Assembly: GCA_947498325.1 (NCBI GenBank)
Contig: CANMKE010000003.1
Coordinates: 186,001 to 250,000, forward strand
From: an uncultured Persicobacter sp.
GTDB taxonomy: Bacteria; Bacteroidota; Bacteroidia; Cytophagales; Cyclobacteriaceae
Length of the DNA stretch: 64,000 nt
Reading direction: 5' to 3'
The translations under genes were made by a program, and so were the position numbers. The notes under the pieces were generated by a model. It saw only the letters and a program-made list of their open reading frames with translations. It did no database searches and had not been told where the DNA came from. Shown here piece after piece: positions 1-64,000 of this stretch (within the stretch, counting starts at the first letter, position 1; each line of letters opens with the position of its first letter).

Positions 1-289
1 CAAGCGTTTGAGGGCTGTGATATTTGTTGATGAAAGGCACTGAGGTGGATGATTTTAATTCCACCAAATAGTGGGCTCTTTTTTTGAGGGCATGGAACAA
101 CGCTTGATCGAATTGCCCAACGCTACTATAAATAATATTGGCCTTCGGGTATTCGCCCAAAAGCTGATCAATCGAAAAACGATCAACTTTGTTACTGATT
201 TTTATCAATTTATTAGCGAAAAAAACGCCTAACTTTGCACGTGTGTTGCCAACGTCCAATACAATATTAATCATTTCATCGGTTTTCAT
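1..289 (-). CDS. coaX: Type III pantothenate kinase CoaX (partial, 3' end outside window)
   Basis: Phosphorylates pantothenate, the first step of CoA synthesis, in the cytoplasm. Only the N-terminal 96 residues are in the window; the frame is open to base 1. The N-terminal phosphate-binding loop DVGNTRAKLGVF (about residues 10-21) is the hallmark of the ASKHA-fold type III enzymes, and a later STSVPFINKY segment matches the TPLPFxNxY region of the family. The start at 289 gives MKTDEMINIVLD; the ATG at 274 is an alternative that would start closer to the conserved strand. coaE, the last gene of the same pathway, lies 2.5 kb away on the same strand. Confidence 0.85.
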   Translation of the reverse strand, partial: MKTDEMINIVLDVGNTRAKLGVFFANKLIKISNKVDRFSIDQLLGEYPKANIIYSSVGQFDQALFHALKKRAHYLVELKSSTSVPFINKYHSPQTL

Positions 290-768
290 CCGCTAAGAAT
301 CTTTTGATTTTGTTTAGACAAAGATGCAAAAACTTGTGACTTTAAGCATCCTAAAATAGCTTATGGCGTCTTTTTTGCTGTAATTTTAATAATACACAAC
401 ATGCAACCGGTACATAAAGACTTTTAGTTCCAATCAAATGAATTTGAATTTTATCACTGGTTAAAATTTTAATTGATTGCTAATGTGATTTTTTCCTACC
501 TTGCAAATGTTTATTAGAATCCGTCAAATTTATGTGCCGTTAATAAAAAAAGAGTTATTTTATTAAAAATAGGATAATAGAATAGCTTAAGGCTTTTTTT
601 TTACGCTATTGTACTAAAGGTGCTTTTTGAGATGAAAGCCAATGGTACACATTCCAAAAACACCTACAACTCCAAGATCAGGAATAATTTAACTTAAAAC
701 TAAATTAAGGATCAACGCATGCTCTGTAATTCATTATGAGGGATTTTTTGAGTTGATTAAAGCAGATT
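290..768. other. Gene-free region between divergent coaX and nhaD
   Basis: AT-rich spacer of 479 bases separating two divergently transcribed genes. I see no open frame with coding character on either strand and no convincing terminator. A sequence TACCTTGC near 497-504 resembles a Bacteroidota -7 box (TAnnTTTG) in the nhaD direction but matches only in part and would leave a leader of about 250 bases, so I do not call it. Confidence 0.5.
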
Positions 769-2361
769 ATGAAGAAATTTATTGTTTTCCTGTTAGTCTC
801 TGTGCTAACAGTTGCGGGGGCCGTTAGTCAGCAGGCGTTCGCTACATCAGCCCCAAATTCGGCAGCAACGACCATTACTGCTGATGCCCACCAACACGAC
901 GATCATCAGACGGTGAGCGCCGACGATGGTCATCATGAAGCCGATCACCATCAGGCACCAGCATGGACGGTGATTCCATTCGTTTTATTGTTGTTGATGA
1001 TTGCAACAGGTCCTTTATTTTATGAACATTTCTGGCACCACCATTACCCAAAGGTAGCGGTAGGGTTGGCCGCTCTGGTGGTCGGTTACTACTTATTGGT
1101 TATGGGAAATACCCACGGGCCTGTACACGCCTTTTTTGAGTATGTGCAGTTTATTGCTCTACTGACAGGGCTTTATGTTGCCTCTGGCGGGATCATGATC
1201 AATGTAGACCGAAAAGGCACTCCGCTGGCCAATACAGCTTTATTGCTTGTGGGTGCTGTGATCGCCAATATTATCGGTACTACAGGTGCTTCTATGTTGT
1301 TGATTCGTCCATTCATGAGATTGAACAAACAACGTATTCAGCCATATCACATTGTGTTCTTTATTTTCATGGTATCCAACGTAGGTGGTTGCCTGACGCC
1401 AATCGGTGATCCTCCATTGTTCTTAGGTTTCTTGAAAGGTGTTCCGTTCTTCTGGACCATGACCAATAACTTCGATACCTGGGCATTTGCGATTATTTTG
1501 TTGGCAGGCGTATTCTACTTCTTCGACCGTCACAACAACAGCAAGAATGAATTGGAAGCTGAAATGGCTTACAATGAAGAAACAATTAATAGTGGCGATG
1601 CCACAACGACTACCGTAACTACTGGAAACAAAAAGCAGGTATATTCAGGTAAAATCACCTTCACTGGTTCGAAAAACTTTGCTTGGTTGTTTGTTGTTGT
1701 TGCCGCAGTATTTTTGGATCCTAACGTATTCGACTGGGTTCCTGCAATTCATTACGATGGACAAAAAATGTCTTTCATAAGAGAGATCATTATGCTGGCT
1801 GCAGCTTTCTTCTCTTATAAATTCGCTGACAAAAAAGCTCTGGAAGGTAATGGTTTCAATTTCGAACCGATCCGTGAGGTTGCCTTTATTTTCATTGGTA
1901 TTTTTGGTACCATGATGCCTGCACTGGAACTGGTAGGAAACTTTGCTAAGTCTCCTGCAGGACAAGCCATGATCAACCACAACACTCTTTATTGGGGAAC
2001 AGGTGCACTTTCAGGATTCCTGGACAATGCGCCAACTTACCTGAACTTCCTTGCGGCCTCTATGGCTTCTAAAGGTGTTGAGCTTTCAAGCCAAGCTGAT
2101 GTTCAGGCCTTTGCTGCAGGCACATTACATGTGGGCGAATCAAGTATTTTTGAGCTGACCGCCATCTCGGTTGCTGCCGTATTCTTTGGCGCGATGACGT
2201 ATATTGGTAACGGGCCAAACTTTATGGTAAAATCGATTGCGGAGCAAGAGGGAATCAAGATGCCTTCATTCTTCGGTTACATCATTCGTTACTCATTGCC
2301 TATCCTGTTCCCAATCCTGGTATTGGTATGGGTGCTATTCTTCTACTATCAAGTATTTTGA
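769..2361 (+). CDS. nhaD: NhaD-type sodium:proton antiporter with His-rich N-terminal segment
   Basis: Predicted inner-membrane Na+/H+ antiporter of the ion transporter superfamily (ArsB/NhaD branch), exchanging cytoplasmic Na+ for protons. The protein has 530 residues: an N-terminal signal-like segment (1-26), a hydrophilic stretch of about 40 residues very rich in His and Asp, then roughly 12 hydrophobic segments. The motif SNVGGCLTPIGDPPLF (near residues 203-218) and the later SGFLDNAPTY segment are the paired conserved regions of the family and probably line the ion path. A linker around residues 265-295 is Thr/Asn rich. It is followed at once by a strong terminator, so it is probably monocistronic. 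The NhaD call rests on the GD-PP and DNAPT motifs; another cation specificity is possible. Confidence 0.8.
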   Translation: MKKFIVFLLVSVLTVAGAVSQQAFATSAPNSAATTITADAHQHDDHQTVSADDGHHEADHHQAPAWTVIPFVLLLLMIATGPLFYEHFWHHHYPKVAVGLAALVVGYYLLVMGNTHGPVHAFFEYVQFIALLTGLYVASGGIMINVDRKGTPLANTALLLVGAVIANIIGTTGASMLLIRPFMRLNKQRIQPYHIVFFIFMVSNVGGCLTPIGDPPLFLGFLKGVPFFWTMTNNFDTWAFAIILLAGVFYFFDRHNNSKNELEAEMAYNEETINSGDATTTTVTTGNKKQVYSGKITFTGSKNFAWLFVVVAAVFLDPNVFDWVPAIHYDGQKMSFIREIIMLAAAFFSYKFADKKALEGNGFNFEPIREVAFIFIGIFGTMMPALELVGNFAKSPAGQAMINHNTLYWGTGALSGFLDNAPTYLNFLAASMASKGVELSSQADVQAFAAGTLHVGESSIFELTAISVAAVFFGAMTYIGNGPNFMVKSIAEQEGIKMPSFFGYIIRYSLPILFPILVLVWVLFFYYQVF

Positions 2362-2381
2362 TTTTAGTTTACTGATATAAA

Positions 2382-2417
2382 AACAGCCTCAGGGAATTCC
2401 TGAGGCTGTTTTTTTTG
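2382..2417 (+). terminator. Intrinsic terminator of nhaD
   Basis: A 12-bp GC-rich stem (AACAGCCTCAGG / CCTGAGGCTGTT) with a 5-base loop, followed by a run of T, starts 20 bases after the nhaD stop codon. Confidence 0.9.
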
Positions 2418-2517
2418 TCCATACCTACCCATTGCCCCTGCGCAATCACGATCGACTATTAACAGAAATGCCCTTCAGCCGTTTAACAGATCATGTGCCA
2501 ACGGGTAAAGACGGGTT

Positions 2518-2784
2518 ATGATGCATTTAGAAACTTTTGAAGACTTCAGACAATTAACATATCGGGATAAAATTAAGACCCTGTATTTTCACGGGACTTT
2601 CATTGTCTCTATCCGATACTACAGGCACAAAGTCAATTTATATCTGGTGCATGATTTTTATGTGGAAGTATTTTACAATCCACGGCTTGATATGATCGAC
2701 CAGTTTGAGCTGTTCGACCCAAAACATAAAAGAACCAAGTTCTACACCGATCAAATTAATTTTCCTGCTGATTTACTTAAATGA
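2518..2784 (+). CDS. Small hypothetical protein, 88 aa
   Basis: I do not recognise a family. The protein is short, soluble and rich in aromatic residues (Tyr, Phe, His) with no signal peptide or membrane segment; its alternation of aromatic and charged residues suggests a small beta-rich fold. An AAAGACGGG stretch lies just before the ATG and an internal ATG follows directly. The last 34 bases overlap the 3' end of coaE, which runs the opposite way. Coding character is plausible (no rare-codon clusters, whole frame used), but the overlap means it could be a chance frame. It may be small and lineage-restricted. Confidence 0.6.
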   Translation: MMHLETFEDFRQLTYRDKIKTLYFHGTFIVSIRYYRHKVNLYLVHDFYVEVFYNPRLDMIDQFELFDPKHKRTKFYTDQINFPADLLK

Positions 2785-3356
2785 GCAATCAAATCATTGA
2801 TCTGTGGGATGAGGGCATCGTGATCGCCATTATTAATGATCACATCTGCCAGGGCTGTCATTTGCGCTTCAGGCATTTGTCGGTCAATAATTTTCTGAAT
2901 CTCTGATGCACTGCGTTGTGGATCCCTTTGCTGAATACGAATCAACCGCTCTGCACGAGGTGCCATGACCGCCACAACAACATCAACATTCCGCTCGGCA
3001 GCACTTTGCTCAAGCATAATTGCCGCTTCCTTGAAAATTATGGGGGCCGTCTGAGCCGATGCCCATAAGCTGAAATCCTCCTTTACGGCAGGGTGTACAA
3101 TACTATTAAGCTTCGCCAGCTTTTCGGGTGAAGAAAATACCTGACGGCTTACCCATGCGCGGTTGTACCCTTCAGAGGTGTAAGCCTCCTGTCCCAGCAA
3201 AGCTATAATCCGTGCCCGAACAGTCTGATGCGCGACGATGATCTCCTTGGCGCGATCGTCTGCATAATAAACGGGATAGCCCAAAACTTCCACATATTTA
3301 CAAACGGCAGATTTTCCCGCGCCAATCCCTCCAGTAATGCCTACTTTCATCTTCAT
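2751..3356 (-). CDS. coaE: Dephospho-CoA kinase
   Basis: Transfers phosphate from ATP to the 3'-OH of the ribose of dephospho-CoA, the last step of CoA synthesis. The 201-residue length is normal. The Walker A loop GGIGAGKS is at residues 9-16, followed by the characteristic YADDRAKEI segment (DxxAKEI-like, near 30-39) and a lid region with DVVVAVMAP and the QRDP motif. Its start lies one base after the stop of the upstream YbbR-like gene, so the two are translated as a unit. An ATG at 3350 is an alternative start. Confidence 0.95.
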   Translation of the reverse strand: MKMKVGITGGIGAGKSAVCKYVEVLGYPVYYADDRAKEIIVAHQTVRARIIALLGQEAYTSEGYNRAWVSRQVFSSPEKLAKLNSIVHPAVKEDFSLWASAQTAPIIFKEAAIMLEQSAAERNVDVVVAVMAPRAERLIRIQQRDPQRSASEIQKIIDRQMPEAQMTALADVIINNGDHDALIPQINDLIAHLSKSAGKLI

Positions 3357-3357
3357 T

Positions 3358-4389
3358 TTACTTTTTGGAACCTTCCTTTACTACAGGTTGCTTAAATAGG
3401 ATTTTTATAGCCCCAGAATCCAAATGAACATTCTCTACATGTTTAGGAATGGAAATTACATCGGGCATAACCATCGAGTCCCGATCGAGTTGCCAAAAAT
3501 CAAGCCCTACACGAAAAGGGAGGTCAAGGTCTTTATCTCTGCTACGGATATCGTACTGAATATAGGTGCTGCTGTCGTTAATGAACCAGGCTCCTTTAGG
3601 GTCAAAGTGCTTCAGCTCCATTTTAATTTTTCGATTGACAGTCACCAGGTGATCGACATCGAAAGCCACCCTTACCTTGGAAGGAAAAATACTGATATAC
3701 GGCTTGAGTTGCGCCGCAATATCAATCTGTTCATTCACTTCCCCTTCAATGTTATTCAACGGAAGCTTCACATGAAATACATCTGGTTGCTTTTTCAGTA
3801 AATGTGCTGGGCCAAGAAGTTCAAGACTATCGGGAAAAGTACTGATCGCTGATAATATCCGATAACCAGGCGCAAGACTTATGGAATCAATTTCCACCGC
3901 GAGTTTCACTTTTTTTCTGACCTTTTTATCAATATCAAATCGAAGGGTATCTGTTAAAATCCGTTCAAGATGGAGTTCTCTCTCTCTCAGAAATTCATGG
4001 ACGTCATTGTTCAAACCATAGGAGGTAATATACTTCCGCGAGGCATCTGAAGGTAAAATAATTTCTATCGGGGTATCGGAAATAGGAGAATACTGCTTCA
4101 GCAAGTTCCACCCCTCACCAGAAACCTCCACTTGTACATAAGCGGGCAGAGGTTTCATTACACTCAACTCACTTTGGTTATACCGATAGCCAATAGGCAC
4201 CTTGATCACCATCCGATGATCTGTTTTTTGCAGTGCGGTAAGTAACCAAAAGCCAAAAGCTGACAAGAAACAAATCCCCATAATTTTGAGGCGCGCAGGA
4301 TCTGACGAGGGCGCATATTTCCTTATCAAGGCTATAATTTTCTTTAACTTTTTCAACCAGTCAAAAATTAGAGTGAAGCGATTACCCAA
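3358..4389 (-). CDS. YbbR-like domain protein (CdaR family)
   Basis: 343-residue protein with one N-terminal membrane helix (about residues 36-55) and a long extracytoplasmic part made of YbbR-like beta-domains. In Firmicutes the related CdaR regulates the c-di-AMP cyclase; in Bacteroidota such single-helix proteins are usually found beside coaE, as here, and their role is not known. The cytoplasmic N-terminus is strongly basic (KKLKK). The gene ends one base before coaE starts. I infer co-transcription from the spacing alone. Confidence 0.8.
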   Translation of the reverse strand: MGNRFTLIFDWLKKLKKIIALIRKYAPSSDPARLKIMGICFLSAFGFWLLTALQKTDHRMVIKVPIGYRYNQSELSVMKPLPAYVQVEVSGEGWNLLKQYSPISDTPIEIILPSDASRKYITSYGLNNDVHEFLRERELHLERILTDTLRFDIDKKVRKKVKLAVEIDSISLAPGYRILSAISTFPDSLELLGPAHLLKKQPDVFHVKLPLNNIEGEVNEQIDIAAQLKPYISIFPSKVRVAFDVDHLVTVNRKIKMELKHFDPKGAWFINDSSTYIQYDIRSRDKDLDLPFRVGLDFWQLDRDSMVMPDVISIPKHVENVHLDSGAIKILFKQPVVKEGSKK

Positions 4390-4446
4390 AAATATGATTT
4401 GATTTCTGAATTTTAAATATTAACCAACTTTTATCCACCAAAAGGT

Positions 4447-4480
4447 ATAAAAAAAGGAGTAATGTAAAACATTACCCCTT
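4447..4480 (-). terminator. Intrinsic terminator of lipA
   Basis: On the minus strand a 10-bp stem (GGGGTAATGT / ACATTACTCC, one G-U pair) with a 3-base loop is followed by a run of T, just after the lipA stop codon. Confidence 0.8.
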
Positions 4481-4498
4481 CTATTGATTTTTTTCTGA

Positions 4499-5395
4499 CT
4501 ATACATTAACATGGCGCTCAGCATGATAAGACGACCGAACCAATGGCCCAGACTCCACATACTTGATGCCTCGTCGCTCACCCTCCTGCTTGTAATATTC
4601 AAACATCTCAGGGGTAATAAACTCGATCACCTCATGGTGGCGGTGGGTCGGTTGCAGGTACTGCCCAAGGGTCAGGATATCACAACCATTTGCCGCTAAA
4701 TCATCAATCGCTTTCAATACCTGCTCAGGCTTTTCTCCCAAACCAAGCATAATACCCGTTTTGGTGCGCATCCCCAATTCTTTCGTCCTGCGGATTTGCT
4801 CAAGACTTCGGGCATATTTGGCTTGAGGTCGCACCTGGCGATATAACTCCTCTACCGTTTCCATATTGTGAGAAACCACTTCCTGTCCACCTTCAACCAT
4901 ACGTTCCAAAGCAGACCAAGTGCCTTTCACATCAGGAATCAGGGTTTCAATCGTTGTTAACGGGCTCATCTCTTTGGTCAGCTTTACCGTCTGATACCAA
5001 ATCTCTGCACCACGATCCTTCAGTTCATCACGGTTCACCGAAGTAATCACAGCGTGCTTCACTTTCATTTTAGTGATCGCCTCCGCTACACGGCGAGGTT
5101 CTGCATCATCATACTCAGGTGGTCGCCCCGTAGATACGGCACAAAAAGTACACGAACGGGTACACACATTTCCTAAAATCATGAAAGTGGCGGTTCCTGC
5201 ACCCCAGCACTCTCCCATATTGGGACAATTACCACTTTGGCAGATGGTATGTAATTTATGCTTATCAACAATATCCCTAACATTCTTATAATCCTTTCCA
5301 ACAGGCAACTTGACCCTTAACCATGACGGTTTTTTTGTCCGGCCATCTGCTGTTGTTTCGTTAGGAACACTGGTTATTACTGGTAAATCAATCAT
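4499..5395 (-). CDS. lipA: Lipoyl synthase
   Basis: Radical SAM enzyme that inserts two sulfur atoms into protein-bound octanoyl groups to make lipoyl cofactors for pyruvate and 2-oxoglutarate dehydrogenases. Both iron-sulfur clusters are visible: the auxiliary cluster CX4CX5C at C52, C57, C63 and the radical SAM CX3CX2C at C78, C82, C85. The C-terminal RSSYHAE contains the Arg-Ser-Ser-Tyr motif whose serine ligates the auxiliary cluster. The 298-residue length is normal. lipB is not next to it. It has its own terminator and a -7-like box upstream. Confidence 0.97.
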
Positions 5396-5452
5396 AGAAA
5401 AAAACGCTTACGTTTTAGGTTTGACATTCACATTATTGATGAATATCATTCA

Positions 5453-5460
5453 CAAATGTA
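5453..5460 (-). promoter_or_regulatory. Candidate -7 box for lipA
   Basis: The minus strand reads TACATTTG, a full match to the Bacteroidota -7 consensus TAnnTTTG, about 58 bases before the lipA start. I do not find a TTG at the right distance upstream, so support is partial. Confidence 0.35.
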
Positions 5461-5561
5461 ATTAAAATGGTCAAAATTAAAAGTTAAATAGAAGGGTGAG
5501 TATCAATAAATTTCGCCTATATCACTATCTATAGGGCTAATCTTCATTATTCTTAGGCAAT

Positions 5562-5592
5562 AAAAAAGCATCCTTTATAGAAAAGATGCTTT
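5562..5592 (-). terminator. Intrinsic terminator of the 5618-6349 gene
   Basis: The minus strand shows AAAGCATC...GATGCTTT with a short loop and a T run (GCTTTTTTA), 26 bases after the stop codon of the gene ending at 5618. Confidence 0.75.
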
Positions 5593-5617
5593 GTGGATGA
5601 AGATCGTTTTTAATTTT

Positions 5618-6349
5618 TTACCGTTGGCTTCCGTAGTAAAAGGTGATGTAGACATTCGGGTAGAATGCACTGTTCTCTGCATTAGGCATGATGATCACCT
5701 TTTGAGCGAATACATCTATCAATGCGCCAACCTCAATCCCCGCAATATTTTTTTTGCTGCCGCCAAACTCGAAGGTCATTGCGGCCTTAAGGTTCCCCCC
5801 AAATGCAAAGGATGATTCTGGAACTCCCTGAAAGATACCCCCTGGGCCAAGAATTGAACCCCTCTGATGGGCAGGGTTGTTGGGATCGTATTGTTGCCGA
5901 TTTCCCGAAGCATCATCACCTGCCACCTCAATATAATAGGGCGTTACCAAACCAATCGAAGGACCAATGGAGGTCAGGAAATTTATCTGAACCCCTTGCT
6001 GAGCTGCTTTCCTGAATAGGCGACGCTCCAGCCCATATTGAAATCTGAAATTGTACAGGTAGTTTGATTTCCCAAAAATATAAGAGCTACCTGTAAGGGT
6101 TGATTCCCTGCGTTCCTTAGCGTGTTTGATATTCACTATTTCAAGCCCATAGGACTGATAGGTTTTCTCATTCTTCATTTTGCTGTACCGAAACATGAAC
6201 CCACCGATCAGGCCAGAATTTGAGGCTTTATTTACCCCCCATACAAATTGAGAAAGATAGAGGTCGTCATCAAGTTCTTGGGCATTGGAAAGGGTAGGAG
6301 CTGCCCAGGCAACCAAAAAAAATAATACGATGTGTAGTTTAAGCCTCAT
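5618..6349 (-). CDS. Hypothetical secreted protein, probably outer-membrane beta-barrel
   Basis: 243 residues starting with a signal peptide (about 1-23, ending SNA-Q). The mature part alternates polar and hydrophobic residues with many Tyr, Phe and Gly (for example the YNFRFQYGLERR segment) and ends VYITFYYGSQR. An aromatic C-terminus and amphipathic strands fit a small outer-membrane barrel. I chose the ATG at 6349 because it directly precedes the signal peptide; the longer frame to 6421 adds 24 residues with no signal character. No enzyme motif is seen. It lies downstream of ytxJ on the same strand with a 97-base gap, so co-transcription is uncertain. Confidence 0.75.
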   Translation of the reverse strand: MRLKLHIVLFFLVAWAAPTLSNAQELDDDLYLSQFVWGVNKASNSGLIGGFMFRYSKMKNEKTYQSYGLEIVNIKHAKERRESTLTGSSYIFGKSNYLYNFRFQYGLERRLFRKAAQQGVQINFLTSIGPSIGLVTPYYIEVAGDDASGNRQQYDPNNPAHQRGSILGPGGIFQGVPESSFAFGGNLKAAMTFEFGGSKKNIAGIEVGALIDVFAQKVIIMPNAENSAFYPNVYITFYYGSQR

Positions 6350-6446
6350 GAGGTGATGGTTTTTGTTGGGGATATTACTTCTGGCAGGTGCGAATGTTTG
6401 TAGGTTTTGGTGAGTAACCATTATTGATGATCACTCACCTGAAAAT

Positions 6447-6782
6447 TTATGCTTGTAGTGCTTTGGGAAGGTGTGCGAAATTTATTTCATGATGCGAGGC
6501 ATCAAAAACCGCCTTGCCGTCTTTCAGTAAAATAACCTGTGGGGACTGATGCAAGACGCCGAATTTCACGGCAATTTCGTTACTCACGTCTCGGTGAACG
6601 ATCAAATCCAAAAAGTAAGGTTTGATTCCTGCCTCTTCCTTAAAGCCATTTTCAAAAAAACGTAATGACATTGCGCTCGTCGGGCAACGGGTAGAATGTT
6701 TAAACAAAACTACTGGCTGTTCGAAAGATTCCTGCGCAATTTGATCCAGCTGATCAACACTATCTAATGTATTCCAATTCAT
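6447..6782 (-). CDS. ytxJ: Bacillithiol-system redox protein YtxJ
   Basis: 111-residue thioredoxin-fold protein of the YtxJ (DUF2847) family, proposed to act as a monothiol bacilliredoxin that removes bacillithiol from oxidised proteins. The sequence VVLFKHSTRCPTSAMS carries the single active-site cysteine C33 in a CPTS context where thioredoxins have CGPC; there is no second cysteine in the motif. The later SPQVILLKDGKAVFDASHH is the cis-Pro strand and C-terminal region expected for the family. It starts 21 bases after the stop of the large repeat protein gene, which suggests one transcript. It implies that the host makes bacillithiol. Confidence 0.88.
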   Translation of the reverse strand: MNWNTLDSVDQLDQIAQESFEQPVVLFKHSTRCPTSAMSLRFFENGFKEEAGIKPYFLDLIVHRDVSNEIAVKFGVLHQSPQVILLKDGKAVFDASHHEINFAHLPKALQA

Positions 6783-6803
6783 TTTCTATTGAGTTATAAA
6801 AGG

Positions 6804-9389
6804 CTAATTGTTAATATTTCCAAAAGGACGTTCCGTCTCCCAAATCTCGGCTTCACGGGAGTTGTAACCTGGCTTTTTCTTTTTTACTCTAACGGCTTTC
6901 ATTTCATTATCGTTACTCCAGAGGTCCTTCCACCAGTAGCCCAGTCGGCTTACTTCCGCATGCGGCTCCCCACTGTACCTCAACATCCGTGAGGCCATGA
7001 GTTGTCGGCGGCTCTGCACCTGTCCATAGTACTTTCTGGCAGGAAGGTTCCCTGCATACAAATGCGCCTCTTTAGATTTTTGCTGATAGTATTTTTGCTT
7101 CGTTTTCGTTTGGTCAGGCACATACAAGCCCTGCTTGAGCCCCTCTGCTGATTTATCCTGAAAGTAACTTACTTTATTACGATATACCATATTCCCCTCA
7201 TACTGATGCGCTAACTTCGACATCGCTTCATAACGTGCCATCTTCTGCTTATGAGTATCGACAATAAACATTCCTTGACCCTGAGCTTCTGCTGACTTAT
7301 CCTGGTATTTAGCGACTTTATTTTGCTGAATTCGATCGCCCTCATACTGATGTGCCAACTTCGACATCGCCTCATAACGCGCCATCTTCTGGCGGTGCGT
7401 ATCGACGATAAACATCCCCTGACCCTGAGCTTCCGCAGACTTATCCTGATACTTCGTTACCTTATTTCGCTGTATGCGATCGCCCTCATACTGATGCGCC
7501 AACTTCGACATCGCCTCATAACGCGCCATCTTCTGGCGGTGCGTATCGACGATAAACATCCCCTGACCCTGAGCTTCCGCAGACTTATCCTGATACTTCG
7601 TTACTTTATTCTGCTGAACAAAAGTCCCGGTAAAACGCTGCCGGTGTTCCGACTGAAACTCATAACGCTTCATTTTCTCCCGCTGAGTATCCACCACCGT
7701 CATACCCTGTTTCAATCCTTCTCCAGACTTGTACTTATATTGTTCAAACTGGCTGTTCTTTGTCCGCACTTTCGTCATGCCCTGCGACTGAATTTCTGCC
7801 GATTTGGCCATCATCCGAGCTTTACGCTGGTCGCGGCTCTCGCCCCCTTTCATAATTTTCTGCTGATGATAAGACCGCGTAATAAAGGCAGTTTCCAAAG
7901 CCCTCGAATCCATCGGCTTTCCGAGGGTCAGTCCCTGCTTCTGCAGTCGGTCTGAGCTTTTTTCCATCTTGGAGTTTTTCTGACGGAAAGATTCCTGTCG
8001 CTGAGTTCCGCTGAATTTATTATGCTTCCTCGCCGATAACTGCCTTCCCAAATAAATATCCGCAGCCGAACCTTTCCAACCACCCTGACGCTGAGCCTCC
8101 GATGATTTTTGGGCCATCATCTGATATTTATTGGCGCGCTTCTTCCGAAGATCACCCGTATAGTTTGACGACTGTGTTGCTACAAATTTCCGTGCTGAAC
8201 GATCAGCCATAGTACCCTGCGATCTCGACATCCCCTGGCTCAGTGCCTCGGAAGATTTATATTTCCGCTGCTCATAACTGTTCGTCGTTTGGCGGCGACG
8301 CAAATCCCCACTATATCTTGACTGCCCCGTCGAATTCGAAGTTAGGCGGCGATCATTCTGTCGCTTTGTTTTTGACATCCCCTGGCTCAGTGCCTCGGAG
8401 GACTTATATTTTCGCTGTTCATAACTGTTGGCCGTCTGGCGGCGACGCAAATCCCCACTATAAGAAGAGTGGCCAGTATATCGACGTTGTTCAAGCTGCT
8501 TCGAGGATTTCGCCATGCCCTGAAACTGCGCCTCGCCAGCTTTGTCTGCCCGCTTCCGCTTTTCCGCATTTGGGCTGACGCGATCCATTTTCCCAGGATT
8601 AAACTTATCGCGGTTCGGGTAGGTCTTGAAACGTTCGGCTGTCAGTTTATACTCCCCACGGTTATTCATCTGCTTTTTCGAGGCATACTTATACACCGCC
8701 CGTTTGTTCTTTACCTGACGACGTTGTCCTGGCGCCCCATAGCTTCCCGACTGCTTCCTTGAAAGGTATTTCTTAGAAATGTCTGCCGAAGACCTAAATT
8801 GCCCCTGCTTTTTTAATTCCCGCGAACGGTGTTTTCCGGTAACTCCTCCGCCAGCATCATAGGCCACATTATGCCCCTTACCGCCACGGTATTTATCAAA
8901 GTTCGATGGGCGTTCCTTAAAGCGTTCCGCAACCAAAGGCTTTTCAGTGGTCATATTTCCCCCACGCTGTGGTACCTGTCGGTTAAATCGCTCGGGAGTA
9001 GCCTGCGTCATTCCGCCGCCACCTTTACGCGCCTTGCGGGAAGATTTTTTATAAACCGCCTTCCGGTTCTTTCGCTTGCGATTCCCTTTAAACTTCTTCA
9101 TCTCACGGGACATGTACTTGGACTCGAGCTGCTGGGAGCGCTTCATCTTTTTCAGTCCCTGTTGAGCATTTCTGGAGGATTTTTCCCGTTCTTTAGCCTG
9201 CCGGCGAAGATAATTAGATCCCTGACTGGACTTTTGTTTTCCAGACTGGTACATGATGGCATCGGAAGAAGAAGGGATTTTATTTTGAGCCACAGCAGTT
9301 CCCAACGGCAAAAAAGCCGTTAGTATCGCCACAAAGAATAGTGGGATGATGCGGTCAAATGTTTTATGTAGATTTTTTATAAAATTCAT
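6804..9389 (-). CDS. Large secreted basic repeat protein, unknown function
   Basis: 861 residues, no family recognised. A signal peptide (1-34, ending AVA-Q) is followed by an extremely Lys/Arg/Gln/Ser/Tyr-rich protein with almost no long hydrophobic stretch, so it is very basic. A motif K-S-[AGS]-E-x3-Q-G-[ML] recurs about ten times through the chain, each time followed by a variable linker with Arg/Lys/Tyr. Near the C-terminus the unit grows to 48 residues repeated five times; three copies are almost identical in DNA. An internal pair around SYEQRKYKSSEALSQGM is also duplicated. The last 60 residues are Trp-rich (GYWWKDLW) and differ from the rest. I chose the ATG at 9389 because it precedes the signal peptide. 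ytxJ follows 21 bases downstream. It could be a cell-surface or matrix protein; no function is proven. Confidence 0.8.
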   Translation of the reverse strand: MNFIKNLHKTFDRIIPLFFVAILTAFLPLGTAVAQNKIPSSSDAIMYQSGKQKSSQGSNYLRRQAKEREKSSRNAQQGLKKMKRSQQLESKYMSREMKKFKGNRKRKNRKAVYKKSSRKARKGGGGMTQATPERFNRQVPQRGGNMTTEKPLVAERFKERPSNFDKYRGGKGHNVAYDAGGGVTGKHRSRELKKQGQFRSSADISKKYLSRKQSGSYGAPGQRRQVKNKRAVYKYASKKQMNNRGEYKLTAERFKTYPNRDKFNPGKMDRVSPNAEKRKRADKAGEAQFQGMAKSSKQLEQRRYTGHSSYSGDLRRRQTANSYEQRKYKSSEALSQGMSKTKRQNDRRLTSNSTGQSRYSGDLRRRQTTNSYEQRKYKSSEALSQGMSRSQGTMADRSARKFVATQSSNYTGDLRKKRANKYQMMAQKSSEAQRQGGWKGSAADIYLGRQLSARKHNKFSGTQRQESFRQKNSKMEKSSDRLQKQGLTLGKPMDSRALETAFITRSYHQQKIMKGGESRDQRKARMMAKSAEIQSQGMTKVRTKNSQFEQYKYKSGEGLKQGMTVVDTQREKMKRYEFQSEHRQRFTGTFVQQNKVTKYQDKSAEAQGQGMFIVDTHRQKMARYEAMSKLAHQYEGDRIQRNKVTKYQDKSAEAQGQGMFIVDTHRQKMARYEAMSKLAHQYEGDRIQQNKVAKYQDKSAEAQGQGMFIVDTHKQKMARYEAMSKLAHQYEGNMVYRNKVSYFQDKSAEGLKQGLYVPDQTKTKQKYYQQKSKEAHLYAGNLPARKYYGQVQSRRQLMASRMLRYSGEPHAEVSRLGYWWKDLWSNDNEMKAVRVKKKKPGYNSREAEIWETERPFGNINN
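7176..7607 (-). repeat. Three in-frame 144-bp tandem repeats
   Basis: Three consecutive units of 144 bases (7464-7607, 7320-7463, 7176-7319), each encoding 48 residues that start KV[TA]KYQDKSAEAQGQGM. The first two are nearly identical in DNA; the third has a few silent and replacement changes. Diverged copies of the same unit flank them on both sides. Confidence 0.9.
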
Positions 9390-9467
9390 GCGCAAAGCAG
9401 CAGGCCAAATTAATTCCATCACTTTAGGTGAGGCACAATGGGTTAGCAAACGATATTTCCTCAAAAA

Positions 9468-9500
9468 AAAGAATCTTTTTCGCTAAAAAAAGGATTCTTT
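9468..9500. other. AT-rich hairpin upstream of the repeat protein gene
   Basis: AAAGAATC at 9468-9475 is the reverse complement of GATTCTTT at 9493-9500, and the inner bases (TTTTT / AAAAA) also pair. It sits about 80 bases upstream of the repeat protein start, in the spacer to the divergent M16 gene. It could be a leader hairpin or a protein-binding site. No gene is seen here. Confidence 0.4.
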
Positions 9501-9660
9501 TCAAAGATGTGCAATATTCATCACTAATTGAAGTGAACAACTCCCCAATACTTAATTTTACTAATGGTTTTTTACTATTTTTACACTTCCATTATAAAAT
9601 ATGTTCCAATGCAGAAGCGACTCCGCTCCTTGTGCATCCTACATCTGCTCAAAAACTAAT

Positions 9661-10896
9661 ATGATAAAATTTGAAAGCTTTCAATTAGAAAATGGCCTTA
9701 AAGTCATTGTACATGAAGATCATAGTACTCCCATGGCGGCGGTTAACTTGCTTTACGATGTAGGTTCAAGGGATGAGTCTGAAGATAAAACAGGCTTTGC
9801 GCACCTCTTTGAGCACCTGATGTTTGGCGGATCAAAAAATATTCCGCAGTTCGATACCCCACTGCAATTGGTTGGAGGCGATAATAACGCCTTCACGACC
9901 CCCGACATCACAAATTACTACATCAACTTGCCCGCTGTAAATCTGGAAACTGCTTTTTGGCTGGAATCAGATCGGATGCTGAGTCTCTCTTTCGACCCCA
10001 AAGTTCTTGAAGTACAGCGCTCAGTAGTTATTGAGGAATTCAAACAGCGTTACCTCAATCAGCCTTATGGCGACCTATGGCTGAAGCTGCGCCCAGTAGT
10101 TTATACCTCGCACCCTTACAGCTGGCCAACGATTGGAAAGGACATTTCCCACATTGAGCAAGCTACAATGGCGGATGTCGAGGAATTCTTTTATAAATTC
10201 TACCGACCAAACAATGCGACATTAGTGGTTGCAGGACAGGTTACCGTGGAGCAGGTGAAAAGGCTGAGTGAAAAATGGTTTGGCGGTATTCCTGCAGGGC
10301 CGAAAAATCAGCGCTTATTGCCTGTTGAGCCTGCGCAATTGGTAGAACGACGCTTGGAAATTGAAGCTGACGTCCCGCTGGATGCCATTTACAAGGTTTT
10401 CCGTATGCCTGAGCGCCTGCATTCGGACTATTATGCCATTGACCTGATGAATGATATTTTGGGCAAAGGGCGATCGTCCATGCTGTACAATGACCTCGTT
10501 AAGCAGGATCAGGTATTTAACTCTATCAGTGCTTATGCTTCAGGTTCTTTTGATCCAGGTTTGATTGTCGTTGGCGGAAAACTGAATGAGGGGGTTACGC
10601 TGGACTATGCCGAATCTCGCATTACTGAGGTATTGGACAATATGAAAGCGGGCATTAATGATACCGCCGTAGAAAAGACCAAAAATCAGGCACAGGCATC
10701 TCATGCCTTCTCTGAAATTGAGTTGCTCAACCGTGCGATGTTCCTTGCGATGGGCGATGTTTTGGGCGACGCGAACATGATCAATGAGGAACTGGCGAAA
10801 ATCGACCAAGTAACGGCTTATGACATTAAGTCGGTAGCCAATAAATACCTCGTAAATAATAGCTGTACAACGATGCACTATAAAGCAAAAAAATAA
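9661..10896 (+). CDS. M16 family zinc peptidase (pitrilysin-like)
   Basis: 411-residue single-unit M16 metallopeptidase. The inverted zinc motif HLFEH is at H48-E51-H52, and VVIEEFKQR about 73 residues later supplies the third ligand Glu, so the site looks catalytically complete. A C-terminal M16C-like domain follows, including the LGKGRSSMLYNDLVK segment typical of the family. No signal peptide is seen from this start. The ATG at 9661 aligns with the usual N-terminus; the frame continues upstream to 9601 without homology. Many Bacteroidota carry a second, inactive M16 partner next door; here there is none. Substrate unknown. Confidence 0.88.
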   Translation: MIKFESFQLENGLKVIVHEDHSTPMAAVNLLYDVGSRDESEDKTGFAHLFEHLMFGGSKNIPQFDTPLQLVGGDNNAFTTPDITNYYINLPAVNLETAFWLESDRMLSLSFDPKVLEVQRSVVIEEFKQRYLNQPYGDLWLKLRPVVYTSHPYSWPTIGKDISHIEQATMADVEEFFYKFYRPNNATLVVAGQVTVEQVKRLSEKWFGGIPAGPKNQRLLPVEPAQLVERRLEIEADVPLDAIYKVFRMPERLHSDYYAIDLMNDILGKGRSSMLYNDLVKQDQVFNSISAYASGSFDPGLIVVGGKLNEGVTLDYAESRITEVLDNMKAGINDTAVEKTKNQAQASHAFSEIELLNRAMFLAMGDVLGDANMINEELAKIDQVTAYDIKSVANKYLVNNSCTTMHYKAKK

Positions 10897-10946
10897 AACA
10901 GACGCCTCAGGCTGAATGCTGCCTGTATCGATAGGGTCTTTAAATT

Positions 10947-10983
10947 AAAATCCCCACTCCTGCTATTGGAATGGGGATTTTTA
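10947..10983. terminator. Bidirectional terminator between M16 peptidase and yihY
   Basis: AAATCCCCACTCC and GGAATGGGGATTT form a stem with one mismatch, with T/A runs on both sides, between two converging genes. Confidence 0.75.
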
Positions 10984-10986
10984 CTT

Positions 10987-12333
10987 TTATAGAATATCAA
11001 TAATTCGCTCGTTGAGGTCATGCTCAATTAAAGCTTCGTGCATCTGTTCAAGGCGGTTTTGCAACTGCATAAAATCTGAAGACTGTTTTAATGCCTGATC
11101 AGAAACCCCCACTTTTTCCAAAGCTTTTACAACCCGTAAAACCGTCAAATGCTCCATCGGGATTGCAGGCACCAAGCCCGAACGCTCATCCGATTCCTCT
11201 CCCTCGTGCACCGCTACAATCAGGTGCGCATTCTTCAGTTTCGATACCGCATCGTCAAGATAGAAAAAGGGAACATCAAGCCGCTCTTCGAGGTCGTTGA
11301 TGGAAGGTGGTGTTTTCTCGGAGATGAAATCACGGGCCACCTCACGGCATACCATCAGCCCGACAGTCCGCAAGTTACGATGAGGTATTCGGCCCAGTCG
11401 CATGGTTCGGGTATGCTCCCTCACGGATTGCAATGAATATGCCAACTGCCCCCCCAACAGCACCACAAGCCAACTCAGCTGAAAGAAAATCATTAACAGT
11501 GGCAAGGCAGCAAAACTACCATAAATCGCATTATAGCTCGATACGCCAATTTGCAGATCAAGATAAATCCATTGCAAAGTCTGCACAAAAAATCCAGCGA
11601 TTACGCCCGCCACTATTGCATACTTCACAGGAACCTTGGTGTAAGGCATAATCAGGTAAACCACCGTAAAGAGCAACATCAGCATAATATATGGCGACAG
11701 GGTAGCGGCCATGGTTACCCCCTGACTGAGGTACTCATTCACAAAGGAATTATCCACTTCACTGGTCAGCTCTTGCAGTTTAGAAACCACCATGACATTC
11801 AAAGAGGAAGATATGATCACCAGGATGGGGGCAATGATGATCATGGTTGTGTAATCGGTAAATTTACGTGCCACAGACCGCAGCTGCTTCACTTGCCAGA
11901 TATCGTTAAAGCTTGTTTCAATACTGTAAACCAGCTTCATTACGGAGTAAAAAAGTACCAAAAAACCAATTCCTGCCACCACGCCACCTTTGGCGTTGGA
12001 GAGCATCTTCTCCGAAAATTCCACCAGCTGCGTAGCCACTTCCTGCTGACCTTTTAGCGCATCATAGATAATGGCCTCCAACTTTTGGTCGAGGTCAAAA
12101 CCCTTGGCCACGCCAAATGCCAGTGCCAGCACAGGAACAATCGACAGTAGCGTATAGTAAGTAAGCGCCGCCGCACGCAGGGGAATGGTATTCTTAACAT
12201 ACCCATTGAATGCCAAAGTAAGCACCCGCAAACTGCGGTACCCGATCTTTTTGCCCAGGGGCATGTGTTTCAGCTGAACATTCCAGATGTCCTCTTCTAA
12301 AAATTTTTTGTAATCAAACTGTAAAATATTCAT
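10987..12333 (-). CDS. YihY/BrkB family membrane protein
   Basis: 448-residue inner-membrane protein. Residues about 45-310 hold some six membrane helices of the YihY (Virul_fac_BrkB) family, once mis-named ribonuclease BN; the transport role of the family is unproven. The RAAALTYYTLLSIVPVLAL segment and the later YNAIYGSFAALPLLM are the conserved blocks. The C-terminal 130 residues are soluble and look like a winged-helix module (ISEKTPPSINDLEERLDVP ... AVSKLKNAHLIV), an extension common in this family in Bacteroidota. It converges with the M16 peptidase and shares its terminator. Confidence 0.85.
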   Translation of the reverse strand: MNILQFDYKKFLEEDIWNVQLKHMPLGKKIGYRSLRVLTLAFNGYVKNTIPLRAAALTYYTLLSIVPVLALAFGVAKGFDLDQKLEAIIYDALKGQQEVATQLVEFSEKMLSNAKGGVVAGIGFLVLFYSVMKLVYSIETSFNDIWQVKQLRSVARKFTDYTTMIIIAPILVIISSSLNVMVVSKLQELTSEVDNSFVNEYLSQGVTMAATLSPYIMLMLLFTVVYLIMPYTKVPVKYAIVAGVIAGFFVQTLQWIYLDLQIGVSSYNAIYGSFAALPLLMIFFQLSWLVVLLGGQLAYSLQSVREHTRTMRLGRIPHRNLRTVGLMVCREVARDFISEKTPPSINDLEERLDVPFFYLDDAVSKLKNAHLIVAVHEGEESDERSGLVPAIPMEHLTVLRVVKALEKVGVSDQALKQSSDFMQLQNRLEQMHEALIEHDLNERIIDIL

Positions 12334-12352
12334 TCGCCTTTCTTAAGAAATA

Positions 12353-12384
12353 TTCGGCTGATGCCCGATGTTTTAATATTTTTG
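12353..12384 (+). promoter_or_regulatory. Candidate promoter of ispF
   Basis: TATTTTTG at 12377-12384 fully matches the Bacteroidota -7 box; a TTC at 12353-12355, 21 bases upstream, is one base off the -33 TTG. The leader would be about 85 bases. Confidence 0.4.
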
Positions 12385-12476
12385 TACCCATACAATAGAG
12401 AATAGGAGCAGGTTGTTTCATTTGGTAGCACCCTAATGTTCCCTTATCTTTAAAGAAACTAAGATATTATTAAATT

Positions 12477-12956
12477 ATGAAAATTCGAGTAGGATTCGGT
12501 TATGATGTCCATCAATTAAAAGAAGGATATGATTTATGGCTGGGAGGCATCAAGATCCCTCACACCAAAGGATCGGTAGGCCATTCTGATGCCGACGTGC
12601 TGGTACATGTAATTTGCGATGCCCTGCTTGGCGCAGCGAACTTGCGTGATATTGGTTACCACTTTTCCGATAAAGACCCGAAATACAAAGGAATTGACAG
12701 CAAGATTCTTTTAGCTGAAGTCATGAAGCTCATCAGGGAAAAGGGTTATGAAATTGGTAACATTGACTCGACCATCTGTTTGGAGCAACCGAAAGTCAAC
12801 CCGCATATTCTTGAAATGCAAAAGGTGCTTGCCGAAGTGATGGGCATAGAAGAGGAAGACCTTTCGATTAAGGCGACAACGACTGAAAAGATGAGTTTTG
12901 TAGGCCGCGAGGAGGGAATCTCTGCTTACGCGACGGTACTGATTCAGAAGGCTTAA
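12477..12956 (+). CDS. ispF: 2-C-methyl-D-erythritol 2,4-cyclodiphosphate synthase
   Basis: Cyclises 4-diphosphocytidyl-2-C-methylerythritol 2-phosphate with loss of CMP in the non-mevalonate isoprenoid pathway. Zinc ligands are visible: D10 and H12 in GYDVH, and H44 close to the conserved GHSDADVLVH. The C-terminal KATTTEKMSFVGREEGI is the nucleotide-binding block. 159 residues is the usual length. The enzyme is a homotrimer in known structures. No other MEP-pathway gene is adjacent. Confidence 0.97.
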   Translation: MKIRVGFGYDVHQLKEGYDLWLGGIKIPHTKGSVGHSDADVLVHVICDALLGAANLRDIGYHFSDKDPKYKGIDSKILLAEVMKLIREKGYEIGNIDSTICLEQPKVNPHILEMQKVLAEVMGIEEEDLSIKATTTEKMSFVGREEGISAYATVLIQKA

Positions 12957-13034
12957 TTGACCTAAATACGGAGGCTGTTGTATAACGGTCAATGGAGAAT
13001 CTGTATTCAAATTTTTTCCCGTTACATATATCCA

Positions 13035-13050
13035 TCGGGTTAAAACCCGA
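13035..13050. repeat. Palindrome, possibly remnant of a dispersed repeat
   Basis: TCGGGTT-AA-AACCCGA is a perfect 7-bp stem with a 2-base loop. It is followed by AGCTATTAAAAG and sits in a non-coding 243-base gap. Palindromes of the CCCGGG-GCTATTAAA style are common dispersed repeats in Bacteroidota, but only one copy is visible in this window. Confidence 0.3.
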
Positions 13051-13199
13051 AGCTATTAAAAGATGTGTCTTCAGCCCATAAGTCATGAAAAAGCTTTTTG
13101 CAATAGACCTGGAATTCATTCTATGGTCAAAATAGGCGAGCGCAAATTTTATTTGGTGCAATAAATTGCAAACACAGTTGTGTGCCAGCCCCTTACATC

Positions 13200-13616
13200 C
13201 TAAAGCAGACTGTGCACCACATAACTGAGGCTCAGGCTCCAAAATACGGATGAAATAAACATGTAGGCCCATAGTTTTGGGCGCGAGGCACCCATCAGCG
13301 CAGCAAGTAAAGTACCAACTATTGGGCTGAAAAATACGGGGGTAAGGAAAGCAACACCCCAAAGCCCGAAGGTTTTCCAGATGAAGACAAAACGACGACT
13401 CCTCGGTGAGAATTTTTTCTTGCCAAGGAGTTTTTTTCGCTGCATAAATCTGCGCAGCTGCAGTCCGAAAAAGGAAATAATCACGACGGAGGTCATCATA
13501 CCGAGCACACTCAAGGCAACGGTTTCCCAATAAGTCAGGCCAAGTGTTGAACCCAGGGCGGGCCCACCAATAAACTTGATCATACTGATCAGATAGACAG
13601 GTATATACTTACTCAT
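13200..13616 (-). CDS. Small membrane protein, possibly small multidrug export-like
   Basis: 138 residues with about four hydrophobic helices and a basic loop (MQRKKLLGKKKF). The segment GLWGVAFLTPVFFSPIVGTLLAA resembles the re-entrant region of the small multi-drug export (PF06695) / DedA-like families, but I would not name a substrate. The ATG at 13616 is preceded by GGAG at a good distance, while the longer frame needs a GTG at 13631. It follows the antiporter gene on the same strand after a gap of about 120 bases. Confidence 0.7.
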   Translation of the reverse strand: MSKYIPVYLISMIKFIGGPALGSTLGLTYWETVALSVLGMMTSVVIISFFGLQLRRFMQRKKLLGKKKFSPRSRRFVFIWKTFGLWGVAFLTPVFFSPIVGTLLAALMGASRPKLWAYMFISSVFWSLSLSYVVHSLL

Positions 13617-13738
13617 TGCTACAATCTCCACATGATCACAACGGCCACAACTCAGGATTGGTTATCCCTATGTCGATTAATCGGACAGTTTGAAAAAAAT
13701 CATGAGAAACGGCCTTTTTGATCTTCGTTTACCGCAAT

Positions 13739-14692
13739 TTATACCAACACCAAAACGGTATAAGTAATATATAACCCCAGCAGAATAGCGCCATCCACAC
13801 GGCTAATTTTTTTACCCAGCCACATCATCGGCAAAACCACCAGGGTAATGGCCAGCATCCAGATCATGTCGTTGGAAATAAAAGCCTGCTGTACATGAAT
13901 CGGGTGAATCATGGAAGTGATCCCGAGGATACAAAGAATATTGAAAATATTGGAGCCCAGTAAATTCCCCAAAGCCAGGTCAACCTGCTGCTTGCGTGCG
14001 GCAATAACTGAGGTCACCAACTCGGGCAAGCTCGTTCCCAGCGCCACTACGGTCAGTCCAACAACCCGCTCGGGCACTTCAAAGTACAATGCAATCGCCT
14101 GCGCACCACCCACAAAGAAATCTGACCCAAAATACAAGCCAATTCCACCGACGAGTATCCACATAAGATCCGTAAATATACTGCCCGTAATTCCCTGCTC
14201 CAGTACTTCAGCCACTTCCTCGGGAACGTGTGGGTTTCGTTTTGCATCCACCATCTGATAGGCTAAATAGGCGATCAGACCCGCAAAAAGAACGGCGCCC
14301 TCCACCAGGCTCAGCATGCCACCATGCACCAATACAAAAAGCAGTAAAGAAGCAACAAAGGTTACGGGCCAATCGATTCTCATGGTCTTTTTATCCACCA
14401 TAATCGGACTGATCAGGGCGGTAATTCCCAAAACCAATGCCAGGTTACAAATATTGGAGCCCACCACATTTCCCATCGCTAAATCGGGACTGCCACGGAA
14501 TGCCGCCTGCACAGAGACCAGCAACTCGGGTGCTGAGGTACCAAAGGCAATGACCGTCAGCCCAACGACCATCGGCGAAATCTTGTAGCGTAATGCTAAA
14601 GTAGAGCCTCCTTTAACCAGGTAATGCCCTCCGGCGATCAGTAATACCAGCCCTCCGATCAAGGATAAAATATTGATTAACATTGGATTCAT
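13739..14692 (-). CDS. Calcium/sodium antiporter (CaCA family, YrbG-like)
   Basis: 317-residue inner-membrane exchanger with about ten helices in two inverted halves. Each half carries the alpha-repeat motif: TVIAFGTSAPELLVSVQAA followed by GNVVGSNICNLALVLG in the first, and TVVALGTSLPELVTSVIAA followed by GNLLGSNIFNILCILG in the second. The two Glu residues in the xPEL motifs are the cation ligands in the family. E. coli YrbG is the closest well-known relative by memory; K+ dependence cannot be judged. Confidence 0.93.
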   Translation of the reverse strand: MNPMLINILSLIGGLVLLIAGGHYLVKGGSTLALRYKISPMVVGLTVIAFGTSAPELLVSVQAAFRGSPDLAMGNVVGSNICNLALVLGITALISPIMVDKKTMRIDWPVTFVASLLLFVLVHGGMLSLVEGAVLFAGLIAYLAYQMVDAKRNPHVPEEVAEVLEQGITGSIFTDLMWILVGGIGLYFGSDFFVGGAQAIALYFEVPERVVGLTVVALGTSLPELVTSVIAARKQQVDLALGNLLGSNIFNILCILGITSMIHPIHVQQAFISNDMIWMLAITLVVLPMMWLGKKISRVDGAILLGLYITYTVLVLV

Positions 14693-14773
14693 AGAAAACC
14701 TAAAAAGTAATACGGTTGTATAAGACTACAATATTAATAAAAAGACCTTAAAGCGAAGAGCAATGGGGTGAAT

Positions 14774-14815
14774 AAAAAAAAGCAGACCGATGTGCGACCA
14801 TCAATCTGCTTTTTC
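14774..14815 (-). terminator. Intrinsic terminator of upp
   Basis: The minus strand reads AAAAAGCAGATTGATG ... CATCGGTCTGCTTTTTTTT, a stem with a small internal mismatch and a T run, 25 bases after the upp stop. Confidence 0.8.
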
Positions 14816-14839
14816 TTAAAAATCACCTTTTTTACAGGC

Positions 14840-15496
14840 TTAATCCTTGGACCCGAATGCCAAATCGCCTGCGTCTCCCAAACCAGGGATAATGTAAGAT
14901 TTTTCATTCAGGTGGCTGTCCTCTGCACATAACCATACCGAGCAACGGTCACCCATACGCTCTTTCACATAAGCAACCCCTTCAGGTGCGGCAATAATCG
15001 CAACAATATGAATTGATCGAGGATTTCCCTTTTCAATCGCTTTCTCGATCGAATCTACCAGCGAACGGCCCGTTGCAAGCATTGGGTCTACGATAATCAA
15101 ATCACGACCTTCCAGGTTAGGGTATGCCGCATAGCCCAAATCAATCTCGAAACCATCTTCGGCATCAGGGTTTGGTGTACGGTATGCACCAATAAAACCA
15201 CTCGAGGCCTGGTCGAGGATATTCATAAAACCATTGTAAAACGGCAGGCCTGCACGAAGCACGGTCATTAGGATAGGCTGCTTTTCCAGCATCGGTATCT
15301 CGCTCTCACCCAATGGTGTTTTGACCGTCTTGGTAACATACGGCAGGTCTTTGGAAACCTCATAGGCCATCAATTCCCCAAGGCGTTCAATATTTCTGCG
15401 GAAGCGCATGGTATCCTTCTGAATATTTTCATCACGCATCTCTGCCAGAAAATGGTTGGCAACCGACGATTCACTATTTAATCTAAAAATCTTCAA
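14840..15496 (-). CDS. upp: Uracil phosphoribosyltransferase
   Basis: Makes UMP from uracil and PRPP in pyrimidine salvage. The PRPP-binding motif LIIVDPMLATGRSLVDSIE lies near residues 130-148, and the C-terminal YIIPGLGDAGDLAFG is the uracil-binding block of the family. The 218-residue length is normal. It is monocistronic by context: its own terminator, a -7 box close upstream, and the hpt gene beyond reading the other way. Confidence 0.96.
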   Translation of the reverse strand: MKIFRLNSESSVANHFLAEMRDENIQKDTMRFRRNIERLGELMAYEVSKDLPYVTKTVKTPLGESEIPMLEKQPILMTVLRAGLPFYNGFMNILDQASSGFIGAYRTPNPDAEDGFEIDLGYAAYPNLEGRDLIIVDPMLATGRSLVDSIEKAIEKGNPRSIHIVAIIAAPEGVAYVKERMGDRCSVWLCAEDSHLNEKSYIIPGLGDAGDLAFGSKD

Positions 15497-15530
15497 AACA
15501 AGCGTATTTATTTTATCATTAAATCCTTTG

Positions 15531-15559
15531 CAAATATAGCTATTTAACTTGATTTACAC
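15531..15559 (-). promoter_or_regulatory. Candidate promoter of upp
   Basis: The minus strand has TATATTTG (complement of 15531-15538), a full -7 match, with GTG 18 bases upstream in place of TTG. The leader would be about 28 bases. Confidence 0.45.
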
Positions 15560-15800
15560 TCAGCTGTTTCTAATCATAAATTGAAAGATTTTAAGAATCA
15601 GAATCATTCACAAAATCTGTAATAATTATTAAAATTCCTGTTAATTATATCAATTCACTGCTCAAAAATAAAAATTCAACCGAATAACATGATATATATC
15701 AGCAAACAAAAGCATCTTAATGATTGAATAACAAGCCTAAAGGATAGATCAAGCAATGATTCACTTTATCAAAAAAAACAGCTTTTTATCGGTGCAGGGT
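15560..15800. other. Gene-free spacer between upp and hpt
   Basis: Very AT-rich, with stops in all frames and no coding signal. Together with the flanking promoters it makes a 386-base gap between two divergent nucleobase-salvage genes. Confidence 0.5.
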
Positions 15801-15830
15801 TTCAATACTGAAATGAAGCTATTATATTTG
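15801..15830 (+). promoter_or_regulatory. Candidate promoter of hpt
   Basis: TATATTTG at 15823-15830 is a full -7 match, with TTC 19 bases upstream (15801-15803) one base from the TTG of the -33 box. Transcription would start near 15837, inside the following hairpin. Confidence 0.45.
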
Positions 15831-15833
15831 CTT

Positions 15834-15860
15834 GCCCTTAAGCTCATTAAGGGCTTTTTT
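15834..15860 (+). terminator. Terminator-like hairpin directly before hpt
   Basis: GCCCTTAA / TTAAGGGC (8 bp, 5-base loop) plus six T, ending 22 bases before the hpt ATG. No gene lies upstream on this strand for it to terminate. Confidence 0.7.
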
Positions 15861-15882
15861 ATTTTATAAAAATTTCAAGGTG

Positions 15883-16410
15883 ATGATTGTAAAAGACAAG
15901 GCATTCAAGATGTTTATAGATGAGGAGCAATTGGCTCAAGGCATCGAGAAATTAGCGCAACAAATCAATAAGGACTACGAGGGCAGAAAGCCTATTTTCT
16001 TGGCAGTACTGAACGGGTCTTTCATGTTTGCTGCCGACTTGTATCGTCAAACAAATTTAGAATCTACAATATCATTTATTAAGCTGGCCTCTTACGAGAG
16101 CATGAACTCTACAGGTTCTATTAAAGAATTGGTGGGTTTGCAAGGTTCTCTTAAAGGAGAAGATGTAGTGATCATCGAAGATATCGTAGACACTGGCAAC
16201 ACCTTGGAGCATATCATGAACCTTTTGAATGACAAAGGAGTGAAATCTGCTGAGATCGCCACGCTGCTTTATAAGCCTGAAGCTTACAAAAAAGATATTC
16301 CTGTAAAATATGCCGCATTCGAGATCCCCAACAAATTTGTTGTTGGATATGGTCTGGATTACGATGGCCTGGGACGTAACCTCCCAGCTATTTATCAGCT
16401 TGCGGAATAA
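15883..16410 (+). CDS. hpt: Hypoxanthine phosphoribosyltransferase
   Basis: Salvages hypoxanthine (and often guanine) to IMP/GMP with PRPP. 175 residues. The PRPP motif VVIIEDIVDTGNTL is near residues 97-110, and FLAVLNGSFMFAADL is the flexible-loop/PPi-binding block. The frame is open back to 15832, but that start would lie inside a terminator hairpin; the ATG at 15883 gives the usual N-terminus and follows AAGG. It is followed by adk 87 bases downstream on the same strand. Confidence 0.95.
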   Translation: MIVKDKAFKMFIDEEQLAQGIEKLAQQINKDYEGRKPIFLAVLNGSFMFAADLYRQTNLESTISFIKLASYESMNSTGSIKELVGLQGSLKGEDVVIIEDIVDTGNTLEHIMNLLNDKGVKSAEIATLLYKPEAYKKDIPVKYAAFEIPNKFVVGYGLDYDGLGRNLPAIYQLAE

Positions 16411-16497
16411 AAAATTCATTTTTTTAAGGAGTTAATCTCCGAGAGATTTTTAACTTCATACCGAAATAACAATTTCATAATTTAAATTTTTACACTT

Positions 16498-17073
16498 ATG
16501 CTTAATATCGTTCTGTTCGGCCCTCCTGGTGCAGGTAAAGGAACTCAGTCAGAGTTAATGATTGAAAAATATGGTTTGTTACACATCTCTACAGGAGACC
16601 TTTTCCGCAAACACTTAGGCGAAGGAACTGAACTGGGCAAATTGGCCAAAAGCTACATGGACAACGGTAACCTTGTTCCTGATAAAGTAGTGATTGATAT
16701 GGTTGATGATCGCCTGAAAGAGGTAACGGACGCTAAAGGAATCATCTTTGATGGCTTCCCGCGTACTGTGGCACAGGCAGAAGCATTGGATACGCTGATG
16801 AATGGCAAAAACACGCCTATCAGCGGGATGATCGCCTTGGAGGTAGAAGATCAAGAATTGAGAAACCGCATTTTGGAGCGTGGTAAATCTTCAGGACGCG
16901 CGGATGATCAAAGCATTGATAAAATTAACAATCGCATCAGTGTATATAAAGCGGAGACTTTGCCCGTTGCCGAGTATTACAATAAGCAAGGCAAATTGGC
17001 AAGCATCAATGGTGTTGGCTCTATTGAGTCTATCTTTGGCAACATCTGCGAAGCGGTTGAAAAACTTCAATAA
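16498..17073 (+). CDS. adk: Adenylate kinase
   Basis: Interconverts ATP+AMP and 2 ADP. The P-loop GPPGAGKGTQ is at residues 8-17; the AMP-binding THISTGDLFR-like segment (LLHISTGDLFR) and DGFPRTVAQAEAL follow. The lid is the short type (ILERGKSSGRADDQ), without zinc cysteines, which explains the 191-residue length. It ends just before a strong terminator. Confidence 0.97.
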   Translation: MLNIVLFGPPGAGKGTQSELMIEKYGLLHISTGDLFRKHLGEGTELGKLAKSYMDNGNLVPDKVVIDMVDDRLKEVTDAKGIIFDGFPRTVAQAEALDTLMNGKNTPISGMIALEVEDQELRNRILERGKSSGRADDQSIDKINNRISVYKAETLPVAEYYNKQGKLASINGVGSIESIFGNICEAVEKLQ

Positions 17074-17103
17074 TTTCCGTCAGAAATAAACATTGCTGAC
17101 TTT

Positions 17104-17140
17104 ACAGCCCTTTCCTTAGTGGATAGGGCTGTTTTTTTTT
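17104..17140 (+). terminator. Intrinsic terminator of adk
   Basis: ACAGCCCTTTCC / GGATAGGGCTGT stem with one mismatch, followed by nine T. Confidence 0.9.
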
Positions 17141-17307
17141 GCGGAACAGTTTTTGATCCTGATAAAACATTACCCTTAAAATAGTTAGCAACAAAGCAGG
17201 TGACCAAACAGGGAAGATCACCGAAATTTTGGTAACTTGCGGGTTAATTATGCGTTCTGCAACGGCTGAGCGTATCAAATCAAGAAAAAGCACTTAGTTA
17301 TACATAT

Positions 17308-18315
17308 ATGTCAGCTTCAAACTTTATCGATCACGTTCGATTATGCTCCCGTTCCGGCAAAGGCGGTTCCGGTGCAATAAGTTTCCGTAGAGAAAAACAC
17401 GTTCCCCGCGGGGGACCAGATGGTGGTAATGGTGGCCGTGGTGGTCATGTTATCGTTCGGGGAAACTCCCAATTATGGACATTGCTGCATTTGCGTTACC
17501 GCAAGCACATTATCGCTGGAGTTGGAGAATCTGGCGGAGGCATGCGTTCGAGTGGAGCTCAGGGAAAAGATGAAATCATCGAAGTACCATTGGGGACGAT
17601 CATCCGTGATGCTGAAACCAATGAAATCCGTGCAGAAATCACCGAACATGATGAGGAAATCATCATTACCCCCGGTGGGCGAGGTGGCCTCGGCAACGAG
17701 AATTTCAAAACGGCAGTAAATCAAACTCCACGCTTTGCACAGCCTGGCGAACCAGGAATGGAAGAATGGCTGGTTTTGGAGCTGAAACTTTTGGCTGATG
17801 TGGGCCTTGTAGGCTTCCCAAATGCCGGAAAATCCACCCTTCTTTCCAGTATTTCAGCCGCGCGTCCTGAGATTGCAGACTACCCATTTACCACTTTGGT
17901 GCCTAACCTTGGGGTGGTTTCTTATTACGACAACCGCTCATTTGTAATGGCCGATATTCCTGGAATTATCGAAGGAGCGGCAGAAGGAAAAGGGCTTGGC
18001 TTGCGATTTTTACGCCATATTGAGCGTAACTCCATGCTGTTGTTCATGATTCCTGCAGATACCGAGGATGTGCAAGAGGAGTACCGCGTATTGCGTGGTG
18101 AGCTTGAGCAGTACAACCCAGAACTGCTGGATAAACACCACATTCTGGCCATCACCAAAACCGATATGCTGGATGAGGAAATGATGGAGGAATTCAAAGA
18201 AGATCTTCCTGAAGGAGTAAAAACACTCTTTATTTCATCAATTACACAAACTAACTTAGATCAATTAAAAGATGCTATCTGGCAAGGGCTGAATGCTCCT
18301 GAAGATGACAAATAG
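17308..18315 (+). CDS. obg: GTPase Obg/CgtA
   Basis: Essential ribosome-associated GTPase involved in 50S maturation and stress control. The glycine-rich Obg fold occupies residues 1-157 (GGPDGGNGGRGG, GGRGGLGNENF). The G domain shows G1 GFPNAGKST near 168, switch region YPFTTLVPNLG, G3 DIPGIIEGAAEGKGLG, and G4 as TKTD. 335 residues, so it lacks the long C-terminal OCT extension. It is preceded by its own spacer after the adk terminator. Confidence 0.97.
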   Translation: MSASNFIDHVRLCSRSGKGGSGAISFRREKHVPRGGPDGGNGGRGGHVIVRGNSQLWTLLHLRYRKHIIAGVGESGGGMRSSGAQGKDEIIEVPLGTIIRDAETNEIRAEITEHDEEIIITPGGRGGLGNENFKTAVNQTPRFAQPGEPGMEEWLVLELKLLADVGLVGFPNAGKSTLLSSISAARPEIADYPFTTLVPNLGVVSYYDNRSFVMADIPGIIEGAAEGKGLGLRFLRHIERNSMLLFMIPADTEDVQEEYRVLRGELEQYNPELLDKHHILAITKTDMLDEEMMEEFKEDLPEGVKTLFISSITQTNLDQLKDAIWQGLNAPEDDK

Positions 18316-18425
18316 CTCATTTTGGCAGATTTATGTCAGTCATTTTAGACAATTTGACATATTTCTCCAATTGGCAAATTAATTGAGATAAGAATTCATG
18401 TAGATAATTTAACCATTTTTTAGTA

Positions 18426-19028
18426 ATGGCAGAAAATACTGTAAACGAAGAGGAAAAAAACGTACAGGGCGAAGAAACTACAAAGGAGCAAGTAGAGCAA
18501 CCTGTAGCGGAAAACGAAACCACTCAAGAGGAAAACACTGAAGCACCTCAAGAGGAAGTACAAGAAGAAGTTGCTGAAGTCGATGCTTTAAAGGCCGAGG
18601 TTCAGGAGCAAAAAGACAAGTATTTGCGTCTGTATTCTGAATTTGACAACTTTCGCCGCCGTACGGCAAAAGAAAAATTGGACTTGGTACAAAATGCCAA
18701 CGAAAAATTGATCGGTGAGCTGTTGTCTGTTGTTGATAACTTTGATCGTGCAAACGACAATTTCAACGAAGAAATGGATGCCAAATCTGTTCATGAAGGT
18801 GCAGTATTGATCTCTAAAAATTTGAAATCAATCTTAGAAAAGTTCGGACTGACTCCCATTGAAACGGAGAAGGGCGACGCCTTCGATACGGACATTCATG
18901 ATGCGATTACGGAAATTCCTGTTCCCGAAGAGGAGCTGAAAGGCAAGGTTTTCGACGTAGTTGGTAAAGGATATAAGCTTAACGACAAGGTCATTCGCTT
19001 CGCGAAGGTTGTTGTGGGCGCAAAATAA
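18426..19028 (+). CDS. grpE: Nucleotide exchange factor GrpE
   Basis: Releases ADP from DnaK. 200 residues: an acidic, Glu/Gln-rich N-terminal tail (1-55), a long coiled coil (about 56-110), and the beta-wing domain ending VGKGYKLNDKVIRFAKVVVG, the family signature. It is followed by dnaJ 101 bases downstream; dnaK is not in this window. Confidence 0.96.
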   Translation: MAENTVNEEEKNVQGEETTKEQVEQPVAENETTQEENTEAPQEEVQEEVAEVDALKAEVQEQKDKYLRLYSEFDNFRRRTAKEKLDLVQNANEKLIGELLSVVDNFDRANDNFNEEMDAKSVHEGAVLISKNLKSILEKFGLTPIETEKGDAFDTDIHDAITEIPVPEEELKGKVFDVVGKGYKLNDKVIRFAKVVVGAK

Positions 19029-19129
19029 ATTTAAAAAGAATCGAGTTTTAGTCGGTTGCACTTCAGGGCACAGGGTCAATATCCTTTGCCCTGAAATGCA
19101 CCACTTACGCTTTAATCCATATTTAGCAA

Positions 19130-20284
19130 ATGGCCAAAAGAGATTATTACGAGGTATTAGGGCTGCAAAAGGGCGCTTCCGAAGCGGAAATCAAGAAAGC
19201 ATACCGCAAGGTAGCGATCAAGTATCACCCTGATAAAAACCCTGATAACCCAGAGGCAGAAGAAAAATTTAAGGAAGCAGCTGAGGCTTATGAAGTCCTT
19301 AGTGATGCTCAGAAACGTCAGCGTTACGACCAGTTCGGCCACCAGGGAATGGGTGGCGGAGGCTTCGGCGGTGGCGGAGGCATGAATATGGACGACATCT
19401 TCTCGCAATTCGGAGACATCTTCGGTGGCGGTGGTGGCAGCCCATTCGACAGCTTCTTCGGTGGCGGTGGTGGCGGAGGCGGACGTCCTCGTCAGCGTCG
19501 TGGCACCAACTTGCGCATCAAACTCAAGCTAACGCTTGAAGAGATGGCACATGGTGTAGAGAAGAAAATCAAGGTGAAGCGCCAGGATGCATGTAACAGC
19601 TGTGGCGGTAACGGGTCAAAGAATGGCTCATCACTTCGCACTTGCCCTACCTGTCAGGGTACGGGACAGGTTCAGAAGATCGTCAATACCATGTTGGGGC
19701 AAATGCGTTCAGCATCTACTTGTCCGAACTGTAACGGCTCGGGACAAATGGTAGATCAGCACTGCGACAGTTGTCGTGGGGCAGGTGTTGAAATCAAAGA
19801 GGAGGTCATCACGGTAAAAATCCCTGCAGGGGTTTCTGAAGGAATGCAATTGTCCATGAGCGGCAAAGGTAATGCGCCTAAAGGTGGTGGAATTCCTGGT
19901 GATTTACTGATCGTGATCGAAGAGATTCCACATGAGTCACTGAAGCGTGAAGGTAACAATGTTGTTTATGAATTGTACGTGAACTTCGCTGATGCTGCTT
20001 TGGGAACACACGTTGAAGTACCAACGATTGATGGTAAAGTGAAGATCAAGATCGAGGAAGGCACACAATCTGGCAAGATTCTTCGCCTGAGAGGTAAAGG
20101 TTTCCGCGACATCAATGGCTATGGCACAGGCGATCAGTTGATTCATGTTAATGTCTGGACACCTCAGCATTTGTCTAAAGAGGAAAAAGAGATGCTTGAA
20201 AAACTGCGCACTGCCGACAACTTCCAGCCAGACCCAGGCAAGAAAGAAAAAGGCTTCTTCGAAAGAATGCGTGAGTTCTTTTAA
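19130..20284 (+). CDS. dnaJ: Chaperone DnaJ
   Basis: Hsp40 co-chaperone that delivers substrates to DnaK and stimulates its ATPase. J domain with the HPD motif (IKYHPDKNP, near residue 33); a long Gly/Phe linker with repeated GGGGG; then four zinc-binding repeats [24 protein letters not shown] and CDSCRGAG; then the C-terminal substrate domain. 384 residues, full type I DnaJ. Probably co-transcribed with grpE, and ended by a strong terminator. Confidence 0.98.
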
Positions 20285-20310
20285 TAGAAACTGATCAATA
20301 GAAATACAAA

Positions 20311-20346
20311 ACAGCCCTTACATTTAGTTGTAAGGGCTGTTTTTTG
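20311..20346 (+). terminator. Intrinsic terminator of grpE-dnaJ
   Basis: ACAGCCCTTACA / TGTAAGGGCTGT, 12-bp stem with a 6-base loop and a T run, 26 bases after the dnaJ stop. Confidence 0.92.
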
Positions 20347-20373
20347 TTAAGTCCTGCTTAACAACATTAGATC

Positions 20374-20435
20374 GTTCAAGCGTCTCGCTTGGACTGATTT
20401 TCACGAACACCCTGCCCCAAGCGAAGTGCTTGAAC
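20374..20435. repeat. 62-bp interrupted palindrome in the dnaJ/ABC gap
   Basis: GTTCAAGC (20374-20381) pairs with GCTTGAAC (20428-20435), and TCGCTTGG (20385-20392) pairs with CCAAGCGA (20417-20424), separated by a 3x3 internal loop that can add two G-U pairs. The 24-base loop carries ACCCTG, which matches CAGGGT just outside. There is no T run, so it is not a simple terminator; a REP-like element or structured RNA is possible. Confidence 0.6.
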
Positions 20436-20461
20436 CAGGGTAAAAATTATACTCCTTAAAA

Positions 20462-21763
20462 TCAATACTTCATCCGTGCCCATTTGAGCAATACCCGATA
20501 ATTCACTTTTGAGCCGTTCATCAGAATTCCGATACGGTAAATGCGGGCAGCCAACCAAGTGGTGAATATAAAGCCGCCAACGAGTAAAATCATTGAAAGG
20601 GCCAATTGCCAGATCGGTACGCCAAAAGGAACGCGCATCATCATCACGATCGGTGAGGTGAAAGGGATCATCGACATCCAAAAAGCAAAAGTGCCGTGCG
20701 GATCCTGAATCACGACCGTCAGAGAAATAATAGCGAACAGCAAAGGCATACTCAGCGGAAACATGAATTGCTGATAGTCACCATCCTGATCTACGGTAGA
20801 ACCTACTGCGGCGAACAATGCGGCGTATAGCAGGTAGCCACCAAGGAAATAGAAGATAAAGGAGAAGGCGATCAATCCAAAATTCATCGTCATGAGTGCG
20901 TCCATCATTTGCGGCACACCATCAGCTGTTGCAGCCACCATGGCAGGGTCGGCCATCGCGGGAGCACTTGGCCCTACGCTCACACCCGTCAGGATGGCAA
21001 TCAGGGTGGTCAGCCCGAAGGAAAGCACGATCCAGATCAAAAACTGAGTAAGCACCACGCCTGCTACCCCAATAATTTTCCCCATCATCAGTTGAAAAGG
21101 TCGCACAGAAGAGATGATCACCTCCACAATACGATTGGACTTCTCTTCAATCACCCCACGCATCACCTGCGTTCCATACAGAAAGATGAAGAAGTAAATC
21201 ATGAAAGCACCGATATAACCAATCACGGTTGCGGCCTCCGAATGACTCTCGGCTTCGTCACCATCAGGGGTAACATTCACCGTCCGGATGCCCACATCAG
21301 GGTTCAGTTTCGCCAGCCACTCCTTCGACAAGCCCGATTCTTTCAGCTTCTCTTCCTGCAATTTCTGCGAAACCACCTTGCGGATTTGCTGCTTCAAAGA
21401 AATACCCGGGTTCACTTCAGAGAAATACATCAGGTTCACATCCTCGCCCTTAACAAGCCTTGGAATCAACAATAATCCGTCATAATCCCCCGCTTCAAGC
21501 TCTTCCTTGGCATCCTCCACGCTCAACTTTTCATAGACAAACGCCACATCACTTGATTTATTTTCCGTGAAAGCCTGCGCAAACATACCCGATTGATCAA
21601 TCACATGCACCGTCTTGCTTTCCGGTCCGCTTTGTGCCAACCAAATCGGCACTGCCCACATCGCTACAAACAACAACGGCCCCAAGAGGGTCATCACCAC
21701 AAAAGACTTTTTCCGCACACGGGTCAGATATTCCCGCTTTATAATTAACAATACCTTATCCAT
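20462..21763 (-). CDS. ABC transporter permease (NatB-like exporter subunit)
   Basis: 433-residue ABC-2 type permease. One N-terminal helix (about 20-42) is followed by a large extracytoplasmic domain (to about 175) and five to six helices in the C-terminal half, the layout of NatB-like Na+ exporters and related efflux permeases. The segment RGVIEEKSNRIVEVIISSVRPFQLMMGKIIG is the conserved coupling region of the family. Its start codon shares one base with the stop of the ATPase gene (TAATG), so the two are translationally coupled. Substrate unknown. Confidence 0.88.
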   Translation of the reverse strand: MDKVLLIIKREYLTRVRKKSFVVMTLLGPLLFVAMWAVPIWLAQSGPESKTVHVIDQSGMFAQAFTENKSSDVAFVYEKLSVEDAKEELEAGDYDGLLLIPRLVKGEDVNLMYFSEVNPGISLKQQIRKVVSQKLQEEKLKESGLSKEWLAKLNPDVGIRTVNVTPDGDEAESHSEAATVIGYIGAFMIYFFIFLYGTQVMRGVIEEKSNRIVEVIISSVRPFQLMMGKIIGVAGVVLTQFLIWIVLSFGLTTLIAILTGVSVGPSAPAMADPAMVAATADGVPQMMDALMTMNFGLIAFSFIFYFLGGYLLYAALFAAVGSTVDQDGDYQQFMFPLSMPLLFAIISLTVVIQDPHGTFAFWMSMIPFTSPIVMMMRVPFGVPIWQLALSMILLVGGFIFTTWLAARIYRIGILMNGSKVNYRVLLKWARMKY

Positions 21764-22686
21764 TAGACCGATTTTTCATTAGCCGAAGCAGGGCTAACGT
21801 GTTGAATAAATATTTCACTCATCGAAGGAATGATTTCCTCGAAATGTACCACGGGCACCTGGTCAATGACCAGTTTCAGCAAATCATTGCCCTTTTGTTC
21901 CTCCTTCAGCTGAAACAATGTTTCATGCTGCCCATGCGCTAAAGGTTGCTGATGAAGCACCTCAAAAGGGCTCGTCAATTGTACGGGGCTCTCGGTAATC
22001 AACTGATAACGGTTGCCTTTATGTGCCTTTTTCACCGCCCATTTATTGCCTTCGAGTACTTTCTCCGATTTATTGATCAATGCAATATCATCACATAATT
22101 CCTCCACCGACTCCATGCGGTGGGTTGAAAGCATTACGGTACAGCCTCGGTCACGCAAGCCCAGTATTTCATCCCGAATCAGGTTGGCGTTTACGGGGTC
22201 AAAGCCAGAAAAGGGCTCATCGAGGATCAGGAATTCTGGTTCATGAATCACCGTCGAGATAAACTGTACTTTTTGCGCCATCCCTTTGGAGAGGTCCTCC
22301 ACCGCTTTATCGATCCAGGTCTTCAGCTCCAGTTTCTCGAGCCAATAGTTGATTTTTTGTGCGGCATCGTGCTTACTCAAGCCTTTCAGCCGTGCAAGGT
22401 ACATCAGCTGCTCGCCAATTTTCATCTTTTTATACAGCCCCCGTTCTTCGGGCAGGTAGCCAATTTTTGAAATATGATGTGGCTGCAACCGCTCACCATC
22501 AAACAGAATTGTGCCACTGTCGGCATATATAATCTGATTTATTATTCGGATCAAAGTCGATTTCCCCGCACCGTTGGGGCCGAGCAAACCATAAATGCTC
22601 CCTTTGGGAACACTAAGGGATAAGCTTTTCAGGGCCTGATGGTTTTCGTAGGATTTACAAACTTGATCTATTTCTATTAAACTCAT
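21763..22686 (-). CDS. ABC transporter ATP-binding protein (NatA-like)
   Basis: 307-residue ATPase subunit for the permease that follows. Walker A GPNGAGKST near residue 36; Q-loop region YLPEERGLYKKM; signature LSKGMAQKVQ; Walker B FLILDEPFSGFDP; H-loop LSTHR. The EERGLY sequence after the Q-loop and the 80-residue C-terminal extension are typical of the NatA/YhaQ-like exporters of Bacteroidota. One-base overlap with the permease start. Confidence 0.92.
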   Translation of the reverse strand: MSLIEIDQVCKSYENHQALKSLSLSVPKGSIYGLLGPNGAGKSTLIRIINQIIYADSGTILFDGERLQPHHISKIGYLPEERGLYKKMKIGEQLMYLARLKGLSKHDAAQKINYWLEKLELKTWIDKAVEDLSKGMAQKVQFISTVIHEPEFLILDEPFSGFDPVNANLIRDEILGLRDRGCTVMLSTHRMESVEELCDDIALINKSEKVLEGNKWAVKKAHKGNRYQLITESPVQLTSPFEVLHQQPLAHGQHETLFQLKEEQKGNDLLKLVIDQVPVVHFEEIIPSMSEIFIQHVSPASANEKSV

Positions 22687-22861
22687 AAACAGGTTTTAAT
22701 CATTTTGATAGCAATCATAAATAGGTACGAAATCTAAGGGAGATCTTCTAATTATCATTGCAACACATGGATATTTTCGTTGAATTGATTGAAAAAATTC
22801 GTCGAGATCAATAGATTGATAAAGTTTTGTTTTACCTACCATTTTAAAAAAATATAAATTG

Positions 22862-23992
22862 ATGTCTTTTCCTTCAATTTTGAAATACCCGTTGCAAGGA
22901 CTCCTGCTTTGCCTGTTGTCGAACTGTAATGCCTTTGCGCAGGGTAACCGCCCACCTGAGTGGCTTAATAAAATGGTGAAGGTTTCCTCAGAAACCCACG
23001 ACAATGCTGGTACGCTGTGCATGGTGGATTTTCCCAATAAAAACCAGTGGATTGCCGTGGCGGGCTATGCCAACAAGGCTCAGAATGTCCCTGCAATTGC
23101 CAATTACAGCTTTGAGATTGGCAGTATGACCAAGATGTTTATTGCCACGGCTATTTTGCAGCTTCATGAGCAGGGCTTGCTCGATATCAATAAACCGATC
23201 AGTAAATATATTGATGAGCCCTGGGTGAAAAACCTGAACCGCTTTAATAAAAAAGACTGGAGTGATTCGATCAGTATCCGCAGCGTAATGAACCACACGG
23301 CGGGAATTTATGATTACCTTGATGATGGCTCTGACGAGGCTACGATTGAAAAATATGGCTATCAGGGAAGGCTGAAGATTAGCCCTCGGGAGATTATTCG
23401 CACCTCCAACACGCGGGGCAGTTACGGCCCTCCGAACAAAAAATGGCGATACAGCAACACAGGCTATCAGGCCCTGGGGATTTTGATTGAAAAGGTCAGT
23501 GGGCAAAATTATCAGCAATACATTCGGACACATATTCTTCAGCCTGCCAACCTGACCCAAACCTACTTCGGAACAAATATGACCGAACAACAGGCAAAGA
23601 CAAAAATGCAGGGGTACTTTAATGGTCAGAAGATACAAATGTCGTTTTACCTGGCTGGTGCGGCAGGGGAGATCGTCAGTACAATGCCTGATATGGTAAA
23701 GTTTATTCGGGCGTGGTGGCAGGGGGACTTCTTCAGCAAAGCTGAAACCACCCAGCTGTTGCGGAACAGCAGCTTTGTCGGCACAGGCTCTATTGGCCAA
23801 TATGGCTTAGCGAACATGCACCTTTTTAATATTTATGGGCATAGCGGTCAGACTTTCGGTTTTAATGCCTTTGCAGGCATTATTCCTGAAAAAAATATTG
23901 TTGTGATTTGGGTGAGCAATGATTCCCAGGCCAGCGCCTACAGTCCCGTCATCAATATTGCAGATAAGCTTGATCCGCAGGATAAACATTAG
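22862..23992 (+). CDS. Serine hydrolase of the class C beta-lactamase family
   Basis: 376-residue secreted penicillin-binding-protein-like hydrolase. A signal peptide of about 27 residues ends NAFAQ. The nucleophile motif SMTK (in EIGSMTKMF, near 93-96), the second motif YSNTGY (Tyr-x-Asn) and the third HSGQTFG (His-x-Gly in place of KTG) make a complete active site. These enzymes include D-aminopeptidases and esterases; beta-lactamase activity should not be assumed. ATG at 22862 is used; a TTG precedes it. It is divergent from the ABC genes. Confidence 0.85.
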   Translation: MSFPSILKYPLQGLLLCLLSNCNAFAQGNRPPEWLNKMVKVSSETHDNAGTLCMVDFPNKNQWIAVAGYANKAQNVPAIANYSFEIGSMTKMFIATAILQLHEQGLLDINKPISKYIDEPWVKNLNRFNKKDWSDSISIRSVMNHTAGIYDYLDDGSDEATIEKYGYQGRLKISPREIIRTSNTRGSYGPPNKKWRYSNTGYQALGILIEKVSGQNYQQYIRTHILQPANLTQTYFGTNMTEQQAKTKMQGYFNGQKIQMSFYLAGAAGEIVSTMPDMVKFIRAWWQGDFFSKAETTQLLRNSSFVGTGSIGQYGLANMHLFNIYGHSGQTFGFNAFAGIIPEKNIVVIWVSNDSQASAYSPVINIADKLDPQDKH

Positions 23993-24001
23993 GAACAAAA
24001 A

Positions 24002-24038
24002 AATCCTGTACGTTTTAAAGTACAGGATTCTTTTATTT
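24002..24038. terminator. Bidirectional terminator after the serine hydrolase
   Basis: AATCCTGTAC / GTACAGGATT (10-bp perfect stem, 8-base loop) with A and T runs on either side, between two converging genes. Confidence 0.88.
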
Positions 24039-24052
24039 TGGGGGTATTTTAC

Positions 24053-25732
24053 TTAACCCTGTACGCTAACAGGGACAATCGGCAAGGCCGACTTGCTGTA
24101 AAGCAGAAAACCACCCTGCATATTTTTTACTTTGGTAAAACCATTGTTTACTAAAATCATGCTTGCCAAATAGCCCCGTAGTCCTTTTTGGCAATAAATG
24201 AGCTGTGTTTTTTCCGCATCCAGTTCTTCTATTCGATCTCTCAGCTGATCCAAAGGAATATTAATTGCCTCAGGAATTTGCCCCTGTTGTTGCAATTCCA
24301 CAGGGTTACGGACATCAAGGAGCTGATAGGAGGTGGAATCTACCGTTTCAAGGTATTGTACCAGGTCTCTTGGGCTGATTTCCTCATGGGCGAATTTCAT
24401 GGTATTCGAGGCTGTATAACCAGCAACCACTACAGGATCCTTTGCGGGTGAAAATGGAGGCGCATAGGCCAGATCAAGATTGGGCAGGTCTTGTACGGTA
24501 AGCTTTGCGTAAATGGCTGTCGCCAACACATCAATACGCTTATCAGCACCCTTTTCGCCAAACACTTCTGCCCCCAACAGTCGACCTGACTGTGGTTCAT
24601 AAAACAGTTCCACAAATAAATCTTTCGGGTCAGGATAAAATCCCGGAGTAGATGCCGCAATAATCAGCGTACTTTTGAAGGGAATATTCCGCTGCTCAAG
24701 AGCATGCTCATTGAAGCCTGTCCGCGCCATGGTATAATCAAACACCTTAACGATAGCCGTACCGTATGCACCAGGGAACTGCTCATTTCCTCCTGCTGCA
24801 TTTGCACCAGCTACCCGACCTCCCTTGTTGGAGTGTGTCCCCATAGGGAAGTAACCCGCCTCATTGTTAATGATGTTTTTAATGGACACATTATCCCCAG
24901 CGGCATAAATATCTGGCAGGCTGGTTTCCATTCGGCTATTGACCACCAACGCCCCATTTCCGATGGTATCAGCCCCTTTGTCTTTCAGTATTTCAGTATT
25001 TGGACGGCCACCCACGGCAGTCATCAAATAATCCGCTTTTATGATTTTATCGCCTACTTTTACGGCGATCAGGCGGCCATCTTCCACCACTGCTTCAGAA
25101 ACCCCTACTCCAGTAATCACCTCGACGCCTCCAGCACGCAGTGCCTCTCCTGCAAGGTGACCAAATTTCTCGTCCCAGGTGGCCAGTATCGTAGGTGCCA
25201 ATTCTACAAGGGTAACATTCTTGCCCGCCTTACAGAGGTTCTCAGCAGACTCCACACCTATCAGTCCTCCGCCAAGAATAACAATATCCTTCATCTCCGA
25301 GAGGTGATCGTAAATTTTATCGAAATCTGCCTGATTCCGCACATTCGACCAGTTGGTGGCTTCTACCAAATTAGGGATTTCAGGAACAAAAGGGCGGGCT
25401 CCTGTGGCAAAAATCAACTTATCATAAGTATAGTTCCCTTCGGGGGTAACCACGAGGTGCTGATCTGGGAGAATGTCAAGCACGGGTTCGTTCAAGTGCA
25501 TCTCAACGGCAAAACGGTTTTCCAGCAATGCAGGCTTAATCACCAACAATTTTTCACGTTGCTTGATGGTATTTGAAAAAGCATAAGGAATACCACAGGT
25601 CGCATAGCTAATGTAATCCGTTTTTTCAAATAGAAGAATGCGCGCATTTTCGTTCATTCTTCTTGCTTTAGCTGCTGCTGATGGCCCAGCAGATAAGCCA
25701 CCGACGATGATGATTGTTTCTTGATTTTCCAT
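24053..25732 (-). CDS. CoA-disulfide reductase-rhodanese fusion
   Basis: 559 residues. An N-terminal FAD/NAD(P)H disulfide reductase of the CoADR type (GGLSAGPSAAAKARR; single redox cysteine C46 in SYATCGIPY; second nucleotide site ILGGGLIGVESAENL; FAD site IYAAGDNV) is fused to a rhodanese domain (about 465-555) with active-site loop YCQKGLRGY, so the persulfide cysteine is present. CoADR-rhodanese enzymes reduce CoA disulfide, CoA persulfide or polysulfide with NAD(P)H. A cytoplasmic location is expected. It is followed upstream by a CWC protein gene on the same strand. Confidence 0.88.
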   Translation of the reverse strand: MENQETIIIVGGLSAGPSAAAKARRMNENARILLFEKTDYISYATCGIPYAFSNTIKQREKLLVIKPALLENRFAVEMHLNEPVLDILPDQHLVVTPEGNYTYDKLIFATGARPFVPEIPNLVEATNWSNVRNQADFDKIYDHLSEMKDIVILGGGLIGVESAENLCKAGKNVTLVELAPTILATWDEKFGHLAGEALRAGGVEVITGVGVSEAVVEDGRLIAVKVGDKIIKADYLMTAVGGRPNTEILKDKGADTIGNGALVVNSRMETSLPDIYAAGDNVSIKNIINNEAGYFPMGTHSNKGGRVAGANAAGGNEQFPGAYGTAIVKVFDYTMARTGFNEHALEQRNIPFKSTLIIAASTPGFYPDPKDLFVELFYEPQSGRLLGAEVFGEKGADKRIDVLATAIYAKLTVQDLPNLDLAYAPPFSPAKDPVVVAGYTASNTMKFAHEEISPRDLVQYLETVDSTSYQLLDVRNPVELQQQGQIPEAINIPLDQLRDRIEELDAEKTQLIYCQKGLRGYLASMILVNNGFTKVKNMQGGFLLYSKSALPIVPVSVQG

Positions 25733-25783
25733 ATTATACCCTGCGCTCTTTGAAAGGGTGAGTCCCCCTCCACAGTTGGCGCG

Positions 25784-26050
25784 TTATCGTTGCTTAATGT
25801 TTTTCATCTGTTGCTGCCGCCTGAAGTCCTGATATTCCTGTTTCAATTCCCGCATACACTGCACACAAATACAGTCGCTGTATGCTTTTTCCTTGATGAA
25901 ATCCTTTTCCTCTTGCGTAAATGTAACTGCGTTACACTGGCATTCAGTGATGTTACCTACCTTACATTCAAAATTGTTGCCACATCTTTGGCATGTCTTG
26001 GCTTCGTGTTTCTGGATCATCTTCTTTTCAGGAATTGAATCAGATATCAT
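25784..26050 (-). CDS. Cysteine-rich CWC family protein
   Basis: 88-residue small protein with cysteines in C-x2-C, then C, C-x-C, C, and C-x2-C groups (TCQRCGNNFEC ... ECQCNAVTF ... CICVQCMRELK), the pattern of the cysteine-rich CWC family (PF14375), presumed to bind zinc. The acidic/basic C-terminal helix ends in KNIKQR. ATG at 26050 follows GTGGAG; a GTG at 26056 and an ATG at 26020 are alternatives. It precedes the CoADR-rhodanese gene by 51 bases, so the two may share a transcript. Confidence 0.75.
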   Translation of the reverse strand: MISDSIPEKKMIQKHEAKTCQRCGNNFECKVGNITECQCNAVTFTQEEKDFIKEKAYSDCICVQCMRELKQEYQDFRRQQQMKNIKQR

Positions 26051-26172
26051 CTCCACTGACGACTGATTCTGTTACAAATGAAATACAATTGTGGGTGGCG
26101 TTATATGACTTTTGTTACACAAGCCTTCCACGGGTAAATAAAATGGTATTCAAGAGGGAATACTTCGGCAAC

Positions 26173-26952
26173 TTAGGCTTTCAATTTTTGGATCGCAATG
26201 ACGAATGCAGTGGAAAAAGATTTTTTCACCTCAGTCAATGCTTTTTCTGCCTGTTTGCGGCTGGAAAACTCCCCAATCAGCAAGCGGTACTGCGTTTGGC
26301 CTCCTGCCTTTATTACCTGAACTTGTTGTTTGCCCAAAGGCGGTATTGTGGCCAGCTTTTGAAGCAAAAAATCGGTAGACTGATAATTGCCACACTGAAT
26401 AACAAAGCCACTGCTTAAAGTGGCTGGCTGAACATTCAGCTCAAAAGTATGAATGAGGGCAGGTTCTTGGATTGTTTCTACGGAAGCATTCAAGGGTTTA
26501 TTCGGAGCTGATTTTGGAGCTGCAGTCGCTTCAGGTGCTACGATCGGCCTTGACTCAGCTGCACCTCCTGCCAGGCCAACCACCTCGACAGTCGCGTCGA
26601 TCACGCCCGTTTTTATTCCCCCGATCTCTTCCATGGCTTTCCTTGAAAGGTCAACTACACGTCCCTTCGCATAAGGGCCGCGGTCATTTACTCGGACAAT
26701 AACCGATTGCCCTGTCGCTTTATTGGTTACTTTCAGTTGGGTGCCAAAGGCAAAGGTACGGTGTGCGCAAGTCAGTTTTTTGTTACTGAAGCGTTCACCG
26801 CTGGCGGTTTTTCTCCCGTTAAATTTATTGGCATAATAAGAGACTTTACCGTGCAGGTGTTGCCCCATTTTCTGTGCCTGGGCATTATTGCTGAACATGA
26901 GCAATGGCACCGCCAGGAATAGTAAAGCACGCAGTATGGTCTTTGTCATCAT
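26173..26952 (-). CDS. rlpA: RlpA-like septal ring protein with SPOR domain
   Basis: 259 residues. A signal peptide (about 1-26), then a double-psi beta-barrel domain (GKVSYYANKFNGRKTASGERF ... VRVNDRGPYAKGRVVDLSRKAM) of the RlpA type, then a Pro/Ala-rich linker and a C-terminal SPOR domain (about 180-257) that binds glycan strands lacking stem peptides. The catalytic-type Asp in NDRGP and the HRTFAFGT segment are present. Some RlpA proteins are lytic transglycosylases; activity here is inferred. Divergent from the zinc-ribbon gene. Confidence 0.9.
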   Translation of the reverse strand: MMTKTILRALLFLAVPLLMFSNNAQAQKMGQHLHGKVSYYANKFNGRKTASGERFSNKKLTCAHRTFAFGTQLKVTNKATGQSVIVRVNDRGPYAKGRVVDLSRKAMEEIGGIKTGVIDATVEVVGLAGGAAESRPIVAPEATAAPKSAPNKPLNASVETIQEPALIHTFELNVQPATLSSGFVIQCGNYQSTDFLLQKLATIPPLGKQQVQVIKAGGQTQYRLLIGEFSSRKQAEKALTEVKKSFSTAFVIAIQKLKA

Positions 26953-26956
26953 TTTT

Positions 26957-26964
26957 TATTTTTG
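26957..26964 (+). promoter_or_regulatory. Candidate -7 box for the zinc-ribbon gene
   Basis: TATTTTTG, full match to TAnnTTTG, 25 bases before the ATG at 26989. No TTG is found at the -33 position. Confidence 0.3.
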
Positions 26965-26988
26965 TAGTGGAATAATTTATTCAAACCA

Positions 26989-27171
26989 ATGGATCAGAAA
27001 AAAAACACCCTCCCTGTTGCTCATCAGTATAGCATCGAGCAATTGTATCACTTCAGATGCGGCACCTGTGCACAATGGTGGAGTATTGCTGACTTTCAGA
27101 TTGTCGAACAAAAAAAGCTTTATTGCCCAAAATGCGGCCATAAAGCTCCCGTTGAATCCATTAAAAAATAA
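26989..27171 (+). CDS. Small zinc-ribbon protein, 60 aa
   Basis: Two cysteine pairs, CGTC and CPKC, about 23 residues apart, flank a Trp-Trp core (QWWSI), giving a compact zinc ribbon. There is no catalytic motif and no signal peptide. It is divergent from rlpA and converges with nadB. I do not recognise an assigned function; similar tiny zinc-ribbon proteins occur across Cytophagales. Confidence 0.7.
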   Translation: MDQKKNTLPVAHQYSIEQLYHFRCGTCAQWWSIADFQIVEQKKLYCPKCGHKAPVESIKK

Positions 27172-27200
27172 AGGTTGATCTTGAAAGGAAATGGTCGGGC

Positions 27201-28811
27201 TTAGATTTTCCCGACGATAATCGTGTCTTTTTTACAACTTTCCCGCGTAGAGGGGTAGTCGGTCATGTAATGTGCCCCACGGCTTTCATGTCGCCTCAAA
27301 GCAGACTGTATAATCATATCGCCTACGGCAGCACAATTACGCAACTGCAAAAGCTCTGGCGAAATACGGGTGCGCTTGTAGTAGTCCTCAATTTCTTTCA
27401 GATACACCGACATACGCTTATAAGCACTCTTAAGGTGGATTGTCGAACGAACAATCCCAACATAATCCCACATAACATGCTTGATTTGCGAAAGATTGCT
27501 TCGGATCAAAAACCATTCTTCTTTATTTTTCGCGCCAGAATCATCCCACGAAGGAATCACGATATTGGAGAAATCTCGGCGGTTTTTTAATCGTTTGGAA
27601 ATGATTTTCTCTGCAGCACGATGCGTAAACACCAAAGCTTCCAAAAGTGAATTTGAAGCCAGGCGATTTCCCCCATGAATCCCCGAATGTGCGGTTTCTC
27701 CTGCGGCATAGAGGTTTTGCATGGAGGTCAGGGCATTCAGGTTGGTCATTACCCCTCCACAAACATAGTGGGCGGCAGGGGTTACAGGAATCCTATCATG
27801 GGCAATATCTATCTTGAGGTGTTTTTTACAGTGCTGATAGATATTGGGGAAGTGCTTCAGTAAATCTTCTTTTTCAATATGTGACACATCAAGGAATACA
27901 CATTCACTGCGCAATTGTTTCATCTCTGTATCAATCGCTCTTGCCACAATATCACGTGGGGCAAGTTCCAGGCGCTCATCATATTTATGCATGAAGCGTT
28001 CCCCTCGCTCATTCACCAAATATGCTCCGTGTCCACGCATGGCTTCGGTAATCAAAAATGGTTTTTTCCCTGGATTGTAAAGGCAGGTCGGGTGAAACTG
28101 GATGAATTCCATATTTGCGATCCGCACCCCAGCACGGTAGGCCATTGCGAGGCCATCGCCTGTGGCTACCTCAGGGTTGGTGGTATGCTGATAAGCTTGC
28201 GATGCACCACCTGTGGCCAGCATGGTGAAATCTGCCTGAAAAGGAAGTACCCGTCTTGAATTGATATCAAGGATATAGGCCCCAAAACACATATTGAAAT
28301 CTGCCCGCAGATTGCCCAGCACATGGTGTTCAGTGATGAGGTCCACACCCATGTGATGATCAAAGATCGTGATGTTCGGGTGTGCCTCCGCGCGTTCCAA
28401 TAATGCGCGTTCTACTTCAGCCCCTGTAAGGTCGGCACAATGTAAAATTCGGTGACGGGAATGTCCTCCTTCTTTGGCCAAATTGTAGCTACCGTCCTCA
28501 TTCTGATCAAAGTTACAGCCCATATCAATCAGCTCCTGCAGTCGGTCTGGGCCTTCCTGCACCAATACCTTTACGGCATCAGGATGGCAAAGGCCTGCCC
28601 CTGCAATAAGGGTGTCTTTGTAATGCAGTTCAACATCATCTGATTTATCCCAGACTCCCGCAACTCCGCCCTGTGCATAGCGGGTATTTGACTCCCTCGG
28701 TTCGGATTTGGTTACAATATTGACTTTACCATGTTCAGCAACTTTCAGGGCAAATGATAATCCAGCAATTCCAGAGCCCAAGACTAAAAAGTCTGACTTT
28801 ACGATCGGCAT
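27201..28811 (-). CDS. nadB: L-aspartate oxidase
   Basis: FAD enzyme oxidising L-aspartate to iminoaspartate for quinolinate and NAD synthesis. 536 residues. FAD motif VLGSGIAGLSFAL near the N-terminus; then NTRYAQGGVAGVW, TGLGGASQAY-like LATGGASQAYQHTTNP, and HFPTxxxNP-like region HPTCLYNPG; the capping and C-terminal helical domains are complete (ELLQLRNCAAVGDMII). nadA and nadC are not adjacent. A good promoter lies upstream. Confidence 0.95.
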   Translation of the reverse strand: MPIVKSDFLVLGSGIAGLSFALKVAEHGKVNIVTKSEPRESNTRYAQGGVAGVWDKSDDVELHYKDTLIAGAGLCHPDAVKVLVQEGPDRLQELIDMGCNFDQNEDGSYNLAKEGGHSRHRILHCADLTGAEVERALLERAEAHPNITIFDHHMGVDLITEHHVLGNLRADFNMCFGAYILDINSRRVLPFQADFTMLATGGASQAYQHTTNPEVATGDGLAMAYRAGVRIANMEFIQFHPTCLYNPGKKPFLITEAMRGHGAYLVNERGERFMHKYDERLELAPRDIVARAIDTEMKQLRSECVFLDVSHIEKEDLLKHFPNIYQHCKKHLKIDIAHDRIPVTPAAHYVCGGVMTNLNALTSMQNLYAAGETAHSGIHGGNRLASNSLLEALVFTHRAAEKIISKRLKNRRDFSNIVIPSWDDSGAKNKEEWFLIRSNLSQIKHVMWDYVGIVRSTIHLKSAYKRMSVYLKEIEDYYKRTRISPELLQLRNCAAVGDMIIQSALRRHESRGAHYMTDYPSTRESCKKDTIIVGKI

Positions 28812-28886
28812 AACTATTCAACTAAGCTTTGTAAAAAGGGCAACAGGTCATTTCTGAATCCATTTCTGCCACCAATTCAATTTACA

Positions 28887-28915
28887 CAAAGCTAAATGAT
28901 TTCGCTTTAATTCAA
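28887..28915 (-). promoter_or_regulatory. Candidate promoter of nadB
   Basis: Minus strand TTG-N18-TAGCTTTG, both elements matching the Bacteroidota consensus, with a leader of about 70 bases. Confidence 0.55.
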
Positions 28916-28964
28916 GCGGTAAACAATAAAAACTAAAGGGAATACAGCCCCAGCACTACACAAA

Positions 28965-28996
28965 GCAAAAAATCCATGGCCAAAGACCACGGATTT
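28965..28996 (-). terminator. Intrinsic terminator of maeB
   Basis: The minus strand reads AAATCCGTGG ... CCATGGATTTTTT: a 10-bp stem with one mismatch and a T run, 69 bases after the maeB stop. Confidence 0.7.
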
Positions 28997-29064
28997 AATT
29001 ACTTTCTTATCAAAACTTTAAACATTGAAGTTGGTCAATACACCAAATATCTTCCTGCCAGCAG

Positions 29065-31326
29065 TTAATTATTTTGTGCTTCCACAACGCCAATCGCCGC
29101 CAATTGGACAATCTCACGAACAGAGGCTCCCAGCTGCAAGATCTGTACTGGCTTGTTCATGCCCAGCAAAATTGGTCCGACAGATTCTGCACCGCCAAGT
29201 TCCATCAGTAATTTGTAGGCAATATTACCCGAAGCCAAATCAGGGAATACAAAAGTGTTGGCCCCTTTCTCTGCCAAAGCACTGAAAGGGTAAACCTCCT
29301 GCTGAAGTTCAGAATTTACCGCTACATTGGCCTGAATGTCTCCTTCCACTACCAATTCTGGCTGATTGCCCTTAACGATCTCAACGGCCTGCTGCACCTT
29401 TGCAGGTACCTCTCCTTTAGCAGAGCCAAAGTTAGAGTAAGATAATACCGCAATACGAGGTTCGATATTGAAGGAACGCACACGCTCGGCTGTCAGCTCG
29501 ATAATTCCCGCCAGCTCTTCTGCCGAAGGGTTCACATTAACCGTTGTATCTGCAAAAAAGTACGGATTATTATTGGCCGTAACGATGTTCATTCCCGCTA
29601 CACGATTTACATCAGCGCGCTTGCCGATCACCTGTAAACTTGGCAAAAGTGCATTAGGATAATCCTGCGTTACGCCACCCAGCACCACATCTGCCTGGCC
29701 ATTTTCAACCATCATTGCGGCATAGTTACTGCGATCGCGCATGGATTTCACACATTGTTTCAACGTCATGCCCTTGCGCTTGCGCGTTTCCCAGAGCTGA
29801 GCTCCGAATGCCTCGCGCTCATCGTTTCTTCTCATCGGATTGATGATTTCCACCTCAGGCATTTCCAGCTGCAATGCTGCAATTCGGCTGCGGATCAGTT
29901 CCTCGTTCCCTAAAAGAATAGGTGTACCGATAGCTTCATCCATGATACTGAAGGCCGCCTGAATCATTTTCGAAGACTCGCCATCAATCATTACAATGCG
30001 CTTTGGCTGACTTTTGGCCGTGGCAATTACATCGCGAATCAAGCTTTGGTGAATACCTATACGCTCTTCGAGTTCCACACGATAAGCATCCCAGTCATCG
30101 ATGTGCGTGCGTGCTACACCAGAATCAATCGCTGCTTTGGCTACTGCAGGGGAAATCCTGCTGATCAGGCGTGGATCCAGTGGCTTAGGAATCAAATACT
30201 CGCGCCCAAAGCTGATAGCCTGCTCTCCGTAAGCCTGCTTCACCATTTCAGGAACAGACTCTTTGGTCATCTCTGCCAAAGCACGAACAGCGGCAAGTTT
30301 CATTTCTTCATTGATGGTGGTTGCCTGTACATCAAGCGCTCCACGGAAAATATAAGGGAAGCCCAGCACGTTGTTCACCTGGTTGGGGTGATCAGAACGG
30401 CCAGTCGCCATGATAATATCCTTACGGGAAGCCATTGCCTCTTCATAAGGAATCTCTGGGTCAGGATTTGCCAAAGCAAAAACAATCGGGTTTTCAGCCA
30501 TGGACTTCACCGCTTCTGAAGAAAGCACATTGGCACGCGATAAGCCAAGGAACATATCAGCCCCTTTGATCGCCTCCTCGAGTGTTGAAACATCTCGGCG
30601 GTCTGTGGCAAACATCGCCTTACTTTCGTCCAGGTTTTCTCGGTCGTTTTTAATCACACCCTTGGAGTCGAGCATCAGAATGTTTTCCTTTTTTGCTCCC
30701 AAAGAAACGTACAATTTGGTACAGGCGATTGCAGATGCTCCTGCGCCATTCACCACAAACTTCATTTCTTCGATTTTCTTGCCAACAATCTCCATGGCAT
30801 TCAACAATGCTGCGGAGGAAATGATGGCTGTACCATGCTGGTCATCGTGCATCACAGGAATGTTCATTTCCTTGATCAGCGTCTGCTCAATTTTAAAGCT
30901 TTCTGGTGCTTTGATATCCTCAAGGTTTACCCCCCCAAAGGTGGGCTCCATGGCTTTTACAATCTGAATAAATTTGTCAGGATCTTCCTCATCGATTTCA
31001 ATATCGAAGACATCAATCCCTGCGAATTTTTTGAAAAGGACACCTTTTCCTTCCATCACAGGCTTGGAGGCTTCTGCACCGATGTTTCCTAAGCCCAAAA
31101 CGGCTGTACCATTGGAAATTACCCCTACAAGGTTCCCCTTGGCGGTATATTTGAAGGAATTGCTTTTGTCTTTAGCAATTTCAAGACATGGCTCTGCTAC
31201 CCCTGGAGAGTAAGCCAAGGCCAAATCCAACTGGGTACTTACTGGTTTGGTAGGAACAACCTCAATCTTTCCTGGAGTGCCTTGCTGATGGTAAGCTAAG
31301 GCATCTCGCTTTAATTTGTCTGACAT
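29065..31326 (-). CDS. maeB: NADP-dependent malic enzyme, MaeB type
   Basis: Oxidative decarboxylation of malate to pyruvate with NADP+. 753 residues: N-terminal malic domain with the tyrosine/lysine region ([21 protein letters not shown]) and metal-binding [12 protein letters not shown], then the NAD(P)-binding domain ([12 protein letters not shown]), then from about residue 430 a phosphotransacetylase-like domain that in other MaeB proteins is a regulatory acetyl-CoA-binding module without transferase activity. Length and order are typical. Monocistronic by context. Confidence 0.95.
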
Positions 31327-31563
31327 ATATTATTGTTAATTTTTAGAGTCGTAAGGGATCTATAGGAGAGGTGGGTGATCAGCGAATCATCACATTCAAC
31401 CTATTAAAAGAACGGGTGATTTGTAACTGACAAACGACCGATTTTCTCTCCGTCATCAGACACAAAACACCAGCTTCCTTTACTCAGGCCCGAAGTCTTT
31501 CTCATATTAAAATAAGTCCTTCAACAAGCCATGAATTGAATATGATCAGGTATTTATAACTGT

Positions 31564-32688
31564 TTACTTACTTTGAGGTTTTGTGGCTGTATTTCCTTTA
31601 GGCAATTGGTCAGAGGTTCTGAAGGTCCAAAGAATCGTTTCCAACTCACGCATCATTTCTCTTTTGTTGCCACCTGGGCGATACAAAAAGCCTTCAATAT
31701 AAAACAGTTTCTTTTGGGCTTCATCCACAATAGCGTACCCCACATAAGTTCCACCCATGGCAATCTCGTGCAATCGCCACAAGCCTCGAATCTCTACGGC
31801 ATATTTCCCATTAAAATCCACCACCCTTGATTCTGGCTTCAGGATTTTTTGGGTTTCCATATAAGAGTTCGGGTCATCGCTGCCCAAAACATGCTGCTTG
31901 CAAAGACGGTCACGCCAGGCAACAATAGCATCAGGCTCAAGCTGTGACTCATCAGTGAATGGTATGGAAGCCATAAAGAAGTTTTTATCAATTTTCTGCC
32001 CTGGGTTACGGAACCACAAGAAATCTTCCGCCTCTTCCGCTTTTTTGTAACCAAAAGGAACGCGCATACTCGCCCCGAATTTTTTAGTGATGTTAAAGGC
32101 CTCTACTTTTGATTCCTTGGTGTACAAATCCCTGATCACACGCTTCTTCACGCGATTGTTCAGGTAATTTTGAATCACTTCAGCATTCACCATAATTTTC
32201 CCTGCCAATTCTTCCTGTGTCTTACCATAGAAGAAAACCACTTCCTGACCGCGCGCATAAACATCTTTGGCCACAGACATATAGTCGCCTGGGTTCGCAT
32301 TGTCCAGCTTATTTTTGATGCTCGCTGGAACAGCCTTTTTAGTCAGTGCGTTGCCTCGGCTTTTATTATCAGAGGTGTAAACCCTAATGATCGTTGCCTG
32401 GTGCAATAAAGAAGCCGTGAAAGTTTTTGGAGTAACGTGAATCACCTTGAAGCGGGGTTCAGGCTGTGGGAGTACGGGGTAATTGCTCTCAATCACATCT
32501 TCAATTGCCTCACCAACGGCGCCTTTCATCGCTACAGAGTCCATCACAAGAATGATCTGCCCAAACTGACCTGTAGCCGCAGGAAGGTATTCTTTTTTGC
32601 GACGGCCTGAAGAATCGGTATCACAAGAACTTAAAATTAAAAGTAACAGTACAAAAACAGCCCCAGCGGACTTCAACATATTTTTCAT
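31564..32688 (-). CDS. DUF4837 family lipoprotein
   Basis: 374 residues. The N-terminus is a lipoprotein signal with lipobox LILSSC (Cys near residue 22), followed by a Ser/Arg/Lys linker. The rest is a soluble domain with two similar halves, of the DUF4837 family known almost only from Bacteroidota; function unknown. Conserved-looking segments are GQIILVMDS, RVPFGYKKAEEAEDFLWFRNP and the C-terminal YIEGFLYRPGGNKREMMRELE. The ATG at 32688 is chosen because it gives a normal lipoprotein signal; the frame opens earlier at 32721. Confidence 0.8.
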   Translation of the reverse strand: MKNMLKSAGAVFVLLLLILSSCDTDSSGRRKKEYLPAATGQFGQIILVMDSVAMKGAVGEAIEDVIESNYPVLPQPEPRFKVIHVTPKTFTASLLHQATIIRVYTSDNKSRGNALTKKAVPASIKNKLDNANPGDYMSVAKDVYARGQEVVFFYGKTQEELAGKIMVNAEVIQNYLNNRVKKRVIRDLYTKESKVEAFNITKKFGASMRVPFGYKKAEEAEDFLWFRNPGQKIDKNFFMASIPFTDESQLEPDAIVAWRDRLCKQHVLGSDDPNSYMETQKILKPESRVVDFNGKYAVEIRGLWRLHEIAMGGTYVGYAIVDEAQKKLFYIEGFLYRPGGNKREMMRELETILWTFRTSDQLPKGNTATKPQSK

Positions 32689-32801
32689 TATGATTACGGA
32701 TTTTGTTGGCGGATAAAGCAATTAAAATAGGAAGCGAAACGTTCCAAGCTCCAAGTTATAAATTTCAATTTATCCTACCGAATGAAAAGCCCAAGATCCC
32801 C

Positions 32802-32833
32802 CTAAAAAATAAAAACCGAGCATTTGCTCGGTT
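32802..32833 (-). terminator. Intrinsic terminator of the lytic transglycosylase gene
   Basis: Minus strand AACCGAGCA-AA-TGCTCGGTT, a perfect 9-bp stem with a 2-base loop, followed by TTTATTTTTT; 15 bases after the stop codon. Confidence 0.9.
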
Positions 32834-32847
32834 CTATTCAGCAGTTG

Positions 32848-34278
32848 TTATCCTACTTTAAGTTTTTGGCCCACCTTGAGGTGATTAGATCTCAGCCCAT
32901 TCCATTTTTTCAGCTGACTGACCGTTAGGCCGTCAATTTCTTTACAGATGCTCCAAAGGCTATCCCCAGATTTAACGACATAAATTTTGCCTGAAATTGG
33001 TTTGCTTTTAGCTGTTGACCTCTTCGAAGAGCTTGTTTTCTTTGCGGAATGCTGACGGTTATATTTTTTTGCCTGATGGTCGAAATACGATGGTTTCACC
33101 CAAATATCAAGACGCTGACCGACCCGAATCATGTTACCTCGAATGTTGTTCCACTCACGGACATCCGAAATCCGAACCCCATACCGTCGGGCAATCCTGC
33201 CAAGCACATCCCCTGACCGTACTCTGTGACGAATACGCTCACGTCCGTATACACTGCCAGGAATATTTCGCGCGATCATGTCGATTTCCTTCTGACCGTA
33301 AGTTGCTGAATCCAGTAAAATTTCAGCATCGGCAGTAAACCGCTCCGCAGCTTCCACAGGCAAAATCAATGGGTAAGATTTTGCAAAAGGAGGGATAGCA
33401 TCGTGCTTTAATGATGGGTTGAGCTTGCGAAGGTCCTCAGGGCAAATCTCCAACTGATTGGCCAACACTTTCAGGTTGGTAAACTGACTTACCAGCACCT
33501 CTCGAAAATCTGGCAAATAGGCAGGATCATCGACATACAAATTATGCTCTTCAGCATATTTCATGGTATAAACGACCGCCGCAAACTGCGGTACATAGGA
33601 GCGGGTTTCGCGCGGGAGGTAATTGTAAATTCCCCAGAAGGTCTTTTTTCCTGATCGACGAATGGCTTTACGCACATTTCCTGGCCCACAGTTGTAGGCT
33701 GCCAAGGCCAATTCCCAGTCATTGAACTGACTGTACAAACTGGTAAACATTTTACAGGCGGCCTCTGTGGCTTTCACAGGATTCACTCGGTCGTCATAAT
33801 AGGAGGTGCGCTGCAACCCATATTCACGACCTGTAAAATACATAAATTGCCAAAGCCCCATCGCCCCTGCGTGCGACCTTGCTGCAGGCCTCAGTCCTGA
33901 TTCTACAATAGAAAGGTATTTTAACTCATCGGGAAGATTATACTGCGCCAGTGTTTTTTCAAAAATCGGGAAATACATATGCGATTTTCGAATGATTTCC
34001 TTGGTATAGCCACGGTTACGCAGGGTGAAGTAGTCAATAAAATTCTTCACCTTTTCGTTATAATGCATTGGAATGCGCTGCTCGGCATCCAACAATGCCA
34101 TACGCTCACCAACCACCTTATAACCAGGATCTGGGATATATTCATAATCATAATCTGGTGATACCATCGGCATCGACACCTCATGATCGGGGGTAACTTT
34201 GTTATTATCAGTATGCTCAGCTTTAACTGTTGCGGTTAGGGCCAACATCAAGCTCACCAATCCTATTGTTTTCTTCAT
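32848..34278 (-). CDS. Membrane-bound-type lytic transglycosylase with two LysM domains
   Basis: 476 residues, MltD-like. Signal peptide (about 1-20, ending VKA-E), then an SLT family 1 catalytic domain (about 95-230) with catalytic Glu in SIVESGLRPAARS, followed by GAMGLWQFM and ALAAYNCGPGNV. Two LysM modules follow: one near 355-400 (VRSGDVLGRIARRYGVRISDVREWN) and one at the very C-terminus (VKSGDSLWSICKEIDG), separated by a Ser/Lys-rich linker. It cleaves peptidoglycan glycan strands. The ATG at 34278 follows GGAAGAAG at normal spacing; 34284 is an alternative. Confidence 0.93.
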   Translation of the reverse strand: MKKTIGLVSLMLALTATVKAEHTDNNKVTPDHEVSMPMVSPDYDYEYIPDPGYKVVGERMALLDAEQRIPMHYNEKVKNFIDYFTLRNRGYTKEIIRKSHMYFPIFEKTLAQYNLPDELKYLSIVESGLRPAARSHAGAMGLWQFMYFTGREYGLQRTSYYDDRVNPVKATEAACKMFTSLYSQFNDWELALAAYNCGPGNVRKAIRRSGKKTFWGIYNYLPRETRSYVPQFAAVVYTMKYAEEHNLYVDDPAYLPDFREVLVSQFTNLKVLANQLEICPEDLRKLNPSLKHDAIPPFAKSYPLILPVEAAERFTADAEILLDSATYGQKEIDMIARNIPGSVYGRERIRHRVRSGDVLGRIARRYGVRISDVREWNNIRGNMIRVGQRLDIWVKPSYFDHQAKKYNRQHSAKKTSSSKRSTAKSKPISGKIYVVKSGDSLWSICKEIDGLTVSQLKKWNGLRSNHLKVGQKLKVG

Positions 34279-34284
34279 AATCAT

Positions 34285-34595
34285 TCTTCTTCCAACGCAA
34301 AATCACGCTTTATGCGGTGATTGCCATCAAGGCACCTGCAGCTCAGGCTATCAACTCTTGCCTCGTACAAAGAGGAGACCAAAGGCTGATTCCAAACCTG
34401 AATTTGCACCAACTTATTTAATTACATCCCAGCCTATATTCTACCCGCAAAACCATTACCGCACTAAAAGACTGTTAATAAGGATATTAGATGCAAAAAT
34501 ACAGATTACCCTTACAATTGTATGACTTAATGACGATTTTTTTCGAGATATAGGGGGCAAAAGGAAAGTTTAGCTGCTTTATTTTCAGGAATTGC
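34285..34595. other. Gene-free spacer upstream of the transglycosylase
   Basis: About 310 bases without coding signal. It contains a minus-strand TATTTTTG (complement of 34494-34501), a -7 match with no TTG at the right distance; it would give the transglycosylase a leader of about 210 bases. Confidence 0.4.
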
Positions 34596-34632
34596 AAAAA
34601 AAGAACTCCTACGATTTAAGTAGGAGTCTTTA
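34596..34632 (-). terminator. Intrinsic terminator after tatA
   Basis: Minus strand ACTCCTAC / GTAGGAGT with a 7-base loop followed by TCTTTTTTT, about 50 bases after the tatA stop. It probably ends the envelope operon. Confidence 0.85.
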
Positions 34633-34683
34633 TTATTTTTTAGCCTTCGCAGCTTGCGGCGGCCCTATGTAGAAGATCAAGCG

Positions 34684-34863
34684 TTATTTTTTGATCTCTT
34701 TACCTGCATCGTCAATTTCATCTTTAATCTCTTTAGTCGCATCTTTGAACTCGCGAATTCCTTTTCCTAAGCCACGCGCCAATTCAGGAATTTTCTTTGC
34801 TCCGAAAAACACTACAACAAACAGAATAATAATTATCCATTCTGAGCCACCCATATTAAACAT
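34684..34863 (-). CDS. tatA: Sec-independent protein translocase TatA/E-type subunit, 59 aa
   Basis: Short gene missed by a 60-residue cut-off. The protein begins [23 protein letters not shown]: a short membrane helix followed by the Phe-Gly hinge, then an amphipathic helix [20 protein letters not shown], the diagnostic TatA layout. The C-terminus is charged (Lys/Glu/Asp). TatA oligomers form the pore for folded Tat substrates. tatC is not nearby. It lies 97 bases after the EnvC-like gene on the same strand and before a strong terminator, so it may be the last gene of the TPR-DUF4292-EnvC transcript. Confidence 0.93.
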
Positions 34864-34960
34864 ATCACTAATCTTTAAATATAATTTCTTGTTCTATAAA
34901 CAAATATACACAATCCGACTGCGACGACAAAACACAAATTTCATTTCAAATTAATGACAG

Positions 34961-36193
34961 CTAACGACTTCGCAACCAAGATTGCGGATTCAGTTTCTCG
35001 CGCTGCTTCCAAACCTGAAACTGAAGTTCCGATTTTCCATCAGCATCGGTACTTACAATCCCGATCGGGTCTTTATCTTCGACCACTTGCCCTACTTTCA
35101 CCGTGCTTTGCTTCAGCTTGGCGTAAACCGTAAAGTATTCCCCATGCTGTACAATAATGACCGTATTCATCTCCCCAGGTACATGTGCAACAGTTTTTAC
35201 AACCCCTTTGTGTACTGCCCGAACGATTTCTTTTGATTTAGTTTGAATATCAACGCCAGGGTTTTCAATCATTACCCCCTTCAGGGCAGGGTGAGGGTGC
35301 TTTCCAAAGCTTTGACTCACAAAGCCAGAATTTACGGGCCAATCCAATTTTTTTCTGAATTTCGAGAAATCCGCACCAATGAAGGCCACATTCGCTTTAC
35401 TTACCTTGGCAGATTTCTTCGCTTTTGAGGTCTTGCTTGATGCTTTCGCCTTGGCCATTTCCTCCCGAATAACATCGGCAATCAGGGTGGCCAAATGCGC
35501 ATCAGCCTGCTTCCGCTTTTTCAGTTCTTTCTTTAGTTTTCGGCTGCTCTTTTTCAGCTCAGCCAATACACTGCCCTGTTTTTTACGCAAGGCTTCGAGC
35601 TCCTGAAACTCTCCCATTTTTGCCACCAGCAACTGATCTTTTTCCTGCTTGGCCTCATTGATCGCCTGCTGCTGATCTTCGAGTGTCTGGCGAACGGAAA
35701 GAATCATTTCAATCTGGTTTTTACGCGCCTTGGAGTACTGCCGCATATATTGCACCCGCATCACGAAGTCGTGAAATGTTTTTGCGGAAAACAAAAAGAG
35801 GAGATTATTCTGACTGAGCTGCGACTTATAAGCCGTATGCGCCATTTTAGCATATTCTTTCTTCAGCCCTTCAAGGTCATTGCTCATGCTTTCGATCACC
35901 TCACCAAGTTCCTCTACACGACCATTGAGCACGTCTACCTCCTGTGTAATCGAAGACATCATCTCCTGTCGGGTTTTTATCTGCTCATTTAGTGCATTCA
36001 ACTCCCCGACCGTCGCTTTGGTGGTCTTGGCATTCTGAGAAAGGATTCTGGCGGTTTCGGCAATCTTCTTTTTGTTTTGCTCACGCTCACGCTCGAGTTG
36101 CTGTTTATTGCGCTGCGCAAAAGTAACCTGCGGGAGGCAGGTGAAAACAAAGAGCGAAAAAAGGATGCTGAAAAATAACTTATTTAATGACAT
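34961..36193 (-). CDS. EnvC-like murein hydrolase activator (degenerate M23 domain)
   Basis: 410 residues. Signal peptide (1-26, ending TFAQ), then a long coiled coil (about 30-245, Lys/Glu/Gln rich), a short linker, and a C-terminal LytM/M23 fold (about 290-408). The zinc motifs look damaged: the usual H-x3-D region reads NPGVDIQ (His replaced by Asn) and the usual LHFE reads LQFQ, while HGEYFTVYAKL keeps one His. This is the pattern of EnvC/NlpD activators, which bind and switch on amidases rather than cut peptidoglycan. Its start overlaps the stop of the DUF4292 gene by 14 bases. Confidence 0.88.
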   Translation of the reverse strand: MSLNKLFFSILFSLFVFTCLPQVTFAQRNKQQLEREREQNKKKIAETARILSQNAKTTKATVGELNALNEQIKTRQEMMSSITQEVDVLNGRVEELGEVIESMSNDLEGLKKEYAKMAHTAYKSQLSQNNLLFLFSAKTFHDFVMRVQYMRQYSKARKNQIEMILSVRQTLEDQQQAINEAKQEKDQLLVAKMGEFQELEALRKKQGSVLAELKKSSRKLKKELKKRKQADAHLATLIADVIREEMAKAKASSKTSKAKKSAKVSKANVAFIGADFSKFRKKLDWPVNSGFVSQSFGKHPHPALKGVMIENPGVDIQTKSKEIVRAVHKGVVKTVAHVPGEMNTVIIVQHGEYFTVYAKLKQSTVKVGQVVEDKDPIGIVSTDADGKSELQFQVWKQREKLNPQSWLRSR

Positions 36194-37031
36194 ACCGCGA
36201 GGAAACTTTAAAAGGGAAGCTCAGCTTCTTTTCATTAATATCAACCTTCTGGAAGTGCATTTTCACCTTGGTAGAAAGGGTACGTCCAGATTGGTCATAA
36301 AATACCAAGTCCACGGTATTCTCAAAAGGAAAAATATCAGATTTTCGCTCCCGACGGCTCAGCTTCATCATCGGGTTATCTGTATTTTTACTTTCCTTGT
36401 ATTCTTTCTTATGCTGTTTTTTCTTGATTTTACTCTTGATGTCCTGAAAGTCCGCATACTGAAGGGTCAGGCTGTTGCCCGTTGTAGGCTGCAAGGCCTG
36501 TGTCTGTACGATTCGGTAAGTCAGTGGATCAACCTGCGACTGGTAGCGCATTTTATCACGCTGCTGATCGAGCAAAAAATAACTGCTTTCCCGTTTCACA
36601 CGGTCTTTGGGCATTTTATCTTCCACCAAATCCCCTACAATAATAGATTGCAGGGTGTGGAAATCCAGTGTTACTTTATAGCGTTCGCTTAATTGTGAAT
36701 AGGAGAGGGCATATACCTCCTTTTTCAGTTTATTGATAATCATGATGGTATCTGGGGTAAACTGTGCACGCATCACCTCTACGCCCAAGCCTGGAGAAAC
36801 CGACATCCAGATAATGGAATCGGCTTTCATCCGAAGATTGACCGTCGCCCCGATTTCTTTGTCGCCATCGGAGAAGCCAACCTTCATCTTTCCAGAAAGG
36901 TAATCAAAGTCAAGGTTATCAACTCTGAAATCACTTTTCTCTACCAGTTTAAATCCTGCCATACGTTTGTTACAGGACATCATGATTACTGAAAATACAA
37001 CTACTAAAAGGAGGGAATAATTCCTATTCAT
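36180..37031 (-). CDS. DUF4292 family lipoprotein
   Basis: 283 residues. The N-terminus is a lipoprotein signal with lipobox VIMMSC (Cys about residue 20) and then a LolA/LolB-like beta-rich domain, the DUF4292 family of Bacteroidota, which resembles outer-membrane lipoprotein sorting proteins by fold; function is not established. The start ATGAATAG overlaps the stop codon of the TPR gene by 8 bases, and its end overlaps the EnvC-like gene by 14, so the three are translated as one block. Confidence 0.82.
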   Translation of the reverse strand: MNRNYSLLLVVVFSVIMMSCNKRMAGFKLVEKSDFRVDNLDFDYLSGKMKVGFSDGDKEIGATVNLRMKADSIIWMSVSPGLGVEVMRAQFTPDTIMIINKLKKEVYALSYSQLSERYKVTLDFHTLQSIIVGDLVEDKMPKDRVKRESSYFLLDQQRDKMRYQSQVDPLTYRIVQTQALQPTTGNSLTLQYADFQDIKSKIKKKQHKKEYKESKNTDNPMMKLSRRERKSDIFPFENTVDLVFYDQSGRTLSTKVKMHFQKVDINEKKLSFPFKVSSRYVIK

Positions 37032-38787
37032 ATAATTTTTGATGCTTGATCTTTTTGTCGATAAATTCGGAAGCATCCCCTTTTTTCTTTGCCTTTTCCC
37101 AAAACTTCAATGCCTCTTCTTTATCGCCAAGCTGAAAAAGTGCATCGCCGTAGTGTTCCAAAACAGCCCCTGAGGCTTCTCCTACATCAATTGCTTTTTT
37201 GATGTTTGTACGGGCGCCTTCATAGTCACCCATTTGGTAAAGCACCCAGCCGTAAGTATCCAGGTAAGTTCCGTTTTCAGGGTGCAGTTTAACCAACTTC
37301 TCGGACATCTGCTTGGCTTCATCCAATTTTTCTTTTCTCAGCGAGAGAAAATACGCATAATTATTCAGCACATGCTCACTGTTAGGGTCAATTTTCAGGG
37401 CATCCTCATAAGCCTGATCCGACTTGCTGTTTTCCCCAACACCATTGTAGGCATCGCCCAACTGCCCGTAAAAAACAGTCGCCAACTGCTCATTATTTCC
37501 TGACAGCTTTCTTCCTTGCTCCAAAGCGTTGACCGCCTTGTCATAATTTTTTTCCATCAGGTGAGCAGTACCACTGAAGTAATACAGCATCGCTTGGTTC
37601 GGGAACAGTTCCAATGCCTTTTCTGAATGTGTGATAGCGGCTTTCATGTCCTGCTCATCAAAATCGATATTGATGATATTCTGCCAAACGGCTAAATTGT
37701 TATCATCAAATTCAATAGATTTCAGATAGGCTGCTTTGGCCTTTTGCTTTTCATTCAGTGTAAAGTAATAATCACCGTAAAGTGCGCGGGCGTTGGCATC
37801 TTCAGGGTGTACTTTTACCAACAACTCACAAAGTTTCTGAGCTTCTTCCTTGACGTCTTCTTTTGTCATTTTCTGAAACAACCCAACCACATAAGGCAGC
37901 TTGGCTTCAATGCTCATTTTTGGATCTGCCATTGCCGAATGGATATTCTTTTTGGCCTCGACGTAATCACCTTGCTCTTGCTGAATTTGTCCCAATAGCA
38001 TTCGCACCTGGGAGCTGTTTTCGGTTTCAAGGTAATCTGTCAGCATTTTCTGTGCTTCAGCAGTCTTACCGTTTGACAATAAAATTTCTGACAGTGCCAA
38101 TACATAACGTGGCTCATCAGGAAATGCCTTGATTAACTTTTCGCCTTCTGCTACGGCTTTATCCAGCTTTCCTTGCTGAATATAAATTTTTTGTTTCTGA
38201 AAAATCACCTGATCATTCAAACCAAAGCGAGCTTCTACTTTATCGAGCTCCGCCAAAGCCTCGTCATATTTCTTCATGTAAAGATACAGGCCTGCAAGCT
38301 CATAGCTGAACTCGTCGGTTTTCTCTACATTTGCCATCAGGGATTTGTAGGTTGAAATTGCCTTTTCAAGCTCTCCAGTTTTTTTATAAACCTCCGCATT
38401 AATCAGGTAATAGTAGCGGTTCGTGTTGTCAAGTTCAAGGGCTTTTTCAGCATATTTCTTGGCATTCTCCAACTCCTTTCGATGGATAGAAATTTCCGCC
38501 AGTTTAAAATAAGCCGCCGCATTATTGGGGTCGAATTCAAGTGATTTCTCGAAGTAAACAAAAGACTTCGCCATATCTTCAAGCATGAAATATTTCTCCG
38601 CTTGGGTAAAATACATCTCCGCATTTCTAATTTCCTTCTGCGTAGGAACTTTTGCTACCGCTTCTTTTTTATGCTTTTTTTTACGCTTCTTTTTTTTCTG
38701 AGCCATCGCCTGATCGGCAGAAACAAGTACTGAGGAAGCGATCAATAAGCTTACCCCAACACCACGTAAGATTTTGGAAATATTCAT
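37024..38787 (-). CDS. Tetratricopeptide repeat protein
   Basis: 587 residues. Signal peptide (about 1-29, ending AMAQ) and then a Lys-rich stretch (KKKKRKKKHKK), then about 14 tandem TPR units to the C-terminus, with the expected Ala/Gly/Tyr/Pro pattern (AAYFKLAEISIHRKELENAKKY; LDTYGWVLYQMGDYEGART). TPR arrays act as protein-interaction scaffolds. I chose the ATG at 38787 for the signal peptide; the frame opens at 38826. First gene of an overlapping set with DUF4292 and EnvC-like, so an envelope role is likely. Confidence 0.85.
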   Translation of the reverse strand: MNISKILRGVGVSLLIASSVLVSADQAMAQKKKKRKKKHKKEAVAKVPTQKEIRNAEMYFTQAEKYFMLEDMAKSFVYFEKSLEFDPNNAAAYFKLAEISIHRKELENAKKYAEKALELDNTNRYYYLINAEVYKKTGELEKAISTYKSLMANVEKTDEFSYELAGLYLYMKKYDEALAELDKVEARFGLNDQVIFQKQKIYIQQGKLDKAVAEGEKLIKAFPDEPRYVLALSEILLSNGKTAEAQKMLTDYLETENSSQVRMLLGQIQQEQGDYVEAKKNIHSAMADPKMSIEAKLPYVVGLFQKMTKEDVKEEAQKLCELLVKVHPEDANARALYGDYYFTLNEKQKAKAAYLKSIEFDDNNLAVWQNIINIDFDEQDMKAAITHSEKALELFPNQAMLYYFSGTAHLMEKNYDKAVNALEQGRKLSGNNEQLATVFYGQLGDAYNGVGENSKSDQAYEDALKIDPNSEHVLNNYAYFLSLRKEKLDEAKQMSEKLVKLHPENGTYLDTYGWVLYQMGDYEGARTNIKKAIDVGEASGAVLEHYGDALFQLGDKEEALKFWEKAKKKGDASEFIDKKIKHQKLYE

Positions 38788-38938
38788 TCGTGCGCGTATT
38801 ATTTTAAAATTTGTCGTGCGATCCAATTTGACCGTCTTAGTAAAACGAAAATTACGGATAAACAGCCAATATCCCCTGTTAAAATTGTAAAAACAAAGGA
38901 TTCAATAGCCAATCGGTCAAAAATAATTTTATTTATAC

Positions 38939-38977
38939 ACAAAAAAGGCAAAAAAATGAGCACGTCATTTCTTTGCC
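38939..38977 (-). terminator. Intrinsic terminator of the flippase-dut-nucleotidyltransferase operon
   Basis: On the minus strand GGCAAA ... TTTGCC with an inner AAATGA / TCATTT extension and a run of T, 24 bases after the nucleotidyltransferase stop. Confidence 0.75.
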
Positions 38978-39000
38978 TTTTCATGGTGATTGACTGCCGT

Positions 39001-40011
39001 TTACTCTGCAATCGTATTGAAATCCCCTACGCTCATGGTTTTTGATTTACCATCAAAAGAAGCGTGGTTACCAATCATAGAATCTTTTAGGATCGCACGG
39101 TTGATCTCACTGTCTTTTTGAATAATGGAGTTCTCCACCCTTGCGTCTGTTATTTCTGTACGGTGCCCTACTGAAACGTGAGGCCCTACCACAGAGTTGA
39201 TGATTCGAGCCTGACGGCCGATATACACAGGAGGGATAATCACGGAATTGATGATTTGTGCGGTAGGGTCCACCAAATCTTTTTCATCCTTGATATATTC
39301 CAAATAACGGTGATTGGTATTTACAGTAGCCGTTTTATTGCCACAGTCCAGCCATTCCTGCACTGTTCCAGGGTAAAACTTCGTGCCGCTGTTGGTCAAA
39401 TTCTCCAACACACGGGTCAGTTGATACTCCCCGCTGTCCATGATTTTATTGTCAATCAGCGTACTAATTTCCTGACGAAGGTCTTCTCCTTTTTTGAAGT
39501 AATAAATACCGATGATCGCCAAATTGGAAACGAAAGATTTCGGTTTTTCCACAAAGGCCATAATTCGCTTTTGATCATCAAGCTGAACAACACCAAAAGC
39601 CGAAGGGTCTTCCACTTCTTTCACCCAAATAATACCGTCTTGCTCTATATCGAGCGTAAAATCTGCCTTGAAAAGGGTATCAGCAAATGCCACTACGGTT
39701 TTTCCTTCCAGAATTTCCTTCGCACAATAAATGGCATGTGCAGTTCCCAAAGCTTCTTCCTGATAAAAAATATGGCCTTTAGCACCTGTTCGAGAGGCAA
39801 TTTGGATCAAATCTTTCTCTACATCCTCACCAAAATTTTTACCAATTACAAAACCGATGTTTTCTACTTCAGAAGGGCAAACTTTTACGATATCTTCTAC
39901 CAGACGCTCAACAATAGGCTTACCTGCAATTGGAACTAATGGTTTAGGCACGGTCAGGGTATGCGGACGCATTCTTTTCCCCATTCCTGCCATAGGAATA
40001 ATAATATTCAT
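39001..40011 (-). CDS. Sugar-phosphate nucleotidyltransferase with left-handed helix tail
   Basis: 336 residues. An N-terminal nucleotidyltransferase domain begins IIIPMAGMGKRMRPHTLTVPKPLVPIAGKP, with the NTP-binding G-x-G-x-R and the PKP-hinge lysine. From about residue 240, hexapeptide-like strands (AQIINSVIIPPVYIGRQARIINSVVG) form a short left-handed beta-helix. This is the RmlA/GlmU/GCD1-type arrangement; sugar specificity cannot be read. dut and a flippase lie directly upstream with gaps of 29 and 26 bases. Confidence 0.85.
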   Translation of the reverse strand: MNIIIPMAGMGKRMRPHTLTVPKPLVPIAGKPIVERLVEDIVKVCPSEVENIGFVIGKNFGEDVEKDLIQIASRTGAKGHIFYQEEALGTAHAIYCAKEILEGKTVVAFADTLFKADFTLDIEQDGIIWVKEVEDPSAFGVVQLDDQKRIMAFVEKPKSFVSNLAIIGIYYFKKGEDLRQEISTLIDNKIMDSGEYQLTRVLENLTNSGTKFYPGTVQEWLDCGNKTATVNTNHRYLEYIKDEKDLVDPTAQIINSVIIPPVYIGRQARIINSVVGPHVSVGHRTEITDARVENSIIQKDSEINRAILKDSMIGNHASFDGKSKTMSVGDFNTIAE

Positions 40012-40040
40012 GAACTATATGATGAATTGAGATTAAAAAA

Positions 40041-40472
40041 CTATTTTCCTGTGCTTCCGAAACCGCCCGCTGCACGCGCAGAATCTTCCAGCACTTCTAC
40101 TTCCTCCCAGGCGATTTGCTCATGCTTGGCAATCACCATTTGCGCAACGCGCTCTCCATCCTGCACGACGAAAGGCTCATTGGATAAATTTACCAAAAGC
40201 ACTTTCACTTCGCCACGATAATCGGCATCAATGGTTCCTGGGCTGTTCAATACTGACAAGCCATGCTTGAAGGCCAGACCACTACGTGGACGAATTTGCG
40301 CTTCAAAACCAACAGGAAGTTCCATGAACAAACCCGTTGGAATCAATACACGCTCCAGTGGACCAAGAGTAATAGGTTCAGAGAGGTTGGCATTGAGATC
40401 AAGACCTGCCGCTGCTTCCGTTTGGTATTGCGGAAGGCCATGCTTTGATTTATTAATTACTTTAACTTTCAT
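40041..40472 (-). CDS. dut: dUTP diphosphatase
   Basis: Hydrolyses dUTP to dUMP, keeping uracil out of DNA. All five family motifs are visible in 143 residues: [42 protein letters not shown] and the C-terminal [11 protein letters not shown]. The trimeric fold is expected. It sits between the flippase and the nucleotidyltransferase in one transcription unit, a common arrangement in Cytophagales by memory. Confidence 0.96.
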
Positions 40473-40498
40473 TACGATATATATTTTTCAGCCTACTT

Positions 40499-42001
40499 CT
40501 ATACAGATCGGCGTTGAATCATTTTTCGCTCCAAAATAAACACCATTGCGACAAAGATCAAAAAGATCAGCAGTTGAATCCCTTTTAATATCAGATAATT
40601 ATCAAAATGCATATGATAACAGCAATAGGCCAACACGCCTGAGGTACTCAGATAAAGCAAGCCCCGACCAACCTGATAAGGAACAGGGTAATGCTTTTTC
40701 CCCAAGATGTAGCTCACCACCGTCATTCCGCCATAAACGGCAAAAGTTGCCCAGGCAGACCCCATATATCCGATTACAGGAATCAGAAAATAATTTAGAA
40801 CGATGGTCATGATTGCCCCACCAACAGAGAGGTAAGTGCCGAAATAGGTTTTATCGGTGAGCTTGTACCACATGGACAAGTTATAATAAATACCCAAAAA
40901 CAAGTTGGCCATCAGCAAAATTGGAACAGCATCCATGGCCATGCGATAGGCCTTCTGACGGAGAAATAAATGGGAGATAATATCAAGGTTGGCTACCACT
41001 GCCAAGAAGGCAATACTCCCGAAAGCGGTAAATACATGGGTTACTTTCCCCAAAAGAGCGGGGGAGTTTTTATCCTGAGCATTATTGAAGAAAAAGGGTT
41101 CTGCGGCATACTTATAAGCCTGAATCGCCAGGTTCATGAATATTGCCAACTTGTAACATGCGCCGAATATTCCCAAAATTTGCTGATTGGTGTAGCCAGG
41201 GTAAAAGCCAACAGGCAAGATTTTCTTTAGCATCAGCCTTGAAAACATCTCGCTTGTTGTTCCCGCAACACCCATAAATAGTAATGGGACACCATAAATC
41301 ACCATCGGCCGAACGGTCTTCCAGTCGAGCTTAAACCTGAACCTTTTGTAAATACCAAAATGCATGACCGAATTTGCCATGGAGGCCACCATATTGGAAA
41401 ATATCACAATTGCGGGCCCAAGTGCTGGAGTGTAAATTTCACTGACAAAAGGGTAGAGGGCAGGAAAGGCACCATTGGTCATGATTTCATTCATCCCCAC
41501 CAAAAGTATAATATTGAGCCCCATGTTCACCAAAATATTGATCATCTTGGTGATGGCAAAACGCTTGGCACGCCCCTCAATCCTCAGCTTTGCAAAAGGG
41601 AAGGCATTGATGCCATCGAGCATCAGGATAAAAGCCAGCGCATATACATAAGCCTCCTTGCCTGGGTATTCCAGGTAATTCATGATCGGAGTAGCACAGG
41701 CCACCAAGCCTAAGGCCAAAATGGTATCAACAATCATTACTATCGACAATACCCGATTGAAAATCTTCTGCGTGTCTGCTTTATTCTGAGAAACGAAGCG
41801 GAAAAACGTGGTTTCCATCCCGAAGGTAAACAGGATCAGGAAAAAGGCAACATAGGCATAAAGCTCTGTCACGACACCATATTCTGAAGGGCTCAGAAAT
41901 TTGGTATATAACGGGACTAAAAAATAATTTAGAGTCCGCCCAACGATACTGCTCATCCCATAGAGAACCGTATCGCCAGCAAGTTTTTTCAACCTACTCA
42001 T
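40499..42001 (-). CDS. Polysaccharide biosynthesis protein / lipid-linked oligosaccharide flippase
   Basis: 500 residues with about 14 hydrophobic segments of the MOP/Wzx-type exporter superfamily. The N-terminal block KLAGDTVLYGMSSIVGRTLNYFLVPLYTKFLSPSEYGVV is the typical start of such flippases, and the C-terminal half keeps the symmetric six-helix layout. It moves lipid-linked sugars across the inner membrane; substrate unknown. It is the first gene of the flippase-dut-nucleotidyltransferase unit. Confidence 0.88.
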   Translation of the reverse strand: MSRLKKLAGDTVLYGMSSIVGRTLNYFLVPLYTKFLSPSEYGVVTELYAYVAFFLILFTFGMETTFFRFVSQNKADTQKIFNRVLSIVMIVDTILALGLVACATPIMNYLEYPGKEAYVYALAFILMLDGINAFPFAKLRIEGRAKRFAITKMINILVNMGLNIILLVGMNEIMTNGAFPALYPFVSEIYTPALGPAIVIFSNMVASMANSVMHFGIYKRFRFKLDWKTVRPMVIYGVPLLFMGVAGTTSEMFSRLMLKKILPVGFYPGYTNQQILGIFGACYKLAIFMNLAIQAYKYAAEPFFFNNAQDKNSPALLGKVTHVFTAFGSIAFLAVVANLDIISHLFLRQKAYRMAMDAVPILLMANLFLGIYYNLSMWYKLTDKTYFGTYLSVGGAIMTIVLNYFLIPVIGYMGSAWATFAVYGGMTVVSYILGKKHYPVPYQVGRGLLYLSTSGVLAYCCYHMHFDNYLILKGIQLLIFLIFVAMVFILERKMIQRRSV

Positions 42002-42021
42002 TCAAAAATGCTTATAAACTA

Positions 42022-42050
42022 AGGAAGGATTGGGTAGCCCAATCCTTCCT
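42022..42050 (-). terminator. Perfect 13-bp hairpin between the hydratase and flippase genes
   Basis: AGGAAGGATTGGG / CCCAATCCTTCCT with a 3-base loop. A good T run is missing on the minus strand (TTAGTTT), so it may be a weak terminator for the hydratase gene or a processing site. Confidence 0.5.
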
Positions 42051-42079
42051 GATTATTTTAAAACTATCTGTTTCTTATT

Positions 42080-42859
42080 TTACTCTCCCAAAAACTCAGG
42101 ATTTCGCTTTTCCAAAAAAGCATTTACGCCTTCTTTAAAATCAGAAGACTTACACAAATTGGAAAAATTATTCGCCTCAGACTGATAACCAGCATCGGTA
42201 CCTTTAGATGCCGCATTCACACAGCTGATCACAGAACCAATCGCCAAAGGAGCTTTATTAATGATTTTCGACATAATCTCACGCGCCTTAGTCATCAACT
42301 CTTCATGTGAATAAACCACATGGTTCACCAAGCCTAAAGCTTTGCCCTCAGCCGCAGGAACATGGTCTCCTGTAAGCATAAGTTCTATTGCTTTTCCACG
42401 ACCAACAATGTGTGCCATACGCTGCGTACCCCCAAAACCAGGGATCAACCCCAAATTAACTTCTGGTAAGCCAAAGCGCGCATTTTCTGTCGCCACACGA
42501 ATATGGCAAGCCATCGCCAATTCACAACCGCCCCCAAGAGCAAAGCCATTCACTGCCGCAATAACGGGCTTATGGCAATCCTCAATAAGTGCGAACACTT
42601 CCTGCCCTGTTTCGGAATATTTTCTTCCATTCAGCTCATTAAGGGTCTTGATTTCGTTGATATCCACCCCTGCAGAAAACGATTTCTCGCCTGCGCCGGT
42701 GATGATCATCCCCAACACTTCCTCGTCATCATATCCCTGCTGAATAGCTTCCCGAAGTTCTTCCAATGTCTGTAAGTCCAGCACATTGTACTTTTCAGGT
42801 TTATTGATCGTCAGTAGCAGAACGTGATCTTCTACCGCAAACTCGATGGATTTAAACAT
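42080..42859 (-). CDS. Enoyl-CoA hydratase/isomerase family protein
   Basis: 259-residue crotonase-fold enzyme. The oxyanion-hole and catalytic blocks are present: SAGVDI (near 63), AAVNGFALGGGCELAMACHIRVATENARFGLPEVNLGLIPGFGGTQRM with the two catalytic-type glutamates (in CELA and PEVN). Both Glu support a hydratase in beta-oxidation or a related acyl-CoA reaction. No other fatty-acid gene is adjacent. It has a well-matched promoter 23 bases upstream. Confidence 0.9.
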   Translation of the reverse strand: MFKSIEFAVEDHVLLLTINKPEKYNVLDLQTLEELREAIQQGYDDEEVLGMIITGAGEKSFSAGVDINEIKTLNELNGRKYSETGQEVFALIEDCHKPVIAAVNGFALGGGCELAMACHIRVATENARFGLPEVNLGLIPGFGGTQRMAHIVGRGKAIELMLTGDHVPAAEGKALGLVNHVVYSHEELMTKAREIMSKIINKAPLAIGSVISCVNAASKGTDAGYQSEANNFSNLCKSSDFKEGVNAFLEKRNPEFLGE

Positions 42860-42881
42860 TACTTAAATGGAATTTTTTTAC

Positions 42882-42911
42882 CAAATATAAAGGATGACCT
42901 TAAAATCACAA
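42882..42911 (-). promoter_or_regulatory. Promoter of the enoyl-CoA hydratase gene
   Basis: Minus strand TTG-N19-TATATTTG, a complete match to the Bacteroidota consensus TTG-N19-TAnnTTTG at the ideal spacing; the transcript would start about 15 bases before the ATG. Confidence 0.65.
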
Positions 42912-43264
42912 AGGATGTTGAATGAATTTAAAGAAACTACAAAGCCAGCACAAGTACCCGCCTGAACTCCCTTCCCTCCAATGACTCCTCATTTTAAGCC
43001 CATTAGCTTTATTTGAAATTTTATTGTGGCGAAATTAAAGCAATTTCCTGACCACAAAAAACATTCGTGCTTAATTTAAGCATCAGTCTAATAAAAATCT
43101 ATTTTTAAAGCAAAACAAGTCAAGTCGATAATTTATTTTGTTAAAAAAAATCATAAAACCCACCACTTAGTGTAAATCATAACAAAGAATTCATTGATAT
43201 TTTTCTTAAATTGATCGAAGAATTGATATTCAACAAAGCCTAAATCATCCCTAAATACCAAATT
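42912..43264. other. Gene-free spacer upstream of icd
   Basis: AT-rich, about 350 bases, no open frame with coding character. It holds near-matches to -7 boxes in the icd direction (TATTTTTC near 43198), none convincing. Confidence 0.4.
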
Positions 43265-44707
43265 ATGCCCAACAAAACCATCACTGTTGCCCATGGCGAC
43301 GGCATCGGACCAGAAATCATGGCAGCCACTTTAGCCATTCTTAAAGCGGCGAATGCACCTATTGATATTGAAGAAATTGAGATCGGTAAAGAGGTTTACC
43401 TGAAAGGGATTTCCGCAGGCATTGCACCTGAATCGTGGGAATCACTTCGAAGAAATAAAATATTCCTTAAAGCACCGATCACCACTCCACAAGGCGGAGG
43501 ATTCAAAAGCCTTAATGTGACCACCCGAAAAACCCTGGGGCTTTACGCCAATGTGCGCCCCTGCCGATCTTACTACCCTTATGTTCAGACACATCACCCG
43601 CTAACGGACATGGTGATTATTCGTGAGAACGAGGAAGATCTTTACGCAGGAATTGAGCATCAGCAAACAGAAGATGTTGTACAGTGTTTGAAACTGATCT
43701 CAAGAAAAGGCTGTGAAAAGATTGTCCGCTACGCTTATGAGTATGCACGTAAGTACGGCCGTAAAAAAGTAACCTGTATGACCAAAGACAATATCATGAA
43801 ACAAGCCGATGGTTTGTTTCACAGAGTCTTTGATGAAGTAGGAAAAGAATACCCTGAAATTAAGCAGGAACATATGATCATTGATATTGGCTCTGCCATG
43901 ATCGCCGATCGCCCTCACATTTTTGATGTGATCGTCACCCTGAACCTTTATGGTGATATCATTTCTGATATCGCTGCGCAAATCACGGGCTCCGTGGGGC
44001 TTGGCGGATCATCAAACGTAGGGGAGAACTATGCCATGTTTGAAGCCATTCACGGGTCTGCACCTGATATTGCGGGTAAGGATATAGCCAATCCTTCGGG
44101 CTTGATCAATGCCGCTGTGCTGATGCTTGTTCATATTGGTGCCCCAGAAACGGCGGCTAAAATTCAGAATGCATGGTTAAAAACCATTGAAGATGGCTTT
44201 CATACTGCTGATATCTACGATAAGAACAACAGCAAGACCTTGGTAGGCACTACTGCTTTTGCCGATGCCGTAATCGAGCGTTTGGGTCAGGTACCTTCGG
44301 AACTAAAAGCCGTAACCTATTCCGAGCAAAAGAGCGAGCCATTACCGATGAGCGTTTACCCTCCACAAACCAAAACACTTGTTGGAATTGATGTATTCGT
44401 GGACTGGAAAAGTGAAACCATGAACCCTAATGAAATAGGGGAAAGGTTAGCCGCACTACAACCTGACGGCCTGAAATTAAAAATGATCACCAATAGAGGT
44501 GTCAAGGTATACCCTAATGGGAACCCTGAAATTTCCTGTTCAGACCATTGGCGTTGTCGATTCACCGCTACAGCGGGTACCAACACCCATCAGCAGGTGG
44601 CTGATCTTTTAACTTTGATGGCAAAAAAGAATATCGATTTTATCAAAACGGAACACTTGTATGATTTTGACGGAGAAAGAGGTTACTCTTTAGGACAGGG
44701 CGAATAA
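43265..44707 (+). CDS. icd: NADP-dependent isocitrate dehydrogenase (Thermus type)
   Basis: Oxidative decarboxylation of isocitrate to 2-oxoglutarate in the TCA cycle. 480 residues: the catalytic domain (1-335) starts with HGDGIGPEIM and carries RENEEDLYAGIEH, the metal region, and EAIHGSAPDIAGKDIANPSGL; a C-terminal domain of about 110 residues (from LVGIDVFVDW) is the extra module found in the Thermus-type enzymes. NADP versus NAD use cannot be settled from motifs alone. It has its own terminator. Confidence 0.9.
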   Translation: MPNKTITVAHGDGIGPEIMAATLAILKAANAPIDIEEIEIGKEVYLKGISAGIAPESWESLRRNKIFLKAPITTPQGGGFKSLNVTTRKTLGLYANVRPCRSYYPYVQTHHPLTDMVIIRENEEDLYAGIEHQQTEDVVQCLKLISRKGCEKIVRYAYEYARKYGRKKVTCMTKDNIMKQADGLFHRVFDEVGKEYPEIKQEHMIIDIGSAMIADRPHIFDVIVTLNLYGDIISDIAAQITGSVGLGGSSNVGENYAMFEAIHGSAPDIAGKDIANPSGLINAAVLMLVHIGAPETAAKIQNAWLKTIEDGFHTADIYDKNNSKTLVGTTAFADAVIERLGQVPSELKAVTYSEQKSEPLPMSVYPPQTKTLVGIDVFVDWKSETMNPNEIGERLAALQPDGLKLKMITNRGVKVYPNGNPEISCSDHWRCRFTATAGTNTHQQVADLLTLMAKKNIDFIKTEHLYDFDGERGYSLGQGE

Positions 44708-44751
44708 GGTCAGCTATGAACTGACAAACGCCATGTTATAATTAAATATTT

Positions 44752-44792
44752 AGCGATGACCTATAACTCAGCATAGGTCATCGCTTTTTTTA
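44752..44792 (+). terminator. Intrinsic terminator of icd
   Basis: AGCGATGACCTAT / ATAGGTCATCGCT, perfect 13-bp stem with an 8-base loop and a T run. Confidence 0.92.
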
Positions 44793-44973
44793 TATTCAAA
44801 AAATCTGTGTTTCATTCCAGTAGAAATAACCCCGATTTTCGACACAAAAAATCATCTTCATATTTTGCGCTCCAAATATTACATCATTATTACATCTAAA
44901 TAAGCTCCTAAATTTAAATTCTTTAATACCATACTGATCGTCATCGTTATACCCACCAAACAACCATTCAATT

Positions 44974-46974
44974 ATGACGATGACAAAGCATCTTTCTTTC
45001 CTTTGCCTTATGGTATTGCTATTGGTCGCGGCCTGTAACAATAAACCTGACGAAGGAGTCCAACCAAATTCTACTGCATTAGAAGACCTGTCTATTCCCG
45101 AGGATTTCAATTTTGAAACTGAAAACATTAACAGTATCACTATTGATACTGACCTTAAAAACACCCCTTTTCGGTTAATGAATGAACATTTAGCCGTTAT
45201 CCTTGAAGAGAAAACAGATGCCAATGGGCAATTTTCACACGCCTTGAATATCCCCACCGCCTCTGACAAAATCTACCTTCAATTCAATAAAATTGGCGTT
45301 CCACAAGATTCCTTTGCCATCTCAAGAAGTGCTGGCTTTGATTTCCAGCTGAAAACCAGCAGAGGCAACGAAAGATCCCAGGCGACAAAAATCAACGGCG
45401 ACCCTGGACTCGGCTTCACCTATCTTGGTGGCTGGGATACCAATGGTGTGCCAGATTACCTTGAACCCATCTCAGACAATATCAGTGGGGACTTTATCCA
45501 AACTATTCAGACCACTTTGCCACAAGGCTACCCTGTCCCTGAATACAACCCACATTACCTCCAAAGCAGTGTGAAGGAATTTGCAGTAACTCAGAACAAT
45601 TCTGAGGTCTGGATTACCTTTGTGCATGAAAGTGCGGGTTTCAAAAACACAATCGGATTCTACACCTATCCAACAAATACGCCTCCACAGACCCCTGAAG
45701 AACTCAGCCATAAAACAATCATTTTCCCTAATGCGTCCTTGAACGGCAGTGGTGGTGGACTAATGATGGGCGATAAAGTAAAATTAGGAACGTTTGATGC
45801 TGGAACATCCATTGGCTTTTTCATCATCCCAAGTGGTTACGATGGCCAACAGCCTTCCCGTTCTCCTTTAGGCACCTTCTATTCTTTACTTGACCTGAAT
45901 CCTGAACAGGATCCAAACCAGCAGCATATGGTAATGCTATGGGATCAGGACGAAGACCGATTTGTCCTTGGCTTTGAAGACCTTAATCGAGAAAACAGTG
46001 GCTGTGACCATGACTTTAACGACCTTGTACTGACCATTACCAGTACACCTCAATTCTCGACCAGCAATGTACCAACGACACAGACCTTTTCAGACAGTGA
46101 CAACGACGGTGTGGATAATGCCTTTGATCGCGACCCGAATGATGCCCGCAGAACTTATTATGACTACTACCCTGGTGCAGGGACTTATGCCTCTTTAACT
46201 TTTGAGGATTTATGGCCAAGTAAAGGGGATTACGACTTTAATGACCTTGTTTTGGATTACCAGTATCAGATCGTTAAAAATGCGGATTACAAAGTATCCT
46301 TTATTGAAGGAATAATCATTATCAAAGCCATCGGGGCTGGGTATAGCAATGGTTTTGCAATTAGTTTCCCAGAACTCGGACAAGGTGATATTGAATCAAC
46401 AAAAATCGTAACGAAAGACCCGAATGATGCCGTCTTCAGTACTGGACTCTTCCAGCGTGCCTCTGACGGAACAGAAAGAGGGCAGCGACATGCCGTCATT
46501 CCAATTTTTGAAAATGCGTATGATATCATGCCATCTTTTGGAGGGGCGTATGTTAATGTGGTGAAAGCCAATCCTTACTTAACCCCCGACACCCTTCGTT
46601 TCTCTATTGAACTGACCACTCCTAAACTTATTTCTGAAATCGGTAATGCCCCTTTCGATCCTTTCATGATCGCCAACATGAAACGTGGCTATGAAATCCA
46701 CCTTCCTGGCCATGAAAACACCTCATTGGCAGATGTCGATTTGTTTGGTGAAGGCGATGACGATTCAAACCTCTCAGGATCCAAATTATACAAATCAAAC
46801 CATAACCTTCCGTGGGCCATCAACCTACCTGTTTCATTTGATTATACCCAAGAGGGAAAATCTATTGAAAAAGGTCATTTAAAATTTGTTGAGTGGGTGC
46901 AATCTGGCGGAAGCAGTTACCAGGATTGGTATCTTGATTTACCTGAATACAGGAATGACAGTAATATTTATTAA
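44974..46974 (+). CDS. LruC domain lipoprotein 1
   Basis: 666 residues. Lipoprotein signal with lipobox LVAAC (Cys about 21), then a linker and several beta-rich regions. Near residue 350 a DUF4114-like calcium motif CDHDFNDLVLTI is followed by a thrombospondin-3-like DSDNDGVDNAFDRDPND and then the LruC domain (from YYDYYPGAGTYASLTFEDLWPSKGDYDFNDLV). These surface domains are found in Bacteroidota and Leptospira and are thought to be adhesin- or envelope-related. The next gene is a paralogue of the whole chain. An ATG at 44980 is an alternative start. A TATTTTGC about 110 bases upstream is a partial -7 match. Confidence 0.85.
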   Translation: MTMTKHLSFLCLMVLLLVAACNNKPDEGVQPNSTALEDLSIPEDFNFETENINSITIDTDLKNTPFRLMNEHLAVILEEKTDANGQFSHALNIPTASDKIYLQFNKIGVPQDSFAISRSAGFDFQLKTSRGNERSQATKINGDPGLGFTYLGGWDTNGVPDYLEPISDNISGDFIQTIQTTLPQGYPVPEYNPHYLQSSVKEFAVTQNNSEVWITFVHESAGFKNTIGFYTYPTNTPPQTPEELSHKTIIFPNASLNGSGGGLMMGDKVKLGTFDAGTSIGFFIIPSGYDGQQPSRSPLGTFYSLLDLNPEQDPNQQHMVMLWDQDEDRFVLGFEDLNRENSGCDHDFNDLVLTITSTPQFSTSNVPTTQTFSDSDNDGVDNAFDRDPNDARRTYYDYYPGAGTYASLTFEDLWPSKGDYDFNDLVLDYQYQIVKNADYKVSFIEGIIIIKAIGAGYSNGFAISFPELGQGDIESTKIVTKDPNDAVFSTGLFQRASDGTERGQRHAVIPIFENAYDIMPSFGGAYVNVVKANPYLTPDTLRFSIELTTPKLISEIGNAPFDPFMIANMKRGYEIHLPGHENTSLADVDLFGEGDDDSNLSGSKLYKSNHNLPWAINLPVSFDYTQEGKSIEKGHLKFVEWVQSGGSSYQDWYLDLPEYRNDSNIY

Positions 46975-46981
46975 GCCATCA

Positions 46982-47044
46982 GGCTTACGCCTGTAAGCCC
47001 TCGCTCCCTTCTGCCCTCTTTAGTTGAAGGGAGCCTTAATTTAA
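46982..47044 (+). terminator. Two consecutive hairpins after LruC gene 1
   Basis: GGCTTAC / GTAAGCC (46982-46999), then GCTCCCTTC / GAAGGGAGC (47003-47044), followed by CTTAATTT. The T run is poor, so termination is likely only partial. Confidence 0.45.
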
Positions 47045-47173
47045 CACAAAGCAACCTCTTTCCACAACCAACCTTACATCCATTATATAACACCAAGAGA
47101 TCTAATTTCCTGAAAAAATAACTACACCACGAAGGGCTCGTAACTCTTCAAAAACTATTAACCTATTCTCAAA

Positions 47174-49195
47174 ATGAAAAAACATTATTTAGTAATCATC
47201 TTCGCCGCGATGGCATTATTTGCCTGTAAATCCGATCGGGAGAATGTTAACCCCAACCCAACACCACCCGATGGCCTTGAAGGAGCCCTTGTTCCTGATG
47301 GCTTTAATTATGAGATGGAGGCAGTTCAAGGAGTAACAATTAACACCTCCTTAAAAAACAAACGTTTCACCCTGATGTCCGAAGACTTCAAACCAGTTGT
47401 TGAGGGAGTTACAGGTGATGATGGCGGTTTCTTCTATGAAATGAATATACCAACAGCAACAGAAAACATGTATATTAAATTTTCTGATATTGGTATCCCT
47501 CAAGATTCATTTGCGATCAAACGCTCTGACGCCTTTACCTTTGAGTTCAATGGTGACCGTGCTGCAAACAATCGTACTGAAGCCGTTCAGGCAACAATCA
47601 CCGGAGACCCTGCATTAGGATTTAATTATCTGGGTACCTGGAACGAATATGGTTTCCCTTCTTACACTGTTTTACCTTATGTAGCGGCATCCACTGACCT
47701 TTTAGATGCCATTAACGTTTCACTTCCTGAGAGCTACCCTGTACCAGATTATAACCCTCAATACCTCTCATCCGAGATTCAGGAAATCGAAATTAAGGAA
47801 GATGACACAGAAATCACGCTTACCTTTATACATGAAGGCGCTGGATATCGCAATGTATTGGGCTTCTACACTTACCCAACAGGCACAACGCCTACCCTTG
47901 AAAACATCTCCCGCACTATTGTACTCCCAAATGCTTCTTATTACGGCAGTGGTGGAGCTTTATATTCAGGTGATAAATTTGAATTAGGTTCTTTTGACGA
48001 AGGCACAACTCTTGGCTTTTTCTTAATCGCTGATGGTTTCAACAGAACAACTTATCAACCTTCGAATACTTCACAGGGTACATTCTATTCAAGAGCTGAA
48101 TTCAACCCTGAGTCGGATCCTGAACTGCAAAAACACATGGTATTGCTATATTATGCGCCAGAAGATCAGGTGGTAATTGGTTTTGAGGATATTTTCAGAA
48201 ATTCTCCATCTTGTGATCAGGACTTTAATGACGTGATGTTTACCTTAAAATACAGCAAGAAGATTGACGTCAATGATATGCCAAATACTTCTGTTCCAAA
48301 AGATGATGATGATGATGGTTTAGATAATAAATTCGACAGAGACCCTAACGATCCTAACCGTACTTACTATGAGTATTATCCAAACTCTGGAGGTTATGCT
48401 TCATTAGCTTATGAGGATTTATGGCCAAGTAAAGGAGATTATGACTTCAATGATTTGGTCGTTGACTACCAATACCAAATTGTTAAAAATGGCGATTATG
48501 GTGTTACCTTTATCGAAGCAGAATTTGTTATTAAAGCTATTGGTGCAAGTTACCTGAACGGTTTTGCGATTAACTTCCCTGCGCTGTTACCTTCAGATAT
48601 TAAATCTGTGAAATTATTGACTTCTGATCCTGATGACGAGCCATTCAAAAAGAACTTGTTCGAAACTGTAAATGGTGTGGAGTCTGGCATTACCACCTCT
48701 GCAGTTATTCCAATTTTCGCCAATGCCTATGATATCATGCCGTCCCCTGAAGGTAAATCATATGTCAATGTAATTCAGGAAAATCAATATACTACACCTG
48801 ATACAATAAGAATGTCTATTGAGCTGAATACGCCATTGATATTCACTGAAATTGGACAGGCTCCATTTGACCCATTCCTGATTGCGGATCAAGGTAGAGG
48901 AACTGAGGTTCACTTACCTGGAAAGCCTAACACAGCACTTGCTGATATCGCATTATTCAGACAACATGATGATGATACCAGACCGAATATTGACAAATAT
49001 TATAAATCAGGAAACAACTTGCCGTGGGCAATCAATATTCCAACCTCATTCGCTTACCCTAAAGAAGGTAAAGCCATCAATACGGCACACCTGAAGTTTA
49101 TCGAATGGGTACAGTCAGGTGGAACAAGTGCTACAGACTGGTACATGGATGAGACAGATTACCGAAATACAAACAATATTTACAGTGCACCATAA
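47174..49195 (+). CDS. LruC domain lipoprotein 2
   Basis: 673 residues, clear paralogue of the preceding gene along its whole length: lipobox ALFAC, the same QDSFAI(S/K)R segment near 110, the CDQDFNDVMFTL motif, a calcium-type DDDDDGLDNKFDRDPND, and the LruC domain YYEYYPNSGGYASLAYEDLWPSKGDYDFNDLVVDYQYQIVK. The Thr/Asn linkers differ most. 199 bases separate the genes; the hairpins between them allow partial read-through. Followed by a strong terminator. Confidence 0.85.
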   Translation: MKKHYLVIIFAAMALFACKSDRENVNPNPTPPDGLEGALVPDGFNYEMEAVQGVTINTSLKNKRFTLMSEDFKPVVEGVTGDDGGFFYEMNIPTATENMYIKFSDIGIPQDSFAIKRSDAFTFEFNGDRAANNRTEAVQATITGDPALGFNYLGTWNEYGFPSYTVLPYVAASTDLLDAINVSLPESYPVPDYNPQYLSSEIQEIEIKEDDTEITLTFIHEGAGYRNVLGFYTYPTGTTPTLENISRTIVLPNASYYGSGGALYSGDKFELGSFDEGTTLGFFLIADGFNRTTYQPSNTSQGTFYSRAEFNPESDPELQKHMVLLYYAPEDQVVIGFEDIFRNSPSCDQDFNDVMFTLKYSKKIDVNDMPNTSVPKDDDDDGLDNKFDRDPNDPNRTYYEYYPNSGGYASLAYEDLWPSKGDYDFNDLVVDYQYQIVKNGDYGVTFIEAEFVIKAIGASYLNGFAINFPALLPSDIKSVKLLTSDPDDEPFKKNLFETVNGVESGITTSAVIPIFANAYDIMPSPEGKSYVNVIQENQYTTPDTIRMSIELNTPLIFTEIGQAPFDPFLIADQGRGTEVHLPGKPNTALADIALFRQHDDDTRPNIDKYYKSGNNLPWAINIPTSFAYPKEGKAINTAHLKFIEWVQSGGTSATDWYMDETDYRNTNNIYSAP

Positions 49196-49210
49196 TTTGA
49201 GAGATTAACA

Positions 49211-49244
49211 AAAAAGCCCGAGGCAAATGCTTCGGGCTTTTTTT
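49211..49244 (+). terminator. Intrinsic terminator of LruC gene 2
   Basis: AAAGCCCGAGGC ... GCTTCGGGCTTT with one mismatch and a T run, just after the stop codon. Confidence 0.88.
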
Positions 49245-49295
49245 ATGTCAAAATGAATCATCACTACTCACAGCTCGTAATCGGTAAATCGATTG

Positions 49296-50225
49296 TTAAA
49301 TATTTTCCAGGATGTCTTTTGACATCGCATCCAAATCAAATTTTGGTTTCCATCCCCAATGCGCTTGTGCGAATTGATCGTCGATGGAATCTGGCCATGA
49401 TTCCGCAATTTCCTGACGGTGATCTGGCGCATAAATCATTTTAAAATCTGGAATGATTTTCTGAATGGAAGAACCAATTTCTTCAGGAGCAAAGCTCATC
49501 CCTGCAAGGTTGTAAGAAGTACGGATCTTCACTTTTTCCGCAGGGCTCTCCATCAGCTGAATTGTTCCTCGGATCGCATCATCCATATACATCATTGGTA
49601 AAACTGTTCCTTTATCCAAGAAACAGGTAAACTCTTCGCCCTGCTTTGCCTTGAAGTAAATATCAACAGCATAATCTGTTGTTCCTCCACCAGGCATCGC
49701 TTTATAGCCTACCAAGCCAGGGTACCTTACCGAGCGAACATCGACACCAAACTTCTGAAAATAGTATTGGCACAACTTCTCTCCAGCCAGTTTATTGACA
49801 CCATACATCGTCGAAGGGTTCATCACCGTCTCCTGAGGAGTCATCACCTTGGGAGTATCAGGGCCAAAAACAGCAATAGAAGAAGGCCAGTAGATTTTAT
49901 TCAACCCTTTCTCACGTGCAAGCTCCAATACATTGACCAAACCGTTCATGTTGACATTCCAGGCTACACCTGGCTTCGACTCCCCAATAGAAGACAAAAT
50001 AGCTGCCAGATTATAGATTTGTGTAATCTTGTGTTTTTCAACAATTTCCCCCAAGCGGGCACGGTCCAAAATATCCAACTGCTCAAACGGGCCACGTGCT
50101 GCCTGTGCTCGTGCTGCTGTAATATCTGATGCAATGACATTATCCTCCCCGTAAAGCTTTCTCAGCTCATCGGTTAACTCTGATCCCAACTGCCCAAAAG
50201 CGCCTATGACTAATACTCTCTCCAT
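49296..50225 (-). CDS. tdh: SDR-type L-threonine 3-dehydrogenase (NAD-dependent epimerase fold)
   Basis: 309 residues, extended short-chain dehydrogenase. GAFGQLGSEL is the NAD-binding G-x2-G-x2-G; the catalytic triad shows as Ser in WPSSIAVFG and Tyr-x3-Lys in YGVNKLAGE. It is named threonine dehydrogenase because kbl, the enzyme for its product 2-amino-3-ketobutyrate, is encoded 400 bases away on the opposite strand; by fold alone it could be a sugar epimerase. The MMYMDDAIRGTIQLM segment fits the threonine dehydrogenase subgroup. Confidence 0.85.
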   Translation of the reverse strand: MERVLVIGAFGQLGSELTDELRKLYGEDNVIASDITAARAQAARGPFEQLDILDRARLGEIVEKHKITQIYNLAAILSSIGESKPGVAWNVNMNGLVNVLELAREKGLNKIYWPSSIAVFGPDTPKVMTPQETVMNPSTMYGVNKLAGEKLCQYYFQKFGVDVRSVRYPGLVGYKAMPGGGTTDYAVDIYFKAKQGEEFTCFLDKGTVLPMMYMDDAIRGTIQLMESPAEKVKIRTSYNLAGMSFAPEEIGSSIQKIIPDFKMIYAPDHRQEIAESWPDSIDDQFAQAHWGWKPKFDLDAMSKDILENI

Positions 50226-50378
50226 TCCTGAAACAAAAAAAAGATGAATTTTTTTAAATTAATTTTAATTATTCTTATCGAAATATGAATAAATTTAAAA
50301 TCACCCCTGAAGCACTCATGATACCTTGGGATTTCGGGTCTAATTTATGATTTTTGAATCAGTAAACAGCCTAAGATT

Positions 50379-50561
50379 ATGGAATTTATCGAATATTTGA
50401 GATCGAAGAATATTAATCCAAACCTTTTTGAGAAAAATGATACCGACAAGTATCAGCTTTGGAATCAAGAGTTTAGCCAAATGCACCCAAAAAGTTTTAC
50501 CATGCAGAAATTATTTGAAATTAATAATATTCGAAGAAAGTTCCCTTTAACAAAATATTAG
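50379..50561 (+). CDS. Small hypothetical protein, 60 aa, between tdh and kbl
   Basis: 60 residues, no signal peptide, helix-rich with charged and aromatic residues (YLRSKN, WNQEFSQMHPKSFT, KLFEINNIRRKFPL). It is the first of two plus-strand genes running away from tdh, 66 bases before kbl. The composition looks coding and the frame is full length, but no family is recognised. Confidence 0.55.
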   Translation: MEFIEYLRSKNINPNLFEKNDTDKYQLWNQEFSQMHPKSFTMQKLFEINNIRRKFPLTKY

Positions 50562-50627
50562 ACTGTCATTTATTAGTTACTCAATGTTATCTTCGGATAC
50601 ATTCCATAAACCTCCATTTTTAAAATT

Positions 50628-51818
50628 ATGTACGAAACGTTAAAGCCCGTATTGGAGCAAGAACTTCAGGCAATAAAAGACGCTGGTCTTTACAAATCTG
50701 AACGTATTATTACTACTCCACAAGGAGCGGAAATAAAAACTACTGAAGGCAAAGAAGTCATCAATTTTTGTGCAAACAACTACCTTGGCCTTTCTTCACA
50801 CCCACGTGTTATTGAAGCTGCCAAGAGAACAATCGACACCCACGGTTTCGGTTTATCCTCTGTACGTTTTATTTGCGGTACTCAGGACATCCATCGTGAG
50901 TTAGAGCAAAAGGTGGCCAAATGGTTGGGAACCGAAGATACGATCTTATATGCAGCGGCATTTGATGCCAATGGTGGGGTATTCGAACCGCTTCTTGGCC
51001 CTGACAGTGCCATTATTTCTGATGCCCTGAACCACGCTTCGATCATTGATGGCGTGCGTTTGTGTAAAGCAGCACGTTACCGCTACAAGCACAATGATAT
51101 GGCGGATTTGGAAGAGCAACTGAAAGCATCCCAAGACGCCAAACACCGCATCATCGTTACAGATTCTGTATTCTCTATGGACGGTACCATTGCCCAGTTG
51201 GATAAAATCTGTGATTTGGCCGACAAATACAAAGCTTTGGTGATGGTGGATGAGTGCCACTCTTCAGGCTTCATGGGTAAAACAGGAAAAGGAACGCATG
51301 AGCACTGCGATGTAATGGGCAGAATTGACATCATCACAGGTACTTTCGGTAAAGCTTTGGGAGGCGCTTCTGGCGGTTTCACTTCAGGTCGTAAAGAAAT
51401 CATCGACATGTTGCGTCAGCGTTCGCGTCCATATTTGTTCTCCAACACGTTGGCACCAAGTATTGTTGGGGCATCAATCGAAGTGATCGACATGTTGGAA
51501 GAAAGCACCGAATTGCGTGATAAAGTTTGGGAAAACGCCGCTTATTTCCGTGAAAAAATGACGGCTGCAGGTTTCGATATCAAACCAGGTAACCACCCAA
51601 TTGTTCCTGTGATGTTATACGATGCACCTTTGGCGCAACAATTCGCTGCTGACCTTTTGGAAGAAGGCATTTATGTGATTGGCTTCTTTTACCCTGTCGT
51701 ACCGCAAGGCCAGGCACGTATCCGTACGCAAATCTCGGCGGTTCATGAGCGTGAGCATTTAGATAAGGCAATTGCTGCTTTCACTAAAGTAGGTAAGAAA
51801 TTAGGCGTGATTAAATAA
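50628..51818 (+). CDS. kbl: Glycine C-acetyltransferase (2-amino-3-ketobutyrate CoA ligase)
   Basis: PLP enzyme that splits 2-amino-3-ketobutyrate with CoA into glycine and acetyl-CoA, the second step of threonine breakdown. 396 residues, alpha-oxoamine synthase family. The PLP lysine is in [15 protein letters not shown]; other blocks are [31 protein letters not shown] and [16 protein letters not shown]. Paired with the divergent tdh. Confidence 0.96.
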
Positions 51819-51840
51819 GCCATTTCACGACGAAAATTTG

Positions 51841-51885
51841 ATCAGGTCACCTTGCTGCATTTCAGTAGGTGGCCTGATTTTTTTT
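51841..51885 (+). terminator. Intrinsic terminator of kbl
   Basis: ATCAGGTCACCT / AGGTGGCCTGAT with one mismatch, a 14-base loop and eight T. Confidence 0.85.
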
Positions 51886-51919
51886 ATGCCTTTTCATTAT
51901 TTGTTACTATTGAGTATAT

Positions 51920-51967
51920 TGTTCAAAATCGGACAGTAGTGTTCACTATCGCTCACAAAAGTGTCCG
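51920..51967. promoter_or_regulatory. Inverted-repeat cluster, candidate operator of the NtrC-type regulator
   Basis: TGTTC-N6-GGACA (51920-51935), TAGTG-TT-CACTA (51937-51948), and CGGACA (51930-51935) matched by TGTCCG (51962-51967). Overlapping half-sites of this kind in front of a regulator gene suggest a binding site, perhaps an enhancer for the regulator itself. Confidence 0.45.
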
Positions 51968-52059
51968 CTAAAGGCACACCTAACCCGCTGCACGATGCCA
52001 CAGCCGCCTTTTTCTTTTTGGCATTGTGTTGGGATCAAGATACCACAAATAACAAAACC

Positions 52060-53454
52060 ATGATGGACGACAAAGCATTAGGCAAAATTTTAGTCATTGA
52101 TGACGACGAAGATGTATTGTTTGCAGCAAAGATGTTATTGCGCAAGCACGCTAAAGAAGTCATTATCGAGAAAAATCCTAAAAAAATCCCTTTCCTGCTG
52201 AATAATGACACCTATGATGTCATTATGCTCGACATGAATTTCAGCCGAGACACCACCTCGGGTAAGGAGGGTTTTTATTGGCTCGAACATATTCTGGAAA
52301 GAGATGCCAATGCGGTTGTAGTCCTGATCACCGCGTTCGGAGATGTAGAAATGGCGGTAAAATCACTGAAAGAAGGCGCCACTGACTTTGTCCTCAAACC
52401 ATGGCAAAATGAGAAGCTGTTGGCCACACTGACTTCCGCCATGAAACTGCGGAAATCCTACGAACAGGTTGACACCCTCCGCCAGACCAACCGTCAGCTG
52501 CAAGCTGCCCAGCAGGATAACTTCGGGCAGATGATCGGCGACAGCCCTGCAATGAAAAATGTCTTCAATATCATCGATAAAGTAGCAGGAACCGATGCCA
52601 ATGTTTTGATCCTCGGTGAAAATGGTACTGGAAAGGAACTTGTGGCCAGGGAAATCCACAACCGCTCGCTGCGCAAAAAAAATATCTTTGTTAATGTGGA
52701 CATGGGCGCCATCACCGAAACTCTTTTTGAGTCCGAGCTATTCGGGCATAAAAAAGGCGCCTTTACCGATGCCAAAGACGACCGTGTTGGGCGATTTGAA
52801 ATGGCCAACAAAGGCTCTCTGTTTTTGGATGAAATCGGGAACCTGAGCATGCCACTTCAGTCCAAACTATTAACTGCCCTTCAGCGACGGGAAGTTACAC
52901 GAATCGGCAGCAATAAATCTATCCCGATTGATATTCGGCTGATTGCGGCCACCAACATGCCTATTCATGATATGGTGCACCAGAGTGGCTTCCGACAGGA
53001 TTTGCTTTACCGAATCAATACGGTGGAAATTCACCTGCCGCCACTGCGCCACCGACAAGAAGACATTCCCACTTTGGCAAATTTCTTCACGGAAACCTAC
53101 AGCAAAAAATATCAAAAGGCAGGCATCAGCATCGACGATGCGGGGCATCAGAAACTCAAGGCATATGCCTGGCCAGGAAATATCCGCGAGCTTCAGCATG
53201 CCATCGAACGGGCGATTATCATGTGTGATAATGCGTTTCTGACAGATCAAGACTTCTTCTTTTTACAGCAAAGCATCCATAGCATTAAGGAAGAACCTGC
53301 TGCCACTCCTGCCAATTTCAACCTGGACGATGTAGAGAAAACAGTCATTCAGCAAGCCATTGACAAACATAGCGGGAATATCTCACAGGCAGCGAAAGAA
53401 CTTGGCCTCACCCGCGCCTCCCTTTACAGACGACTACAAAAATATGGAATATAA
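52060..53454 (+). CDS. Sigma-54-dependent response regulator (NtrC family)
   Basis: 464 residues: receiver domain (9-130) with acidic pocket DDDED at 14-18, phospho-acceptor D58 in VIMLDMN and Lys in LKPW; AAA+ domain with Walker A GENGTGKE, Walker B LFLDEIGN, and sensor Arg-rich region; C-terminal Fis-type helix-turn-helix (ISQAAKELGLTRASLYRRLQKYG). The sigma-54 contact loop reads GAFTDA rather than GAFTGA. The ATG at 52060 gives a normal receiver start; the frame opens earlier at a GTG within the operator region. It overlaps the kinase gene by 11 bases. Confidence 0.92.
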   Translation: MMDDKALGKILVIDDDEDVLFAAKMLLRKHAKEVIIEKNPKKIPFLLNNDTYDVIMLDMNFSRDTTSGKEGFYWLEHILERDANAVVVLITAFGDVEMAVKSLKEGATDFVLKPWQNEKLLATLTSAMKLRKSYEQVDTLRQTNRQLQAAQQDNFGQMIGDSPAMKNVFNIIDKVAGTDANVLILGENGTGKELVAREIHNRSLRKKNIFVNVDMGAITETLFESELFGHKKGAFTDAKDDRVGRFEMANKGSLFLDEIGNLSMPLQSKLLTALQRREVTRIGSNKSIPIDIRLIAATNMPIHDMVHQSGFRQDLLYRINTVEIHLPPLRHRQEDIPTLANFFTETYSKKYQKAGISIDDAGHQKLKAYAWPGNIRELQHAIERAIIMCDNAFLTDQDFFFLQQSIHSIKEEPAATPANFNLDDVEKTVIQQAIDKHSGNISQAAKELGLTRASLYRRLQKYGI

Positions 53455-54814
53455 ATCCTTCAAGCAGGAAGTCTTTCTGCGCATTATTGCCCTGAGCATT
53501 TCCATTTTCGGCCTGGCCTTTATGGTTTTTAAAAAGGATGCCATACTGTCTTCCATTTTATTGCTGGGATTAATCGGCCTCCAGGTCGTATTATTCATTC
53601 GCATGGTGGAAGACATCAATAATGTGATTGAAAAATTCAACAGCCTGAAAAATCAGCCTAATTCCAAATTTCGATTTCCGAAGCTCAAGGATAACAGCTA
53701 CCTGACCTCGCTCTACCATTCCTTCAATAACTTTTTAGACGAGTTTAGAATGGAGCCGCAAGAACAACAGGGCAAATATCATTACCTGAAAAATATTGTT
53801 CAGCATGCTGGTATTGGACTGATCTCTTTCGACTCCAAAGGGCAGGTGGAGATCTGTAATGCCGAAGCTAAAAATTTACTGGGGATTGATAAGATCAACC
53901 ATATTTCTGCCCTGGGCGCCGAACACCCTGCACTACGACAGCAAATCAAGAACCTCAAGACTGGCGGGCGGAGCCTGGTGAAAATCATCAAAAACAGTGA
54001 AACCCTCAACCTCTCTTTATTGGCCATTGAACTGACCCTGAACGGGGAGAATTTCAAGCTGATTTCCTTTCAGAACATTCAGTCTGAACTGGATCAGAAT
54101 GAGATGGAAGCCTGGCAGAAGCTGGTACAGGTACTGACCCATGAGATCATGAATTCGATCACGCCGATTTCTTCCCTGGCCTCCACAATTGAAGGTGATA
54201 TTGTACAGACCCTCGATAATTGTGAGGACGATGCCAGCCACTGCCCCTATCCCATCGAAGACCTCGAAGATTTACAGATGGCCGTCCGCACAATTCAGAA
54301 ACGTGGAAAAGGCTTGATTCAGTTTGTTACAGATTTCCGAAGCCTGACCAAGGTACCATTGCCTGACAAGCAAACCATCAGTGTGCGGGCATTGTATGAC
54401 GAAAGTGCCAAGCTGATGGAGCATGAAACCTGCGCCAAAAATATTCAGATGGACATTCAGATCATTCCTGATGACCTGAAAATTAATGCCGATGCTCAGC
54501 AGTTACAACAGGTGCTGATCAACCTGTTGCTGAATGCTTGCCATGCCATTTCGGAATATGGAAAAATCATGCTTTCTGCCACAAAAGACGATAAATATAC
54601 CTACCTGAAAATCACAGACAATGGTTGTGGTATAGAAGAGGAAGCCCTGACCAAAATTTTCATCCCATTTTTCACCACCAAAAAGAACGGTTCGGGCATT
54701 GGACTGGCACTTTCAAGGCAGATTATCCGTCAGCATGAAGGCAACCTTTCCGCAGTTTCTAAAGAAGGCGAGGGGACTACATTCACGATCCGTCTGAAAA
54801 ATTACGAGCTTTAA
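53444..54814 (+). CDS. Sensor histidine kinase (partner of the NtrC regulator)
   Basis: 456 residues. Two membrane helices near the N-terminus (about 11-27 and 34-53) with almost no periplasmic loop, a PAS-like region (about 105-220, GIGLISFDSKGQVEICNAEAKNLLGI), then HisKA with the phospho-acceptor in LTHEIMNSITPISSLA, and the ATPase domain with N box NLLLNACHAIS, G1 TDNGCGI and G2 GSGIGLALSRQII. It starts inside the end of the regulator gene (ATGGAATATAA), so the pair is coupled. The short loop suggests it senses a membrane or cytoplasmic signal. Confidence 0.9.
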   Translation: MEYKSFKQEVFLRIIALSISIFGLAFMVFKKDAILSSILLLGLIGLQVVLFIRMVEDINNVIEKFNSLKNQPNSKFRFPKLKDNSYLTSLYHSFNNFLDEFRMEPQEQQGKYHYLKNIVQHAGIGLISFDSKGQVEICNAEAKNLLGIDKINHISALGAEHPALRQQIKNLKTGGRSLVKIIKNSETLNLSLLAIELTLNGENFKLISFQNIQSELDQNEMEAWQKLVQVLTHEIMNSITPISSLASTIEGDIVQTLDNCEDDASHCPYPIEDLEDLQMAVRTIQKRGKGLIQFVTDFRSLTKVPLPDKQTISVRALYDESAKLMEHETCAKNIQMDIQIIPDDLKINADAQQLQQVLINLLLNACHAISEYGKIMLSATKDDKYTYLKITDNGCGIEEEALTKIFIPFFTTKKNGSGIGLALSRQIIRQHEGNLSAVSKEGEGTTFTIRLKNYEL

Positions 54815-54847
54815 TCTTTCCCACTTTTAACATCAAAAAGCCAACAC

Positions 54848-55957
54848 ATGCGCTTCATTTTCCTGGTACAGATTGAAGGGCGAGGGCACATGACCCAAGC
54901 CATGCAAATGAAAAACCTGCTTGAAAGGGCAGGGCACGAGGTGGTACATGTGTTTTTGGGAAAAGGAAAGCGAAGAGCTGCCCCTCCGTATTTTGAACCG
55001 CATTTTACGTGCCCAGTAGAGCGGATCCACAGCCCCAACTTTATCACTGACCGCCACCGCAAACGAATCCGTGTGGTTCGGTCTGCCCTGAAATCATGCC
55101 TGTATTTGGGGCAATATTTTCGCAGTTGCCAACGCATTCATCAGGTCAGCACCGAGAAAAAAGCCGATGCCATCATCAGTTTTTGTGATTTCCTCGGTGG
55201 GTGCTACCAGAAGCTCTTTCAGCCCAAATCGAAACTAATCACCGTCGGGCACCAGTTCCTGGCCACTCACCCCGACTTCCCACACTTACCACACCGACAG
55301 TTTGAGCGTTGGATGTATCAGCTGAGCAACTATTTTATGGGTTGGGGCGCCGACCTCAAAATTGCCCTTTCTTTTGCTCCTTACGCACCTTTGCCCGCCG
55401 AAAGCAAGACCATCATTTGTCCGCCACTTTTACGGGACGACTTACCCACAGCAAGCCAGCATGCCGAAGACTATTTTCTGGCCTACGTCGTCAATGATGG
55501 TTACGCTGATGATATCATGACCTGGCAAAGCCAAAATCCTGAGGTTTGTATTCACTTATTTTCTGATCGGAAAACATGGAAAGTCCCTCACTCACCTCAG
55601 CCGAACCTCACTTGCCACCCCTTGAATGCTTCGTCATTTCTCGAAAAAATGAGCCGATGCAAAGGGCTGATTACCACCGCAGGATTTGAGTCAGTAACAG
55701 AAGCCATGCACCTGGGCAAAAAGGTATTCATGATGCCCGTTGCACGCCAATACGAGCAAGCCACCAATGCCATAGATGCCCAAAATGCAGGGGCAGGTAT
55801 TACCGCTGACCATTTCGACATTCAGCTGCTGATCGATCACCTGCAGGTAGCTGCCTCCTCAGAAAACCCTCAACGCCAATGGTTCAGCCTTGCTGAAGAA
55901 CAAATACTAAAAGGCATTAGCGAGCTGTGGTACAAGCAGGAACACCTTCGCATTTAA
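54848..55957 (+). CDS. Glycosyltransferase (MurG/GT28-like fold)
   Basis: 369 residues of GT-B type. The N-terminus MRFIFLVQIEGRGHMTQAMQMKNLLERAGHEVVHVFLG has the glycine-rich G-x-G-H-x2-Q loop of MurG-like enzymes; the C-terminal half has the donor-binding TAGFESVTEAMHLGKKVFMMP (Gly-Phe-x-Ser...Glu-Ala) pattern. It probably transfers a hexose to a lipid or polysaccharide; substrate unknown. 33 bases after the kinase gene, so possibly in its transcript. Confidence 0.8.
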   Translation: MRFIFLVQIEGRGHMTQAMQMKNLLERAGHEVVHVFLGKGKRRAAPPYFEPHFTCPVERIHSPNFITDRHRKRIRVVRSALKSCLYLGQYFRSCQRIHQVSTEKKADAIISFCDFLGGCYQKLFQPKSKLITVGHQFLATHPDFPHLPHRQFERWMYQLSNYFMGWGADLKIALSFAPYAPLPAESKTIICPPLLRDDLPTASQHAEDYFLAYVVNDGYADDIMTWQSQNPEVCIHLFSDRKTWKVPHSPQPNLTCHPLNASSFLEKMSRCKGLITTAGFESVTEAMHLGKKVFMMPVARQYEQATNAIDAQNAGAGITADHFDIQLLIDHLQVAASSENPQRQWFSLAEEQILKGISELWYKQEHLRI

Positions 55958-56049
55958 TTTCTCGCAGGCTGTTGTTCCTTGCCTACAGATAAATATCCTT
56001 TAATTGTTATTTTTGAAGAATATTCGAAGTCAAAAGTAATTCCAATTGG

Positions 56050-56057
56050 TATATTTG
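56050..56057 (+). promoter_or_regulatory. Candidate -7 box for the kinase-fold orphan
   Basis: TATATTTG, full match to TAnnTTTG, with an inferred transcript start about 20 bases before the ATG at 56083. No TTG at -33. Confidence 0.45.
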
Positions 56058-56082
56058 TGTTCAGACAATCAAACAGAACACT

Positions 56083-57123
56083 ATGGCTATTATTAGCAAG
56101 AAAAAAATAATATATCCTATATCAGACAAACTGCTTGGTTATTGTGATCAGCATGGTCGGCAGGCTGATTTACCCATTGCTTACGAGGACCTGTTGCGCT
56201 ACGACAGCTCCATTCCACTCTTTGACGCACATGACAACGACACCCTTTGGGAGACCGTTTTCTTCCCTCCCAATGAGATGGAACACGTCCATTCGAACCT
56301 GAAATATATTTATGCGCTACTGAAATCTGATGGTGATGAGTCTGTCATCAGGCACTTGTATATCGATCGCATTGATGTATGTACCTACGGAAATACCCGC
56401 CCTTTCCGTATTCGTGTCGTTAACCGTATCAATGATCTTTTCGATTATTTTTATGTCAAAAGAGCTGATGCCTCCAGGGTTTACGGCCTTGAGCTCGAGC
56501 ACCTGCTCTCGCCGAATAACATGACCTTTTTTGTGAATAACAACACCCTGATCGAGGAACACATTCAAGGAATGCCTGGCGACCAGTTTATGGCTGATTA
56601 TATGACTGAAGGTCAAGTAAATGAGATTCGTCTGGCCAAAGAATTTGTAAAATTCAATGAGCGCTGCTTTGTTCGCCTACTCGGAGACATGCACGCCAAC
56701 AATTTTGTGGTGGAGATTATCCCTGATTTTGATGAGGTGCACTATCGTATTCGTCCTATTGACTTTGATCAGCAATGCTATGAAGGGCGCAGGGTCATTT
56801 ACCTTCCGCAGTACTTTATGCAAAACAACCCGATTATTAAACTCGGCATGAAGCACATTGAGCCAGAGCTGGAACTTCAATATCAAAAAGAAGAACGATC
56901 AAGAATGCGAAACCGAATTCGTGCGGCGCATTACAAAGTGGATCAGATTATCGACGTGATGAAGACCGACCATATCTCCAAGCCCGAAAATGTGGTTACC
57001 CTGCGAAGTGAACTGTCTGAACTTTATAAATCCAAAGCCTTCCTGAAGTGTGAAAATATGGGCGAGGTACTTTACGAAAGCCTCAGTATGCTGTTCAAAC
57101 AAAAGATCCGTCCGAGGGCTTAA
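56083..57123 (+). CDS. Uncharacterised protein with a kinase-like fold (APH/HipA-type motifs)
   Basis: 346 residues, no named family recognised. The chain shows the order of motifs of an aminoglycoside-phosphotransferase/protein-kinase fold: a strand lysine K126 in FYVKRADA, a helix-C-type Glu (E137/E139 in GLELEHLL), a hinge NTLIEEHIQGMPG (158-163), a catalytic-loop GDMHANN with D202 and N207 (compare HGDLHPGNIL), and a metal-site-type IDFD at 226-229. The first 115 residues precede the fold and the last 90 form a charged helical tail (QYQKEERSRMRNRIRAAHYKVDQ). The gene is monocistronic by context. Kinase activity on a small molecule or protein is an inference; it could be a pseudokinase. 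Confidence 0.7.
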   Translation: MAIISKKKIIYPISDKLLGYCDQHGRQADLPIAYEDLLRYDSSIPLFDAHDNDTLWETVFFPPNEMEHVHSNLKYIYALLKSDGDESVIRHLYIDRIDVCTYGNTRPFRIRVVNRINDLFDYFYVKRADASRVYGLELEHLLSPNNMTFFVNNNTLIEEHIQGMPGDQFMADYMTEGQVNEIRLAKEFVKFNERCFVRLLGDMHANNFVVEIIPDFDEVHYRIRPIDFDQQCYEGRRVIYLPQYFMQNNPIIKLGMKHIEPELELQYQKEERSRMRNRIRAAHYKVDQIIDVMKTDHISKPENVVTLRSELSELYKSKAFLKCENMGEVLYESLSMLFKQKIRPRA

Positions 57124-57221
57124 TCATCTATTGCCCCACACGGCCAACAGCATTACTTCCCTTGAAGAAAATTTTGTATTTTGCCACATTGAAAAGCAAA
57201 GGCTAAAAAAACCATACATAT

Positions 57222-57851
57222 ATGTTTACAGGAATTATTGAACAACTTGGGACCATCAAAGAGATCATCAGGGAGCAATCCAATGCCGTGATCAAGATTG
57301 AATCGGCTTTGGCTCCTGAGCTGAAGATTGACCAGAGTCTTGCCCATAATGGGGTTTGCCTTACGGTCACTGAATTGGATGGAAATACCTCTACGGTAGT
57401 TGCGGTGGACGAAACATTGAAGAAAACAGCACTCGGCCAGTTGAAGACAGGAGATTTCGTTAACCTTGAGCGTGCAATGGCTTCTGGCGGACGATATGAT
57501 GGACATATTGTTCAGGGGCATGTGGACCAGATTGGTACTTGTACGCAAGTCCAGGAGGTTGACGGTTCGTGGTTATATGATTTCGAGTATGATCCTTCTA
57601 CGGGAAATTTCTGTGTAGAAAAAGGCTCAATAACCATTAATGGGGTCAGCCTGACCGTTTTTAATACTGAAGAAAAAGGGAAATTCCGTGTCACCATCAT
57701 CCCTTACACGCACGAGCACACCAACTTCAGAACATTGAAAGCGGGAGATACTGTAAACCTTGAGTTTGATATTTTGGGAAAATATGTCCAGCGACTTTTC
57801 GAAGGTGGATATCAGGATTTTCTAATGGAAAAATTAAAATCAAAGCAATAA
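57222..57851 (+). CDS. ribE: Riboflavin synthase, alpha subunit
   Basis: Dismutates two 6,7-dimethyl-8-ribityllumazine to riboflavin. 209 residues in two similar lumazine-binding halves: MFTGIIEQLG with NGVCLTV in the first and GSITINGVSLTV in the second. The gap upstream (98 bases) is too short for an FMN riboswitch and none is seen. Other rib genes are not in this window. Confidence 0.96.
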   Translation: MFTGIIEQLGTIKEIIREQSNAVIKIESALAPELKIDQSLAHNGVCLTVTELDGNTSTVVAVDETLKKTALGQLKTGDFVNLERAMASGGRYDGHIVQGHVDQIGTCTQVQEVDGSWLYDFEYDPSTGNFCVEKGSITINGVSLTVFNTEEKGKFRVTIIPYTHEHTNFRTLKAGDTVNLEFDILGKYVQRLFEGGYQDFLMEKLKSKQ

Positions 57852-57902
57852 GAATCAGGTAAAAAAGCACCCTTTCCATAGGGCTGATGATTAAACCCAA
57901 GT

Positions 57903-57945
57903 AGCGCATAGATCTTTATTTAATTAAAAATCTATGCGCTTTTTT
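57903..57945 (+). terminator. Terminator hairpin of ribE that contains the next start codon
   Basis: AGCGCATAGAT (57903-57913) pairs with ATCTATGCGCT (57930-57940), then five T: an 11-bp perfect stem with a 16-base loop. The ATG of the HhH gene (57934-57936) lies in the 3' arm. Confidence 0.85.
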
Positions 57946-58806
57946 AATAAATTCAAGGATCATTTTGAGCTGACCTCCACGCAAGCTTCTGCTGTTTTGG
58001 CACTCCACATTCTGTTGGTTGCTTGTCTGTTTTGTGCACCAATCCTCAGTAAATCAAGTAAAGAGCTCGCCCAGTACGCCGGTATTATACCAACACCACA
58101 GCCCCCCACCGCACTACTGAAAATTAAAGAATCATTAAAGCAGGACAGCCTGTTTCTCTTCAACCCCAATGACGTTACCGACCTCCAAATGCGGCAATTA
58201 GGCTTTGCCCCCGAAAGCAGAAAACACCTCACCAACTACCGCAACAAAGGGGGACAATTTCGATATAAAAAAGACCTGCTAAAGATTACGAAAATTGACA
58301 CCGCCATGCTCCACAAACTACAGGCCTTTGTGCAGCTCCCTGAGTATAAAACAAAATCAGCCAAGCTAAAATATAAGCCCTTTCCCAAACAGAAACCCAA
58401 AGCTAAAAAATGGACACTCGACCTCAATACCGCTGATGCCGAAGCCCTGCAAAAAATCCCCTACATAGGTGCCAAAAGAGCTAAAATTATCATTAATTAT
58501 CGAAAGGCCCTTGGCGGCTACCACCATATCAGTCAGCTTGAAGAAGTCTATGGCATGGATGAGAAGAGTATCGCTTTCATTCACAAGCATGGGCGCATCG
58601 CCACCGTAAAAATCGCCCCTATTTCAATCAATCGAGCAGAATTTAAAGCTTTGCTTCGGCATCCATACCTGGAATACGAAATGGTAAAAACCATATGTAA
58701 CCACCGCGAAGATTTCCCATTCACCAATATTGCCCACTTACAAAGCGTTCTTGAATGGGACGATCAAAAAACACAAATGGCCCGTCCGTATTTCAGCTTT
58801 GATTGA
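57934..58806 (+). CDS. ComEA-like helix-hairpin-helix protein, membrane-anchored
   Basis: 290 residues. A single membrane helix (about 21-38) anchors the protein; the rest is three helix-hairpin-helix modules, for instance LNTADAEALQKIPYIGAKRAKIIINYRKALGGYHHISQLEEV (about 165-206), a ComEA-type DNA-binding element, and weaker copies before (VTDLQMRQLGFAPES) and after (INRAEFKALLRHPYLEYEMVKTICNHR). Proteins of this shape are widespread in Bacteroidota and may bind DNA at the outer face of the membrane. The start codon lies inside a terminator hairpin; the next in-frame ATG is far inside the protein (about residue 89), so this start is probably right. Confidence 0.82.
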   Translation: MRFFNKFKDHFELTSTQASAVLALHILLVACLFCAPILSKSSKELAQYAGIIPTPQPPTALLKIKESLKQDSLFLFNPNDVTDLQMRQLGFAPESRKHLTNYRNKGGQFRYKKDLLKITKIDTAMLHKLQAFVQLPEYKTKSAKLKYKPFPKQKPKAKKWTLDLNTADAEALQKIPYIGAKRAKIIINYRKALGGYHHISQLEEVYGMDEKSIAFIHKHGRIATVKIAPISINRAEFKALLRHPYLEYEMVKTICNHREDFPFTNIAHLQSVLEWDDQKTQMARPYFSFD

Positions 58807-58833
58807 CCCTTCTGACAAAAACTGTTATCTTGG
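58803..58833 (+). promoter_or_regulatory. Candidate promoter of yjbQ
   Basis: TTG-N20-TATCTTGG; the -7 box has six of eight consensus positions. It overlaps the end of the HhH gene and lies 23 bases before yjbQ. Confidence 0.3.
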
Positions 58834-58855
58834 CTCAACATCTATTTTTTAAAAA

Positions 58856-59278
58856 ATGCAGTACTTTCAAACGACACTTCAGCTCAAAGAATACCCTCGC
58901 GGATTTCACTTGATTACCGATCAGATTATTCAGGCCATGCCAGAGATCAGACGAATAAAAACAGGGCTCCTTCACCTGTTTATTCAGCATACATCTGCCA
59001 GTATATCGCTCAATGAAAATGCCGACCCGACTGTCCGTACCGACCTCGAAGCGTTCATCAACAAACTCGTTCCTGAACATACGCCATACTTCGAGCACAC
59101 CTACGAAGGTCCCGATGACATGCCTGCACACATTAAAGCTTCATTAATTGGATCAAATATAACTATTCCAATAAAAGACGGCTCACTCTGCCTCGGTACA
59201 TGGCAAGGGGTCTATCTTGGCGAGCATCGGAATTATGGAGGGCCAAGGCGAGTTATGATCACGGTGCATGGTCAGTAA
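58856..59278 (+). CDS. yjbQ: YjbQ family protein (UPF0047)
   Basis: 140 residues. Family blocks are complete: LHLFIQHTSASISLNENADPTVRTDLE, HTYEGPDDMPAHIKASLIG and the C-terminal GTWQGVYLGEHRNYGGPRRVMITV. The family has been reported to have weak thiamine-phosphate synthase activity, but its physiological role is open. Located between the HhH protein and ruvA. Confidence 0.93.
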   Translation: MQYFQTTLQLKEYPRGFHLITDQIIQAMPEIRRIKTGLLHLFIQHTSASISLNENADPTVRTDLEAFINKLVPEHTPYFEHTYEGPDDMPAHIKASLIGSNITIPIKDGSLCLGTWQGVYLGEHRNYGGPRRVMITVHGQ

Positions 59279-59462
59279 ACGACTATTCTCTAACAATATG
59301 AGTAATTTCTGATACCAAAGAACTCCAATCCGATAAAAATCGAAAACATTAAAAGATTAAATCTTTAATGAGGTACTAATAATTGTAGAAGGTTTATTAA
59401 TTTAAGGATGTTTTATTGGCTGAACTGCCAATGAGATACTACACCTTAGAATTTAAGAACCA

Positions 59463-60053
59463 ATGATTGCATATATCCGAGGTCGTTTGGCCGAAAAAGA
59501 GCCTACCTATGTAGTAATTGAAACTGCAGGGATAGGTTATAATATCCGTATTTCACTGAATACTTATGATCGCCTAAAGGACCAAAAAGAGGAAGTTCGA
59601 CTGGCCACTTACCTACAGGTAAAAGAAGATTCACATACCCTGTTTGGCTTTTTCGACATCTCTGAAAAAAAGCTTTTCACCCAGCTGATCAGTGTTAATG
59701 GCGTCGGAGCAAATACCGCTATGGTCATGCTTTCTTCCATGGAGGTTAAAGCCCTAAAGGAGGCCATTGTAGCGGAGGATGTAAAAACCGTGCAAAAAAT
59801 TAAGGGGATTGGTGCAAAAACTGCCCAGAGAATCATCCTTGAGCTTAAGGACAAATTTATCAAAGAAGGCTTGGAAGCGCCTGCTGGAGGCACTACGGCC
59901 AAAGGCTCACAAGTTCAGGAAGAGGCCCTGATGGCTCTGACCACCCTCGGCATTCCGAAAGCTACTGCCGAAAAAAGCATCGCGACGATCATCAAAAAGC
60001 ATGGAAGTGATGTTACTGTCGAAGACATCATCAAATTGGCGCTTAAGAACTAA
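59463..60053 (+). CDS. ruvA: Holliday junction branch migration protein RuvA
   Basis: Binds Holliday junctions as a tetramer and recruits the RuvB motor. 196 residues: OB-fold domain I (MIAYIRGRLAEKEPTYVVIET), domain II with two helix-hairpin-helix elements (LISVNGVGANTAMVML and KIKGIGAKTAQRIILELKDK), and a C-terminal domain III (EEALMALTTLGIPKATAEKSI). ruvB and ruvC are not adjacent. The gene is followed by sprA after 35 bases with no terminator between, so the two may be read together. Confidence 0.96.
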   Translation: MIAYIRGRLAEKEPTYVVIETAGIGYNIRISLNTYDRLKDQKEEVRLATYLQVKEDSHTLFGFFDISEKKLFTQLISVNGVGANTAMVMLSSMEVKALKEAIVAEDVKTVQKIKGIGAKTAQRIILELKDKFIKEGLEAPAGGTTAKGSQVQEEALMALTTLGIPKATAEKSIATIIKKHGSDVTVEDIIKLALKN

Positions 60054-60088
60054 CTTTTTTCAACTCACTTTTTTTAATCGATCCTGTA

Positions 60089-63000
60089 TTGAAGCCTTTC
60101 CAAGATCAATTCTATCATTTTTTGGTGGTTGCCTTTATTGCCCTACTTGCAATCCCATTGGCCTCAGCCACTGCCACACCGCTGTTTCAGCTGGTGCAAC
60201 AGGCAGATACTGTGCAGGCTGACAGCACCGCCAAAGATAGTATAGACCAAAAATACATTCCAAGAAGAACCCCTGACACCACCACTGAGGTGGACCGTCC
60301 TGGGGACCCTTTTTCCTCTTATCAGTCGGGCTCGCCCCTGTACCTCAAAGACCCTTCGAACATTAAGCTCGATGTGGAGCTTGACACGGGAAACAATTAC
60401 ACCATTTATGAAAAAATGGGTAACGTCAATTTCCGACCGACCACCAATATGACTTTCGAGGAGTTTAATCGGTATAATGACGATAAAATTCAGACAGAAT
60501 ACTGGCGTGAACGCTCCAAAGGCCTCGATGGCGAAAGTGCCGTAAGTGGTCGCCAGCTGATTCCACCGATTTATGTCAGTCCAATTTTCGACAGAATCTT
60601 TGGCAGTAGCTATATCGATATTAACCCCAGTGGTTATGCCACCCTGGATTTTGGCCTGCGCTACCAGAAAGTCGCCAACCCTGCGGTACCTGTTGCACAG
60701 CAACGAAACGGCGGTTTTGAGTTCCAGAACCAGATCAGCATGAACGTTATTGGCGAAATTGGTGACAAACTGAAAGTAACCGCCAACTTCGATAACAACA
60801 AAGCCTTCAATTTCCAAAACGATTTCCGTGTGGAATACACGGGGCACAAAGAGGAGATCATTAAAAAAATTGAGATTGGTAATGTGAGTTTACCATCTTC
60901 AAACAGCTTGATTACAGGCGCCCAGAACCTCTTCGGGGTGAAAGCGCAATTTCAGTTTGGTAAATTATATGCCACCACTTTATTCTCTACCCAGCGGGGG
61001 AAAACCAACTCCATTGTTATTGAAGGAAATGCTGGTGGACAGGGGAAAAATTTCGAAATGGTCGCTTCAAATTACGATGAAAACCGAAACTTTTTCCTTG
61101 GGCAATTCTTCCGTTCCAACTTCGAAAAGTGGACCCGCGGCTTGCCTCAGGTGATTTCTGGGGTGAACATCACCAGGGTGGAAGTGTATGTACTGAACAG
61201 AAATAATGACACCCAGACCCTACGGAACGTCGCGGGAATGATGGACATGGCAGAGCCTGACCGCACAACGATGGGGAAGCCTGACAACAGTTTCATTGCG
61301 CCGATTGTCCCAAGTTCACCGAATGACAACAGCGCCAATGCGATGTTCAAAAACCTGACCGCCGACCCCTCATTGCGTAATGCCGACACCTTTACCGATG
61401 CCATGATCGCCAAAGGATTTGAAAATTCGGAAGATTTCGTTAAAATAAACGGTGCCAGAAAACTCGATCAGCAGGAATACACCATTCATAAATCACTCGG
61501 TTACATCTCTTTATTCCGCCGTTTGCAAAACGACGAAATGCTGGCCGTTGCCTACGAATACACTTACAATGGGCAAGCCTATAAAGTCGGTGAACTTTCT
61601 GAAGATTACCAGAACCGCCCCGACTCCGACCTGATCTTCCTGAAAATGTTGCGCCCCAACAAAATCAATGTTGAGGCCCCGACCTGGAACCTGATGATGA
61701 AAAACATCTACAACCTGGGTTCTTCTCAGATTGGGCCTGAAGGCTTTGACCTGAAGGTAATTTACCGAGATGACCGCACAGGAATTGATAACCCAAGTTT
61801 GCACGAAGGGTCACAAACCAAAGATATTCCGCTGGTACAACTCCTCGAGGCCGATCGCCTCAACAGGAACAATGACCCACAGCCTGATGGTATTTTTGAT
61901 TACGTCGCAGACATCACCGTTTACCCCGAAACAGGGAATATCATGTTTCCCGTCCTTGAACCTTTCGGTGAAAAACTCGATAGCAAGTTCCTTCCTTCGG
62001 AGGACTTCCTGAAAGAAAAATATGTTTACGACGAACTCTACAGCAAAACCAAAGCCGATGCAGAACTGGAAAATGAAAAGAACAAGTTCTTCATTAAAGG
62101 CTCATTCCAGGCAGGTAGCGGGTCCGAGATTGTGCTGCCGGGCATCGACATCTCCCCGAACTCGGTAAAACTCTCCGCAGGGGGAATACCGATGACTGAA
62201 GGGGTGGATTACACCGTAGATTACAATATGGGCAGGGTGAACATCACCAATCAGGCCATCCTTAATTCCGGAAAATCCATTACCATCACCTACGAACAGG
62301 CCGATTTACTCAACTTCCAAACCCGATCTTTATTGGGGACAAGAATGGACTACCGAGTAAGCGATAACTTCAATATTGGTGGTACTTTACTTTACCTCAA
62401 CGAGCGCGCGGTCGTGAGCCGTGTAGGTATTGGCGATGAACCCGTACGGAACGTGAAGTATGGTTTTGACCTGAGTTACCAAAATGAATCGCGGGCACTA
62501 ACGCGCATGGTGGATGCACTGCCGCTGGTGCAAACCAAAGAGCCTTCATCAGTAAGTATCAATGCCGAATTTGCGCAGCTGATTCCAGGCACATCCAATA
62601 AAGTGGATGGCTCAGGAACGGCCTATATCGATGATTTTGAAACCACCGTTACCCCTTATTCGATTTCCAACAACTGGTACCTCGGGGCAACGCCACGCAC
62701 GGCTGATAACCGCTTCATTGAAGATAATGGCATCGATAAACTCGGGGTCAATTTCAAGCGGGCGAAACTGGCCTGGTACACCATCGACAACACCTTCTAC
62801 CAGAGTAGCAGCAGAAACAAGCCTGCCAATATCTCTTCCGAAGATGTGGCCAATAACTATGTCAGGAATATTCCGCCGCAGGAAATTTTCAGAGAGCGGG
62901 ACCAGACCCTGATCAATGCCAACATTTCAACTTTTGACCTTGCCTATTACCCTGAAGAAAGGGGCCCTTACAACTATAATCCAGACCTGACCAACGAAGG

Positions 63001-64000
63001 GCTATTGAAAAACCCCGAAGACAACTGGGGGGGAATTACCCGTGCCATTACTTCGGATGTCGATTTTGATAAAACCAACATTGAGTACATCGAATTCTGG
63101 ATGATGGACCCTTTCCTTGATGGCACCAACGGCCGGGTACTCGATGGCCGACTCAACGAAAACAATGAAACCGGCGGAGACTTGTTCTTCGACCTCGGAA
63201 GTATTTCCGAAGACCTGATGAAAGATGGCAAGCATGCCTTCGAGAACGGCCTTCCGCCTGATGGGTCTGCTGGTGGATTTGATGAAAACGAGTGGGGTAA
63301 AGTTACCACACAGCAATACCTCAACAATGCCTTCGACAACGACCCCAACTCCCGACAATTTCAGGATGTGGGACTTGACGGACTGAGAAATGAGGAGGAA
63401 GCCGAAAAGTTCAAAACCAACTTTCTGGACAGAATATTGGTCAGTGATGCCGTACGACAAGCCATTACGCAGGATGTTTCCGGGGATGATTTCATTCATT
63501 ACCTTGATAACTCCTATACCGATCGCGATGCTAAAATTCTTGAACGATACAAGAATTTCAATGGCATGGATGGCAACTCCCCGATTCAGAACAACAACAA
63601 TAATTTCTCTTCAGCAGGATCAGCATACCCTGACAATGAGGACCTGAACAACGATAACACCATCAGTGATCTTGAAGAATATTATGAATATCATCTACGC
63701 CTGAGAAAGGGAGACCTTGATATTGGTAAAAACCATATTGTCGATAAAGTCTCCGACCCATCCAAAGGGGTAAACTGGTATTTGTTCCGTATTCCTGTAC
63801 GCCAGCCAGACAAAACCTTCGGTAACATTTCAGGCTTCAAAACCATCCGATTTATCCGTACTTATATGTCGGGTTGGAAACAGCCCGTAGTATTGCGTAT
63901 GGCGAAATTCCAATTGGTAGGCTCGCAATGGCGTCGATATGAAAAAAGTCTTTACGATAACGGACTGGGTGAAATCCCTGAACCATTTGATACCGACTTT
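60089..64000 (+). CDS. sprA: T9SS outer-membrane translocon SprA (partial, 3' end outside window)
   Basis: 1304 codons of a much larger protein (SprA is usually about 2,300-2,500 residues). SprA is the giant outer-membrane barrel through which type IX secretion substrates leave, and is also needed for gliding. The visible part begins with a signal peptide (KPFQDQFYHFLVVAFIALLA...SATA) and then a soluble-to-barrel region rich in Asp, Asn and aromatic strands, with the family segment NGGFEFQNQISMNVIGEIGDKLKVTANFDNNKAF and later LGTRMDYRVSDNFNIGGTLLYLNERAV. No in-frame ATG lies before about codon 110, so a TTG at 60089 is the best start. The frame is open to the window end. Confidence 0.93.
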   Translation, partial: MKPFQDQFYHFLVVAFIALLAIPLASATATPLFQLVQQADTVQADSTAKDSIDQKYIPRRTPDTTTEVDRPGDPFSSYQSGSPLYLKDPSNIKLDVELDTGNNYTIYEKMGNVNFRPTTNMTFEEFNRYNDDKIQTEYWRERSKGLDGESAVSGRQLIPPIYVSPIFDRIFGSSYIDINPSGYATLDFGLRYQKVANPAVPVAQQRNGGFEFQNQISMNVIGEIGDKLKVTANFDNNKAFNFQNDFRVEYTGHKEEIIKKIEIGNVSLPSSNSLITGAQNLFGVKAQFQFGKLYATTLFSTQRGKTNSIVIEGNAGGQGKNFEMVASNYDENRNFFLGQFFRSNFEKWTRGLPQVISGVNITRVEVYVLNRNNDTQTLRNVAGMMDMAEPDRTTMGKPDNSFIAPIVPSSPNDNSANAMFKNLTADPSLRNADTFTDAMIAKGFENSEDFVKINGARKLDQQEYTIHKSLGYISLFRRLQNDEMLAVAYEYTYNGQAYKVGELSEDYQNRPDSDLIFLKMLRPNKINVEAPTWNLMMKNIYNLGSSQIGPEGFDLKVIYRDDRTGIDNPSLHEGSQTKDIPLVQLLEADRLNRNNDPQPDGIFDYVADITVYPETGNIMFPVLEPFGEKLDSKFLPSEDFLKEKYVYDELYSKTKADAELENEKNKFFIKGSFQAGSGSEIVLPGIDISPNSVKLSAGGIPMTEGVDYTVDYNMGRVNITNQAILNSGKSITITYEQADLLNFQTRSLLGTRMDYRVSDNFNIGGTLLYLNERAVVSRVGIGDEPVRNVKYGFDLSYQNESRALTRMVDALPLVQTKEPSSVSINAEFAQLIPGTSNKVDGSGTAYIDDFETTVTPYSISNNWYLGATPRTADNRFIEDNGIDKLGVNFKRAKLAWYTIDNTFYQSSSRNKPANISSEDVANNYVRNIPPQEIFRERDQTLINANISTFDLAYYPEERGPYNYNPDLTNEGLLKNPEDNWGGITRAITSDVDFDKTNIEYIEFWMMDPFLDGTNGRVLDGRLNENNETGGDLFFDLGSISEDLMKDGKHAFENGLPPDGSAGGFDENEWGKVTTQQYLNNAFDNDPNSRQFQDVGLDGLRNEEEAEKFKTNFLDRILVSDAVRQAITQDVSGDDFIHYLDNSYTDRDAKILERYKNFNGMDGNSPIQNNNNNFSSAGSAYPDNEDLNNDNTISDLEEYYEYHLRLRKGDLDIGKNHIVDKVSDPSKGVNWYLFRIPVRQPDKTFGNISGFKTIRFIRTYMSGWKQPVVLRMAKFQLVGSQWRRYEKSLYDNGLGEIPEPFDTDF

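Follow-up and report, generated by a model that had tools for sequence, protein, structure and literature searches.

A Cytophagales family of basic, putatively exported repeat proteins recognised by a C-terminal signature

The window analysed here, a 64,000-nucleotide stretch of DNA from an uncultured Persicobacter sp., carries a long reading frame (6804..9389) for a strongly basic, repetitive protein. A first-pass annotation, made from the letters alone, had called it an orphan: a signal peptide followed by more than 800 residues of Lys/Arg/Gln/Ser/Tyr-rich sequence, a Trp-rich C-terminal end and a recurring K-S-x-E-x3-Q-G-M core. Such a locus raises the question of whether the gene is real, how far its family extends, and what a protein of this kind might do in the cell. 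All features of the window given below with coordinates lie on the reverse (-) strand.

Results

The gene opens with an ATG at 9389 and encodes 861 residues (ORF list and translation). Compared with its counterpart in another genome of the same species, it differs at 26 nucleotides (dN 0.0015, dS 0.043), and this low within-species dN/dS of 0.034 means that the gene is genuine and under constraint. At the genus level, one further genome (G001) carries an open frame of 824 codons with 51% identity over aligned residues and different repeats; the N-terminal region (residues 35–275, 8565..9287) is conserved in a same-genus relative at 56% identity. By eye, the first 34 residues (9288..9389) form a typical Sec signal, with a basic start and a hydrophobic stretch leading to AVA|QN, and a hydrophobic N-terminus is found in relatives too. 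The computed composition is extreme, with 22% K+R against 9% D+E, a net charge of +113 over 861 residues, a pI of 10.4 without the signal, and not a single cysteine in the full chain, while four of the five Trp residues fall within the last ~45 positions. The early description of a signal peptide, a long basic chain and a Trp-rich end was therefore accurate, and its phrase "highly basic, exported" extends to nearly all relatives with an intact N-terminus.

Searches of the repeat protein against Pfam, NCBIfam and PDB gave no match above chance or over curated cut-offs, and the C-terminal regions of 32 relatives shared no known family, in agreement with the initial impression that no described family fits. 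Two NCBIfam hits, to 30S S8 and PA0111, had sub-threshold scores inflated by the repeats and were discarded. A literature search for the family likewise found nothing, and by these database and literature searches the family is undescribed to date.

The repeats themselves proved more complex than first described. The exact motif of the first-pass annotation, KS[AGS]E...QG[ML], is present in 8 copies, or in 10 if slightly relaxed, against none (exact) and a mean of 0.02 (relaxed) in 2000 shuffles, so that the early count of about ten copies holds. The self-identity of the protein is highest at an offset of 48 residues, followed by offsets of 96 and 144. At 7195..7618 lies a tandem array in which Tandem Repeats Finder reports a 144-nt (48-residue) unit in 2.9 copies with 90% matches; self-comparison also detects degenerate repeats with a period of about 49 across residues 276–560 (7710..8564). 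Each 48-residue repeat comprises two related half-units (unit MSKLAHQYEGDRI; the variant given in the first-pass annotation is KSAEAQGQGMFIV). The KSxE...QGM core is seen in the window's genus and a few near relatives, and the second half-unit, S..Y-x-G-[DN], is the part common to distant relatives. The proposed 48-residue period is thus correct, but the motif placed at its core covers only half of the repeat, and the conserved unit is shorter. Family-wide, this short unit reads S...[YF]-x-G-[DN]-[IL]-[KR] among K/R-rich flanks; it occurs 363 times in 55 proteins, compared with 62 times in shuffled sequences, most often at a spacing of 26 or 20 residues.

What defines the family is the C-terminal block of about 100 residues (6807..7106; profiles A3 and A6), which ends in the signature K-P-x-[YF]-[DN]-x2-E-x2-[IL]-W. 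In the window this is KPGYNSREAEIW (residues 839–850, 6840..6875), and its Glu and Trp (E846 and W850) are invariant in an alignment of 36 diverse members. The window genome matches the C-terminal profile with E=6.5e-19, a value obtained with the window sequence included in the profile. With this signature, members can be recognised that ordinary sequence searches miss: a full-length search matched few genomes (4 of 59, counting that of the window). With C-terminal profiles, matches were found in 65 of the 118 genomes of the window's taxonomic family (A2, E<=0.1; the weakest include a few doubtful frames with stops), and in 68 (A3, E<=0.01) or 88 (A6, E<=0.05) of 241 Cytophagales genomes, spread over 14 of the 22 sampled families of the order. 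These counts are probably lower bounds, since a K/R-rich profile of 100 residues has little power in divergent genomes; chance matches to it may also occur, and only some of the weakest matches were inspected. Across ~190 genomes of other orders of the class, no believable match to the C-terminal profile was obtained, the weak ones corresponding to three SufB proteins, one small monooxygenase-like protein and one probable non-coding frame. On these searches, which cover a sample of the order and class, the family is confined to Cytophagales and fast-evolving. Far from being an orphan, the gene therefore belongs to an order-wide family, usually in the same gene context. Two metagenome-assembled contigs titled Rickettsiales and Gemmatimonadetes (L133 and L143) bear the signature and are probably misnamed or misbinned, since all searched members fall in one order.

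The gene is nearly always present in one copy per genome, usually at the same genomic position, and its signature DNA pattern was located in Marivirga sp., Xanthocytophaga flavus, Splendidivirga corallicola, Xanthovirga aplysinae and others. Cytophagales homologues share the C-terminal signature, and those examined in full also share the basic composition, signal peptide and gene order, whereas repeat number, repeat sequence and length vary widely relative to the window protein. Among 34 relatives from the window's taxonomic family, K+R ranges from 19 to 27% and D+E from 4 to 15% with a hydrophobic N-terminus, exceptions being truncated or doubtful, and lengths run from 273 to 1030 residues (start sites assigned by a simple script; one relative truncated at a contig end left out). 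Several lineages have lost the gene, which is therefore dispensable there.

Downstream, the repeat gene is followed after 21 bases by ytxJ, as originally noted, here identified as a monothiol bacilliredoxin gene (6447..6782; TIGR04019, E=2.7e-36). Next come a gene for an 8-stranded outer-membrane barrel (5618..6349, the start set by homologues, the ORF opening at 6421) and lipA, encoding lipoyl synthase (4499..5395; sequence read by eye), also a conserved neighbour. A terminator-like hairpin 3' of the barrel gene (5565..5592), from a consensus scan in which such sites were not above chance overall, suggests that the repeat gene, ytxJ and the barrel gene form one unit. The common order is E1 dehydrogenase (named from reading its sequence), an optional small lipoprotein, repeat gene, ytxJ, barrel and lipA. 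In the window's taxonomic family the usual arrangement is a divergent M16 peptidase, E1 dehydrogenase, repeat gene, ytxJ, barrel and lipA; the window itself has the M16 gene directly upstream, and the E1 and small lipoprotein genes are absent from that place. This gene order recurs in other families of the order (20 loci read). The small lipoprotein-like protein found just upstream in many families has ~80–130 residues, a CPAY-type motif and a Lys-rich end (for example L116 7775-8047, L117 11010-11333, L123 7818-8135, L124 9802-10152 and L125 8284-8673, among others), and a Pfam search with it gave no match.

Because ytxJ is the gene immediately after the repeat gene in 27 of the 34 family members and also in many other families, a functional tie to YtxJ in thiol redox control might be imagined. 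We consider it extremely unlikely, as the repeat protein has no cysteine to offer and is exported, while the YtxJ ORF begins without a signal peptide; moreover, ytxJ occurs in 190 of 241 Cytophagales genomes, many of them without the repeat gene, and dependence on YtxJ was rejected on this count. The barrel is a more plausible associate. Its predicted structure (AlphaFold pLDDT 91.8, 8 strands) is closest to OmpX/NspA/OmpA/Ail by Foldseek, and its sequence has no convincing match in Pfam or NCBIfam. A pairing in which the C-terminal peptide of the repeat protein would bind the periplasmic face of this barrel is consistent with the closeness of the two genes in many genomes of several families, and with family f13, where a short basic exported protein precedes ytxJ and the barrel gene. 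We nevertheless judge such a pairing quite unlikely: the barrel was found in 207 of 241 genomes, the repeat protein in 88, and the barrel persists where the adjoining repeat gene is missing, which led us to discard an obligate partnership.

Two variants of the locus deserve mention. The short basic protein of f13 lacks the C-terminal signature and is encoded where the repeat gene would be expected, flanked by the lipoprotein gene and ytxJ (L160 5692-6054, L161 8897-9265, L162 8821-9273); it may be a remnant, an ancestor or unrelated. Loci L148–L154, which come from a subset of the window's family, retain the barrel gene and lipA but no longer contain E1, ytxJ or the repeat gene; the ytxJ of these genomes is located elsewhere.

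AlphaFold modelling of the C-terminal 260 residues, using 32 sequences, yielded helices and no defined fold (pLDDT 61, pTM 0.20), although this low confidence may stem from a poor alignment instead of disorder; a charge-hydropathy analysis places the protein on the disordered side. Pfam and NCBIfam models of type IX secretion system (T9SS) C-terminal sorting domains did not match the repeat protein, nor can it have a lipobox cysteine, there being no cysteine at all. With neither a residue for a lipid anchor nor a detected T9SS tail, the periplasm is the likeliest location: the protein probably resides there, and surface exposure appears less likely. This weighs against reading the protein as a released or surface-exposed cationic adhesive or matrix component able to bind DNA, polysaccharide or surfaces. 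In favour of that reading are the signal peptide, a repetitive sequence rich in Lys, Arg, Ser and Tyr, and the surface-dwelling habit common among members of Cytophagales. Given that neither a T9SS tail, nor a cysteine for a surface lipoprotein, nor any known adhesin domain was found, we regard this reading as unlikely. Similarly, Cytophagales is an order of gliding bacteria and the product is exported and probably envelope-located, so that an accessory part in gliding motility or the T9SS comes to mind. Yet GldM is found in 224 of 241 genomes against 88 for the repeat gene, GldD in all 35 genomes chosen with and without it, and no linkage to gld genes was seen at the loci examined, making an accessory part very improbable; a core role was rejected, as GldM and GldD are near-universal regardless of the repeat gene and its presence does not track gld genes.

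Discussion

Taken at the level of sequence, these features lead us to favour, tentatively, a role as a polycationic, largely disordered periplasmic tether or spacer that would bind anionic envelope polymers while its C-terminal peptide is docked on a partner. Sec would export the product, which would then stay in the periplasm: it lacks a cysteine for lipid anchoring, no T9SS domain was found, and a barrel of 8 strands is too narrow a channel for its secretion. The chain would be mostly disordered or extended, its Lys/Arg-rich units making many weak contacts with peptidoglycan or with the inward-facing part of the LPS layer; this would account for the drift in sequence and copy number alongside persistent charge and unit spacing. 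The conserved K-P-x-Y-[DN]-x2-E-x2-I-W peptide would in turn dock on a fixed protein partner. Drifting but similarly charged units combined with a fixed C-terminus fit multivalent electrostatic binding together with one specific docking site, and the nearby outer-membrane barrel gene gives the locus an envelope setting. Overall, the protein may thus serve the cell envelope as a flexible, polycationic tether or spacer.

Extended to the family, this proposal becomes more speculative: it is possible, if doubtful, that these proteins represent a class of disordered, polycationic periplasmic scaffolds, specific to the order, that organise the Cytophagales envelope, their charged repeats evolving freely while the C-terminal docking peptide stays fixed. 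An undescribed family whose members reach about 1000 residues and are unusual in composition, kept across much of the order, points to envelope biology particular to Cytophagales.

Several known systems offer partial parallels. Periplasmic chaperones of the Skp/OmpH type are likewise exported, basic and helix-rich, whereas the repeat protein is far larger, repetitive, and without a Pfam match or predicted fold. Like Bacteroidota T9SS substrates, it is exported and comes from genomes having a T9SS, but unlike them it matched no T9SS C-terminal domain model. Finally, Lys/Tyr-rich adhesive repeat proteins and silaffin-like peptides also consist of basic repeats rich in Ser, Tyr and Lys, a likeness to the repeat protein that is one of composition only.
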